From Ramlibacter sp. (lineage in GTDB: Bacteria; Pseudomonadota; Gammaproteobacteria; Burkholderiales; Burkholderiaceae_C), in contig JAAYCV010000018.1 in the NCBI GenBank assembly GCA_012729605.1, forward strand, positions 1-44,591: 44,591 bases of DNA, in the 5' to 3' direction. The translations under genes were made by a program, and so were the position numbers. The notes beneath the pieces are model-generated. The model was not told where the DNA came from. It worked only from the letters and a program-made list of their open reading frames with translations, and ran no database searches. Shown here one piece after another: positions 1 to 44,591 of the stretch. Position 1 is the stretch's first letter, and every line of letters starts with the position of its first letter.

Positions 1-97
1 CCGCGCGGATGTGCAGCGAGGTGGGGTGTACCGCGTCAAACCAGCCAGACCCGTGTGGGGCGGGGTAACGCTTGAAAACCGAGTCGAGTTCTATCAT
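1..97 (-). CDS. metN: ABC transporter ATP-binding protein, MetN-like (partial, N-terminus)
   Basis: Reading the minus strand from the ATG at 97 gives an open frame to the window edge whose product begins MIELDSVFKRYPAPHG and continues with GWFDAVHPTSLHIRA. This is the start expected of a MetN-type ATPase: first beta strand, KRY, then an A-loop region and the strand preceding the Walker A motif, which lies outside the window. MetN drives D/L-methionine import with MetI and MetQ, but no partner is visible. Upstream on the minus strand there is a TAGAAT box (140-145) and a short GC-rich hairpin (GCCGC/GCGGC, about 108-122). The ABC ATPase assignment is fairly safe; the methionine substrate is inferred from N-terminal similarity only. 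Confidence 0.62.
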   Translation of the reverse strand, partial: MIELDSVFKRYPAPHGSGWFDAVHPTSLHIRA

Positions 98-188
98 CTG
101 TCTGTGCCGCGGGTAGCGGCCTCCCTGTCAAGGAGGACGATTCTAGCAAATCAATGGCTTTATATGCCATTTAAATCATATAAAGATA

Positions 189-216
189 TTGTTTGAATAT
201 GAATTTGGAATATAAG
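189..216 (+). promoter_or_regulatory. Candidate sigma-70 promoter for the secreted repeat protein
   Basis: TTGTTT (189-194) and TATAAG (211-216) are separated by 16 bp, inside a strikingly AT-rich block (about 140-220) in an otherwise GC-rich region. It faces the gene starting at 380 and would give a leader of roughly 155 nt. The 98-379 interval holds no other gene I can support. Confidence 0.45.
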
Positions 217-379
217 GGATTTCCCCTGTGCGTTGCGCGGACGCTGGCATGTCCTGTTACCACTTGGCAGCCGCAAGCCGGAACTTTGCGCCTGCTGGCC
301 ACATCCATCAGGGAGCCATTCCGGCTTTCCGGGCCGCCTGCTGCAGGCCGACGCCCGTGATCCCAACCAGGAGATTCCC

Positions 380-826
380 ATGTCGATTGCAAGCCGTTTC
401 GTTCCCCTGGCCGTGCTGGCCACCACCCTGCTGGCGACCACCGGCGTTGCCCATGCCGATGACCGCATCTGTCGCGGCACCATCAGCAACCAGACCATTG
501 ACGGCGATATCAAGGTGCCGCGCGGTGCCAGCTGCGTGGTGTCCAACAGCCGCATCGACGGCAACATCCAGTCCCAGGGTGCGGCCTCGGTGACGGTGCG
601 CAACAGCACGATCGACGGCAATATCCAGCTCGACAAGGGCCGCCGCATCAGCCTGCGCGGCAATCGGGTCGATGGCGACATCCAGCTGATGGGCAACCGT
701 GGCAGCATCGCGGTGCAGGGCAACCGCGTGGATGGCAACCTGCAGTGCAAGGGCAACAGCCAGCGCCCGACCGGTGGCAACAACCGTGTTGACGGCAACA
801 AGGAAGACCAGTGCGCGCGCCTGTAA
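380..826 (+). CDS. Secreted DG-repeat (beta-solenoid-like) protein of unknown function
   Basis: Predicted product of 148 residues. The start at 380 is chosen because AGGAGATTCCC precedes the ATG and a signal peptide follows directly: positive N-terminus, hydrophobic core (residues 8-24) and cleavage after A-H-A (24-26). The mature part is six tandem units centred on [IV]-D-G-[ND], with aspartates at 41, 60, 79, 98, 118 and 138, so the spacing is 19, 19, 19, 20 and 20 residues. Each unit has a second short hydrophobic strand (CVV, VTV, ISL, IAV), as in a right-handed beta-helix. Four cysteines (31, 52, 123, 145) lie near the two ends and could form capping disulfides. It is likely periplasmic or secreted. 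I do not recognise the family; a bactofilin-like or pectate-lyase-like fold is only an analogy. It stands alone, with its own candidate promoter and terminator. Confidence 0.8.
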   Translation: MSIASRFVPLAVLATTLLATTGVAHADDRICRGTISNQTIDGDIKVPRGASCVVSNSRIDGNIQSQGAASVTVRNSTIDGNIQLDKGRRISLRGNRVDGDIQLMGNRGSIAVQGNRVDGNLQCKGNSQRPTGGNNRVDGNKEDQCARL

Positions 827-849
827 GTCGGTAGCGCTGATCGTCTCCC

Positions 850-881
850 AGGGCTCCCTGCTCCGGCGGGAGCCCTTGTCA
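850..881 (+). terminator. Rho-independent terminator
   Basis: AGGGCTCCC (850-858) pairs perfectly with GGGAGCCCT (868-876) around a 9-nt loop and is followed by a short T/G tract. It lies 24 nt after the stop of the secreted repeat protein. The T-tract is weak. Confidence 0.6.
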
Positions 882-944
882 TGTGGGGTCAGGCAATATC
901 TGTCATGATGCCCCCTGATTCCCGTTAGATCCCAGGAGATTTTC

Positions 945-2051
945 ATGCCCCAGTTGTTCGATGCCTACACGCTGTCTGGCCTGCCGCTGCGCAACCGTAT
1001 CGTCATGGCCCCGATGACCCGTGCGCGCAACCCGGATGCCGTGCCGAATGACCTGACCGCGCTCTATTACCGCCAGCGCGCCAGTGCCGGCCTGATCGTG
1101 AGCGAAGGCGTGCCGGTATCGGAAATGGCCAATGGCAACCTGTACGTGCCGGGCCTGTACACGCCCGAACAGCAGGAGGGCTGGAGCCATGTCACGCAAG
1201 CCGTGCATGAGGAGGGCGGCGCCATCTTCGCCCAGCTCTGGCATGTGGGCCGCGCCTCGCACCAGAACCTGCTGCACGGCCGCAAGCCGCACAGCTCCAC
1301 CGCCCGCACGGCCGACACCAAGGTGTTTGCCTATGACCTGAATGGCAAGCCCGGTTTTGTGCAGGCCACCGAGCCGCATGCGATGACGACCGACGAGGTG
1401 CGCGAGACCGCCTTCGATTTCGGCAAGGCCGCTGGCCGCGCTATCCGCGCCGGTTTTGACGGCGTGGAAATCCACGGCGCCAACGGCTATCTGCTGGAGC
1501 AGTTCATGAACCCGCTGGTGAATGACCGCACCGACCAGTACGGCGCCCAGACCATGGACGATCGCCTGCGCTTCGTGCTGGAAGTGGTGGACAACGTGGT
1601 GGCTGCCACGGCACCGGGCAAGGTCGGCGTGCGCCTGTCACCCTGGGGCCGCTTCAATGACATGCCCGATTACGCCCAGCTCGAGGAGACTTACCTGCAG
1701 CTGATCCGCAAGCTGGACGAGCGCGAGCTGGCCTATGTGCACCTGATGGACCAAAGCAATGGCCAGGGCCGTCCCGATGCCGAGGGCCAGAACGAAGCCT
1801 TTCTGCGCAAGGTGCGCGAGGCCTTCCCGCGCGGCGCCATCATCGTGGCTGGTGCCATGACGCTGGAGGTGGGCAACCATTTGTTGCAGCAGGGGCTGGT
1901 CGATTTGGTAGGCTTTGGTCAGCCCTTCATCCCCAACCCGGATCTGGTGCAGCGCCTGCAGCATGGCTGGCCGCTGGAGCAGCCGGATCGCCGCACCTAT
2001 TACGGTGGCGGCCGCGAAGGCTATACCGATTACCCCAATTACCAGGGCTGA
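945..2051 (+). CDS. nemA: Old yellow enzyme family alkene reductase (NemA-like)
   Basis: A 368-residue FMN-dependent TIM-barrel oxidoreductase, full length for the family. It starts PQLFDAYTLSGLPLRNRIVM and has the FMN-binding MAPMTRAR segment at the first strand. H177-G-A-N180, in HGANGYLLEQF, is the His/Asn pair that holds the carbonyl or nitro oxygen of the substrate, followed by the family hallmark NDRTDQYG. Members reduce activated C=C bonds, N-ethylmaleimide, nitrate esters or nitroaromatics with NADPH in the cytosol; the real substrate here cannot be told. CAGGAGATTTTC supports the ATG at 945. No TetR-type NemR regulator is adjacent. The next gene begins 40 bp downstream on the same strand and could be co-transcribed. 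Confidence 0.9.
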   Translation: MPQLFDAYTLSGLPLRNRIVMAPMTRARNPDAVPNDLTALYYRQRASAGLIVSEGVPVSEMANGNLYVPGLYTPEQQEGWSHVTQAVHEEGGAIFAQLWHVGRASHQNLLHGRKPHSSTARTADTKVFAYDLNGKPGFVQATEPHAMTTDEVRETAFDFGKAAGRAIRAGFDGVEIHGANGYLLEQFMNPLVNDRTDQYGAQTMDDRLRFVLEVVDNVVAATAPGKVGVRLSPWGRFNDMPDYAQLEETYLQLIRKLDERELAYVHLMDQSNGQGRPDAEGQNEAFLRKVREAFPRGAIIVAGAMTLEVGNHLLQQGLVDLVGFGQPFIPNPDLVQRLQHGWPLEQPDRRTYYGGGREGYTDYPNYQG

Positions 2052-2091
2052 CCCCGTGGCGGCTCCGGTAGTGTCCTGACGGAGATCGCCC

Positions 2092-3222
2092 ATGCCACAT
2101 CATCTGACTCCCTGGCGTTCCGCCGCACTGGCGGCGGCGCTGCTGGCTAGCAGCCCGCAGTTGCTGGCGCAAGCGGCTACTGGCCAGACCATTGCCAGTG
2201 GCCTGGAACGTCCCTGGGCGGTAGCCTTTCTGCCTGGTGGCCGATTCCTGGTGACGGAAAAACCCGGCCGGCTGCGCGTGATCGAGCCCGATGGCCGCAT
2301 CGGAGCGCCAGTGACCGGCGTGCCGCGCGTGGTCGATGCCGGCCAGGGCGGCCTGCTGGACGTCATCACCGACAGCGGCTTTGCCAGCAACCGCACGCTG
2401 TACTTCTGCTTTTCCGAAGCCGGTGACAATGGTGGCAACAGCACCGCGCTGGCGCGTGCACGCCTGTCGGCCGACAACCGCAGCCTGCAGGACGTGAAGG
2501 TGATCTTCAGTCAAAAGCCCAAGGTGCGCAGCAGCCTGCATTTCGGCTGCCGCATTGTCGAGCGCACGGTGGCTGGCAAGCCCGACGGCACGCTGTTCCT
2601 GACGCTGGGTGATCGCTACAGCCAGCGCCATGATGCGCAGCGGCTGGGCAACCACCACGGCAAGGTGGTTCGCGTGGGCAAGGATGGCTCGGTGCCGCGT
2701 GACAATCCCTTCTTTGGCCGGCGCGATGCCTTGCCCGAAATCTGGAGCTATGGCCACCGCAACCCGCAGGGCGCCACGCTGGCACCCGATGGCACGTACT
2801 GGATCCACGAGCATGGCGCGCAGGGCGGCGACGAGATCAACCTGCCCAGGCCGGGCAAGAACTACGGCTGGCCGGAAACCAGCAAGGGTGTCGATTACGG
2901 TGGCGGCCCGATCGGCACCGGCAAGCCCAGCCTGCCCGGCGTTGAAGAGCCGCTGCACTTCTGGGATCCGTCCATCGCTCCATCCGGCATGGCTTTTGTC
3001 ACCAGCGAGCGCTATCCGGGCTGGAAGGGCAACCTGATGGTGGGCGCCCTCAAGTTCCAGTATCTGGCTCGGCTGGAGCTGAAGAACGGCAAGGTGGTGG
3101 CCGAGCACAAGCTGCTCGACAAGGTCGGCCACCGTATCCGCGACGTGAAGCAGGGACCGGACGGCTGGCTCTACGTGGTCACCGACAACCCGGACGGCAA
3201 GCTGATCCGCGTACGGCAGTAA
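2092..3222 (+). CDS. PQQ-dependent sugar dehydrogenase family protein (YliI/Asd-like)
   Basis: A 376-residue exported beta-propeller. Residues 1-28 form a signal peptide ending S-P-Q-L-L-A-Q-A. The mature part has the soluble aldose/glucose dehydrogenase pattern: LERPWAVAFLPGGRFLVTEK at blade one, QGGLLDV, the histidine-bearing LHFGCR (H150), TLGDR, GHRNPQG, and HEHGAQGGDEIN followed by KNYGWP. These are PQQ- and calcium-site segments in E. coli YliI and related enzymes. It would oxidise aldoses in the periplasm using PQQ, but no PQQ synthesis genes are in view, so the cofactor may be scavenged or the protein may do something else. GGAGATCGCC supports the start. A terminator follows at once. 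Confidence 0.87.
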   Translation: MPHHLTPWRSAALAAALLASSPQLLAQAATGQTIASGLERPWAVAFLPGGRFLVTEKPGRLRVIEPDGRIGAPVTGVPRVVDAGQGGLLDVITDSGFASNRTLYFCFSEAGDNGGNSTALARARLSADNRSLQDVKVIFSQKPKVRSSLHFGCRIVERTVAGKPDGTLFLTLGDRYSQRHDAQRLGNHHGKVVRVGKDGSVPRDNPFFGRRDALPEIWSYGHRNPQGATLAPDGTYWIHEHGAQGGDEINLPRPGKNYGWPETSKGVDYGGGPIGTGKPSLPGVEEPLHFWDPSIAPSGMAFVTSERYPGWKGNLMVGALKFQYLARLELKNGKVVAEHKLLDKVGHRIRDVKQGPDGWLYVVTDNPDGKLIRVRQ

Positions 3223-3241
3223 AACCCGGCTTCTGCATGCA

Positions 3242-3268
3242 AAAGGCGCCCATCAGGCGCCTTTGGTC
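3242..3268. terminator. Bidirectional terminator between convergent genes
   Basis: AAAGGCGCC (3242-3250) pairs with GGCGCCTTT (3256-3264) around the CATCA loop, with A-rich and T-rich flanks on the two sides. It separates the YliI-like gene (plus) from cnoX (minus) and can serve both. Confidence 0.8.
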
Positions 3269-3283
3269 ATCGGATAGGGGCGA

Positions 3284-4180
3284 TCAGCTCAGGATCACGC
3301 TGCTCAGGCGACGGCGGTAGGTGGCCACGGTCGGGTCTTCGGGCGGGATCTGGCCTTCGGCCACGGCCACGGCCGGCGGTTCGATGATGTCCAGGATGGC
3401 GATATAGCTCTTGCGCGCCTGGCCGTCGTTCCAGGTCTTGTCGCGCATCAGGATCTCGAGCAGTTCATCCATGGCATCGGTCCACTGCTGGCTGGCCATC
3501 AGGCGCTGGGCACGCGCGAAGCGGGCGTCAAAATCACGCTTGTTGGCGGCGATGCGGGCATCCAGCGCGGCCAGATCTTCGCCGCTCTCGCTGGCGTCCA
3601 GCGCATCCATCCATTGCTGCAGGCTGCCCAGGCGCTGCACGCTGGCCGCCTTGGCAATCACCGGGGCAAAGGCGACCTTGGCATCGTCCAGGCGATCCAG
3701 CTGCAGCAGCAGCTTGATGTAGTCGAAGCGCGCATCGTCATTCGCCGGGTCGGTGGCGACGGCGTGCTGCAGCTTTTCCAGGGCGGTATCGGTATCGCCG
3801 GCCTGCAGCGCAGCCTGGGCTTCGTCTTCTTCCTGCTGGGCCGCGACTTCTTCCGGGGCCGGCAGGTGCTTGTCGAGCAGGGCGCGGATCTGGCCTTCGG
3901 GCTGGGCGCCGGCAAAGCCGTCGACCGGCTGGCCGTTGACCATCAGGATCACCGTGGGCACGCTGCGCACGCCAAACATGCCGGCAATCTGCTGCTCGTC
4001 ATCGACGTTGATCTTGGCCAGGGTGAAGCGGCCGGCGTAATCGGTCTCCAGCTTTTCCAGCACCGGCATCAGCTGCTTGCAAGGGCCACACCAGGGTGCC
4101 CAGAAATCGATCAGCACGGGGGTGGTTTGCGAGGCGACGATGACGTCGGATTCAAAGTTTTCGGTGGTGATATCGATCAT
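3284..4180 (-). CDS. cnoX: Thioredoxin-TPR co-chaperone CnoX (YbbN)
   Basis: A 298-residue cytosolic protein. Residues 1-108 are a thioredoxin domain with the redox motif W30-C31-G-P-C34 and the cis-proline in RSVPT. From about 115 onward come TPR helices rich in Ala and Leu, matching the chaperedoxin architecture. CnoX holds proteins damaged by hypochlorous acid or other oxidants and passes them to DnaK and GroEL. E. coli CnoX has SQHC instead of CGPC and lacks reductase activity, so this copy may also catalyse thiol-disulfide exchange, as reported for some other bacterial members (inference). It is transcribed alone, divergent from purE, with 205 bp between the start codons. Confidence 0.92.
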
Positions 4181-4208
4181 GGTGTGGCGAAAGGGCTGGG
4201 GAGGGGGC

Positions 4209-4238
4209 TTGGCTGGACAGGGTGCCCAACCTTACAAT
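4209..4238 (+). promoter_or_regulatory. Candidate purE promoter
   Basis: TTGGCT (4209-4214) and TACAAT (4233-4238) are 18 bp apart. Transcription would start near 4245 and leave a leader of about 140 nt before purE. ACAAT-type -10 boxes recur before several genes in this window. Confidence 0.5.
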
Positions 4239-4309
4239 AGAGGGATTGTGGCCTATTGCAGGCACGTTTTATTCATGTGGGATGTGTGGCCGGTATTTCA
4301 AGCCGTGCC

Positions 4310-4340
4310 AGCCGGTGGTCGTCAGGGCAACCGGCTTTTC
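4310..4340 (+). promoter_or_regulatory. Hairpin with U-rich tail in the purE leader (possible attenuator)
   Basis: AGCCGGT (4310-4316) pairs with ACCGGCT (4330-4336) around a 13-nt loop and is followed by TTTCGTGTTT. The hairpin lies inside the predicted purE leader, about 50 nt before the start codon, so it resembles an intrinsic terminator placed upstream of the operon. I do not recognise a known purine-sensing aptamer before it. Confidence 0.4.
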
Positions 4341-4385
4341 GTGTTTCTGCACATCCGCAACCATCCAGACAACAGGAGTCAGCCA

Positions 4386-4895
4386 ATGAGCCAGGTGCAA
4401 GTAGGCGTCATCATGGGATCCAATTCCGACTGGGACACCATGCAGCATGCCGTCGAGATCCTGCAGGGATTCGGCGTTGCTTTTGAAGCGCGCGTGGTAT
4501 CCGCCCACCGCATGCCCGATGACATGTTTGCCTATGCCGAAACGGCTGCCGAACGCGGCCTGCAGGCCATCATCGCCGGTGCCGGCGGTGCGGCGCACCT
4601 GCCGGGCATGGTGGCTGCCAAGACGACCGTGCCGGTGCTCGGCGTGCCGGTGGCCTCGCGCCACCTGCAGGGCGTGGATTCCCTGCACAGCATCGTGCAG
4701 ATGCCCAAGGGCGTGCCGGTCGCCACCTTTGCCATCGGCCAGGCCGGTGCTGCCAACGCCGCGCTGTTTGCCGTGGCGCTGCTGGCGAATCACGATCCGG
4801 CGCTGCGCCAGAAGCTGGATGATTTCCGCCAGCGCCAGACCGAAGCCGCACGCGCCATGGCGCTGCCGGTCAACCAGCAGAAAGGCACGGTCTGA
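4386..4895 (+). CDS. purE: N5-carboxyaminoimidazole ribonucleotide mutase PurE
   Basis: A 169-residue class I PurE, converting N5-CAIR to CAIR in de novo purine synthesis. Visible family signatures are [13 protein letters not shown] at residues 7-19 (the phosphate-binding SNSD loop), the SAHRMPD motif carrying the catalytic histidine, and [12 protein letters not shown], which shapes the active site. The ATG at 4386 is preceded by ACAGGAGTCAGCCA and fits the family's usual start. In-frame codons upstream are open but lie in the leader. The stop overlaps the start of purK (TGATG), so the two genes are translationally coupled. The purC gene that often precedes purE in related genomes is not adjacent here. 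Confidence 0.95.
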
Positions 4896-6115
4896 TGAGC
4901 GAACAGGACGCAGGCATGGTACAGACCGTGCGCGCTGACAGCGATACCGACAGCCTGCACACCACGCTGGGCGTGCTGGGTGGCGGTCAGCTGGGACGCA
5001 TGCTGGTGCACGCAGCGCAGGCCATGGGCTATGACACCGTGGTGCTGGACCCGCAGGCCGATGGCCCGGCCGGCCAGGCCAGCCAGCAGCAGGTCGTGGC
5101 GGCCTATGACGATGCCGCCGGCTGGCAGCAGCTGGCCGATGCCTGCGATGGCATCACCACCGAATTCGAGAACGTGCCGGCTGCCGCGCTGGCCTGGCTG
5201 GCCGAGCGCAAGCCGGTATCGCCGCCGGCCCATGCCGTGGCGATTGCCCAGGATCGCGTGCAGGAGAAGGAGCACTTCACGCGCTGCGGCGTGCGCTGCG
5301 CTCCGTTTGCCAGCATCGCGTCTGACGCCGAGCTGCAGGACGTGACCGACGCCATGTTTCCCGCTATCCTGAAGACGGCGCGCATGGGCTACGACGGCAA
5401 GGGCCAGTCGGTGGTGCAGGATCGTGCCGGACTGGTGCAGGCCTGGGTCGAGATGGGTCGCGTGCCTTGCGTGCTCGAGAAAAAACTCGAACTGGCACTG
5501 GAGTGCTCGGTGATCGTGGCACGTGACGTGCAGGGTCAATTGGTGCATTTCCAGCCGCAGCGCAACGTGCACCATGGCGGTATCCTCGCCACTACTTATG
5601 CCTTCCCCGGGGCCGTGCCAGAGCACCTGGCGCAGCAGCTGGTCGAGGCCACCGGCCGCATCGCCGCCGGCCTGGAATACGTGGGCGTGCTCTGTGTCGA
5701 ATACTTCATCCTGGCCGATGGCAGCTGGGTGGTGAACGAGATGGCGCCGCGCCCGCACAACAGCGGCCACTACACCATCGATGCCTGCGAGCACAGCCAG
5801 TTCGAGCTGCAGCTGCGCACCACCATGCACCTGCCACTGGTACAGCCGCGCCACCACAGCCCCTCGGTCATGCTCAACCTGCTGGGCGATGTCTGGTCCG
5901 ATGCCGCTGGTGAACAGCGCATTCCGCCCTGGGAAGAAATCCAGCGCCTGCCCGGCGTGCACCTGCACCTGTACGGCAAGCAGGACGTCAAGCGCGGCCG
6001 CAAGATGGGCCATGTCACCATCACCGCCGCCAGCGTGGACATGTTGCAGGACAAGGCAGCGCAAGTCGCGCAGATTCTGGGCCTGCCCTACGAACGCCTG
6101 CAAGTTGCCGCCTGA
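4895..6115 (+). CDS. purK: N5-carboxyaminoimidazole ribonucleotide synthase PurK
   Basis: A 406-residue ATP-grasp enzyme that makes N5-CAIR from AIR, bicarbonate and ATP, supplying the substrate of PurE encoded just upstream. It has the N-terminal LGVLGGGQLGRM nucleotide-fold motif near residue 28, the central ATP-grasp region with KTARMGYDGKGQ, and VNEMAPRPHNSGHYTIDAC near the C-terminal part of the ATP site. The N-terminus is about 20 residues longer than typical PurK. An internal ATG at 4916 would shorten it only partly, and the 1-base overlap with purE favours 4895. Confidence 0.95.
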   Translation: MSEQDAGMVQTVRADSDTDSLHTTLGVLGGGQLGRMLVHAAQAMGYDTVVLDPQADGPAGQASQQQVVAAYDDAAGWQQLADACDGITTEFENVPAAALAWLAERKPVSPPAHAVAIAQDRVQEKEHFTRCGVRCAPFASIASDAELQDVTDAMFPAILKTARMGYDGKGQSVVQDRAGLVQAWVEMGRVPCVLEKKLELALECSVIVARDVQGQLVHFQPQRNVHHGGILATTYAFPGAVPEHLAQQLVEATGRIAAGLEYVGVLCVEYFILADGSWVVNEMAPRPHNSGHYTIDACEHSQFELQLRTTMHLPLVQPRHHSPSVMLNLLGDVWSDAAGEQRIPPWEEIQRLPGVHLHLYGKQDVKRGRKMGHVTITAASVDMLQDKAAQVAQILGLPYERLQVAA

Positions 6116-6145
6116 TGGCGGCAGTTCGCAGACGATAAATACCAG

Positions 6146-7165
6146 ATGCTGCTGAAAGCTACCCCGGACATCGCCGCTGACGAGCGCCAGCAGGCGCTGC
6201 AGCAGGCCGCGCAGGTGCTGGCTGATGGCCAGCTGCTCGGCCTGCCGACCGAGACTGTCTACGGCCTGGCGGCGCGCGCCGATGACGATGCCGCCGTGGC
6301 CGCCATTTTTGCCGCCAAGCAGCGCCCAGCCAGCCACCCGCTGATCGTGCATGTGCCGGATCTGGCCAGCGCCGCAGCCTTTGTGGCGCCAGACTTTCTG
6401 GAACAGGCACCCACCCATGCCGCCAGCCTGATGCAGGCCTTCTGGCCGGGGCCGCTCACCGTGATCGTGCCGCGCCGCGATGGCATGGCGCAGGCGGCTG
6501 CCGGTGGGCAGGATTCGGTTGGCTTGCGTTGTCCTTCGCACCCGGTGGCGCATGCGGTGCTGCAGCTTGCTGCGGCACTGGGCGTCAAGGGCGTGGCTGC
6601 ACCCAGCGCCAACACCTTTGGCCGTGTCAGCCCGACCACCGCCGCCCATGTGCAGCAGGAGTTTGGCGACAGTCTGACCGTGCTTGATGGCGGTGCCTGC
6701 CAGGTTGGCATTGAATCCACCATCATCGATTGCACGCGCGGCCAGCCGGTGCTGCTGCGCCCCGGCATCATCACGCCGGAAATGGTGGAGGCGCGTACCG
6801 GCATCCGCGTGCTGCTGCCGCACGAAGCCGCCACGCGCCAGGCGGCGCCGCGCGCCTCGGGCACGCTGACGGCACACTATGCACCGCAGGCGCGGGTCGT
6901 GCTGATGCCGACAAAATTGCTGCAAGAGCGTGCAAAAGACGGTAACTTGCCGTCAGATGTCGTTATCTGGAGCCGTACGACCTTGCCGGGCATGGCGCAG
7001 CGGGTCGCCATGCCGGACGATGCCGCTGCTACCGCGCAGCAGCTGTTTGCCCAGTTGCGTGATTTTGATGCGCAGGGCGTGCGCGAGATCTGGGTCGAAG
7101 CGGTGCCGGCGCATGCCGACTGGGCTGGCGTGGCCGATCGCCTGCAGCGCGCTGCAGCGGCTTGA
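6146..7165 (+). CDS. tsaC: L-threonylcarbamoyladenylate synthase (TsaC/Sua5 type)
   Basis: A 339-residue protein with both the YrdC domain and the C-terminal Sua5 domain, so it is the long Sua5-type form rather than short TsaC. P34-T-E-T-V-Y-G-L41 and K58-Q-R60 are the ATP/threonine-site motifs, SVGLRCPSHP follows, and the linker carries the conserved H-Y-A-P motif after GTLTA. The enzyme joins threonine, bicarbonate and ATP into threonylcarbamoyl-AMP, the first step of tRNA t6A37 formation. It follows purK by 30 bp and probably belongs to the same transcript. TsaB, needed for the next step, is encoded at 9062. The downstream gene is convergent. Confidence 0.93.
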   Translation: MLLKATPDIAADERQQALQQAAQVLADGQLLGLPTETVYGLAARADDDAAVAAIFAAKQRPASHPLIVHVPDLASAAAFVAPDFLEQAPTHAASLMQAFWPGPLTVIVPRRDGMAQAAAGGQDSVGLRCPSHPVAHAVLQLAAALGVKGVAAPSANTFGRVSPTTAAHVQQEFGDSLTVLDGGACQVGIESTIIDCTRGQPVLLRPGIITPEMVEARTGIRVLLPHEAATRQAAPRASGTLTAHYAPQARVVLMPTKLLQERAKDGNLPSDVVIWSRTTLPGMAQRVAMPDDAAATAQQLFAQLRDFDAQGVREIWVEAVPAHADWAGVADRLQRAAAA

Positions 7166-7186
7166 GTTGGCCTTCTTGTAGTCAAT

Positions 7187-7215
7187 ACGCGGCAAAAGCG
7201 CGTAATTTCCTTTAT
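7187..7215. terminator. Weak hairpin between convergent genes
   Basis: ACGCG (7187-7191) can pair with CGCGT (7199-7203) around GCAAAAG, followed by AATTTCCTTTAT. The stem is short; it is listed because it fills the only gap between tsaC and the convergent SemiSWEET gene. Confidence 0.3.
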
Positions 7216-7499
7216 CTGTCTCCGAATGTCGGCGGCTTGCCGTGCCGGTAGCGGATTTTCAGGCCCAGGATCATGCTGGCCAGCAGCAGCGTGATGCTGT
7301 TGGCAATCACCATCGGCCAGGAATGCAGCCACAGGCCATAGGCCAGCCAGAGCGCCACGCCCAGCGTGAACAGGCTGTACATGCCAAGCGAGATACCGGC
7401 GACGTCGCGCGTGCGCCAGCTGTGCAATGCCTGCGGCACAAAGCTGATGGTGGTCAGGGTGGCGGCCGCATAACCGGCCAGCGTGCCGAGATCGGCCAT
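7212..7499 (-). CDS. SemiSWEET-type PQ-loop sugar transporter
   Basis: A 95-residue membrane protein with three hydrophobic helices (about residues 5-25, 38-58 and 62-82). The first helix carries the family's P22-Q23 hinge in TISFVPQ, and IRYRHGK at the C-terminal end is charged. SemiSWEETs dimerise into a six-helix pore for sugar uniport across the inner membrane; the substrate here is unknown. The ATG at 7499 overlaps the stop of dacB (TGATG), so the pair is coupled. A longer frame upstream exists but would lie inside dacB and lacks the family's typical start. Confidence 0.85.
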   Translation of the reverse strand: MADLGTLAGYAAATLTTISFVPQALHSWRTRDVAGISLGMYSLFTLGVALWLAYGLWLHSWPMVIANSITLLLASMILGLKIRYRHGKPPTFGDR

Positions 7500-8986
7500 C
7501 AGCGCGTGCCCGGTTGCATCGCGGTCCATTCCACCAGCTGGTAGAAGGCGTCACGGGCGCGGCCGGCTTCGGCGCCATTGGCCATGGCCACCAGCACGTA
7601 GCGGCGGCCATCCAGGCCAGTGACATAGCCGGCCAGCGCATTGGCATCGCGCAAGGTGCCGGTCTTCAGATGGGCGCGGCCGGGCAGGCCGGTGGCCTGG
7701 CGACGCAGCGTGCCGTCCATGCCATACATCGGCAAGGAGGCGACAAAATCCGGCATCATCGGCGAACTCCACATGTACTGCAGCAAACCGCCAAGCGATG
7801 CCGCGGTGATGCGACCATCACGCGAGAGGCCGGAGCCGTTCACCGGCGTTGGCGGCGCATAAGGCCGGAGCTTGCGCTGCCACCAGTCCTGCACCGCGGC
7901 CTGGGCGCCGGCAAAATGACCCTGGCCATAGCGCTGCACGCCCAGCGTCAGGAACAGCTGCTGGGCCATCACGTTGTTGCTGAACTTGTTGATGTTGCGT
8001 ACCGCCTGGGGCAGTGGCTCGGACTCGCTGCTGGCCAGCGGCGTGCCGCGCAGCAGGGCGGCCGGCGTGCTGCCGTAGCGTACCCGGCCTTCGAGCTGGC
8101 CACCCAGGCTCTGCCACATGCCGAGGATGGCCTTGCCGGCCTGTTCTTGCGGCTGCGGCCAGGCCGCCAGCCATTGCTGCTCGCCACAGCTGGCCGGGTA
8201 GCTGGCGGGTAGTGCAATCTGGCGCTGTGCCTGGCTGCGTGCTTCCAGCTGGGCGATCCAGCCGTTGCAGCTGCCGGCATCCAGCGGCAGGCTGGCCGGA
8301 ATGCCGCTGTCGGCCATCGGCGGATCCAGCCGCAGCTGGGCCATGTTCTGGCTGGCATCGGGCTGGAGCTGCAGCACAAAGGACTTGTAGTTCACCAGCA
8401 GGCCGTCCGGTTGCGCGTTATAGGGCTGCAACGCCTCGCCATCGAAGGCGCCGGGATCACGCGCGGGCAGCTGGAACACGCTGTTGTCCAGCACCAGATC
8501 GCCGCTGATGCGCTGCACGCCGCGTTCGCGCAGCGCCCGTAGCAGCAGCCAGAGCCGCTCCTGCACCAGGCCGGGATCGCCGCTGCCTTGCACATACAGA
8601 TTGCCCTGCAGCACCTGCTGGCGCACGCTGCCATCGCTCCACAGGCGCGTGTTCCAGCGGAAGCCGGGGCCGAGCTGGTCCAGCGCGATGCCGGTGGTGA
8701 CCAGCTTCATCACCGAGGCCGGATTCATGGCCTGCGTCACGTTGTGGCTGACCAGCGGCAGGCCGCCATCGGCCGGAGCCACCAGCAGGGCTACTTGCGA
8801 TAGCGGCATGCCCACGCGCTGCAGCGGTGCCGTTACCTCGACCGGCAAGGGCTGGGCCGGGGCCTGCAGCGCCAGTGGTTGCGCCTGCGAGACAGGCAGC
8901 GGTGTCAGCAGCGTCAGCGGCAACAGCACGGACAGATAGCGGCGCAGGCGCTGTTTCAGGGAGAGGGTCGATACAGGCTGGGACAT
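7499..8986 (-). CDS. dacB: D-alanyl-D-alanine carboxypeptidase/endopeptidase, PBP4 (DacB)
   Basis: A 495-residue class C low-molecular-mass penicillin-binding protein. The start at 8986 gives an export signal (LKQRLRRYLSVLLPLTLL, then P-V-S-Q-A). The three catalytic motifs are present: S91-V-M-K94 (nucleophile serine and lysine), S336-N-N and K441-T-G-T. Between the first two lies the insertion of about 150 residues that defines the PBP4 group. It trims and cleaves peptidoglycan cross-links in the periplasm. The open frame continues far upstream of 8986, but that stretch is antisense to tsaB and lacks a signal peptide. It is divergent from tsaB, with 75 bp between the starts. Confidence 0.93.
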   Translation of the reverse strand: MSQPVSTLSLKQRLRRYLSVLLPLTLLTPLPVSQAQPLALQAPAQPLPVEVTAPLQRVGMPLSQVALLVAPADGGLPLVSHNVTQAMNPASVMKLVTTGIALDQLGPGFRWNTRLWSDGSVRQQVLQGNLYVQGSGDPGLVQERLWLLLRALRERGVQRISGDLVLDNSVFQLPARDPGAFDGEALQPYNAQPDGLLVNYKSFVLQLQPDASQNMAQLRLDPPMADSGIPASLPLDAGSCNGWIAQLEARSQAQRQIALPASYPASCGEQQWLAAWPQPQEQAGKAILGMWQSLGGQLEGRVRYGSTPAALLRGTPLASSESEPLPQAVRNINKFSNNVMAQQLFLTLGVQRYGQGHFAGAQAAVQDWWQRKLRPYAPPTPVNGSGLSRDGRITAASLGGLLQYMWSSPMMPDFVASLPMYGMDGTLRRQATGLPGRAHLKTGTLRDANALAGYVTGLDGRRYVLVAMANGAEAGRARDAFYQLVEWTAMQPGTR

Positions 8987-9061
8987 GGCAGGCGAAATCT
9001 CCGGGAATCTGTCCGCATCATGCCATGGCCGCCACGCGACTGTGGAACAATGCGGGGCATC

Positions 9062-9886
9062 ATGAGCGACGCTGTTTCTACCCCTGCCGATGCCTCCACG
9101 CTGCCCGTCCTGCGCCAGTGGGATGCGGCGGCCCCCCTGCACCTGCTGGCCATGGATACCGGCACCAGCGAGCTGACGATCGCCGTAGGCGAGTGGGCCG
9201 CTGGTTGCGCCATCGCCGGCGAGCCGCCTGCGCTGCAGCAATATGCCGGCGCCGGATCGGCCCAATCGTCTGCCACGCTGATTCCGGTGCTGCTGCAGCT
9301 CTTGCAGCAGGCCGGCCTGACGCTGCCGCAACTCGACGCGATTGCCTTTGGCGCCGGTCCGGGATCGTTCACCGGGCTGCGTACTGCCTGCTCGGTGGCG
9401 CAGGGGCTGGCGCTGGGGGCGGAGCTGCCGCTGCTGCCGCTGGATACCCTGATGGTGACGGCCGAAGACTACCGTAGCCGCCATCCGCTGCAGCCGGGCG
9501 ACACGGTCTGGGCGCTGCTTGATGCGCGCATGGACGAGATCTACGTGGCCGGCTGGCGCTGGCAGCCGCTGCCCGATGGTGCACCGCACTGGGAGCCGCT
9601 GCACGATGCCGTGCTGGCACGCCCGGAAGACCTGCTGGCCGTGCCCGGCTTGACCGCCGATGCGCGGTGTGCCGGCAATGTGCAAGCGGTCTATGGCGAG
9701 CGCATGCCCTTGCAGGTGGCGCACGCCATGCCGGTGGCCGATGCCATGCTGCGGCTGGCTCCGGCCTTGCTGCAACAGGGGCAGGCCGTGGATGCCGCAA
9801 TGGCACTGCCGCGCTACGTGCGCAACAAGGTGGCACAGACCACGGCCGAGCGCGAAGCCGCCAAGGCAGCAGCTGGCAAGGCCTGA
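9062..9886 (+). CDS. tsaB: tRNA threonylcarbamoyladenosine biosynthesis protein TsaB
   Basis: A 274-residue ASKHA-fold pseudo-enzyme that pairs with TsaD, together with TsaE, to transfer threonylcarbamoyl to A37 of ANN-decoding tRNAs. LLAMDTGTSELTIAVG is the phosphate-1 loop (around residue 32) and IAFGAGPGSFTGLRT is the classical TsaB signature. The first 30 residues are an extra, poorly conserved tail, and an ATG at 9050 (MRGI) is an alternative start. No Shine-Dalgarno sequence is evident at 9062, but an ACAAT box lies about 10 bp upstream. The stop overlaps the rimI start. Confidence 0.93.
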   Translation: MSDAVSTPADASTLPVLRQWDAAAPLHLLAMDTGTSELTIAVGEWAAGCAIAGEPPALQQYAGAGSAQSSATLIPVLLQLLQQAGLTLPQLDAIAFGAGPGSFTGLRTACSVAQGLALGAELPLLPLDTLMVTAEDYRSRHPLQPGDTVWALLDARMDEIYVAGWRWQPLPDGAPHWEPLHDAVLARPEDLLAVPGLTADARCAGNVQAVYGERMPLQVAHAMPVADAMLRLAPALLQQGQAVDAAMALPRYVRNKVAQTTAEREAAKAAAGKA

Positions 9887-10386
9887 TGCAGCACGAAGCC
9901 ACACCGCAGACTGGCGTGCGCTTCACCCAGGCGCACCGTGCGCATCTGGACGAGATCCTGGCGCTGGAACAGGCCGCCTACCCCTTGCCCTGGTCGCGGC
10001 AGAACTTCATCAGCATCCTGGACGACAGCAGCGGCCGCTACACGGTGCAGCTGCTGCGCCTGCGCGCCGAGCGTGATCGCGAAGTGCTGGCGGGCTATTT
10101 TGTCGCGTTGCTGGGCGTGGAAGAGGCGCACTTGCTGAATGTGGCGGTGCACCCGCGGCTGCAGGGGCAGGGCTGGGGCCAGTTGCTGCTGCGCCAGCTG
10201 CAGACCTGGGCGGTGCTGCATGGCGCGCGCCAGATCTGGCTGGAAGTGCGCGACAGCAACCCGCGTGCGCGCCAGGTCTACGAGCGCTGGGGCTATGTGG
10301 AGATGGGGCGGCGCAAGGACTACTACCCGGCACTAGGCGGCGGCCGCGAGGCTGCGACCGTGATGTGCCTGCAGCTGCCGGATTGA
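9886..10386 (+). CDS. rimI: Ribosomal-protein-S18-alanine N-acetyltransferase RimI
   Basis: A 166-residue GNAT acetyltransferase. The acetyl-CoA-binding motif is R-L-Q-G-Q-G-W-G in LLNVAVHPRLQGQGWG, followed by LEVRDSNPRARQVYERWGY, the RimI/GNAT motif B, and a C-terminal tyrosine-rich YYPALGGGREAATVM. RimI acetylates the N-terminal alanine of ribosomal protein S18. The start ATG overlaps the tsaB stop (TGATG), an arrangement found in many proteobacteria where tsaB-rimI are co-transcribed. About 13 residues precede the usual N-terminus. Confidence 0.93.
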   Translation: MQHEATPQTGVRFTQAHRAHLDEILALEQAAYPLPWSRQNFISILDDSSGRYTVQLLRLRAERDREVLAGYFVALLGVEEAHLLNVAVHPRLQGQGWGQLLLRQLQTWAVLHGARQIWLEVRDSNPRARQVYERWGYVEMGRRKDYYPALGGGREAATVMCLQLPD

Positions 10387-10497
10387 AGCACCCCGGAATC
10401 GCCCCCAGCCCGGGTGGCGATTCTTTGCGACAATAGGCACTCTCATGCAAACACGCTCCGTTTCCCCTTCCTGCCGCCACGCCAGCGGCCTGCCGCC

Positions 10498-11394
10498 ATG
10501 GCCCTGATGCTGGATCGCCGCCAGCGCGCCATGCTGGCCGAGATGGGCGTGCGCGTCTGGCTGCCCTTGCCCGAGGCCGCAGCACCGGTCGCTGCCGTCG
10601 CCGATGCTATCGCGCCGGCAGCAGAGCCTGTGGTTGCGCCTGTGCCGACCCCGGTGCCCGCTCCCGTGCCCGAGCCGATCCGCCCGCCCGCGCCGGTTGC
10701 CACGCCTGCGGCCTTCGCCGCTACCGATACCGGTCTGCAGCCACTGCCCTTGCTGCAAGGCCAATCGCTGCCGCAACTGCAGCAACTCGCCGACAGCTGC
10801 AAAGGTTGTGAATTGCACCGCACGCGCCAGCACAGCGTCTGGGACGCCACGCCGATCCCGGCGGAAGGCCCGCGCTGGTTGTTCGTGATCGATGCCCCCG
10901 GCGCTGCTGAAAACGCCAGCGGCCAGCCGGCCCAGGGCGATACCGGCAAGCTGCTGCAACAGATGCTGGCTGCCTTGCGTCTGCCCGCCGCGCAGGTGCG
11001 CCGCGTGCACGCCACGCGCTGCGCGCCCGAAGGCCGCGTCGCCACCCCGGCCGAAGTCGGCCATTGCTCGGCCTGGCTGCGCCGCGACATCGCGCTGTAC
11101 CAGCCGGACCTGATCGTGGCGCTGGGCCGTGCCGCCGCCTGGGCCTTGTTGCGCAGCGAACAGCCGCTCGGCCAGTTGCGTGGCCAGCCGGCACGCATCC
11201 ACTTGCCGCCCGAAGACGCCGACCTGCAGCCCGTCCTGGCCGATATTCCCGTGGTGGTCAGCTACCCGCTCGACTTCCTGCTGCGCCACCCCGAAGCCAA
11301 GCCGCGTGCCTGGTCCGACCTGTGCCTGGCCGCCGACCTGCTGCAGCAGCGTCGCAGCCCTGTTTCCTCTCCTGATTCCGGAATCCCGTCATGA
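10498..11394 (+). CDS. Uracil-DNA glycosylase family 4-like protein with altered active site
   Basis: 298 residues from the ATG at 10498. Residues 25-75 are a Pro/Ala/Val-rich linker. The UDG-like domain begins near residue 95. Four cysteines (C101, C104, C175, C190; C-x2-C ... C-x14-C) match the Fe-S ligands of family 4 uracil-DNA glycosylases. The catalytic motifs are altered: the GEAPG box reads IDAPG, the KCRPPxNRxP segment reads [11 protein letters not shown], and the C-terminal HPS motif reads HPEAK. Fold and cluster are therefore kept while uracil excision may be lost or changed (inference). It sits between rimI and pyrF, overlaps pyrF by ATGA, and is probably co-transcribed with them. 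A longer start at 10414 is possible but lacks a ribosome-binding site. Confidence 0.78.
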
Positions 11395-12248
11395 CCTTCC
11401 TCGAAATGCTTGCCGCTGCCGAGCAGCGCAACCAGTCCCAGCTGTGCGTCGGCCTGGATCCCGACCCGGCGCGCTTCCCGCAACCCTGGCAGGGTGATGC
11501 CGGCCGCATCTACGATTTCTGCGCTGCCATCATCGATGCCACCGCGGATCTGGCGGTCGCCTTCAAGCCGCAGATTGCCTACTTTGCTGCGCACCGCGCC
11601 GAGGAACAGCTGGAACGCCTGGTGCAGCACATCCGCGCCGTGGCGCCCCAGGTGCCGGTCATCCTCGACAGCAAGCGCGGCGACATCGGCAGCACCGCCG
11701 AGCAGTACGCGATCGAGGCCTTCGAGCGCTATGGCTGCGATGCCGTCACGCTGTCGCCCTTCATGGGTTTCGATTCGGTCGAGCCCTATCTGCGCCGCCA
11801 TGGCAAGGGCGCCTTCCTGCTCTGCCGCACGTCCAACCCCGGCGGCAATGACCTGCAGGCGCAGCCGTTGCGCGACGTAGTCGGCCAGCCGCTGCTGTAC
11901 GAGCATATCGCCAGCCAGACGCAAGGCCCGTGGAACCTGAACGGCCAGCTCGGCCTGGTGGTGGGCGCGACCTACCCGCAGGAACTGGCGCGCGTGCGCG
12001 AGCTGGCGCCCAGCGTGCCGCTGCTGATTCCCGGCGTTGGAGCCCAGGGCGGTGATGCCGCAGCCACCATCCAGGCCGGCTGGCGCGGTACGCGTGCTGC
12101 CGACGGCAGCATCCGCAGCAGCGGTTTTGCCATCGTCAACTCCTCGCGCGCCATCCTCTACGCCAGCTCTGGCGATGACTACGCGGCCGCCGCGCGCCGC
12201 GAGGCCGAAGCCACGCGCCAGCGCCTGCTCGACGCCATGCCGGCCTGA
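11391..12248 (+). CDS. pyrF: Orotidine-5'-phosphate decarboxylase PyrF (type 2)
   Basis: A 285-residue TIM-barrel enzyme, the longer type 2 form. It decarboxylates OMP to UMP, the last step of de novo pyrimidine synthesis. [13 protein letters not shown] (residues 18-30) is the first active-site strand. [17 protein letters not shown] contains the catalytic D-x-K-x-x-D array. [12 protein letters not shown] and AIVNSSRAI form the phosphate-binding end of the barrel. The ATG overlaps the stop of the UDG-like gene, which couples their translation. No pyrimidine attenuator is visible directly upstream, because that DNA is coding. Confidence 0.95.
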
Positions 12249-12361
12249 GCGCGACAGCGGCCTGCGCCCCTGTCCTACAGCGTCGGCACTGCTGCACGTG
12301 GATACTGCAGACATCCGGGGTCGCCCAAGCGGCCCGCCTGCAAACACAAGGGAGAAGTGAT

Positions 12362-12604
12362 ATGTCGATTCTGTACTGGCTCATCATCGGCCTGATTGCC
12401 GGCTGGCTGGCCGGCCTCATCATGAAAGGCAGCGGCTACGGCGTGCTGGCCAATATCGGGCTCGGCCTTGTCGGTGCCTTGCTCGGCGGTTTCCTGTTCG
12501 GCCTGCTGGGGCTGGGCGCCACCGGTGCGATCGGCAGCATCGTCACGGCCACAGTGGGTGCGGTCGTGGTGATTTTCCTGGCACGGATGTTGCGCCGCGC
12601 CTGA
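12362..12604 (+). CDS. GlsB/YeaQ/YmgE family small membrane protein
   Basis: An 80-residue inner-membrane protein with three glycine-rich hydrophobic helices (about 4-22, 28-50 and 55-75) and a basic tail (ARMLRRA). The segments IIGLIAGWLAGLIMKG and LGLVGALLGGFLFG are diagnostic of the family once called transglycosylase-associated proteins. Homologues are often induced by stress, but their biochemical role is unknown. AAGGGAGAAGTGAT precedes the ATG. It stands alone, 113 bp after pyrF, and is followed by a strong terminator. Confidence 0.9.
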   Translation: MSILYWLIIGLIAGWLAGLIMKGSGYGVLANIGLGLVGALLGGFLFGLLGLGATGAIGSIVTATVGAVVVIFLARMLRRA

Positions 12605-12629
12605 CGCTGCCTGACGGCAGCATCACGAC

Positions 12630-12660
12630 ACAGGCTGCTTCGGCAGCCTGTTGCGTTTTG
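12630..12660 (+). terminator. Rho-independent terminator with UUCG tetraloop
   Basis: ACAGGCTGC (12630-12638) pairs with GCAGCCTGT (12643-12651) closed by TTCG, an extra-stable tetraloop, and is followed by TGCGTTTT. It lies just after the GlsB-type gene. Confidence 0.85.
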
Positions 12661-12714
12661 GAAGCAGATGCACTGCAAGAGGCAGAATTGATGCAGAATA
12701 CGCCACGGTGTGTG

Positions 12715-12731
12715 CATGCTGTTACAGCATG
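12715..12731 (+). repeat. Inverted repeat upstream of kup
   Basis: CATGCTG and CAGCATG flank TTA, a perfect 7-bp inverted repeat about 70 bp before the kup start. It could be an operator or a leader hairpin. The 12661-12800 interval holds no gene. Confidence 0.45.
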
Positions 12732-12800
12732 GTCAAGCACACCACCAGCCATTACTGGAGGCATTCACTGCTGCGCCCCCGGCCGGCGGATTGTTAGATC

Positions 12801-14678
12801 GTGCATCAGCATTCTGCGCACAAGTCCTCGCTTCCCGCCCTGATCCTGGGCGCGATAGGCATCGTCTATGGCGACATCGGCACCAGCGTGCTCTACGCGG
12901 TCAAGGAAGTCTTCGGCTCCGGCCATGTCGCCTTCACCTACGCCAATGTCTATGGCGTGCTCTCCATCCTGTTCTGGACCCTCACCACCATCGTCTCGCT
13001 CAAGTACGTGACGCTGGTGCTGCGCGCCGACAACAATGGTGAGGGTGGCCTGATCGCCATGCTGACGCTGGCCTCGCAGGCGGTGCAGGACCGGCCGCGG
13101 TTGCGCCGCGTGATGCTGCTGGTCGGCGTCTTTGGCACCTGCCTGTTCTATGGCGATGGCGTCATCACCCCGGCGATTTCCGTGCTGTCGGCCGTCGAGG
13201 GCCTGGAAGTGGTGTCGTCCGGCTTCCGCACCTACGTGATCCCGATCACGCTGCTGATCCTGCTGCTGCTGTTCAGCATGCAGAAATACGGCACCGCCGG
13301 CATCGGCCGCTTCTTTGGCCCGGTGATGGTGTTCTGGTTCCTGGTGATTGCCGCGCTCGGCGTGCTGCACATCGTCGACCACCCGGAAATCCTGCGCGCC
13401 ATCAGTCCGCACTATGCCTGGGCCTTCATCTGGGAGAACCCCGGCACCAGTTTCATCATCCTCGGGGCGGTGGTGCTGTGCGTCACCGGTGGCGAGGCGC
13501 TCTATGCCGACATGGGCCACTTCGGCAAGCGGCCGATCCGCATCGCCTGGTTCAGCATTGCCATGCCGGCGCTCACGCTCAACTACTTTGGCCAGGGCGC
13601 GCTGCTGCTCGACAACCCGGCCGCCGTGCAAAACCCGTTCTTCATGCTGGCGCCCGAATGGCTGCTGATTCCGCTGGTGGTGCTGGCTACCTGTGCCGCC
13701 GTGATCGCCTCGCAGGCGCTGATTTCCGGTGCCTTCAGCGTCACCAAGCAGGTGATCCAGCTCGGCTACCTGCCGCGGCTGCAGGTCATGCATACCAGCG
13801 CGCGCGAAAGCGGCCAGATCTACATCCCGCTGGTCAACTGGGGCCTGTTTGTCATGATTGCGCTGGCGGTGGCACTGTTCCGCTCCTCGTCCAACCTGGC
13901 GGCGGCCTACGGCATTGCCGTCACCACCGACATGCTGATCACCACCGTGCTGACCTTCTTCGTCATCCGTTACGCCTGGCGCATGCCGCTGCTGCTGGCA
14001 CTGGGTGCCACCAGCTTCTTCTTCGTCATCGATATCGCCTTCTGGGCCTCCAATCTGCTCAAGCTGGTGCATGGTGGCTGGTTCCCGCTGGTGATTGCCG
14101 GCTCCATCTTCATGCTGATGCTGACCTGGCGCGATGGCCGCAACCTGCTCAACCGCAAGCTGCTGTCCGAAGGGCTGGAACTGGGCGGCTTTCTGGAATC
14201 GGTATTCCAGGCACCGCCAGCGCGCGTGGATGGCACGGCGGTGTTCCTGACGGCGCAGGCCGGCCATGTGCCGAATGCGTTGCTGCACAACCTCAAGCAC
14301 AACAAGGTGCTGCATCGGCAGAACCTGTTTGTCACGGTGCGCAGCCACGAAGTGCCCTGGGTCGATCCCGAACAGCGGCTGGAGATGCAGGCGCTGGGGC
14401 ATGACTGCTGGCAGGTGGTGGTGCACTATGGCTATATGGATGCGGTGAACCTGCCGCTGGCGCTGGAGTCCCTGCAGCAGCAGGGTTGCTGCCTGGATCC
14501 GATGCAGACCAGCTACTTCCTGTCGCGTGACAGCGTGGTGCCGACGCTGGGCGATGGCATGGCCCCCTGGCGCGAAAAGCTGTTCGCGCAAATGCACCAC
14601 AATGCCAGTGGTGCGGCCGACTTCCTGCGCCTGCCCAGCAATGCCGTGGTCGAACTCGGTTCCAAGGTCGAGATCTAG
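12801..14678 (+). CDS. kup: Low-affinity potassium uptake protein Kup
   Basis: A 625-residue K+/H+ symporter, full length for the family. The start is GTG at 12801; an in-frame TAG two codons upstream excludes anything longer, and the product aligns with Kup from its beginning ([20 protein letters not shown]). About twelve hydrophobic helices fill residues 12-440; [14 protein letters not shown] is a conserved Kup signature. The C-terminal 180 residues form the cytoplasmic domain. GTSVLY replaces the enterobacterial GTSPLY. It would import K+ at the inner membrane. No clear ribosome-binding site is seen; a 17-bp inverted repeat lies upstream. It is monocistronic by appearance. Confidence 0.95.
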
Positions 14679-14766
14679 CGCAAGCCGCCAGCGGCAATTT
14701 GCGGGACAATGGCGGTTTGGTGCACGGCAGCAAGTGCGTGCACCGGTCAAGCAAGGATAGCGTGTC

Positions 14767-16014
14767 GTGACTTCAACTTCTTCGATCCCGGTTGCAGAAA
14801 GCAGCCGGATGACGGCCAGCGAGCGGCGCTCCAGCCTCGGTCTGGCGCTGATCTTCGCCCTGCGCATGCTGGGCCTGTTCTTGGTGGTGCCGGTGTTTCC
14901 GCTGGCGGCCGCCAGCTACGAGGGTGCCACGGCAGCCAATATCGGCCTGGCCATGGGTATCTACGGCCTGACGCAGGCATTGCTGCACCTGCCGCTGGGC
15001 ATGGCGAGCGACCGCTTTGGCCGCAAGCGCCTGATCACGCTGGGCATGCTGGTGTTTGCCGCGGGCTGCGTGGTGGCCGCGCTGGCCACCAGCATTGACG
15101 GCCTGCTGATCGGCCGGGCGCTGCAGGGCGCCGGTGCGGTATCGGCTGCGGTCACGGCCTTGCTGGCCGATCTCACGCGTGACGAGGTGCGTACCAAGGC
15201 GATGGCCATCATCGGCGGCAGCATTGGCCTGGTGTTTTCGCTGGCGCTGGTGATTTCGCCGCTGCTGGCTGGCTGGATCGGCCTGTCCGGCATGTTCTGG
15301 CTGGTGGCGGTGCTGGCGCTGCTCGGCATTGCCGGCCTCTATCTGCTGGTGCCTGAAGAGCCGGTGCGCCTGGGCGCTGTTCCCTCGCGCGGCAGCCTGT
15401 GGCAGACGCTGCAGCACCCGGCGCTGCTGCGCCTGAATGCTGGCGTGTTCGTGCTGCATGCGGTGCAGCTGGCGATGTGGATGGTGGTACCGGCGCTGCT
15501 GGTACAGGCCGGATTGGAGCAGCCGCAGCACTGGCAGGTCTACCTGCCGGCGGTACTCGGCTCGTTTGTGCTGATGGGCGCGCTGCTGTTCCGCATGGAG
15601 CGTGCCGGCAAGCTGCGCCTGATGCTGCAGCTGTCCATGGTGCTGATCCTGCTGGTGCAGCTGGCGCTGTGGTGGATCAATGACCAGCTGCAAGGCGAGC
15701 AGCTGCCGGCACTCTGGCAGCTGGCGGTGCTGCTGCTGGTGTTCTTTACCGGCTTCAACATCCTCGAAGCCTCGCAGCCCAGCTTGGTGTCGCGCCAGGC
15801 ACCGGAGCAGTTGCGCGGCATGGCGCTAGGCGCGTACAACACGGTGCAGTCACTCGGCCTGTTTGTCGGCGGTGCGGTGGGTGGTTTCCTGCTCAAGCAG
15901 GACGGCCCGGTAGCGGTGACGCTGGCTTGCATCGCCCTGATGCTGCTGTGGCTGATGATCGCCTGGAACATGCCGGTGCCGGCACGCGCACACGCAAAAA
16001 ACAGTAGAAAATAG
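14767..16014 (+). CDS. Major facilitator superfamily transporter, YajR-like
   Basis: A 415-residue protein with twelve predicted helices. The segment MLGLFLVVPVF and the loop 2-3 motif MASDRFGRKRL (the MFS G-x-x-x-D-R-x-G-R-R/K signature), followed by GRALQGAGAVSAAVTALLAD and LTRDEVRTKAMA, resemble E. coli YajR. The C-terminal YAM domain of YajR is absent. The substrate is unknown; it is probably a proton-driven exporter. The GTG start at 14767 follows AAGGATA with good spacing; an ATG at 14809 is the alternative and matches the YajR start (MTASERR). It precedes ssb by 156 bp, a pairing common in Burkholderiales. Confidence 0.85.
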   Translation: MTSTSSIPVAESSRMTASERRSSLGLALIFALRMLGLFLVVPVFPLAAASYEGATAANIGLAMGIYGLTQALLHLPLGMASDRFGRKRLITLGMLVFAAGCVVAALATSIDGLLIGRALQGAGAVSAAVTALLADLTRDEVRTKAMAIIGGSIGLVFSLALVISPLLAGWIGLSGMFWLVAVLALLGIAGLYLLVPEEPVRLGAVPSRGSLWQTLQHPALLRLNAGVFVLHAVQLAMWMVVPALLVQAGLEQPQHWQVYLPAVLGSFVLMGALLFRMERAGKLRLMLQLSMVLILLVQLALWWINDQLQGEQLPALWQLAVLLLVFFTGFNILEASQPSLVSRQAPEQLRGMALGAYNTVQSLGLFVGGAVGGFLLKQDGPVAVTLACIALMLLWLMIAWNMPVPARAHAKNSRK

Positions 16015-16033
16015 TATTTTCTTCTTATATAAT
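16005..16033 (+). promoter_or_regulatory. Candidate ssb promoter
   Basis: A perfect TATAAT (16028-16033) lies in an AT-rich patch with only a poor -35 match about 17 bp before it. A small palindrome, GAAAATA-G-TATTTTC (16007-16021), overlaps this region and the stop codon of the MFS gene. Transcription would give a leader of roughly 130 nt before ssb. Confidence 0.5.
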
Positions 16034-16170
16034 AGTGCCACTATCCTGTAGCATGGCTCCGGGGTATCATGCACTCCGGCGTGTCCCGGCATGGGGCATC
16101 GCCGGTTATCTCCAACTCCCTTGGTCACCATTCGCTACACCGGCAAGGGCCAAGCCTCCAGGACATCGTC

Positions 16171-16725
16171 ATGGCATCTGTCAACAAAGTCATTCTCGTC
16201 GGCAACCTCGGCCGCGACCCCGAAATCCGTACCTTCCCCAGTGGTGACCAGGTCGCCAACGTCACGCTGGCCACTTCCGACCGCTGGAAGGACAAGCAAT
16301 CCGGTGAAATGCGCGAGCACACCGAATGGCACCGCCTGGTGTTCAACGGCCGTCTGGCCGAAATCGTCGGCCAGTACCTGCGCAAGGGCAGCCAGATCTA
16401 TGTCGAAGGCAGCATCCGCACGCGCAAGTGGCAGGACCAGGCCACCGGCCAGGATCGCTACGCTACTGAAATCCGCGTAGACCAGATGCAGATGCTGGGC
16501 AAGCGTGAAGGCATGGGCGGCCAGGGCGGCGGCTATGGTGACGATGAGGGCGGCTACGGTGGCGGTTACGGCGGTGGTCGTGCCGCGGCACCGCGTCAGC
16601 AGGCTCCGATGGCTGCACGCCCGGCGGCTCCGGCAGCCGCACCGGCGGCGGCTGCCCCCGCGGCCGCGCAGCCGATGAGCGACGCCGGTGGCTTTGGTGA
16701 CATGGACGACGATATTCCGTTCTAA
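16171..16725 (+). CDS. ssb: Single-stranded DNA-binding protein
   Basis: 184 residues. Residues 1-110 are the OB fold: [20 protein letters not shown] at the start and [20 protein letters not shown] in the middle carry the aromatic residues that stack on DNA bases. A Gly/Tyr stretch and an Ala/Pro-rich linker (about 112-170) lead to the acidic tip DMDDDIPF, which docks replication and repair partners. It coats single-stranded DNA in replication, repair and recombination. The ATG at 16171 fits the conserved start; the frame is open further upstream, but that part is not SSB-like. No betaproteobacterial LexA box (CTGT-N8-ACAG) was found upstream. Confidence 0.96.
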
Positions 16726-16768
16726 GAAACACCTGTCTGCCCTGTCAGGGGCAGCACGGCCATCGGAT

Positions 16769-16799
16769 CATGCCCGCCTTGTGCGGGCATGCCTGTTTC
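16769..16799. terminator. Terminator between convergent ssb and rpoN
   Basis: CATGCCCGC (16769-16777) pairs with GCGGGCATG (16783-16791) around CTTGT and is followed by CCTGTTTCT. It lies in the short gap between the two convergent genes. Confidence 0.7.
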
Positions 16800-16805
16800 T
16801 GGCGC

Positions 16806-18347
16806 TCAGTCCAGCGACTTGCGCAAATGTGCCGGCGGCAGCTTGAGCTGTTCACGGTACTTGGCCACGGTGCGGCGGGCACACTGGATGCCGCGCTCCG
16901 CCAGCAGGTCGACCAGGCGCTGGTCACTGAGCGGCTTGCGTACCTCTTCATCGGCAATCAGCTGGCCGATCAGGGCGCGCACGGCGGTGCTGCTGGTGGC
17001 CTGACCGTCATCGGTGCCGATGCCGGAACCAAAGAAATACTTGAGTTCGAAAGTGCCCCAGGGTGTCTGCATGTACTTGGCGCTGGTGGCGCGGCTGACA
17101 GTGGATTCGTGTAGCGCCAGCGCCTCGGCAATCTCGCGCAGCACCAGCGGCTCCATGGCCAGCACACCTTGCTCGAAAAAGCGTTGCTGGCGCTCCACGA
17201 TCGCCTGGCTGACGCGCAGGATGGTGTCAAAGCGCTGCTGGATGCTCTTGACCATCCAGCGCGCCTCCTGCAGCTGCTGTTGCAGTGCCTGCACCGCTTC
17301 GCCCTGGTACTGGCGCAGCACGCCCGCATACCTGTCCTGTACCTGCACGCGCGGCAGCACCGCTGGATTGAGCCGCACCAGCCAGGGAGACTGCTGGCCT
17401 GCCGGAGCGCGCAGCACCAGAACATCGGGAATCACCACTTGTTGCTCGGCAGTGGCAAAGCGGCGGCCTGGCTTGGGCTCGAGGCGGGCAATCAGCTGCA
17501 GTGCCTGGCGCAGCGCAGGCTGGCCATGGCCGGTCAGGCGTGCCAGCGTGCGCAGGTCGCGTCGCGCCAGCAGTTCCAGCGGTTGCGCGCACAGGTCCAG
17601 TGCAATCTGGCGCGTGGCGGCATCGGTCTGGCTGGCGGGTAGCGCCAGCAGCTGCAGTCGCAGGCATTCGGCCAGGTCGCGCGCGCCAACGCCAGGCGGT
17701 TCCATCGACTGCAGCAGACCCAGTGCGATGCGCAAGTGGTCGTGCAGGGTTTCCTGGTCGCTATCCAGCAGGCTGTCCGGAATCTGCTGCTGCAGCGCGA
17801 GCGCCAGCTCGTCCAGGCTGTCTTCCAGATAGCCGTCTTCATTCAAGGATTCGACCAGCGCATACAGGGCAGCGCGGTCCAGGGCATCCAGCCGCAAGGC
17901 CAGCGCCTGCTGGTGCAAGTGGGTGCTCAGCTTGTCGGGCTGCGGCTTGCCGGACCAGGGCGACTCGTCATCATCAGGCTGGTGGCTGGCCCAGCGGGTA
18001 TGGAGCTGCTCTTCGCTGGCCTGGCTGGATGCGTGGCTGTCTGCGCTATCGCGTTCGTTGGCGCCTGAAGACCAGTCGTCCCAGGCATCGCGCCCAGACC
18101 AGTCCTCGTCGCGGTCAAGGCGTTCGGCTGCGTCTTCCGCATGACTGGTGGCTGCTGCTGGCGGATCGGCTTGGTCGTCCGTACCGGTATCCTCCTCGGC
18201 CTGCTCCAGAAACGGATTCTCGGCCAGCATCTGCTCCAGCTCTTGCTGCAGCTCCTGGGTCGAAGCCTGCAGCAAGCGGATCGCGTGCTGCAGCTGTGGC
18301 GTCAGCGCCAGGTTCTGGCTGATACGGAGTTGCAGACCGGCTTTCAT
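16806..18347 (-). CDS. rpoN: RNA polymerase sigma-54 factor RpoN
   Basis: 513 residues with the sigma-54 layout. Region I at 1-50 (MKAGLQLRISQNLALTPQLQ), needed for response to AAA+ activators, is followed by an acidic low-complexity region II (about 50-140, many Asp/Ser/Ala). The core-binding domain comes next, then the C-terminal DNA-binding part with a helix-turn-helix (LHESTVSRATSAKYMQTPWG) and the RpoN box ARRTVAKYRE that reads the -24 element. It lies downstream of lptA-lptB as in many proteobacteria, 105 bp after lptB. The hpf gene often found after rpoN is missing; ssb follows convergently. Confidence 0.96.
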   Translation of the reverse strand: MKAGLQLRISQNLALTPQLQHAIRLLQASTQELQQELEQMLAENPFLEQAEEDTGTDDQADPPAAATSHAEDAAERLDRDEDWSGRDAWDDWSSGANERDSADSHASSQASEEQLHTRWASHQPDDDESPWSGKPQPDKLSTHLHQQALALRLDALDRAALYALVESLNEDGYLEDSLDELALALQQQIPDSLLDSDQETLHDHLRIALGLLQSMEPPGVGARDLAECLRLQLLALPASQTDAATRQIALDLCAQPLELLARRDLRTLARLTGHGQPALRQALQLIARLEPKPGRRFATAEQQVVIPDVLVLRAPAGQQSPWLVRLNPAVLPRVQVQDRYAGVLRQYQGEAVQALQQQLQEARWMVKSIQQRFDTILRVSQAIVERQQRFFEQGVLAMEPLVLREIAEALALHESTVSRATSAKYMQTPWGTFELKYFFGSGIGTDDGQATSSTAVRALIGQLIADEEVRKPLSDQRLVDLLAERGIQCARRTVAKYREQLKLPPAHLRKSLD

Positions 18348-18452
18348 CAGCCGGCTTCCGGGTGGCTGCCTGCGATGTCACCTGACGCGAGGCAGGTGAC
18401 GGATAACAGGACAGATAGCATGCAGATAAAGGCAGTTGTCAGCAAATGCGCA

Positions 18453-19220
18453 TCACATGCTGAAGTTCTCGCCCAGATAGACGCGGCGCACATCGGGATC
18501 GGCGACGATATCGCTGGGCGTGCCAGAGGCCAACACGCGGCCTTCGCTGATGATGTAGGCGTGGTCGCAGATACCCAGCGTTTCGCGCACGTTGTGGTCG
18601 GTGATCAGCACCCCCAGACCGCGCTGCTTGAGAAAGCGGATGATGCGCTGGATGTCGAGCACGGCAATCGGGTCGATGCCGGCAAAGGGCTCATCGAGCA
18701 GGATGAAGCGCGGCTGCGTGGCCAGGGCGCGCGCAATCTCGACGCGGCGGCGTTCGCCACCGGACAGCGCCAGTGCCGGCGACTTGCGCAGGCGCTCGAT
18801 GTTCAGGTCGGCCAGCAGTGCGTTGAGGCGCTGCTCGACCTCGTTGCGGCCCAGCGGCTTGCCGCGCTCGTCTTCCTGCAGCTGCAGCACGGCGCGGATA
18901 TTGTCCTCGACGTTGAGCTTGCGGAAGATCGAGGCTTCCTGCGGCAGGTAGCTCAGGCCCATGCGCGAGCGCTCGTGGATCGGCAGGTTCTCGACCTGCT
19001 TGTTGCCAATCGCGATGCGGCCGCCGTCGGCACGGATCAGGCCGACGATCATGTAGAAGGAGGTGGTCTTGCCGGCACCATTGGGGCCGAGCAGGCCGAC
19101 CACTTCACCGGTGCTCACGTCCAGCGAGACATCGGTCACGACCTTGCGCCTGCCATAGGTCTTCTGCAGCTGGCGTACCTGCAACTTGCTGGTATCGGCA
19201 CTTGCCGCAGCCTGGCTCAT
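18453..19220 (-). CDS. lptB: LPS export ABC transporter ATP-binding protein LptB
   Basis: A 255-residue ABC ATPase, slightly longer than E. coli LptB because of about 12 extra N-terminal residues. It has Walker A G45-P-N-G-A-G-K-T52, the LptB-typical [15 protein letters not shown] around the Q-loop, signature [15 protein letters not shown], Walker [14 protein letters not shown], and the H-loop TDHNVRETL. With LptF and LptG it powers extraction of lipopolysaccharide from the inner membrane. It overlaps the end of lptA by ATGA, so the two are coupled. LptF and LptG are not encoded here. Confidence 0.96.
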
Positions 19221-19798
19221 CGACGGCTCCCGGACTGGTTCAGCGGCACGATGGTGGCACGTACGCGGCCTGCCGGAACGGCATTGGCGGCACCGGTAGC
19301 CGTGGAGGCACCGCCTGTCACGCTATAGGTCTCGTTCAGCTCGTTGTAGGTGATGCGGTGGCCAACGACCTCGTCGGCCACGGTGGAGCCGACCAGGCGG
19401 CGGATGCGGGCATTGCCGATCAGCTGCGTCTGCAGCGTGCGGTCATTGCGCACCATCTCGTTGGCCTGCGCTTCGATGTACTCGTTCAGGCCATCGCGCT
19501 TCTGGCGCAGCAGGGCCTGTTCGCCCGGACCGGCCAGCAGGGTGACGGTCTGGTTGCCCTGCGCATCCTGCTGCACGCGCACGGTACCGGCACGCAGCAC
19601 GATGGTGCCCTTGGTAGCCACCACGCGACCGGTGAAGGTGGTGGTCTTGCTGGCATCGTTGTACTGCATGGCGTCCGCTTCCACGTTCAGCGGCTTGTAG
19701 CGGTCGGCGGTTTCGGCCTGCACCAGCACGGGCGCGGCCAGCAGGCAGGCTGCAGCCAGGGAAAGAAGCCGGGAACTGGTGAGGAGTGTCATGGGCAT
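19217..19798 (-). CDS. lptA: LPS transport periplasmic protein LptA
   Basis: 193 residues. A signal peptide (residues 1-25, ending [10 protein letters not shown]) precedes an OstA/LptA domain with the typical [21 protein letters not shown] opening, [12 protein letters not shown] and the repeated short beta strands of the jellyroll that bridges the periplasm for LPS. The start at 19798 is one of two adjacent ATGs (19792 is the other); no clear ribosome-binding site separates them. It overlaps lptB. The usual upstream partners lptC, kdsC and kdsD are absent; dsbA lies upstream instead. Confidence 0.92.
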
Positions 19799-19868
19799 CG
19801 GGCAGAAAGTCTGCACCGATTGTAATCTGGTGCGGACCGGGCCGGGCAAGCCGGGGTGTGGAAGGCAA

Positions 19869-20531
19869 TCAGCGGCGTTCCTGCGTCGCCAGGGCGGTGG
19901 CGATCTGGATGCCGCGCGTCAGGCCCTTGGCGGTCTGGCCGTCCAGGTAGTACTTGCCGGCCACGCCCAGCGAAGGCACGCCGTCGATGGCATAGGCCTC
20001 GACCAGCTGGTTGGCCTGGTTCAGCTTGGCCGACATGCCGAAGGACTGGTAGGCCTGGGCAAAGCGGCCGTCCTTCAGTTCGGGCTGCTGCGCGGCCCAT
20101 TGCAGGATGGCGGCATCGGTAGTCAGGTTGATGCGCTGCTTGTGATAGGCCTCAAACACCTTGCCGTGCATGCGGCCGACCATGCCGACGGCTTCCAGCG
20201 CATAGAACAGGCGCTGCATCGGTGCCATTTCCGGGCGGAAGGCGACCGGTACGCGGCGGAAGTGGATGAAGGAGGGGGCCGACTTCATCCAGGCGTTGAA
20301 TTCGGGATCAAAGCTGTTGCAGTGCGGGCACCAGTAGCCGAAGAACTCGATCACCTCGACCTTGCCGGCCGGGGCACTGGTGGCTGCCGGTTTGCGCAGC
20401 ACCATGTAGTCCTTGCCAGCGGTGTAATCGCTGGCCGATTGGGCTTGCGCCGGCAGCGACAGGGTGGCCAGGCCGGTAGCGGCGGCAGTGGCACCGGCGA
20501 TGCCGGCAAGCGTGAATTCGCGACGTTGCAT
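19869..20531 (-). CDS. dsbA: Thiol:disulfide interchange protein DsbA
   Basis: A 220-residue periplasmic oxidase. A signal peptide spans residues 1-30 (Q-R-R-E-F-T then a hydrophobic stretch ending LPAQA); the R-R-E-F could allow Tat export, but a full twin-arginine consensus is not clear. The thioredoxin fold has the catalytic C68-P-H-C71 in EFFGYWCPHC and the cis-proline loop in IDGVPSLGV, with the helical insertion between them. It forms disulfides in exported proteins and is reoxidised by DsbB (not present here). It lies downstream of the SPOR gene and upstream of lptA, same strand; the argS-SPOR-dsbA order is common in Burkholderiales. Confidence 0.93.
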   Translation of the reverse strand: MQRREFTLAGIAGATAAATGLATLSLPAQAQSASDYTAGKDYMVLRKPAATSAPAGKVEVIEFFGYWCPHCNSFDPEFNAWMKSAPSFIHFRRVPVAFRPEMAPMQRLFYALEAVGMVGRMHGKVFEAYHKQRINLTTDAAILQWAAQQPELKDGRFAQAYQSFGMSAKLNQANQLVEAYAIDGVPSLGVAGKYYLDGQTAKGLTRGIQIATALATQERR

Positions 20532-20570
20532 GAGGTGGTCTCCAGTGGGTCTTGCCCGGAAGCGGTCGGG

Positions 20571-20598
20571 CGGGAACCTGGATTCAGATCGGTTCCCG
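20571..20598. repeat. Hairpin between the SPOR gene and dsbA
   Basis: CGGGAACC (20571-20578) pairs with GGTTCCCG (20591-20598) around a 12-nt loop, 40 bp before dsbA. There is no T-tract, so it is more likely an mRNA stability or leader structure than a terminator. Confidence 0.4.
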
Positions 20599-20647
20599 TC
20601 CGGAAAGTGCCGCTGCCGGTGTATGGGGGTGTAACAGCCTGGGCGGA

Positions 20648-21637
20648 TCAGCGTTGCACGCGCACCAGGGCGGCGGTCACGCCGGCGTTCTCCAGGCGGT
20701 TGCGCGCGCTGTCGGCATCGGCCTTGCTGTTGTAGGGGCCAAGGCGGACGCGGTAGATCGGACGGCCAGCCTGATCACGCTCGGTGACGCGCGGGTTCAT
20801 GCCCAGCAGCGACAGGCGTGCCTTCTGGGCATCGGCTTCGGAGGCATTGCGGAAGGCGCCGGCCTGCACGAAATAGACGAAAGGCTCGTTGCTGGCGGTC
20901 GGAGCCGGGGCCGGCTTGGGGGCCGGAGCCGGAGCCGGAGTGGCTGCCGGCTTGGTGCGGGATTCCACCAGGGCACCGATCGGATCGTTGGACTGGTTGG
21001 CCTTGGCCGCAGCATCGGCCTTGGCTTTGGCGGCTGCGTCAGCCTTGGCCTTGACAGCGGCGTCTGCTTTTGCCTTGGCATCGGTCTTGGCCTTGGCTTC
21101 CGCGTCAGCCTTGGCTTTCGCCTCTGCTTCGGCACGCGCCTTGGCGCGGGCCTGCTCGCGTGCCTTGTCGGCGGCCAGCTTGGCTTCGGCTTCCTTGCGT
21201 GCCTGCTCCAGTTCCTGGTCGCGATCACCCAGCACGGCCGGCGGGGTGCTGCTGTCGGGCTTCAGCTCGCTACGCGGCTCGGGTTCGGCTGCCGGCGGTT
21301 CGTCGGGGGTGGCGGGCTCATCCTGCGGCGCTGCCGTGTCAGGTTCTTCCTGCGTGGTGGCAGGCTCTTCAGCCGGTGCCGGCTTGGTCTTGCCCGGCTG
21401 CAGGCCGGCGTTCGGGTCCCACTTTTTCAGCGCCTCTTCTTCGGCGGCCTGTTGTTCAGTGGTGCGCACCGAGCTCTTGTCGCTGAAGGGCGAGGGCACC
21501 TTGGTGACATAGACGGCGACACCCAGGGCGACGGCCAGGCCGACCACCAGGCCGACGATAAAGCCGACCAGGCCGATGCCACGCTGGGCGCGGCGCAGGG
21601 GGCGGGAGGGGATGCGGTGTTGTACTGCCTTGGTCAT
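20648..21637 (-). CDS. SPOR domain protein, FtsN-like, with TolA-like Ala/Lys helix
   Basis: 329 residues. A basic cytoplasmic start (HRIPSRPLRRAQRG) is followed by one transmembrane helix (about 20-45), then a Pro/Glu-rich stretch (70-135), then roughly 75 residues of near-perfect A-K-A-[KD] repeats reminiscent of TolA domain II, a Pro/Ala linker and the C-terminal SPOR domain (FVYFVQAGAFRNASEADAQ ... RVRLGPYNSKADA). SPOR domains bind denuded septal peptidoglycan, so a role in cell division is likely. At DNA level the repeat region (about 20990-21190) is a string of GCCTTGGC-like units prone to slippage. It lies 10 bp after argS on the same strand. Confidence 0.88.
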   Translation of the reverse strand: MTKAVQHRIPSRPLRRAQRGIGLVGFIVGLVVGLAVALGVAVYVTKVPSPFSDKSSVRTTEQQAAEEEALKKWDPNAGLQPGKTKPAPAEEPATTQEEPDTAAPQDEPATPDEPPAAEPEPRSELKPDSSTPPAVLGDRDQELEQARKEAEAKLAADKAREQARAKARAEAEAKAKADAEAKAKTDAKAKADAAVKAKADAAAKAKADAAAKANQSNDPIGALVESRTKPAATPAPAPAPKPAPAPTASNEPFVYFVQAGAFRNASEADAQKARLSLLGMNPRVTERDQAGRPIYRVRLGPYNSKADADSARNRLENAGVTAALVRVQR

Positions 21638-21647
21638 GCGTTGGGGC

Positions 21648-23345
21648 TCACATTTTTTCAGGGGCGCTCACGCCCAGCATTGCCAGTCCGTTGGCCAGCA
21701 CCTGACGCGTGGCGGCAACCAGCGCAAGTCGCGCCGTGCGGGTGGCTTCGTCATCTACCAGGATGCGTTCGGCATCATAGTAGCTATGGTAGCTGGAGGC
21801 CAGTTCGCGCAGGTAGAAAGTCACGTCATGCGGGGCAAAATCGGTCGCGGCCGCACGCAGCATGTCGGGATACTGGGACAGCTTGACCAGCAGCGCCTGT
21901 GCCGCCGGTGTATCCAGCGCGGCCAGGTTGGCCTGGGCCAGCGTGGCGACATCGCCGCCCCATTGCGCCAGCACCGAGCTGATGCGGGCGTGTGCGTATT
22001 GCACGTAGTAGACCGGGTTTTCGTTGTTCTTGCTCAGCGCCAGGTCAATGTCGAAGGTGTACTCGGTATCCGGCTTGCGCGACAGCAGGAAGAAGCGCAC
22101 GGCATCGGCACTGGTCCATTCGATCAGGTCGCGCAGCGTGACATAGCTGCCGGCGCGCTTGCTGATCTTGACCTCTTCGCCGCCACGCACCACGCGCACC
22201 ATGGTGTGCAGCACGTAATCGGGGAAGCCCTGGGGAATGCCGACGTTGGCGGCCTGCAGGCCGGCGCGCACGCGCGCGATGGTGCCGTGGTGGTCGGTGC
22301 CCTGGATGTTGATCGCCTGGTGGAAGCCACGCTGGTACTTGGCGATGTGGTAGGCGACGTCCGGCACGAAATAGGTGTAGCCGCCATCACTCTTGCGCAT
22401 GACGCGGTCCTTGTCGTCGCCAAAGTCGGTGCTGCGCAGCCACAGTGCGCCATCCTGCTCGTAGGTATGGCCGTTGTCGATCAGTTTCTGCACCGCATCG
22501 GCCACGCGGCCGCTGCTGTACAGGCTGCTTTCCAGGTAGTAGTTGTCAAAGCGCAGGCGGAAGGCCTGCAGGTCCTTGTCCTGCTCGTTGCGCAGGTAGG
22601 CAACGGCAAACTGGCGGATGTTGTCGTAGTCCTCGACATCGCCGTTGGCGGTGAACTCGCGGTCATCGGCCTTGACCGTCTCGCGGTTCAGGAAGGCCTG
22701 GGCGATATCGTGGATGTAGTCGCCGTTGTAGAAGTTTTTCGCCAGAGGGTTGTCGGCATCGGTCGGCCAGCAGTCGTCGCCTGGCTTGAAGCCCTTGGCG
22801 CGCAGCTGCGTGCTCTTGGTCAGGGTGTCGATCTGCACGCCGGCATCGTTGTAGTAGAACTCGCGCGTGACCTGCAGGCCCTGGCTGGCGAGCAGGTTGC
22901 AGATGGCATCGCCGAGTGCGGCCTGGCGGCCGTGGCCGACGTGCAGCGGGCCGGTCGGGTTGGCGCTGACGAATTCGACCAGCACCTGGTCGGCGCGGGC
23001 CGGCTGGCTGCCGAAGGCGCTGCCAGCGGCCAGCACTTCGCGCACCACCTGCTGCTTGGCTTCGGGCTTGAGGCGGATGTTGAGGAAGCCGGGGCCGGCA
23101 ATCTCGATCGCGGCGACCCACTGCTGGTAGGCCGGTTGAGCCTCGAGCGCGGCCTTGAGCTGTTCGCCCAGCGCACGCGGGTTCTGCTTGAGCGGCTTGG
23201 CCAGTTGCATGGCGGCGTTGGTCGCCCAGTCGCCATGGGCAGTCTGCTTGGGCAGTTCGAAGGCGGCGCGCGCACCGGCGCCGGGGCTGAGTTTTTCCAG
23301 CTCGGCCGCGAGTGCGGCGAGCAGATCGTGTTTGACTTGGAGCAT
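21648..23345 (-). CDS. argS: Arginine--tRNA ligase
   Basis: A 565-residue class I aminoacyl-tRNA synthetase. The N-terminal Add-1 domain (1-110) recognises the tRNA D-loop. [14 protein letters not shown] carries the HIGH motif (H-V-G-H), and [12 protein letters not shown] replaces the usual KMSKS, as is normal for ArgRS. The C-terminal helical domain ends [17 protein letters not shown]. The start at 23345 matches the family beginning ([17 protein letters not shown]); the open frame continues upstream but without similarity. It is the first gene of the argS-SPOR-dsbA run and is divergent from DUF3422, with 112 bp between them. Confidence 0.96.
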
Positions 23346-23457
23346 GGCGGCTATTGTAAAGGGGTGCTTGCGACGGTGCTGGCCAATTCCGTGCGTGGCC
23401 GGCGGGTCTTGCGGACAGGCCCGGTGCGGATGATGCCTCGGGACAACAGGCGCTAGA

Positions 23458-24867
23458 ATGGATTTTCCCCTCGCCACCATCCTGATCCCTGCCATGGACA
23501 TGCTGCGCCCGCCCCCCGATGATGCCTTGCGCCGTGTCGTGCACGACGAGGTGCATGCGCGCCCGATGCCGCTGATCACGCTGCCAGCCCGTGTGCTGTA
23601 TGTGGCGGTGCGGCATGCGGCCGACAACAGCCGCGAACAGGAGCTGGCGCACTTGCAGACCCTGCCGGGCCAGTCAGGCCTGACGCAGGCCGACCTGGCC
23701 AGCAGCTTTGCGCGCATGCGCCTGTCGGCGGCCAGCAGCGGCCAGGCCAGCCAGGTGCTGCAGTGGGAGCGCCATACCGAATTTACGCGCTATGTGCTGT
23801 TGTTGCCGCTGCCGGCCGGTTGCTGTGCCGGACTGGATCCGCAGCCGCCAGGTATCGATCCGGAAATCCGGCGCTGGCTGGCCGGTATTCCGGGCCAGAC
23901 GATTGCCGCCATCGACCTCTGGATGCTGCACGACGAGCTGGATCCGGCGCAGACGGAGGATCGCATGGAGCGCGCACGCCGCTGGTTTGCCGCCATGCAT
24001 GGCGACCCGCAGCAGCCAGTGCGCCTGTTTGGCGCGCAGCTGGGGCAGGGCCATTCCTGGGGCCTGAGTGACTTCCAGATTGGGCCGGATGGGTTCGAGC
24101 GCATGCTGGTACTGGCGCCACAGGCCACCAGTGACGAGCGTGCCGGCCGTATCGCGCTGCGCCTGCTGGAGCTCGAAACCTACCGCCTGATGGCCTTGCG
24201 CGGCCTGCCCACGGCCAAGCAGCTCGGTCCGTTTCTGCACCAGGCCGAGCAGGAGCTGGTCACCATCACCGGCCAGATGAAGCAGGACGAGGCGATCGAG
24301 GAGGAACTGCTGGATCGGCTGATTGCGCTGGCCGCCAGCGTCGAGCGTGCCACCGCCGAGCACGCCTGGCGCTATTCGGCCAGCCGCGCCTACTTTGCAC
24401 TGGTGCGTGCGCGCATGGACGAGTTGCGCGAAAAGCCGATCCGCGGCACGCAAAGCATGCGCGATTTCATCCAGCGCCGTACCTCGCCGGCCATGGCGAC
24501 GGTAGCCGCCTCCGAGGAGCGCCTGAGCGCGCTGTCCGAGCGCATCAGCCGCAGCAGCGGCCTGCTGCGCACGCGCATCGATATCTCGGCCGAGCAGCAG
24601 AGCCAGCAGCTGCTGCACAAGCTGACGCGTGGCCAGGAACTGCAGACGCGCTTGCAGACCACGGTGGAAGGCCTGTCGATCGCGGCGATCTCGTATTACA
24701 TGGTGAGCCTGGTGCTGTATGCCGCCAAGGCGGCCAAGGGAGCCGGACTGCTGCCCTGGCAACCGGAAACCGTGGCTGGCGTGTCGATTCCCTTCGTGCT
24801 GCTGCTGGTCTGGTGGCTGACGCGGCGCATCCACCACAAGCTCTCGCACGATATCGGCGGCCACTGA
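23458..24867 (+). CDS. DUF3422 family membrane-anchored protein
   Basis: 469 residues from 23458. The conserved part begins [15 protein letters not shown], so the ATG at 23494 is an alternative; a TAGAAT box overlaps the first ATG and may be the promoter -10 element, which would favour 23494. The body is soluble and alpha-helical with coiled-coil potential (about 235-410). Two hydrophobic segments near the C-terminus (about 415-435 and 445-462) end in a basic tail, suggesting an inner-membrane anchor with the bulk in the cytoplasm. The function is unknown; the C-terminal layout resembles CorA-like hairpins only loosely. It is convergent with dnaA, 24 bp apart. Confidence 0.82.
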
Positions 24868-24891
24868 GGGCGGCTGCGGCAGGGCCGGGAA

Positions 24892-26355
24892 TCAGCCCTT
24901 GATGGTCTGCTCCAGCACGTGCAGCTGCTGGTTCAGGTCCTGGTCGTTGCTGCGTTCCTTGGCGATCTTGCGCACCGCGTGCAGCACGGTGGTGTGGTCG
25001 CGCCCGCCAAACATGTCGCCAATCTCGGGCAGACTCTTCTGCGTCAACTCCTTGGCCAGGTACATGGCGATCTGGCGCGGACGCGCGATATGCGCCGGCC
25101 GCTTCTTGCTGTGCATGTCGGCGATCTTGATCTTGTAGAAGTCGGCCACCGTCTTCTGGATGTTCTCGACGCTGATCTGGCGGTTCTTGATCGACAGCAG
25201 GTCGCGCAGCGCTTCGCGCACCAGCTGGATGTCGATGGCGCGGCCGCTGAAACGCGAGTAGGCGAGGATGTTCTGCAGCGCGCCTTCGAGTTCGCGCACG
25301 TTGGCGCGCACGTTCTTGGCGACGAAGAAGGCGACGTCCTCGGACAGCTCCTGGCCCTCGGCCTGCGCCTTGTTCATCAGGATGGCGACGCGCATTTCCA
25401 GGCCCGGCGGCTCCATCGCCACGCTCAGGCCGGAATCGAAACGCGACACCAGGCGCTGCGTGATGTTGGCCAGGCCCTTGGGATAGGTGTCGCTGGTCAT
25501 CACGATGTGGCTCTTTTTGGACAGCAGCGCCTCGAAGGCGTTGAAGAATTCTTCCTGCGTCTTTTCCTTGCCGGCGAAGAACTGCACGTCGTCGATCAGC
25601 AGCAGGTCGAGCGAGTGGTAGCGCGACTTGAACTCGTCGAAGGAGTTGCGGCGCGAGGCGGCGACCACGTCGTTCACGAACTGTTCGGCGTGGATGTAGA
25701 GCACGCGTGCCTGTGGATCCTGTTGCAGCAGCTGGTTGCCTACTGCCTGCAGCAGGTGCGTCTTGCCCAGGCCGACGCCGCCATAGATGAACAGCGGGTT
25801 GTACTTGATGCCGGGCTGGCTCGCCACGTGCAGCGCGGCGGTGCGCGCCATGCGGTTGGCGCTGCCTTCGACCAGGTTGTCGAAAGTGCGGTCACGATCC
25901 AGGCGGGAGTCGTATTGCGGGGCAAGGCTGACCGGTAGCTGGTCGGCTGCCAGTACCGGAATCGATACGGCCAGGTCCGGCACCGGTGCCGGGGCGGCAT
26001 GGCCCGCGGCTCCCTGCTGCTGTTGGCGTGCGGCCTGGATCACGGCGGCGCGTGCCACCGCCGGGCGCGGGGCGCGGGCGGCAATCGTCAGCTCGATCGG
26101 CACCGGGCGGTCGGCCAGCTGTTCCAGCACCACTTCCATGCGCTGCAGGAACTGGCTGCGGATCCAGTCCAGCTTGAAGCGGTTGGCGACCTCGATCACC
26201 AGCCCGTTGCCGTTGGCGTCAGGGCGCGCCAGCAGCGGCTTGAGCCAGGTGTTGAACTGTTGCGGCGGCACTTCCTGGGCCAGCACGTCCATGCAGGCGT
26301 GCCACAGGGCAGCGTCAGTGGATTCTCCGGCGGAGGGAAGGGCTTCTGCAGACAT
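24892..26355 (-). CDS. dnaA: Chromosomal replication initiator protein DnaA
   Basis: 487 residues from the ATG at 26355 (a TTG at 26376 could add seven). Domain I (1-90; [20 protein letters not shown]) is for DnaB/DiaA contacts, followed by a variable Ala/Gln linker (95-145). The AAA+ domain III has Walker A G-G-V-G-L-G-K-T (192-199) and Walker B LLLIDDVQ. The C-terminal domain IV has the DnaA-box reader [15 protein letters not shown]. It opens the replication origin. Unusually, dnaN does not follow; the next gene is convergent DUF3422. No DnaA boxes were seen in the upstream intergenic region. Confidence 0.96.
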
Positions 26356-26738
26356 GTCGGAATGGCAAATGAGCAAATCTTGTTGTGGGAATCATGCCTG
26401 GATACGGCAGGGCGCGGGAGCGAGCCTGCCGTCGGGCCATTGTGTCTGGCCTGACAGCGCACAGGGGGCAGGGCGGAGCCTGATCTGTGCCGCGGAAGCA
26501 GCATTTTAGGCCGGGGCAGGCAATCCGGGGTGGTTTTTTCGCCCCGGTGCACCGCCATACCGGGATAAGTGATTGATCAGATGCGGATTTTTTGTGATAA
26601 TCACAGGCTTTCCCGAAATTTTACGGGAGAACAGAGGCTGGGCAGTTGCCATTGTGGCGGTTGCAGGCCGGGTCCTGGTGCTCCGGGGCGCGTGTCGTCT
26701 GGCCTTGCTAATAACTACATGACCTGAGGATTTTCCCC
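26356..26738. other. dnaA-rpmH intergenic region (383 bp), no recognisable DnaA boxes
   Basis: This divergent region often carries oriC in related bacteria. By eye on both strands I find no TTATNCACA box; the nearest are TTATCCCGG and TGTGATAAT, which do not match well. It contains a hairpin CCGGGG/CCCCGG (26525-26530 with 26542-26547), an adjoining palindrome CGGTGCACCG (26545-26554), a T-tract (26533-26539), the palindrome TGTGATAATCACA (26593-26605) and the rpmH promoter. ATTTTA (26503-26508) could be a -10 box for dnaA on the minus strand, with no good -35 partner. Confidence 0.6.
26573..26601 (+). promoter_or_regulatory. rpmH promoter with extended -10
   Basis: TTGATC (26573-26578), a 17-bp spacer and GATAAT (26596-26601) preceded by TGT, an extended -10. 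The -10 lies inside the palindrome TGTGATAATCACA, so a protein bound there could block transcription. The leader to rpmH is about 130 nt. Confidence 0.65.
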
Positions 26739-26873
26739 ATGAAACGCACTTACCAGCCTTCCAAGACCCGCCGCGCCCGTACCCATGGCTTCCTGGTTCG
26801 CATGAAGACCAAGGGCGGCCGTGCCGTGATCAACGCACGTCGCGCCAAGGGCCGCAAGCGCCTGGCCGTCTGA
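26739..26873 (+). CDS. rpmH: Large ribosomal subunit protein bL34
   Basis: A 44-residue strongly basic protein, [18 protein letters not shown] and so on to RKRLAV, the classical L34 with almost no deviation from the bacterial consensus. It is part of the 50S subunit near 23S rRNA domain I. CCTGAGGATTTTCCCC precedes the ATG. It leads the conserved rpmH-rnpA-yidD-yidC cluster, and rnpA starts 39 bp downstream. Confidence 0.97.
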
Positions 26874-26912
26874 GTCCGCACGGACGCTGGCCGGCACTAG
26901 CCGCCTGCGGCC

Positions 26913-27431
26913 ATGAGCACTCCGGCACGCATGCAGCGCCTGCGCCAACCGGCCCAGTTCCAGGCCGTGATGCAGGGAACTGTGCTGTATCGCACGCCCC
27001 ATTTCGTGTTGCACGCCTTGCAGTGGCGTCCCGCTTCCGGGACTGCGCCGCAGGGCGCGCAGCCGTGTCAGCGCCGTCTGTTCGCAGACGGCGCTATCGC
27101 TATGGGGGTGCTGGTACCCAAGCGCTGGGCCAAGCGCGCCGTCACGCGCAACCTGATCAAGCGCCAGATGCGTGCCATCACGGCCGAACTGGCGTCTGAG
27201 CTGCCCCTGCATACAGCCATCGTACTGCGCCTGCGCGCCGGCTTTGACCGGCGCCAGTTCATCAGCGCCAGCTCCGACGCCCTGAAACAGGCGGTGCGTG
27301 CCGAGCTGCAGCAGCTGTTTGCGCGTACCGACTGGCGACGCCTGCAGCCGCTAGCGCAGCCGCCTGCCGTGCCGCTTGCGCCATCTGACGCACTGCAACA
27401 TCCATCTGGCACAATGCAGGGCACACCATGA
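26913..27431 (+). CDS. rnpA: Ribonuclease P protein component
   Basis: 172 residues, longer than the usual 115-125 because of a Gly/Pro/Gln insertion around residues 40-60 and a Pro/Ala-rich tail after 145. The core is intact: MQRLRQPAQFQAVMQ at the start, GVLVPKRWAKRAVTRNLIKRQMR with the RNR motif (R-N-L-I-K-R) that contacts RNase P RNA, and IVLRLRAGFD. It supports cleavage of 5' leaders from pre-tRNAs. Its stop overlaps yidD by ATGA. The start at 26913 gives six residues before a second ATG. Confidence 0.93.
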   Translation: MSTPARMQRLRQPAQFQAVMQGTVLYRTPHFVLHALQWRPASGTAPQGAQPCQRRLFADGAIAMGVLVPKRWAKRAVTRNLIKRQMRAITAELASELPLHTAIVLRLRAGFDRRQFISASSDALKQAVRAELQQLFARTDWRRLQPLAQPPAVPLAPSDALQHPSGTMQGTP

Positions 27432-27733
27432 AGCGCATCCTCATCTCCTGCATCAAGGCCTACCGTCTGCTGCTCAGCCCCTGGCTGGGCAATGGCTGCC
27501 GGTTCGAGCCGACCTGTTCCGCGTATGCCATGCAGGCGCTGGAACGGCATGGTGCGGCCGCTGGCAGCTACCTGATGGTGGCGCGCCTGGCGCGCTGCCA
27601 GCCCTGGTGCCAGGGCGGATGCGATCCGGTACCCGAGCAGCCGCCGCGCCTGTTCACCCGTTTCACGGGTGCCGGGACTGCGCCTTCCCCCACTCGCGGC
27701 GACAGCCCGACTTCAACCCCCTCACGCCCATGA
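27428..27733 (+). CDS. yidD: Membrane protein insertion efficiency factor YidD
   Basis: 101 residues. The amphipathic N-terminal helix KRILISCIKAYRLLLSPWLG, the cysteine-bearing CRFEPTCSAYA and the CQPWCQGGCDPVP motif identify YidD. It lies at the inner face of the membrane and aids insertion of proteins through YidC. The C-terminal 30 residues are a Pro/Thr-rich extension beyond the conserved part. Both ends overlap neighbours (rnpA by ATGA, yidC by ATGA), indicating tight coupling. Confidence 0.93.
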   Translation: MKRILISCIKAYRLLLSPWLGNGCRFEPTCSAYAMQALERHGAAAGSYLMVARLARCQPWCQGGCDPVPEQPPRLFTRFTGAGTAPSPTRGDSPTSTPSRP

Positions 27734-29373
27734 TGAACGATATCCGTCGCTCCATTCTGTGGATCATCTTTGCCTTCTCGCTGATCCTGCTCTGGGACCA
27801 GTGGCAGATCCACAACGGCCGCAAGGCCACGTTCTTCCCGACCAGCACGCCGCCGGCGGCTACCGCTTCGGCACCTGCCGGCAGCGCCTCCGCTGTTGCG
27901 GGCACGGCGGTTGCCGGTGCAGCAGGTGCTGCGGCTCCGGCCGGCGCCGTGGCAGGCCAGCGCATCGACATGACGACCGATGTCTACCAGCTGACCTTTG
28001 ACAGCAATGGTGGTTCCCTGATCGGTGCCCAGCTGTTGAAGTACCCCGAGCTGTCGAACGATCCGACCAGCACGCCGATCCACCTGCTGCAGAACAACCA
28101 GTCCTACCAGTACATGGTGCAAAGCGGCCTGAGCGGCGGTACGCTGCCCAGCCACGTGACGCCGATGACGCTGGTCACGCCCGAGCGCAGCCTGGCCGAC
28201 GGCCAGGACACGCTGGTGGTGCGCTTCGAATCGGCACCGCAGGGTGGCGTGAAGCTGGCCAAGACCTACACCTTCAAGCGTGGCAGCTACGCCATCGACG
28301 TGCAGCACGAGGTGATCAACACAGGTAGCGTACCGGTGGCGCCGCAGCTCTACCAGCAGCTGGTACGTGACGGCTCCAAGGGCCCGGGTGGCAACTTCTT
28401 CTACTCCACCTTTACCGGTCCGGCCTTCTACAGCGATGAAGGCAAGTTCCAGAAGGTCGATTTCTCGTCCATCGACAAGGGCAAGGCCGATTACCAGAAG
28501 CATGCGCCGGACGGTTACGTGGCCATGGTGCAGCATTACTTTGCCAGTGCCTGGCTGCCGCCGGAAGGCACGGCGCGCGAGAACTACGTGCGCAAGGCCG
28601 AGAACCTGTATGCGGCCGGCCAGCTGTTCAATGTCGGCGAAGTGGCGCCGGGCACCAGCAAGACCCTGGGCAGCACGCTGTACGTGGGCCCGCAGGAAGA
28701 AAAGATCATGCAGGCGCTGTCGCCCAACTTTGACCTGGTCAAGGACTACGGCTGGCTGACGATCCTGGCACGCCCGCTGTACTGGCTGCTGACTTTCCTG
28801 TACGGCTTCCTGCACAACTGGGGCTGGGCGATCGTGGCACTGGTGGTGCTGCTGAAGGCAGCCTTCTTCTGGCTGAACCACAAGGCCTACGCCAGCATGG
28901 CCAAGATGAAGGCGATCAACCCCAAGGTGCAGGAGCTGCGCACGCGCTACAAGGACGAGCCGCAGAAGATACAGCAGGAGATGATGCGCATCTACCGCGA
29001 GGAAAAGGTCAACCCGCTGGGCGGCTGCCTGCCGATCCTGGTCCAGATCCCGGTGTTCATCGCGCTGTACTGGGTGTTGCTGTCCAGCATTGAGATGCGT
29101 GGCGCACCCTGGATCCTGTGGGTGAAGGACCTGTCCACGCCGGACCCGTACTTCATCCTGCCGATCCTGATGACGGCCTCCAGCCTGCTGCAGGTGTGGC
29201 TGAACCCGACGCCGCCGGACCCGATGCAGGCCAAGATGATGTGGGCTATGCCGCTGCTGTTCAGCGTGATGTTCTTCTTCTTCCCCGCCGGCCTGGTGCT
29301 GTACTGGCTGACGAACAACATCCTGTCGATCGCGCAGCAGTGGTTCATCAACCGCAAGCTTGGCGTCAGCTGA
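27730..29373 (+). CDS. yidC: Membrane protein insertase YidC
   Basis: 547 residues, the Gram-negative form. The first transmembrane helix (RRSILWIIFAFSLILLW) is at residues 5-21, followed by an Ala/Thr-rich tether (35-75), the large periplasmic beta-sandwich domain (about 76-335), then five core helices from about 345. The core includes the conserved NPLGGCLPILVQIPVFIALY and the final FFPAGLVLYWLTNN, with the IAQQWFINRKL end. It inserts and folds inner-membrane proteins alone or with SecYEG. A double ATG (27730/27733) leaves one residue of ambiguity. A strong terminator follows. Confidence 0.97.
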   Translation: MMNDIRRSILWIIFAFSLILLWDQWQIHNGRKATFFPTSTPPAATASAPAGSASAVAGTAVAGAAGAAAPAGAVAGQRIDMTTDVYQLTFDSNGGSLIGAQLLKYPELSNDPTSTPIHLLQNNQSYQYMVQSGLSGGTLPSHVTPMTLVTPERSLADGQDTLVVRFESAPQGGVKLAKTYTFKRGSYAIDVQHEVINTGSVPVAPQLYQQLVRDGSKGPGGNFFYSTFTGPAFYSDEGKFQKVDFSSIDKGKADYQKHAPDGYVAMVQHYFASAWLPPEGTARENYVRKAENLYAAGQLFNVGEVAPGTSKTLGSTLYVGPQEEKIMQALSPNFDLVKDYGWLTILARPLYWLLTFLYGFLHNWGWAIVALVVLLKAAFFWLNHKAYASMAKMKAINPKVQELRTRYKDEPQKIQQEMMRIYREEKVNPLGGCLPILVQIPVFIALYWVLLSSIEMRGAPWILWVKDLSTPDPYFILPILMTASSLLQVWLNPTPPDPMQAKMMWAMPLLFSVMFFFFPAGLVLYWLTNNILSIAQQWFINRKLGVS

Positions 29374-29404
29374 TGCCGCTGCCGACGATCACGGCCTGAC
29401 ATGA

Positions 29405-29440
29405 CAAGGGCGCCTGCTTGCAGGCGCCCTTGTTGTCTTG
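29405..29440 (+). terminator. Rho-independent terminator of the rpmH-yidC operon
   Basis: CAAGGGCGCCTG (29405-29416) pairs with CAGGCGCCCTTG (29421-29432) around CTTG, a 12-bp perfect stem, followed by TTGTCTT. It also faces the end of the convergent DUF938 gene. Confidence 0.87.
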
Positions 29441-29461
29441 GGGCTGGAAAAAGCGATCAGC

Positions 29462-30073
29462 TCAGCGGCTGAACACCAGTAGCAGGTTGTTGGCCGGCAG
29501 GCTGATGCGCTGGCGCAGTTGCAGGCCGGCGCGGCCGGCTTCTTTCTCTACGTCGGCGAGCTGACGGATGCCCCAGCTGGCATTGCGCTGGCGCAGGTCG
29601 GCATCAAAGGCCAGGTTGCTGGGGGCGGTGGGCACATCCTGTTCCAGGTAGGGGCCATAGGTGACCAGCAGGCCATCCGCTGTCAGGTGGCGAGCTGCGC
29701 CCTGCATCAGGCCGGGACAGCAGATCCAGGAGGCGATGTGCAGCATGTTGGCGCTGAAGATCAGGTCGAATTGCGCCTTGGCCGGCAAGGGCCAGGGATT
29801 GGTACGCACATCCAGTTCGATCGCCGGCTGCACGTTGGCGGCCTCCTGCAGGCGGGCGTGTGCGGCAATCGCCTCGAACAGCTCCTTGTCCATGTCGCTC
29901 GGTTGCCACAGCCAGCCGGGTAGTGCCGCGGCAAAGTAGGCGGCATGCTGGCCGGTACCACTGCCGATTTCCAGTGCCTTGCCCTGTTCAGGCAACAGGG
30001 GACGCAGGGCGTCCAGGATCGGATCCTTGTTGCGCTCGCTGGCGGCGCTGCTGGGCAGGGTACTGGTGGGCAT
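29462..30073 (-). CDS. DUF938 family SAM-dependent methyltransferase
   Basis: 203 residues. The family signature SSAASERNKDPILDALRP opens the protein; ALEIGSGTGQHAAYFA is the SAM-binding glycine loop (motif I, residues 33-48), with the acidic residue after strand two in PSDMD and NMLHIASW as motif IV. DUF938 proteins are soluble class I methyltransferases whose substrates are not established. It starts 9 bp after the SDR gene, with a GAGGAGA ribosome-binding site overlapping the SDR stop, so the two form an operon on the minus strand between yidC and mnmE. Confidence 0.88.
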   Translation of the reverse strand: MPTSTLPSSAASERNKDPILDALRPLLPEQGKALEIGSGTGQHAAYFAAALPGWLWQPSDMDKELFEAIAAHARLQEAANVQPAIELDVRTNPWPLPAKAQFDLIFSANMLHIASWICCPGLMQGAARHLTADGLLVTYGPYLEQDVPTAPSNLAFDADLRQRNASWGIRQLADVEKEAGRAGLQLRQRISLPANNLLLVFSR

Positions 30074-30082
30074 CGTGTCTCC

Positions 30083-30868
30083 TCAGGTCGCTATCTGGCG
30101 GGCAATAAAACGGTTCAGCCAATCGGGCGTGAACGCCATCACCTTATACAGCATACGCGCATGCAGGCCAACCGGCCAATGTACCCGGCTCCAGCGCGGG
30201 CATTGCGCCGCCTGCCAGAGCACTTGCGCCACATCTTCCGGCTGCAGGTGCACGCCCAGACGGCGCAGGCTGAGCGGCTGGTTGCCATCCAGCAGGCCGG
30301 TCTGCACGAACAGCGGCATCAGGTCCATCACGCGGATATCCTGAGCCTGCCATTCGATGTTGAGGGATTCGGTCAGGCCGCGTACGAAGAACTTGCTGGC
30401 CGAATAGCTGGCCAGTGCTGCCTGGCCGTAGAAGGCAGCACTCGACGCCAGATTGATCACGCGAGCACTGGGGGTATCGCGCAGATAGGGGTGGGCGGCG
30501 TGGCAGCCGAGCAGCACGCCATGCACATTGATGCCGATCTGGCGCAGGTGCTGCGCCACACTGGTCTGCTCGAACGGGCCGGACAGCATGATGCCGGCGT
30601 TATTCACCAGCAGATCCAGCCGGCCGGTGTGGGCGTGGAAGTGCGCCAGCGCATCGCTCCAGTCTTCAGGGCGCGAGACGTCGAGCCGGAAGCACAGGCA
30701 GTTCTGGCTGCCCAGCTCCTGCTCCAGTGCCGCCATGCCGTCCTGATCGATATCGCCAATGCCGACAAACCAGCCCTGCTGTACGAACAGGCGCGCAGTG
30801 GCGCGGCCGATGCCGACAGCGGCACCTGAGATGAACAGGCAGGGGCGGGAATCGAAAGAACTGGACAT
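30083..30868 (-). CDS. Short-chain dehydrogenase/reductase family oxidoreductase
   Basis: A 261-residue classical SDR. The start at 30868 gives LFISGAAVGIGRATA (residues 11-25) as the cofactor-binding glycine motif with G15, G19 and G21. LLVNNAG is in the middle, a catalytic Ser in LASSAAFYG, and Y-S-A-S-K (near 153-157) is the Tyr/Lys pair. GDID after strand two has an acidic residue that favours NAD over NADP (inference). The substrate is unknown. The frame stays open far upstream, but that part is antisense to mnmE. It is the first gene of a two-gene minus-strand unit with the DUF938 gene and divergent from mnmE. Confidence 0.9.
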   Translation of the reverse strand: MSSSFDSRPCLFISGAAVGIGRATARLFVQQGWFVGIGDIDQDGMAALEQELGSQNCLCFRLDVSRPEDWSDALAHFHAHTGRLDLLVNNAGIMLSGPFEQTSVAQHLRQIGINVHGVLLGCHAAHPYLRDTPSARVINLASSAAFYGQAALASYSASKFFVRGLTESLNIEWQAQDIRVMDLMPLFVQTGLLDGNQPLSLRRLGVHLQPEDVAQVLWQAAQCPRWSRVHWPVGLHARMLYKVMAFTPDWLNRFIARQIAT

Positions 30869-31030
30869 GGCGGAATCTGGGCAAGAGGGTTGCAGGGATC
30901 GCCCATAAAAGAACGACCGTTCACCGAAATCATGCCCGATGGCGGCTGCAGCGCCTACCGGCGTTTCCCCGTGGGTGCAGGGCACTCCGTACAATGCCGG
31001 AATGTCTGATTTTCCAGGTGCCTGTCTGCC

Positions 31031-32425
31031 ATGCTGAGCCGCTATAACGATCCGATTGCCGCCATTGCCACCGCGCCCGGCCGTGGTGCCGTGGGCATTG
31101 TGCGCCTGTCCGGCAAGGGCCTGGCGCCGCTGGTGCAGCAGTTGCTGGCGCGCGAGCTGGCACCACGCGTGGCGACCTATATGCCGTTCCCGGGAGACGA
31201 TGGCCAGCCGCTGGACCATGGCCTGGCGCTGTGGTTTCCGGCGCCGCACAGCTATACCGGCGAGGACGTGCTGGAGCTGCAGGCGCATGGCGGCAGCGTG
31301 GTGCTGCAGATGCTGCTGGCGCACTGCCTGCAGGCCGGCCAGGCGCTGGGCATGCGCGTGGCGCAACCGGGCGAGTTCACCGAGCGCGCCTTCCTGAACG
31401 GCAAGCTGGACCTGGCGCAAGCCGAGGCGGTGGCCGACCTGATCGACGCCAGTACCGAAACCGCCGCGCGCAGCGCCAGCCGTTCGCTCAGTGGCGCCTT
31501 CAGCCAGGAAATCCACACGCTGCGTGATGCGCTGATCCACCTGCGCATGCTTGTGGAGGCGACATTGGATTTTCCCGAAGAAGAGATTGATTTCCTGCAG
31601 CAGGCCGATGCCGCCGGCCAGCTCGCCGGTATCCGCCAGCAGCTGAACGCGATCCGGCGCCAGGCGCAACAGGGCGCACTGCTGCGCGAGGGCATCCAGG
31701 TGGTGATTGCCGGCCAGCCCAACGCCGGCAAGAGCTCGCTGCTGAATGCGCTGGCCGGGGCCGAGCTGGCGATCGTGACGCCGATTGCCGGCACCACGCG
31801 TGACAAGGTGACGCAGACGATCCAGATCGAAGGCGTGCCGCTGCACGTGATTGATACTGCCGGCCTGCGCGATACAGCCTTGGCCGAGGTGGACCAGGTG
31901 GAAGCGATCGGCATCGAACGCGCCTGGAGCGAGATCACGCGTGCCGATGCGGTGCTGTTCCTGCATGACCTGACGCGGGTGGGCGAACCGGATTACGCGG
32001 CTGCCGATGCGCTGATCGCCGAACGGCTACGAACACAGCTGCCAGAGCAGGTGCCGGTGCTGCATATCGCCAACAAGGCCGATGCGGTGGCTGCTGCCGG
32101 CCAGCAGGACGAAACCCATCTGGCGATCTCGGCCAGGACGGGTGAAGGCCTGGATGTGCTGCGCCAGCGCCTGCTGCAGATCGTCGGCTGGCAGTCCGCG
32201 CCCGAAGGCGTGTTCATCGCCCGCGAGCGCCATGTGCAGGCGCTGGAGCGCGTGGCCACGCATGTGGAACTGGCCGATGCGCATCTCAACACCCCGCAGC
32301 CGGCGCTGGATATCCTGGCCGAGGAGCTGCGACTGGGGCAGAACGCGCTTAACGAGATCACCGGGGAGTTTTCGCCGGATGACTTGCTGGGGGAGATTTT
32401 TGGGAAGTTTTGTATTGGCAAGTGA
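31031..32425 (+). CDS. mnmE: tRNA uridine-5-carboxymethylaminomethyl(34) synthesis GTPase MnmE
   Basis: 464 residues, full length. The N-terminal folate-binding domain is 1-120 ([20 protein letters not shown], then [14 protein letters not shown]). The G domain has G1 GQPNAGKSS (about 227-235), G2 IAGTTRD, G3 DTAGLRDT and G4 NKAD. The C-terminal end is CIGK, carrying the conserved cysteine. With MnmG it adds the cmnm5 group to U34 of several tRNAs. TACAAT (30990-30995) is a plausible -10 box. In many proteobacteria mnmE follows yidC directly; here two minus-strand genes come between. An earlier ATG at 31002 runs into a stop. Confidence 0.96.
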
Positions 32426-32434
32426 GTGCCCATC

Positions 32435-33469
32435 ATGAGTAGCAAGCCATTGATCCGCAACAGCACTGCCGAATTTCTGATCTTCACCGGCCAGGCGGGA
32501 GAGCAGAGCATCGAGGCGCGTTACGAAGATCAGACTATTTGGCTCTCGCAAAAGCTGATGGCCGAGTTGTTCAGCGTGGATGTACGCACTATCAGCGAAC
32601 ATCTGAAGAACATCTTTGCCAGCGAAGAACTGGCCGCGGAAGCAGTTATCCGGAAATTCCGGATAACTGCCAGTGATGGCAAAAATTATCAGACCCAGTT
32701 CTACAACCTCGATGCCATCATTTCCGTCGGCTATCGGGTGAACTCCATACGCGCAACGCAGTTCCGCCAGTGGGCCACTGGCGTCCTGCGTGAGTTCGCC
32801 ATCAAGGGCTATGTGCTGGATCGCCAGCGCATGGAAAACGGCAGCTTCCTGGGTGAGGATTACTTTGAGCGATTGCTGGCAGAAATCCGTGAAATCCGTC
32901 TCAGCGAACGACGCTTTTACCAGAAGATCACCGACATTTATGCCACCAGTGTGGATTACAACAAGGATGCACCGACGACCAAGGCATTCTTCGCCAAAGT
33001 ACAGAACAAGCTGCATTACGCCATCCACGGCCATACCGCGGCAGAGCTGATCCAGCAGCGGGCTGATAGCAGCAAACCGCATATGGGGCTGACATCGTGG
33101 GCGGGTGCCCCTGACGGCAAGATACTGAAAACTGACGTGGCAGTGGCCAAGAACTACCTGAGCAAGGACGAGCTGGAGTCATTGGGCCGTATCGTCAACG
33201 CCTATCTGGAGCTGGCAGAGGAGCGCGCCCGTCGCAAGATCCCCATGAGCATGGAAGACTGGTCCCGGCGTCTGGATGCTTTCCTTGAGTTTGATGATCG
33301 GGAAGTGCTGCAAGACAGCGGCAAGATATCTGCAAAACTGGCCCAGATGCATGCAGAAAGTGAGTTTGAAAAGTACAGGGTGGTGCAGGATGGCCTGTTT
33401 GAAAGCGACTTTGACAAGATCGTGAAAAAGTTGGCTGCCGGTGAACCGGACACCAGTGATGATGCATGA
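32435..33469 (+). CDS. RhuM family protein (virulence RhuM)
   Basis: 344 residues from the ATG at 32435, only 9 bp after the mnmE stop. It matches RhuM throughout: YEDQTIWLSQKLMAELFSVD with VRTISEHLKNIF, a predicted helix-turn-helix-like region, then YNLDAIISVGYRVNS and RQWATGVLREFAIKGY, and a C-terminal part with TKAFFAKVQNKLHYAIHG and WSRRLDAFLEFDDREVL. The biochemical function is unknown; members are named after a Salmonella pathogenicity island 3 gene and often lie beside restriction-modification genes, toxin-antitoxin genes or mobile elements. No such partner is present here. Parts of the gene are visibly less GC-rich than its neighbours, which suggests transfer. It contains a 29-bp inverted repeat. 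Confidence 0.9.
   Translation: MSSKPLIRNSTAEFLIFTGQAGEQSIEARYEDQTIWLSQKLMAELFSVDVRTISEHLKNIFASEELAAEAVIRKFRITASDGKNYQTQFYNLDAIISVGYRVNSIRATQFRQWATGVLREFAIKGYVLDRQRMENGSFLGEDYFERLLAEIREIRLSERRFYQKITDIYATSVDYNKDAPTTKAFFAKVQNKLHYAIHGHTAAELIQQRADSSKPHMGLTSWAGAPDGKILKTDVAVAKNYLSKDELESLGRIVNAYLELAEERARRKIPMSMEDWSRRLDAFLEFDDREVLQDSGKISAKLAQMHAESEFEKYRVVQDGLFESDFDKIVKKLAAGEPDTSDDA
32642..32670 (+). repeat. 29-bp perfect inverted repeat inside rhuM
   Basis: GCAGTTATCCGGAA (32642-32655) and its exact reverse complement (32657-32670) flank a single A. The 14-bp arms lie within codons for A-V-I-R-K-F-R-I-T-A. It could form a cruciform or an mRNA hairpin, or be a protein-binding site. Confidence 0.85.
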
Positions 33470-33499
33470 GCGGTAGAGGTTCAGGCTTGATCTGACCGG

Positions 33500-34531
33500 T
33501 TACCCCGGCCGCCTCCGATACGCCCCCGGCGCACTCCCCGTCCACTCCCGGAACGCCCGCTGAAAACTGGTCGGATCACCAAAGCCGACCAGCTGGCCAA
33601 TCGCCGCCACCGGCAGCCGGCCTTGCGTCAGCTGCTGGATCGCCACATCACGCCGCAGCGCGTCCTTGATGCCCTGGAAGCTGCTGCCCTCGGCCTGCAG
33701 CTTGCGTGCCAGCGTGCGCTTGGAAAAATGCAGGGCGGCGGCGACTTCGGGCAGGCTGCAGGGCTGCTCCAGCCGTGGCTGAAGGTATTCGCGCACACGG
33801 TGGCTGATGATGTGCTCGGCGAAGGAGACGAACATCCAGTCGCCCGGCGCGCGTGCCAGAAAACCGGGAATCGATGCCGCATTCTGGCGCACTGGCATCT
33901 GCAGCTGCGGCAGGGCAAACCAGAGCGCCATCTCCGGCTGGCCAAAGCGCTGCGGGCCGGGATAGAGGAAGACCGATTCGGCGCCTTGTTCCGGCCTCGA
34001 GTGGCTGAAATCGACCCGTGCCAGCGGGATTTTCTGGCCGGCCAGCCAGGAGGCGATGCCGTGCACCAGCTTCAGCATCATCTTTTGCGCAAACAGGTTC
34101 TGCTGTACGGCTTCGGTGCGTGGCTGCAGCGCAATTTGCACGAGTGGGCCGTGCGGCCGCAGCGCAAAGTGCAGGTCGTCCAGCTGCAAGCGGAAATACT
34201 GGCAAAAGCGGTTCATCGCCGTCAGCAGGCTGGGGGAGCCGATCAGGCTCAGGCAGAGGAACTTGAGCGTGCCGCCACGCAGCGGTCGCGCAAACATGCC
34301 CGGGGTTTCATCGTCATGCAACTGCGCCAGCAGGCGGTACAGCGTGGCGAACTGGCCAGTAGTGACGCGGGCACCCGCCTGTTGCAGCAGCGCCGGGGCG
34401 ATGCCGGCCTGCTGCACGCAGCGCAGCTGCTGGGCGGTGTCTGATCCGCTGCCCTGCAGCAGGGCGCGTACCAGATCGATGGCGATGGTGGGCTGGGAAG
34501 TCTGCATGATCGGATTGGCGGAATATGCCAT
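33500..34531 (-). CDS. AraC family transcriptional regulator
   Basis: 343 residues. The N-terminal half (about 20-220) resembles the AraC_N-type arabinose-binding-like domain of OruR/ArgR-like regulators (VRALLQGSGSD ... GGTLKFLCLSLIGSPSL). The C-terminal hundred residues are the double helix-turn-helix: CSLPEVAAALHFSKRTLARK and then LPVAAIGQLVGFGDPTSFQR with the family signature F-R-E-W-T-G. It is divergent from the acyl-CoA dehydrogenase operon and probably controls it, with an acyl or acid ligand as likely signal (inference). The start could be 34531 or the ATG at 34507, eight residues later. Confidence 0.9.
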   Translation of the reverse strand: MAYSANPIMQTSQPTIAIDLVRALLQGSGSDTAQQLRCVQQAGIAPALLQQAGARVTTGQFATLYRLLAQLHDDETPGMFARPLRGGTLKFLCLSLIGSPSLLTAMNRFCQYFRLQLDDLHFALRPHGPLVQIALQPRTEAVQQNLFAQKMMLKLVHGIASWLAGQKIPLARVDFSHSRPEQGAESVFLYPGPQRFGQPEMALWFALPQLQMPVRQNAASIPGFLARAPGDWMFVSFAEHIISHRVREYLQPRLEQPCSLPEVAAALHFSKRTLARKLQAEGSSFQGIKDALRRDVAIQQLTQGRLPVAAIGQLVGFGDPTSFQRAFREWTGSAPGAYRRRPG

Positions 34532-34535
34532 GTTT

Positions 34536-34576
34536 TAGGCAAAGGCGGCAAACCCGATAGTAGTAGCCTCTGCCTA
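34536..34576. promoter_or_regulatory. Candidate operator: inverted repeat in the AraC/acyl-CoA intergenic region
   Basis: TAGGCAAAGGC (34536-34546) and GCCTCTGCCTA (34566-34576) are reverse complements with one mismatch. Their centres are 30 bp apart, about three helical turns. The left arm begins 5 bp before the regulator's start codon, so binding could repress its own gene and act on the plus-strand operon. Confidence 0.5.
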
Positions 34577-34701
34577 GAATCAGATCAGTTTCCTGAATAA
34601 AAACCGATATCAGTGTAAACCCTTGGGTCTGTGGCAGGCCATTTCTCAACGGAATGCGCTCTGGCAGATCTTGTCATGATCCAGCCTTTGAGAACCATCC
34701 C

Positions 34702-35856
34702 ATGCAGTTCCAGCTCACCGAAGAACAAGCCATGATCCAGCAGCTGGCGGCCGATTTTGCCCGCCAGGAAATCGCGCCGCTGGCGGCGCAGGCCGACCGC
34801 GACCAGCAATTCCATGTGCCGCTGCAGCAGCAGGCGCTGGCGCTGGGCCTGCTGAATATCGCCATGCCGGAAGCCTACGGCGGCGCCGGCCTGGGATCGC
34901 TGGAAGTGGTCCTGGTGACCGAGCAGCTGTGCCGTGCCTGCCTGGGGCTGGGCACCACGCTGTGCGTGAATGCGCTGGCAGCCGAGCCGATCCTGCTTGG
35001 TGGCAGCGAGGAGCAGAAGCAGCAGTGGCTGCCGCGCCTGACGCGAGATGGCGAGTTTGCCAGTTTTGCCCTGACCGAACCCGGGGCCGGCTCCGATGCC
35101 GCCGGCATTCGCACCACAGCCGTGCGCGATGGCGACAGTTATGTGCTCAATGGCAGCAAGATGTGGATTTCCAACGCTTCGCTGGCGAGCTTTTTTGTCG
35201 TGTTCGCCAAGACCGATCCGGCTGCCGGCCACAAGGGCATCAGCGCCTTTATCGTCGAGCGCGACAGCCCGGGCCTGACAGTGGGCGAGCCGCTCGGCAA
35301 GCTCGGCCAGCGCGCCGCGCCGACTTGTGAGGTGTTCTTCAACGATGTGCGCGTGCCGCTGGCGCAGCGCATTGGTGCCGAGGGCGAAGGCTTTGCCCTG
35401 GCGATGCGCACCTTTGACCAGTCGCGACCGATGGTGGCGGCATTTGGCCTGGGGCTGGTGCAGCGCTGCATCGACGAGGCGCTGCCCTATGCCTGTGAGC
35501 GCAAGTCCATGGGGCAGCGCCTGATCGACCACCAGGCGATTGCGCACAAGCTGGCCGAGATGCAGATCCGGCTCGAGGCTTCGCGCCTGCTGACCTACCA
35601 GGCAGCCTGGCAGGCCGACCAGGGTCAGCGCAACACGCTGCAGGCCTCGGTCGCCAAGGCCTATACCTCCGATGCTGCCATGTGGGCGGCGAGCGAAGCG
35701 ATCCAGGTGCTGGGCGGCATGGGCTACAGCACCGAATACCCGGTGGAAAAGCTGCTGCGCGATGCCAAGGTGCTGCAAATCTACGAAGGCACCAGCGAAA
35801 TCCAGCGCAGCATCATCGCGCGCGAGATGGAGCGCAATCTGGCGCAGGGCCGCTAA
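34702..35856 (+). CDS. Acyl-CoA dehydrogenase family protein
   Basis: 384 residues, standard length. The N-terminal helical domain begins MQFQLTEEQAMIQQLAADFA. FALTEPGAGSDAAGI and KMWISNAS are the FAD/substrate beta-domain motifs. The C-terminal domain has QVLGGMGYSTEYPVEKLLRDAK and IYEGTSEIQRSIIARE with the catalytic base E362. It introduces a 2,3-double bond into an acyl-CoA, passing electrons to ETF. The chain-length or branched specificity cannot be read. It is the first gene of the plus-strand trio with the thiolase and ligase; the thiolase starts 27 bp later. An in-frame extension to 34654 is possible but unlikely. Confidence 0.93.
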   Translation: MQFQLTEEQAMIQQLAADFARQEIAPLAAQADRDQQFHVPLQQQALALGLLNIAMPEAYGGAGLGSLEVVLVTEQLCRACLGLGTTLCVNALAAEPILLGGSEEQKQQWLPRLTRDGEFASFALTEPGAGSDAAGIRTTAVRDGDSYVLNGSKMWISNASLASFFVVFAKTDPAAGHKGISAFIVERDSPGLTVGEPLGKLGQRAAPTCEVFFNDVRVPLAQRIGAEGEGFALAMRTFDQSRPMVAAFGLGLVQRCIDEALPYACERKSMGQRLIDHQAIAHKLAEMQIRLEASRLLTYQAAWQADQGQRNTLQASVAKAYTSDAAMWAASEAIQVLGGMGYSTEYPVEKLLRDAKVLQIYEGTSEIQRSIIAREMERNLAQGR

Positions 35857-35883
35857 GTAACCGCCAACACAAGGATTACCGAC

Positions 35884-37074
35884 ATGATCATGGCCAACGA
35901 TCCCGTTATTCTGAGCGCCGTGCGCACGCCGTTTGGCAAGCGCAAGGGCGCCCTGCGTGAGATGCGTCCGGACGAACTGCTGGCAGGCATGCTGCAGCAG
36001 GCGCTGCAACAGGCTGGCGTGCCGGCAGAGCAGATTGGCGACGTGATAGCCGGCTGCGTCAGCCAGGCCGGTGAGCAGGGCGCGAATATCGCGCGCCAGG
36101 CGGTGTTGCTGGCCGGCCTGCCGGCCAGCGTGCCCGGCGTCAGCCTGAACCGCATGTGCGGCTCCAGCCAGTATGCCGTGCACGCGGCAGCACAGGCGAT
36201 TGCCTCCGGCGATCTGGACTTTGCCATCGGCTGCGGCGTGGAAAGCATGAGCCGCGTGCCGATGTTCCTGGACCTGACGCTGGGCCGGCATGCCTTTGCC
36301 GGATTCGACAATCTGCACCCGGGCATCCTGCAGCGCTTTGCCATTCCGCATCAGGTCGAAAGCGCCGAGCGCATTGCCGAACAGTGGCAGCTCAGCCGTG
36401 CCGATTGCGATGACTTTGCGCGTGAGAGCCATCGTCGCGCCCATGCCGCGCGACAGGCCGGTCTGACGGGCGGTGCCGTTCCGGTGGCCGGCGTCGATGC
36501 CGAGGGCCAGCCGATCACATTGGAATTCGACGAGGGCGTACGCGCCGTGATCGATGCGGAGAAGATGGCTGCCATGACCCCGGTGTTCCGCAGCCCGGAG
36601 CAGGGCGTGGTGACGGCGGCCAATGCCAGCCAGATGTCCGATGGTGCCTCGGCCGTGCTGCTGGCCAGTCGTGCCGCGGCCGAAGCGCATGGCCTGCGCC
36701 CGCGCGCGTGTTTCCGCGCCCGCGTGGTGGTCGGCTCCGATCCGATCCTGCAGCTCACCGGCGTGATTCCGGCAACCCATGCCGCTCTGCAAAAAGCCGG
36801 CCTGCAACTGGCCGACATGGACTGGATCGAGGTCAACGAGGCGTTTGCCAGCGTGGCGCTGGCCTGGGCACGCGAGTTCGATGCCGACATGGACAAGCTC
36901 AACCCCTGGGGCGGCGCAATTGCGCATGGCCATCCGCTGGGCGGTACCGGCGGCGGCCTGCTGGCCAAGCTGCTGGCCGGGCTCGATCACGTCGATGGCC
37001 GCTTCGGCCTGCAGGTGATGTGCATCGGCCATGGCATGGCCACTGCCACGGTGGTGGAGCGCCTGCCGGCCTGA
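35884..37074 (+). CDS. Acetyl-CoA C-acyltransferase (thiolase family)
   Basis: 396 residues. The active-site nucleophile is C92 in [12 protein letters not shown], the second catalytic pair is H350 in [15 protein letters not shown] and C380 in [10 protein letters not shown], and [11 protein letters not shown] is the NEAFA box. These show a competent thiolase. The CIGHGMATA end departs from the usual CIGGGMG. It cleaves 3-ketoacyl-CoA to acetyl-CoA and a shortened acyl-CoA, or catalyses the reverse. Together with the neighbouring dehydrogenase and ligase it suggests a degradative role, but the hydratase and hydroxyacyl-CoA dehydrogenase steps must be encoded elsewhere. Confidence 0.92.
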
Positions 37075-37108
37075 TCGGCTGGTAAAAACGATAATGAGGA
37101 GACAAGAC

Positions 37109-38671
37109 ATGACATCGACCCTGCTGCCGACTATCCGCCGCACCATTCGCAACACCCTGGGCGATGCGCTGCAGCGCGCCGTGCGCCGCTTCCCGGCCAA
37201 GGAGGCGCTGGTATTTGGCGAGCGCCGCTGGACGTACCAGGCGCTGAACCAGGCGGTCAACCGCATCGCCCACGGGCTGCTGGCGCAAGGCCTGCAACCG
37301 GGCGACCGCGTGGCCGCCTATGGCAAGAATTCCGATGCCTACGTGCTGCTCTGGCTGGCCTGCAACCGCGCCGGTCTGGTGCATGTGCCGGTCAATTTTG
37401 CCCTGACCGAATCCGAGCTGACGTACATCGTGGTGCAGTCCGGTGCGCGTGCACTGATCGCGGACACCAGCCTGCAGACGCAGGTTGAACAGGTGTGCGC
37501 AAGCCTGCCCTGTGAATTCCACGGCAGTTTCTATGGCGGCAGCGGCCTGGATGTGCTGGCACTGGCGAACGGCAACGGCCCGGTGGAGGCGCCCGACATC
37601 GAGATTGACGAAAACGCCGTCTGCCAGATTCTCTACACCTCAGGCACCACGGCGGCGCCCAAGGGCGCGATGATGACGCATCGCTCGCTGCAGGCCGAGT
37701 ACGCCAGCTGCATTGCCGCGCTGGAGCTGCAGGCCTCGGACCGTTCGCTGGCCTCGCTGCCGCTGTACCACTCGGCGCAAATGCATGTGTTCCTGATGCC
37801 GCACCTGCTGGTCGGCGCCACCACCTTCCTGATCCCGGCGCCACTGCCCGAGGCCTGCTTCCAGGCGATCCAGCAGGAAGGCATTACCTCGTTTTTTGCA
37901 CCGCCCACGGTGTGGATCGCACTGCTGCGCCATGCCGGGCTGGAAACGCACGACCTGTCCAGCCTGCACAAGGGCTATTACGGCGCCTCCATCATGCCGG
38001 TCCCCGTGCTGGAAGAGCTGCGCCAGCGCCTGCCGCGCGTGCGCCTGTTCAACTGCTACGGCCAGAGCGAGATTGCGCCGCTGGCGACCGTGCTGTCACC
38101 GGAAGAGCATGCGATCCAGCCGGCCTCGGCCGGCCGTCCGGTGCTGAACGTCGAAACGCGGGTCGTCGATGACGAGATGAACGACATGCCGGTGGGCGAG
38201 ATGGGCGAGATCGTGCACCGCTCGCCGCAGGTCATGGTCGGCTACTGGGACAAGCCGGAACAGACCGCCGAAGTGTTCGAAGGTGGCTGGTTTCATTCGG
38301 GAGATATCGGCTATTTCGATGCAGATGGCTTCCTGTTCGTGGTTGATCGCGTCAAGGACATCATCAACACCGGTGGCGTGGTGGTGTCCAGCCGCGAGGT
38401 CGAAGAGGCGCTTTACACCCATCCGGCCGTCGCCGAGGTGGCGGTGATCGCGCTGCCGGACCAGCGCTGGATCGAGGCGGTCACTGCCGTGGTCTGCCTG
38501 AAGCAGGGCGCCAGCGCGACGCAGGAGGAGCTGGTGGCCTACGCGAAAACGAAGCTGGCACCGTTCAAGGTGCCCAAGGCGGTGCATTTTGTCGATGACC
38601 TGCCGCGCAGCACGGCCGGCAAGCTGCTCAAGCGCGAACTGCGTCGGCAGTTTGCGGTGGCGTCGGCCTGA
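37109..38671 (+). CDS. Acyl-CoA ligase / AMP-dependent synthetase
   Basis: A 520-residue ANL-superfamily enzyme. Motifs in order: the P-loop YTSGTTAAPKGAMMTHRS (near 172), KGYYGASIMP, YGQSE, the hinge HSGDIGYFDADGF with VVDRVKDIINTGG, and the catalytic lysine K505 in RSTAGKLLKREL. It activates a carboxylic acid to its CoA thioester via an acyl-AMP. The size and motifs fit medium or long-chain fatty acids or related acids; the exact substrate is unknown. GAGGAGACAAGAC supports the ATG at 37109, 34 bp after the thiolase. It ends 15 bp from the convergent CopD-like gene. Confidence 0.92.
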   Translation: MTSTLLPTIRRTIRNTLGDALQRAVRRFPAKEALVFGERRWTYQALNQAVNRIAHGLLAQGLQPGDRVAAYGKNSDAYVLLWLACNRAGLVHVPVNFALTESELTYIVVQSGARALIADTSLQTQVEQVCASLPCEFHGSFYGGSGLDVLALANGNGPVEAPDIEIDENAVCQILYTSGTTAAPKGAMMTHRSLQAEYASCIAALELQASDRSLASLPLYHSAQMHVFLMPHLLVGATTFLIPAPLPEACFQAIQQEGITSFFAPPTVWIALLRHAGLETHDLSSLHKGYYGASIMPVPVLEELRQRLPRVRLFNCYGQSEIAPLATVLSPEEHAIQPASAGRPVLNVETRVVDDEMNDMPVGEMGEIVHRSPQVMVGYWDKPEQTAEVFEGGWFHSGDIGYFDADGFLFVVDRVKDIINTGGVVVSSREVEEALYTHPAVAEVAVIALPDQRWIEAVTAVVCLKQGASATQEELVAYAKTKLAPFKVPKAVHFVDDLPRSTAGKLLKRELRRQFAVASA

Positions 38672-38686
38672 GTCATCAGCCGGGCT

Positions 38687-39133
38687 TCAGGCCAGCCAGC
38701 CCGTTCGCAGCGATACCCCGGTGGCGACAAAGACGATGCCGATCAGCGTCACCGGCACGATGTGCCAGGCCATGTCGGTCAGTTTGCCGGGCTGGTGTAG
38801 CCGGGGAATCACGCGAAAACGTGCATCCAGTGCCAGCAGCACCGTAAGGAGTAGCAGAAACAGCTTGATGCCGATAAGGCGTGTGACCGGATCGCCAAAC
38901 GCCAGCCATTGGCCGTGATCAGGCTGCAGTTGCATCGCCATCCAGAATCCGGTGATGACCTGGACCAGCAATGCCGGCATGCCGATGCGCTCGTAGGCCG
39001 ATTCGAACTTCAGCAGTCCGTCCACATCCTGCTCACGCAACACGCGTGGTAGCACGGTGCAGGCCAGGATCAGGTGGCCTCCGGTCCAGACCGTGGCACC
39101 CAGTACATGCAGCAATAGCGCCCATCCGTACAT
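38687..39133 (-). CDS. CopD-like membrane protein
   Basis: A 148-residue protein with four hydrophobic helices (about 4-24, 48-68, 84-106 and 122-143). The histidine in LLHVLGATVWTGGH (H9 and H20) and those in the later helices resemble the CopD/DUF2269 group of membrane proteins, which may bind copper or haem. The function is not established, and no CopC or copper operon is near. It starts 12 bp after pncB with an AGGAAGG ribosome-binding site, so it is probably co-transcribed with that gene. Confidence 0.75.
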   Translation of the reverse strand: MYGWALLLHVLGATVWTGGHLILACTVLPRVLREQDVDGLLKFESAYERIGMPALLVQVITGFWMAMQLQPDHGQWLAFGDPVTRLIGIKLFLLLLTVLLALDARFRVIPRLHQPGKLTDMAWHIVPVTLIGIVFVATGVSLRTGWLA

Positions 39134-39145
39134 GATCCGGCCTTC

Positions 39146-40327
39146 CTAGCTCGCATCGGCCGGCAGGTTGAACACCTGCCGCAGATAGGTCAGGTAGCCT
39201 TCGTCCTCGACCATGGTCTTGCCCGGGGTGTCGGAAATCTTCGCCACCGGCTGGTCATTGCAGCGCACCATCTTGAGCACGATTTGCAGCGGCGCCGGCC
39301 CCAGGTCGTTCATCAGGTTGGTGCCCACCCCAAACGCGGTCTGGCAGCGGCCGGCAAAGCGGTCGTGGATTTCGATGCAGCGCGGGATCGTCAGGCCATC
39401 GCTGAAGATCAGCAATTTTGTCAGCGGATCACAGCGGTTGGCCGCGTAATGCGCGATCATGCGCTCACCCCAGGTGAACGGATCGCCGCTGTCATGGCGC
39501 ACGCCATCGAACAGCTTGCAGAAATACATGTCGAAATCGTTCAGGAAGGCTTCCATGCCGTAGACGTCCGACAGCGCAATGCCGAGGTCGCCGCGGTATT
39601 CCTGCGCCCACTTCTCGAAGGCGAATTTCTGGCTGTCGCGCAGGCGCGGTCCCAGCGCCTGGCAGGCCTGCAGGTATTCGTGCGCCATGGTGCCCATCGG
39701 GCGCAAATCCATTTCCTTGGCGTACAGCACGTTGCTGGTGCCGGTGAGCTGGCTGTGGCTGTCAGTGCCCAGGCGCGCCTTCATGATCTGCAGCACCTCC
39801 TGCTGCCAGGCACCGGAGAAGCGCCGGCGTGTGCCGTAATCGGCCACTTTCACACCGGGATGCTGCTGCAGCAGGTCCAGCTTGTCTTCCAGCCGGCGGC
39901 GGCCTTCGCTCCAGTCCAGCCCGGGCGAGGTGTTGCGCGTATAGACCTCGCTCACGATCGCCAGGATCGGGATCTCGAACAGGATGGTGTGCAGCCAGGG
40001 GCCGCGGATGCGGATATCGATCTCGCCATTGTCCAGCGGCGTCAGCGTCACGGCCTTGTCGTTCAGCTTGAACAGCGCCAGGAAGTCGACAAAGTCGCTG
40101 CTGATGAAGCGCAGGCTGCGCATGTAGGCGAGTTCGTCTTCGGTAAAGCGCAGCTGGCAGAGCAGGCGGATTTCCTCGCGGATTTCCTCCAGATAGGGCG
40201 TGAGCTGCACGCCGGCTGAGCGGCACTTGAACTTGTATTCGACCTGGGCGGCGGGAAACTGGTGCAGCACCGCCTGCATCATGGTGAACTTGTACAGGTC
40301 GGTATCGAGCAGGCTCTGGATGATCAT
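39146..40327 (-). CDS. pncB: Nicotinate phosphoribosyltransferase
   Basis: 393 residues, the size of E. coli Pnc[21 protein letters not shown] at the start is the family hallmark. [18 protein letters not shown] and [20 protein letters not shown] contain active-site residues including the region of the autophosphorylated histidine ([10 protein letters not shown]), and [18 protein letters not shown] binds the phosphoribosyl moiety. It makes nicotinate mononucleotide from nicotinate and PRPP in the NAD salvage pathway, using ATP. It is upstream of the CopD-like gene on the minus strand. The 160 bp before it holds no other gene. Confidence 0.96.
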
Positions 40328-40487
40328 GGCGGCGTCGTGGGAAGGTCTGTTGATCGTTCAAGCATACTGCCAAATGCGGGGTACGGCGTGCGGTATTGGG
40401 ATATCCGCCGCGGCGCAAGTCCATGCAGGGTAGACCAATCCCGCTACGCTGGCTGGCCACCTTGGCCGGTGCGCCAGGCAAGGCGGT

Positions 40488-41027
40488 TCATGTCGGCAAT
40501 GGTAGCGAAAACGGCAGCAGCTTCGCGGTATTCATCGCATCGGCGAGGGCGCGGTGGTGCTGCCCTTCGAGAACCAGTCCAACCAGCTGGAGGGCCGTGC
40601 CCATGCCGGTCTGCCGGATGCCGCGCCGTTGTGCAAACGCCGCCTTCAGGTTCAGGTGCTGCCAGCCGGCCAGTGGATGGGGAGTCTGGTGCTGCTGGCA
40701 ATCGCGCAGGATCTGGCGCGCATCGTACTGGCCCCAACTCGCCCAGATCGGTTCAGGGACTGCATGCAGACTGGCAAAGTCGGCCAGCTCAGCTGCCACC
40801 TCCGGCCAACAGGCGGCCGTATCCACATCTTGCTGCGAAATGCGCGTCAGTTCGCGACAGAAGTTGCTCAATAGCGGCTTTTGCACTGGTCGCACAAAGC
40901 GCTGGAAGGTGTCCCGTACCGTACCATCCGGCGTGGCCCAGCAGGCGCCGACCTCGATGATTTCCATATCGGCGATGCCGCTCTGGTGTTCTTCGCAGGT
41001 GGCTTCGAGATCGATGACCAGGATCAT
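40488..41027 (-). CDS. DEDDh-type 3'-5' exonuclease
   Basis: 179 residues. LVIDLEATCEE gives D6 and E8; WGQYDARQIL gives the third Asp, and HRALADAMNTA gives the histidine and last Asp (H-x-A-x-x-D), so the DEDDh set is complete. The pattern FCRELTRISQQDVD and the size resemble the KapD/Eri1-like group of RNases more than the DNA polymerase epsilon subunit. It likely trims RNA or DNA ends with two metal ions; the substrate is unknown. It begins 9 bp after the LeuE-like gene and may be co-transcribed with it. Confidence 0.88.
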   Translation of the reverse strand: MILVIDLEATCEEHQSGIADMEIIEVGACWATPDGTVRDTFQRFVRPVQKPLLSNFCRELTRISQQDVDTAACWPEVAAELADFASLHAVPEPIWASWGQYDARQILRDCQQHQTPHPLAGWQHLNLKAAFAQRRGIRQTGMGTALQLVGLVLEGQHHRALADAMNTAKLLPFSLPLPT

Positions 41028-41036
41028 GCAGGGTCC

Positions 41037-41678
41037 TCAACCAGCCAGCGCCAGCCTGGCACCAAAGCCAATAAACAGGCCACCAACGGTTCCAGTAGCG
41101 GACGCTGCCAGCCGGCGTCGCCGCTGGAAAACCCCGGCCAGCCAGCTGCCGCCCAGGATCAGTACCGCCAGGTACAGCATGCTGAAAAACTGCACGATGA
41201 TCCCCAGGATCAGGAAGGACAGCGCTGGCCAGGCATAGTCCGGCGAGACAAACTGGATGAAGAAGGAGACGTAGAACAGGATTGCCTTGGGATTCAGCAG
41301 GCTGATCAGCAGCGCTACGCGGAATGGCCGGTCCTGCCGTGGCGCGCTGGCTGGCGCAGCGGCCTGCTCCGGCTGGCGCCAGCGCGCGATAGCCGCGCGC
41401 AGCAGGCCCAGGCCAAGAAACACCAGATAGCCGGCCCCGGCATACTTGAGCAGCACGAACACCGCCGGATAGGCTTTCAGCAGCGAGGCCACGCCAGTTG
41501 CGGCCAGCACCATCAGGATCAGGTCACCCATGAAGATGCCGGCGGCGCCCCAGAATCCAGCCGCCACGCCCTTGCGCGAGGACACCGTCATCACGTAAAG
41601 CGAATTCGGCCCCGGAATCAGCACGATGAAAATCGTGCCGAGGATGAAGGTGGCGAGGTCGGTGACGCCGTAGAACAT
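41037..41678 (-). CDS. leuE: LeuE-like amino-acid exporter (LysE/RhtB family)
   Basis: A 213-residue protein with six hydrophobic helices. FIVLIPGPNSLYVMTVSS is the family signature after helix one, and ALLISLLNPKAILFYVSFFIQF is the loop and helix region most like E. coli LeuE, which exports leucine and related amino acids. The identity of the substrate is inference. The gene lies between nrdJ (48 bp upstream) and the exonuclease gene (9 bp downstream). A GC-rich hairpin (41692-41715) lies just before its start. No obvious ribosome-binding site is seen. Confidence 0.85.
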   Translation of the reverse strand: MFYGVTDLATFILGTIFIVLIPGPNSLYVMTVSSRKGVAAGFWGAAGIFMGDLILMVLAATGVASLLKAYPAVFVLLKYAGAGYLVFLGLGLLRAAIARWRQPEQAAAPASAPRQDRPFRVALLISLLNPKAILFYVSFFIQFVSPDYAWPALSFLILGIIVQFFSMLYLAVLILGGSWLAGVFQRRRRLAASATGTVGGLFIGFGARLALAG

Positions 41679-41691
41679 GGCGAGCGCAGGA

Positions 41692-41715
41692 GCCGCAGGT
41701 GCTGCTCCCTGCGGC
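41692..41715 (-). repeat. Hairpin between nrdJ and leuE
   Basis: GCCGCAGG (41692-41699) pairs with CCTGCGGC (41708-41715) around an 8-nt loop. There is no T-tract on the minus strand, so it may limit readthrough, stabilise the nrdJ 3' end or affect leuE translation. Confidence 0.45.
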
Positions 41716-41726
41716 AGCTGTGTTGC

Positions 41727-44198
41727 TTAGCCGCAGCTCCCCATATGCCCGCACTGTGTGCAGTAATCGCAGCCATCCTTGCGGATCATGGCGTGCGCGC
41801 CGCATTCGGGACACTTTTTGCCGGCCATCACCGGCAGCAGGTTCTGCTGCTGGCTCATCACGTCAGGCGTGTGGTTGGGCGAGGGCGCATCGATGTCCTG
41901 CAGCGGCAGTTCCATCTGGCTGCGCTCGGCGATCAGGTTCTGCAGCGCGTAGGCAATTGCGGCCACTTCGGAATCGTGCCAGCGCGGCACCAGTGTGCCG
42001 TCGGCCTTGGCGTAGGTGCCCAGACGCACCGGGCCGCGGTCCCAGCTGACCTTGCGCAGGTCGTCCAGCGCACGGTCCAGGAAGCCGCCACGCGCGGCCA
42101 GCGACAGCGAACGCATGGTGGCGGTAATCCATTGCTGCGATTCGCTACTCTGGCCCACCGGCATGAAGAATTCGATGGCGCGCTCGACATTGCGGCCGTC
42201 TTCGCCTTCGATCGGCATGAAGGAGACGATCAGGTACAGGCGCTGCTTGCCTTCCTGTGTCCAGTATTCGATCTTCTCGGCCACGGCGTTCAGCGCGCCC
42301 TTGGGGCGGCTTTCGATCACCACGCGCATCGGATCGACCGGTTCGGCGGCGGGAGCGGCCGGCTTCGGCTCTTCCTTCTTGGCCGGCGTGGCTTCCAGCA
42401 CGGCACCCAGGATGCTGTTCGGGCGGTAGGTGGCCAGGCCCTTCAGGCCGGCGCGCCAGGCGTGGTGGTACAGGTCCTTGAAGTCCTCGTAAGGGTAGTC
42501 GGCCGGGATGTTGACCGTCTTGGAGATCGAGGTATCGATGAAGGGTTGCACCGCCTGCATCATGCCGACGTGATCGGCGGCAGACATTTCCAGCGCCGAG
42601 ACGAAGTACTCGGGCAGCTTGGCGTCCTGGCCATGCAGCGCGTGGTACAGGCGGTAGGCGTGGTCTTCCACCACGTACTCGCTGGTGGAGCCGTCTGCTT
42701 CGCGCTTGCGGCGTGTGTAGGTCCAGGAGAAGGCCGGTTCGATGCCGTTGGAGGCGTTGTCGGCAAAGGCCAGGCTGACCGTGCCGGTAGGCGCGATTGA
42801 TAGCAGGTGGCTGTTGCGCAGGCCGTGCTTCTTGATGTCGGCCTTGATGTCGGCCGGCAGGCGGCTGGCAAAGCTGTCGTTGCCCAGGTAGGCCTTGGCG
42901 TCAAACTTGGGGAAGGCGCCTTTTTCCTTGGCCAGCTCCACGGACGCGCGGTAGGCGGCATTGCGCATGCGCTCGCCGATCTGGGCGGCCATCTGGCGGC
43001 CCTCCTCGCGGTCATAGCGCAGGCACAGCATGCTCAGGGCGTTGCCCAGGCCGGTAAAGCCGACGCCGATACGGCGCTTGGCGGCGCTTTCCTCGCGCTG
43101 CTGCTCCAGCGGCCAGAAGGTCACGTCGAGCACGTTGTCGAGCGCGCGCACCTGGATCGCCACGGATTTCTCGAAAGCGTCAAAGTCGAAGCTGGCGGTG
43201 CCGCCTACATTGAAGGGATGGCGCACGAAGCGCGTCAGGATCACCGGACCCAGGTCGCAGCAGCCGTAGCTCGGCAGCGGCTGTTCGCCGCAGGGGTTGG
43301 TCGCCGCGATCTCTTCGCAGTAGTTCAGGTTGTTGTCGCGGTTGATCTGGTCGATGAACAGGATGCCCGGTTCGGCAAAGTCGTAGGCCGACTGCATGAT
43401 GGTGTTCCACAGCTCACGCGCCGGCGTCTTGCGGTAGACCCAGTTGCCGTCATCGCGCTGGTAGGCGCCGGCGTCCATCACCTTCTTGCCGGGCTTGGCC
43501 TTGTGCACCAGTTCCCAGTCGGTGCCGTCGGTCACGGCCTGCATGAAGCCGTCGCTCACGCCGACCGAGACGTTGAAGTTGTTCCAGCGGCCCGGCGTGC
43601 GCTTGGCCGTGATAAATTCCAGCACGTCCGGATGGTCGATGCGCAGCACGCCCATCTGGGCGCCACGGCGTGCGCCGGCGCTCTCTACCGTGGAGCAGCT
43701 CTGGTCAAAGACGTTGATGTAGCTGCACGGGCCGGAGGCGATGCTGGCCGTGCCCTTGACCTGGGCACCCTTGGGGCGGATGCGGGAGAAGTCGTAACCG
43801 ACGCCACCGCCACGGCGCATGGTTTCGGCCGCTTCGCGCAGGGCCTCGTAGATACCGGGGAAGCCTTCGTCGTCAAAACCCTGGATGCAGTCGCCCACCG
43901 GCTGCACAAAGCAGTTGATCAGCGTGGCCTGGATGTCGGTGCCGGCAGCGCTCATGATGCGGCCTGCGCCGATCGCGCCGGCGCGCAGGTTCTCCAGGAA
44001 CTTCTGCTCCCACTCGGCACGCAGTTCGGGCTTTTCGGCACCGGCCAGCGCGCGGGCAACGCGGGCGTAGATCTCGTCGGCGGAGGATTCACCGGCCTTG
44101 CAGTATTTCTCCTGGATCACGTCCTTGCTGATCGGTTGTTCGGGCAGTTCGAGGGTAGACAGGGGGTGGCGGGCAGGAGTATCCATGGCAGACATCAC
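41727..44198 (-). CDS. nrdJ: Adenosylcobalamin-dependent ribonucleoside-diphosphate reductase NrdJ
   Basis: An 823-residue class II ribonucleotide reductase, which uses coenzyme B12 to make deoxynucleotides with or without oxygen. AETMRRGGGVGYDFSRIRPK and GPCSYINVFDQSCSTVESAG belong to the barrel. NLNYCEEIAATNPCGEQPL contains the catalytic C-G-E. SIAPTGTVSLAFADNASNG is another conserved loop. The C-terminus has the CPECG...CDYCTQCG zinc-ribbon pattern that helps re-reduction. The start could be any of the ATGs at 44198, 44195 or 44186. No clear ribosome-binding site is seen. A structured leader lies 30 nt upstream. Aerobic class I genes (nrdAB) are not in view. Confidence 0.95.
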   Translation of the reverse strand: MMSAMDTPARHPLSTLELPEQPISKDVIQEKYCKAGESSADEIYARVARALAGAEKPELRAEWEQKFLENLRAGAIGAGRIMSAAGTDIQATLINCFVQPVGDCIQGFDDEGFPGIYEALREAAETMRRGGGVGYDFSRIRPKGAQVKGTASIASGPCSYINVFDQSCSTVESAGARRGAQMGVLRIDHPDVLEFITAKRTPGRWNNFNVSVGVSDGFMQAVTDGTDWELVHKAKPGKKVMDAGAYQRDDGNWVYRKTPARELWNTIMQSAYDFAEPGILFIDQINRDNNLNYCEEIAATNPCGEQPLPSYGCCDLGPVILTRFVRHPFNVGGTASFDFDAFEKSVAIQVRALDNVLDVTFWPLEQQREESAAKRRIGVGFTGLGNALSMLCLRYDREEGRQMAAQIGERMRNAAYRASVELAKEKGAFPKFDAKAYLGNDSFASRLPADIKADIKKHGLRNSHLLSIAPTGTVSLAFADNASNGIEPAFSWTYTRRKREADGSTSEYVVEDHAYRLYHALHGQDAKLPEYFVSALEMSAADHVGMMQAVQPFIDTSISKTVNIPADYPYEDFKDLYHHAWRAGLKGLATYRPNSILGAVLEATPAKKEEPKPAAPAAEPVDPMRVVIESRPKGALNAVAEKIEYWTQEGKQRLYLIVSFMPIEGEDGRNVERAIEFFMPVGQSSESQQWITATMRSLSLAARGGFLDRALDDLRKVSWDRGPVRLGTYAKADGTLVPRWHDSEVAAIAYALQNLIAERSQMELPLQDIDAPSPNHTPDVMSQQQNLLPVMAGKKCPECGAHAMIRKDGCDYCTQCGHMGSCG

Positions 44199-44228
44199 AT
44201 CAGTTCAATAGGGGGCGTACAAGGGGAA

Positions 44229-44316
44229 ACGGCATGCTGTGCCGGGGTGCAGGGGCTGTGTTCTTGTAGCCTCTGGTGGGCTTTTTTGCTTGTGCCCTGC
44301 AGGGGCAGCATGCCGT
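44229..44316 (-). promoter_or_regulatory. Structured leader RNA candidate upstream of nrdJ
   Basis: In the minus-strand transcript, ACGGCATGCTG (44316-44306) pairs perfectly with CAGCATGCCGT (44239-44229). Inside it TGCAGGG (44301-44295) pairs with CCCTGCA (44254-44248). The enclosed loop is A-rich and contains a small hairpin around AGCC/GGCT. The B12-box pattern of cobalamin riboswitches is not visible. The structure ends about 30 nt before the start codon. On the plus strand the same region reads GGGCTTTTTT, a weak terminator-like motif. Confidence 0.5.
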
Positions 44317-44370
44317 GTCGATCAGTCCAGTTTAGCTGGTTTGGGGGGAGTTGGCCGATCGGGGAAATGC

Positions 44371-44382
44371 CTGATAAATCAG
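44371..44382 (-). repeat. Palindrome in the nrdJ upstream region
   Basis: CTGAT-AA-ATCAG is a perfect 12-bp palindrome, extended on both sides by ATGC and CAT with one bulged base. It lies upstream of the leader hairpin and could be an operator. It does not match the NrdR box as I know it. Confidence 0.35.
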
Positions 44383-44447
44383 CATTCTGCCGCAAGCCCT
44401 TGAGCCGCTTGCGTTTCGCGACCGGGCGTGCGGGAAAGTGTATTGTA

Positions 44448-44591
44448 TCAGGCTGTTACAGCCGGGCGCTCGCCGCTGACGAGCCAGTTGAGCAGGTCTT
44501 CGACCGGGCGGATCTGGTTGCCGAAAGGCAACACGCCGGCACCGCGGAAGAACAGGCCCTTGTTGACTTCGCCGCGCTGGGCATCGGCCAG
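44448..44591 (-). CDS. NAD(P)H-dependent flavin oxidoreductase, nitronate monooxygenase-like (partial, C-terminus)
   Basis: The minus-strand frame is open from the right edge to the stop at 44450-44448 and reads LADAQRGEVNKGLFFRG, then GVLPFGNQIRPVEDLLNWL, then SGERPAVTA. This is the usual end of FMN-dependent 2-nitropropane dioxygenase/nitronate monooxygenase family proteins, which oxidise alkyl nitronates or reduce enoyl substrates. The catalytic part lies outside the window. It is upstream of nrdJ on the same strand with 249 bp between, so co-transcription is uncertain. Confidence 0.7.
   Translation of the reverse strand: MADAQRGEVNKGLFFRGAGVLPFGNQIRPVEDLLNWLVSGERPAVTA

Follow-up and report, generated by a model that had tools for sequence, protein, structure and literature searches.

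Stem-loops at the 5' end that stabilise an mRNA are known from leaders of the ompA type, and Weinberg and colleagues reportedly named a structured-RNA candidate the 'nrdJ motif' in 2017. Structured leaders that provide standby sites are described in an excerpt of PMC3936740. Among ribonucleotide reductase genes, the class Ia operon nrdABS of Streptomyces has been reported to carry a cobalamin riboswitch (Borovok 2006, as given in excerpts of PMC5962746 and PMC4991794); the excerpt of PMC5962746 states that some B12-dependent reductases are under cobalamin riboswitches, and the work cited there names the class Ia operon in its title. The nrdJ promoter of Pseudomonas aeruginosa is under NrdR control according to an excerpt of PMC4409342.

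Here we analysed a stretch of 44,591 nt (the window) in which nrdJ is preceded by a hairpin, of which no description was found in the titles and abstract openings searched. Four of the genomes compared below carry the hairpin, all of them Brachymonas (Burkholderiales): G000 is the window's genome, G002 its sister, and G003 and G005 are the other two.

The hairpin ahead of nrdJ in the window

The hairpin occupies positions 44229-44316 of the minus strand. Its outer stem is a perfect one of 11 bp, in which 44316-44306 (ACGGCATGCTG) pairs with 44239-44229 (CAGCATGCCGT), exactly where a previous interpretation made from the DNA letters alone (the sequence-only reading) had placed it. The second stem, given there as 7 bp, is present and was predicted in the minimum free energy (MFE) structure as 8 pairs around one bulged base (44301-44294 with 44256-44248), with two more C-G pairs below it, and the loop described as A-rich also contains a small apical hairpin (44282-44268). 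The features of the locus are as follows.

44229-44316, minus strand: structured leader element, whole hairpin (MFE -40, z -4.97; covariance model R1 matches 44224-44316)
44306-44316, minus strand: outer stem, 5' arm, ACGGCATGCTG (CGGC/GCCG becomes CGAC/GTCG in G003 and G005)
44229-44239, minus strand: outer stem, 3' arm, CAGCATGCCGT (from pairing and the alignment of four leaders)
44294-44301, minus strand: inner stem, 5' arm, TGCAGGGC (compensatory change from GC to AU in G003 and G005)
44248-44256, minus strand: inner stem, 3' arm, GCCCCTGCA, with one bulge (from the fold and covariation counts)
44268-44282, minus strand: apical hairpin AGCC-CACCAGA-GGCT (from alignment A1 of four leaders)
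44328-44336, minus strand: GCTAAACTG, in which TAAACT is a candidate -10, the 5' end then lying near 44321 (invariant in four leaders)
44187-44228, minus strand: pyrimidine-rich spacer of 42 nt without visible Shine-Dalgarno sequence (28 of 42 positions C or T; mean unpaired probability 0.69)
41727-44198, minus strand: nrdJ, adenosylcobalamin-dependent ribonucleotide reductase (TIGR02504 match)

The hairpin exists at these positions and exceeds chance. A 106-nt stretch folded with an MFE of -40 kcal/mol (z -4.97), a value reached by none of 200 shuffles; within a 291-nt context the hairpin stayed in both the MFE and the centroid structure, yet z was only -1.86 (7 of 200 shuffles as good). The nrdJ open frame begins with a GTG at 44198, its conserved start is the ATG at 44186-44184, and it matches the NrdJ profile TIGR02504 with 583.5 bits (cut-off 399.95), the nearest named relatives of its product being those of Brachymonas denitrificans and of Brachymonas MAGs. 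The distance of about 30 nt between hairpin and gene given previously holds for the first possible ATG (44195), while the conserved ATG (44186) lies 42 nt from the 3' end of the hairpin, and the lack of an obvious ribosome-binding site noted there agrees with ours, no Shine-Dalgarno sequence being visible by eye ahead of nrdJ.

None of the 4227 families of Rfam 15 reached its gathering score anywhere in the window, in line with the hairpin having been left without a family; on 44180-44480, with E values up to 10, the search gave just two matches, one to a human lncRNA region and one to a viral frameshift element, both taken as chance. Over 16 related loci only two tRNAs rose above the gathering score, and the G003 and G005 leaders produced sub-gathering matches only, mostly in the upstream terminator region.

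Conservation and distribution of the fold

The leaders of G000, G002, G003 and G005 were aligned (alignment A1; four sequences from only two lineages), and the resulting consensus holds both stems as well as the apical hairpin. Compensatory changes were found in 5 of the 20 sense-strand pairs, so that covariation, whose absence in relatives the sequence-only reading had named as evidence against itself, is present among these four sequences. In G003 and G005 one pair is U.G on the sense strand. Except at n, all four leaders have the same apical loop, CnCCAGA, and the pair closing the apical hairpin is AU in two, GC in one and A.C in one. The paired fraction of cells (93.8%, against 88.2% in shuffles) and the covariation score (0.267, where shuffles averaged 0.151) were reached by none of 500 shuffles, double-change pairs were weakly above them (5 against 3.2; 55 of 500) and further standard pair types were not (6 against 6.4; 391 of 500), all these controls leaning in favour of the consensus because it was derived from the same four sequences. 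With slid partners, 31-42% of cells were paired. When the window's own MFE structure (26 pairs) was laid on G003, 20 of 25 gap-free pairs were kept and 5 of 6 double changes still paired; on G005, 20 of 25 pairs were kept and 5 of 7 double changes still paired. The reverse start, from the G003 MFE structure, performed more poorly, with 13 of 21 pairs kept in the window.

Paired columns changed less than unpaired ones in all six pairwise comparisons, with p < 0.05 in four of them. The differing columns, paired against unpaired, were 1/40 and 11/54 for the window and G002 (p 0.012), 4/40 and 15/54 for G003 and G005 (p 0.04), 9/40 and 25/52 for the window and G003 (p 0.016), 10/40 and 30/51 for G002 and G003 (p 0.0015), 13/40 and 26/50 for G002 and G005 (p 0.087), and 12/40 and 21/51 for the window and G005 (p 0.38). 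Folding of 95-99 nt placed an outer stem, the inner stem and the small apical hairpin in the MFE structure of all four leaders. In whole-leader folds (134-136 nt) of G003 and G005 the inner stem and apical hairpin stay and the outer stem is lost, GGACG at the assumed 5' end pairing with CGTCC adjoining the ATG.

As for the strand, z was better for the sense than for the antisense fold in all four leaders: -4.96 against -3.73 in the window, -4.77 against -2.81 in G002, -2.11 against -0.60 in G003, where the sense fold is weak, and -0.72 against +0.85 in G005, where it is not significant. Three sense A.C mismatches become G.U wobbles on the plus strand, on which 98.6% of cells pair. On these predicted folds we lean towards the sense strand as the functional one. 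The case for a structured leader restricted to this lineage is good without being final, since it comes from four sequences in two lineages and one fold is non-significant alone; we take the hairpin to be a real structure of the nrdJ leader, lineage-restricted and probably transcribed.

A covariance model of the hairpin (R1) was searched in 299 genomes of the family and, separately, in nrdJ leaders from 35 sources (the window plus 34 loci; loci L048-L098 were left out). Strong matches (E 7e-18 to 7e-22) were obtained in 4 of the 299 genomes, one in each, all of them Brachymonas and every one directly upstream of nrdJ. The nrdJ leaders of the other five Brachymonas genomes (G001, G004, G006, G007 and G008) gave no match to R1; nrdJ itself is present in all nine genomes of the genus, as fragments only in G007 and partially in G008. 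Being single-copy and genus-confined in this 299-genome sample, the element would appear to be neither a dispersed repeat nor a widespread riboswitch, and its distribution argues against both. Three weak matches in other genera (E 0.02-0.06) lie antisense within a coding frame, presumably that of the amino-acid permease gene livM, and were taken as chance.

At the DNA level, comparison of the 301-nt leader region with 60 genomes (its own included) gave a full-length match of 88% in G002. A 27-bp match in G031 corresponds to the part of the leader upstream of the hairpin and was dismissed as chance, as it falls inside a coding frame that we take to be the flagellar export gene flhA. The nrdJ leaders of G003 and G005 are homologous to that of the window but diverged, and the regions upstream of nrdJ in the other five Brachymonas genomes differ, carry NrdR-box-like sites and align poorly with one another, no shared structure being seen in them by eye. 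The motif CCAGAGG was also sought in other nrdJ leaders and discarded: it has 6 occurrences in 80 leaders, counting both strands, one of them in B. denitrificans, and no common architecture was seen. As a separate observation by eye, at least six nrdJ leaders from Ottowia and other Burkholderiales (L023, L024, L029, L033, L034 and L087) have a block TGCAAGAAT or TGCAAAAAT, which in several of the six is followed by a small GC-rich hairpin ahead of the start codon.

B12 control and NrdR at the reductase genes

The cobalamin riboswitch model RF00174 found no match at nrdJ, either in the window at gathering score or on 44180-44480 with E values up to 10, in line with the sequence-only reading, which saw no B12 box. 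The model works in the window's genome, where it has four matches elsewhere. One of these copies ends 212 nt upstream of the ATG of nrdA, which encodes the large subunit of the B12-independent class I enzyme (locus L118 on contig C71 of G000: riboswitch 1501-1704, minus strand; ATG 1289), and the same arrangement recurs in G002 (L119), with scores of 114.3 bits and 109.5 bits, respectively. Upstream there is a frame that presumably encodes a feoB-like ferrous iron transporter. With a cobalamin riboswitch ahead of nrdA and no RF00174 match at nrdJ, predicted B12 control in the window's genome is on the alternative enzyme nrdA, not on nrdJ. Extending the RF00174 search over 36 relatives added little. 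The premise of the sequence-only reading that cobalamin riboswitches often control B12-dependent reductases, which the excerpt of PMC5962746 states for some of them, is thus reversed in this genome, in which the riboswitch precedes the gene of the B12-independent enzyme.

In G006 a cobalamin riboswitch (L117:1501-1699, contig C99) lies ahead of an nrdD-like frame, which we take to be the anaerobic nrdD, and two NrdR-box-like sites with 3 mismatches each were seen near it, at C99:20688-20734.

Six of the 9 Brachymonas genomes gave a match to NrdR (TIGR00244); G000, G002 and G006 gave none. In G003 nrdR stands between glyA and a neighbouring gene (L138:1486-1974), whereas in G000 and G002 (L145 and L144) nrdR is missing from between these two; judged by this gene order, the repressor gene has been lost in the window's species and in its sister. 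In G006, which is 83% complete, glyA has no match either, so the absence of nrdR there proves nothing. No NrdR box within 3 mismatches was found upstream of nrdJ in the four hairpin genomes, of which G003 and G005 do possess nrdR; with no box, and nrdR not found in G000 and G002, the nrdJ of the window does not appear as a member of an NrdR regulon. NrdR-box-like sites upstream of nrdJ were found in G008, G006, G004, G001 and G007, with 0, 1, 2, 3 and 3 mismatches, respectively, although three-mismatch sites are common by chance (a reversed control pattern gave 16-34 per genome) and those of G001 and G007 rest on position. Given that the hairpin occurs both with and without nrdR, its presence is, on this gene content, not explained by nrdR loss alone. 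G005 has two further box-like sites and G003 has one at about 1.3 kb ahead of the matched segment of nrdA, a placement that would fit an nrdA promoter.

Possible roles of the nrdJ leader

A strong intrinsic terminator (15 and 13 pairs) separates the upstream gene from the leader in G003 and G005, so that nrdJ probably has a promoter of its own downstream of it. In the corresponding region of the window and G002 (44391-44413 in the window, minus strand) a stem is possible by eye but lacks a T-run, and a terminator scan of this region on the minus strand found none in either, so that transcription of the upstream gene could run on into nrdJ in these two genomes. In the aligned part ahead of the hairpin, no run of bases shared by all four leaders is longer than GCTAAACTG. 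Our guess is that its TAAACT serves as a -10; with a start seven bases on, near 44321, the leader would measure 135, 135, 135 and 134 nt in the window, G002, G003 and G005. No good -35 for it was seen by eye, and a promoter scan returned no promoter-like pair on either strand of the four leaders. Two candidates were discarded, namely a second hairpin around GCTAAACTG, whose arms of 5-6 bp do not clearly exceed those of shuffled sequences (equalled in 95 to 486 of 2000), and, by eye, a leader peptide, since the ATG frame running through the hairpin in the window meets single-base gaps between window and G002 and its ATG is absent in G003 and G005.

As the best explanation of the observed structure, conservation and position we propose, tentatively and with somewhat less than even confidence, that the nrdJ leader of this one group of Brachymonas species combines a 5'-terminal, mRNA-protecting hairpin with a pyrimidine-rich S1 landing site for translation without a Shine-Dalgarno sequence. 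Transcription would start just upstream of the hairpin, near 44321, which would put the two-tier stem-loop at the extreme 5' end of the nrdJ mRNA; there it would most likely shield the message from 5'-end-dependent decay, and the spacer, pyrimidine-rich and without a Shine-Dalgarno sequence, would be where the ribosome lands through S1. The conserved apical loop CnCCAGA might be read by a protein. The spacer is predicted to be mostly unpaired in all four leaders (0.62-0.75; window 0.69, G002 0.62, G003 0.75, G005 0.66) and equally or slightly more open when the hairpin is removed (0.63-0.83; 0.71, 0.63, 0.83 and 0.75, respectively), so the hairpin itself does not open the landing site. Around the ATG the unpaired probabilities with and without the hairpin were near equal (0.49/0.48, 0.57/0.57, 0.59/0.63 and 0.60/0.62 in the same order), suggesting that the hairpin has no clear effect on access to the start in either direction.

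The conserved blocks could instead be promoter elements and regulator sites acting as DNA, with transcription starting inside the hairpin and no full RNA hairpin formed. The resemblance of GCTAAACTG to a -10 speaks for this, as does CATAAT, a possible internal promoter that follows CCAGAGGC inside the element in G003 and G005; this position reads CAAGAA in the window and G002, the promoter scan was blank, the inverted repeat around GCTAAACTG does not clearly exceed shuffles, and the compensatory changes together with the better sense fold suggest RNA, so we regard this reading as unlikely. Quite improbable, in our view, is a small antisense RNA that crosses the leader on the plus strand and ends at a U-run past the apical hairpin. 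The plus-strand AGCCTCTGGTGGGCT followed by TTTTT did score as terminator-like in the window, and the three pairs that are standard, as G.U, on the plus strand only would suit such an RNA; against it, the site occurs in one of four leaders (the window's count of 1 being near the shuffle mean of 0.6), the antisense fold is the less significant in all four, the pairs of the window's antisense MFE structure are kept at 18 and 21 of 32 compared with 20 and 20 of 25 for the sense, and the promoter scan was blank on both strands. We give similarly little credence to a Rho-dependent attenuator, in which the spacer would load Rho and poor translation would let transcription halt before nrdJ. The spacers of all four leaders do have more C than G (14/8, 16/6, 19/4 and 16/4 in the window, G002, G003 and G005), but they measure no more than about 40 nt, and in the window the skew is weak. 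A chance hairpin without function would agree with the GC-rich leader, the non-significant G005 fold, the five Brachymonas genomes whose nrdJ leaders gave no match and the lack of any strong match in other genera; its fixed position, the compensatory changes and the slower change of paired columns make it improbable.

A riboswitch of an undescribed class, responding to cobalamin, a dNTP or something else, would account for a three-tier conserved architecture and a conserved apical loop ahead of a metabolic gene without an Rfam match, and the alternative pairing beside the ATG that replaces the outer stem in the whole-leader folds of G003 and G005 could be a switch. Nevertheless, unpaired columns, those of the internal loop included, differ even between the sister genomes G000 and G002 (11/54), and no strictly conserved aptamer core was found, CnCCAGA being the sole conserved loop. 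Moreover, no terminator was found between the hairpin and the gene in the four leaders, the openness of the start region shifts by 0.04 at most without the hairpin, strong R1 matches are confined to one genus, and B12 control already appears to sit on nrdA. We therefore consider a riboswitch very improbable. The sequence-only reading is supported in that nrdJ has a structured element ahead of it that matches no Rfam family and whose pairs show compensatory changes across four Brachymonas genomes. Its suggestion that this leader senses cobalamin, dNTPs or another ligand is not supported: the internal loop varies, the predicted openness of the start hardly changes, and no terminator was found between hairpin and gene. 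More remote still is a new RNA that replaces NrdR at nrdJ, sensing nucleotide state or adenosylcobalamin or binding a protein via CnCCAGA, and working opposite to the nrdA riboswitch so that DNA-precursor synthesis is divided between the two reductases. If the leader were regulatory, it would illustrate the control of a class II reductase that has escaped NrdR, in bacteria that have lost this repressor and whose class I enzyme is behind a B12 riboswitch.

Compared with the NrdR-controlled nrdJ of P. aeruginosa (excerpt of PMC4409342), the target gene is the same and five other Brachymonas genomes have box-like sites, whereas the four hairpin genomes have no NrdR box at nrdJ and nrdR was not found in two of them. 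With the cobalamin riboswitch of Streptomyces nrdABS (excerpt of PMC4991794) the case has in common a reductase gene and a genome that also encodes a B12-dependent enzyme, but RF00174 is not found at the nrdJ of the window and one copy stands ahead of nrdA instead. The proposed protecting hairpin with its landing site differs from ompA-type and standby-site leaders (excerpt of PMC3936740) in having no visible Shine-Dalgarno sequence and in being known here from sequence and predicted folds; what it shares with them is a long stem-loop close to where the transcript presumably begins, with a mostly unpaired stretch behind it that reaches the start codon.
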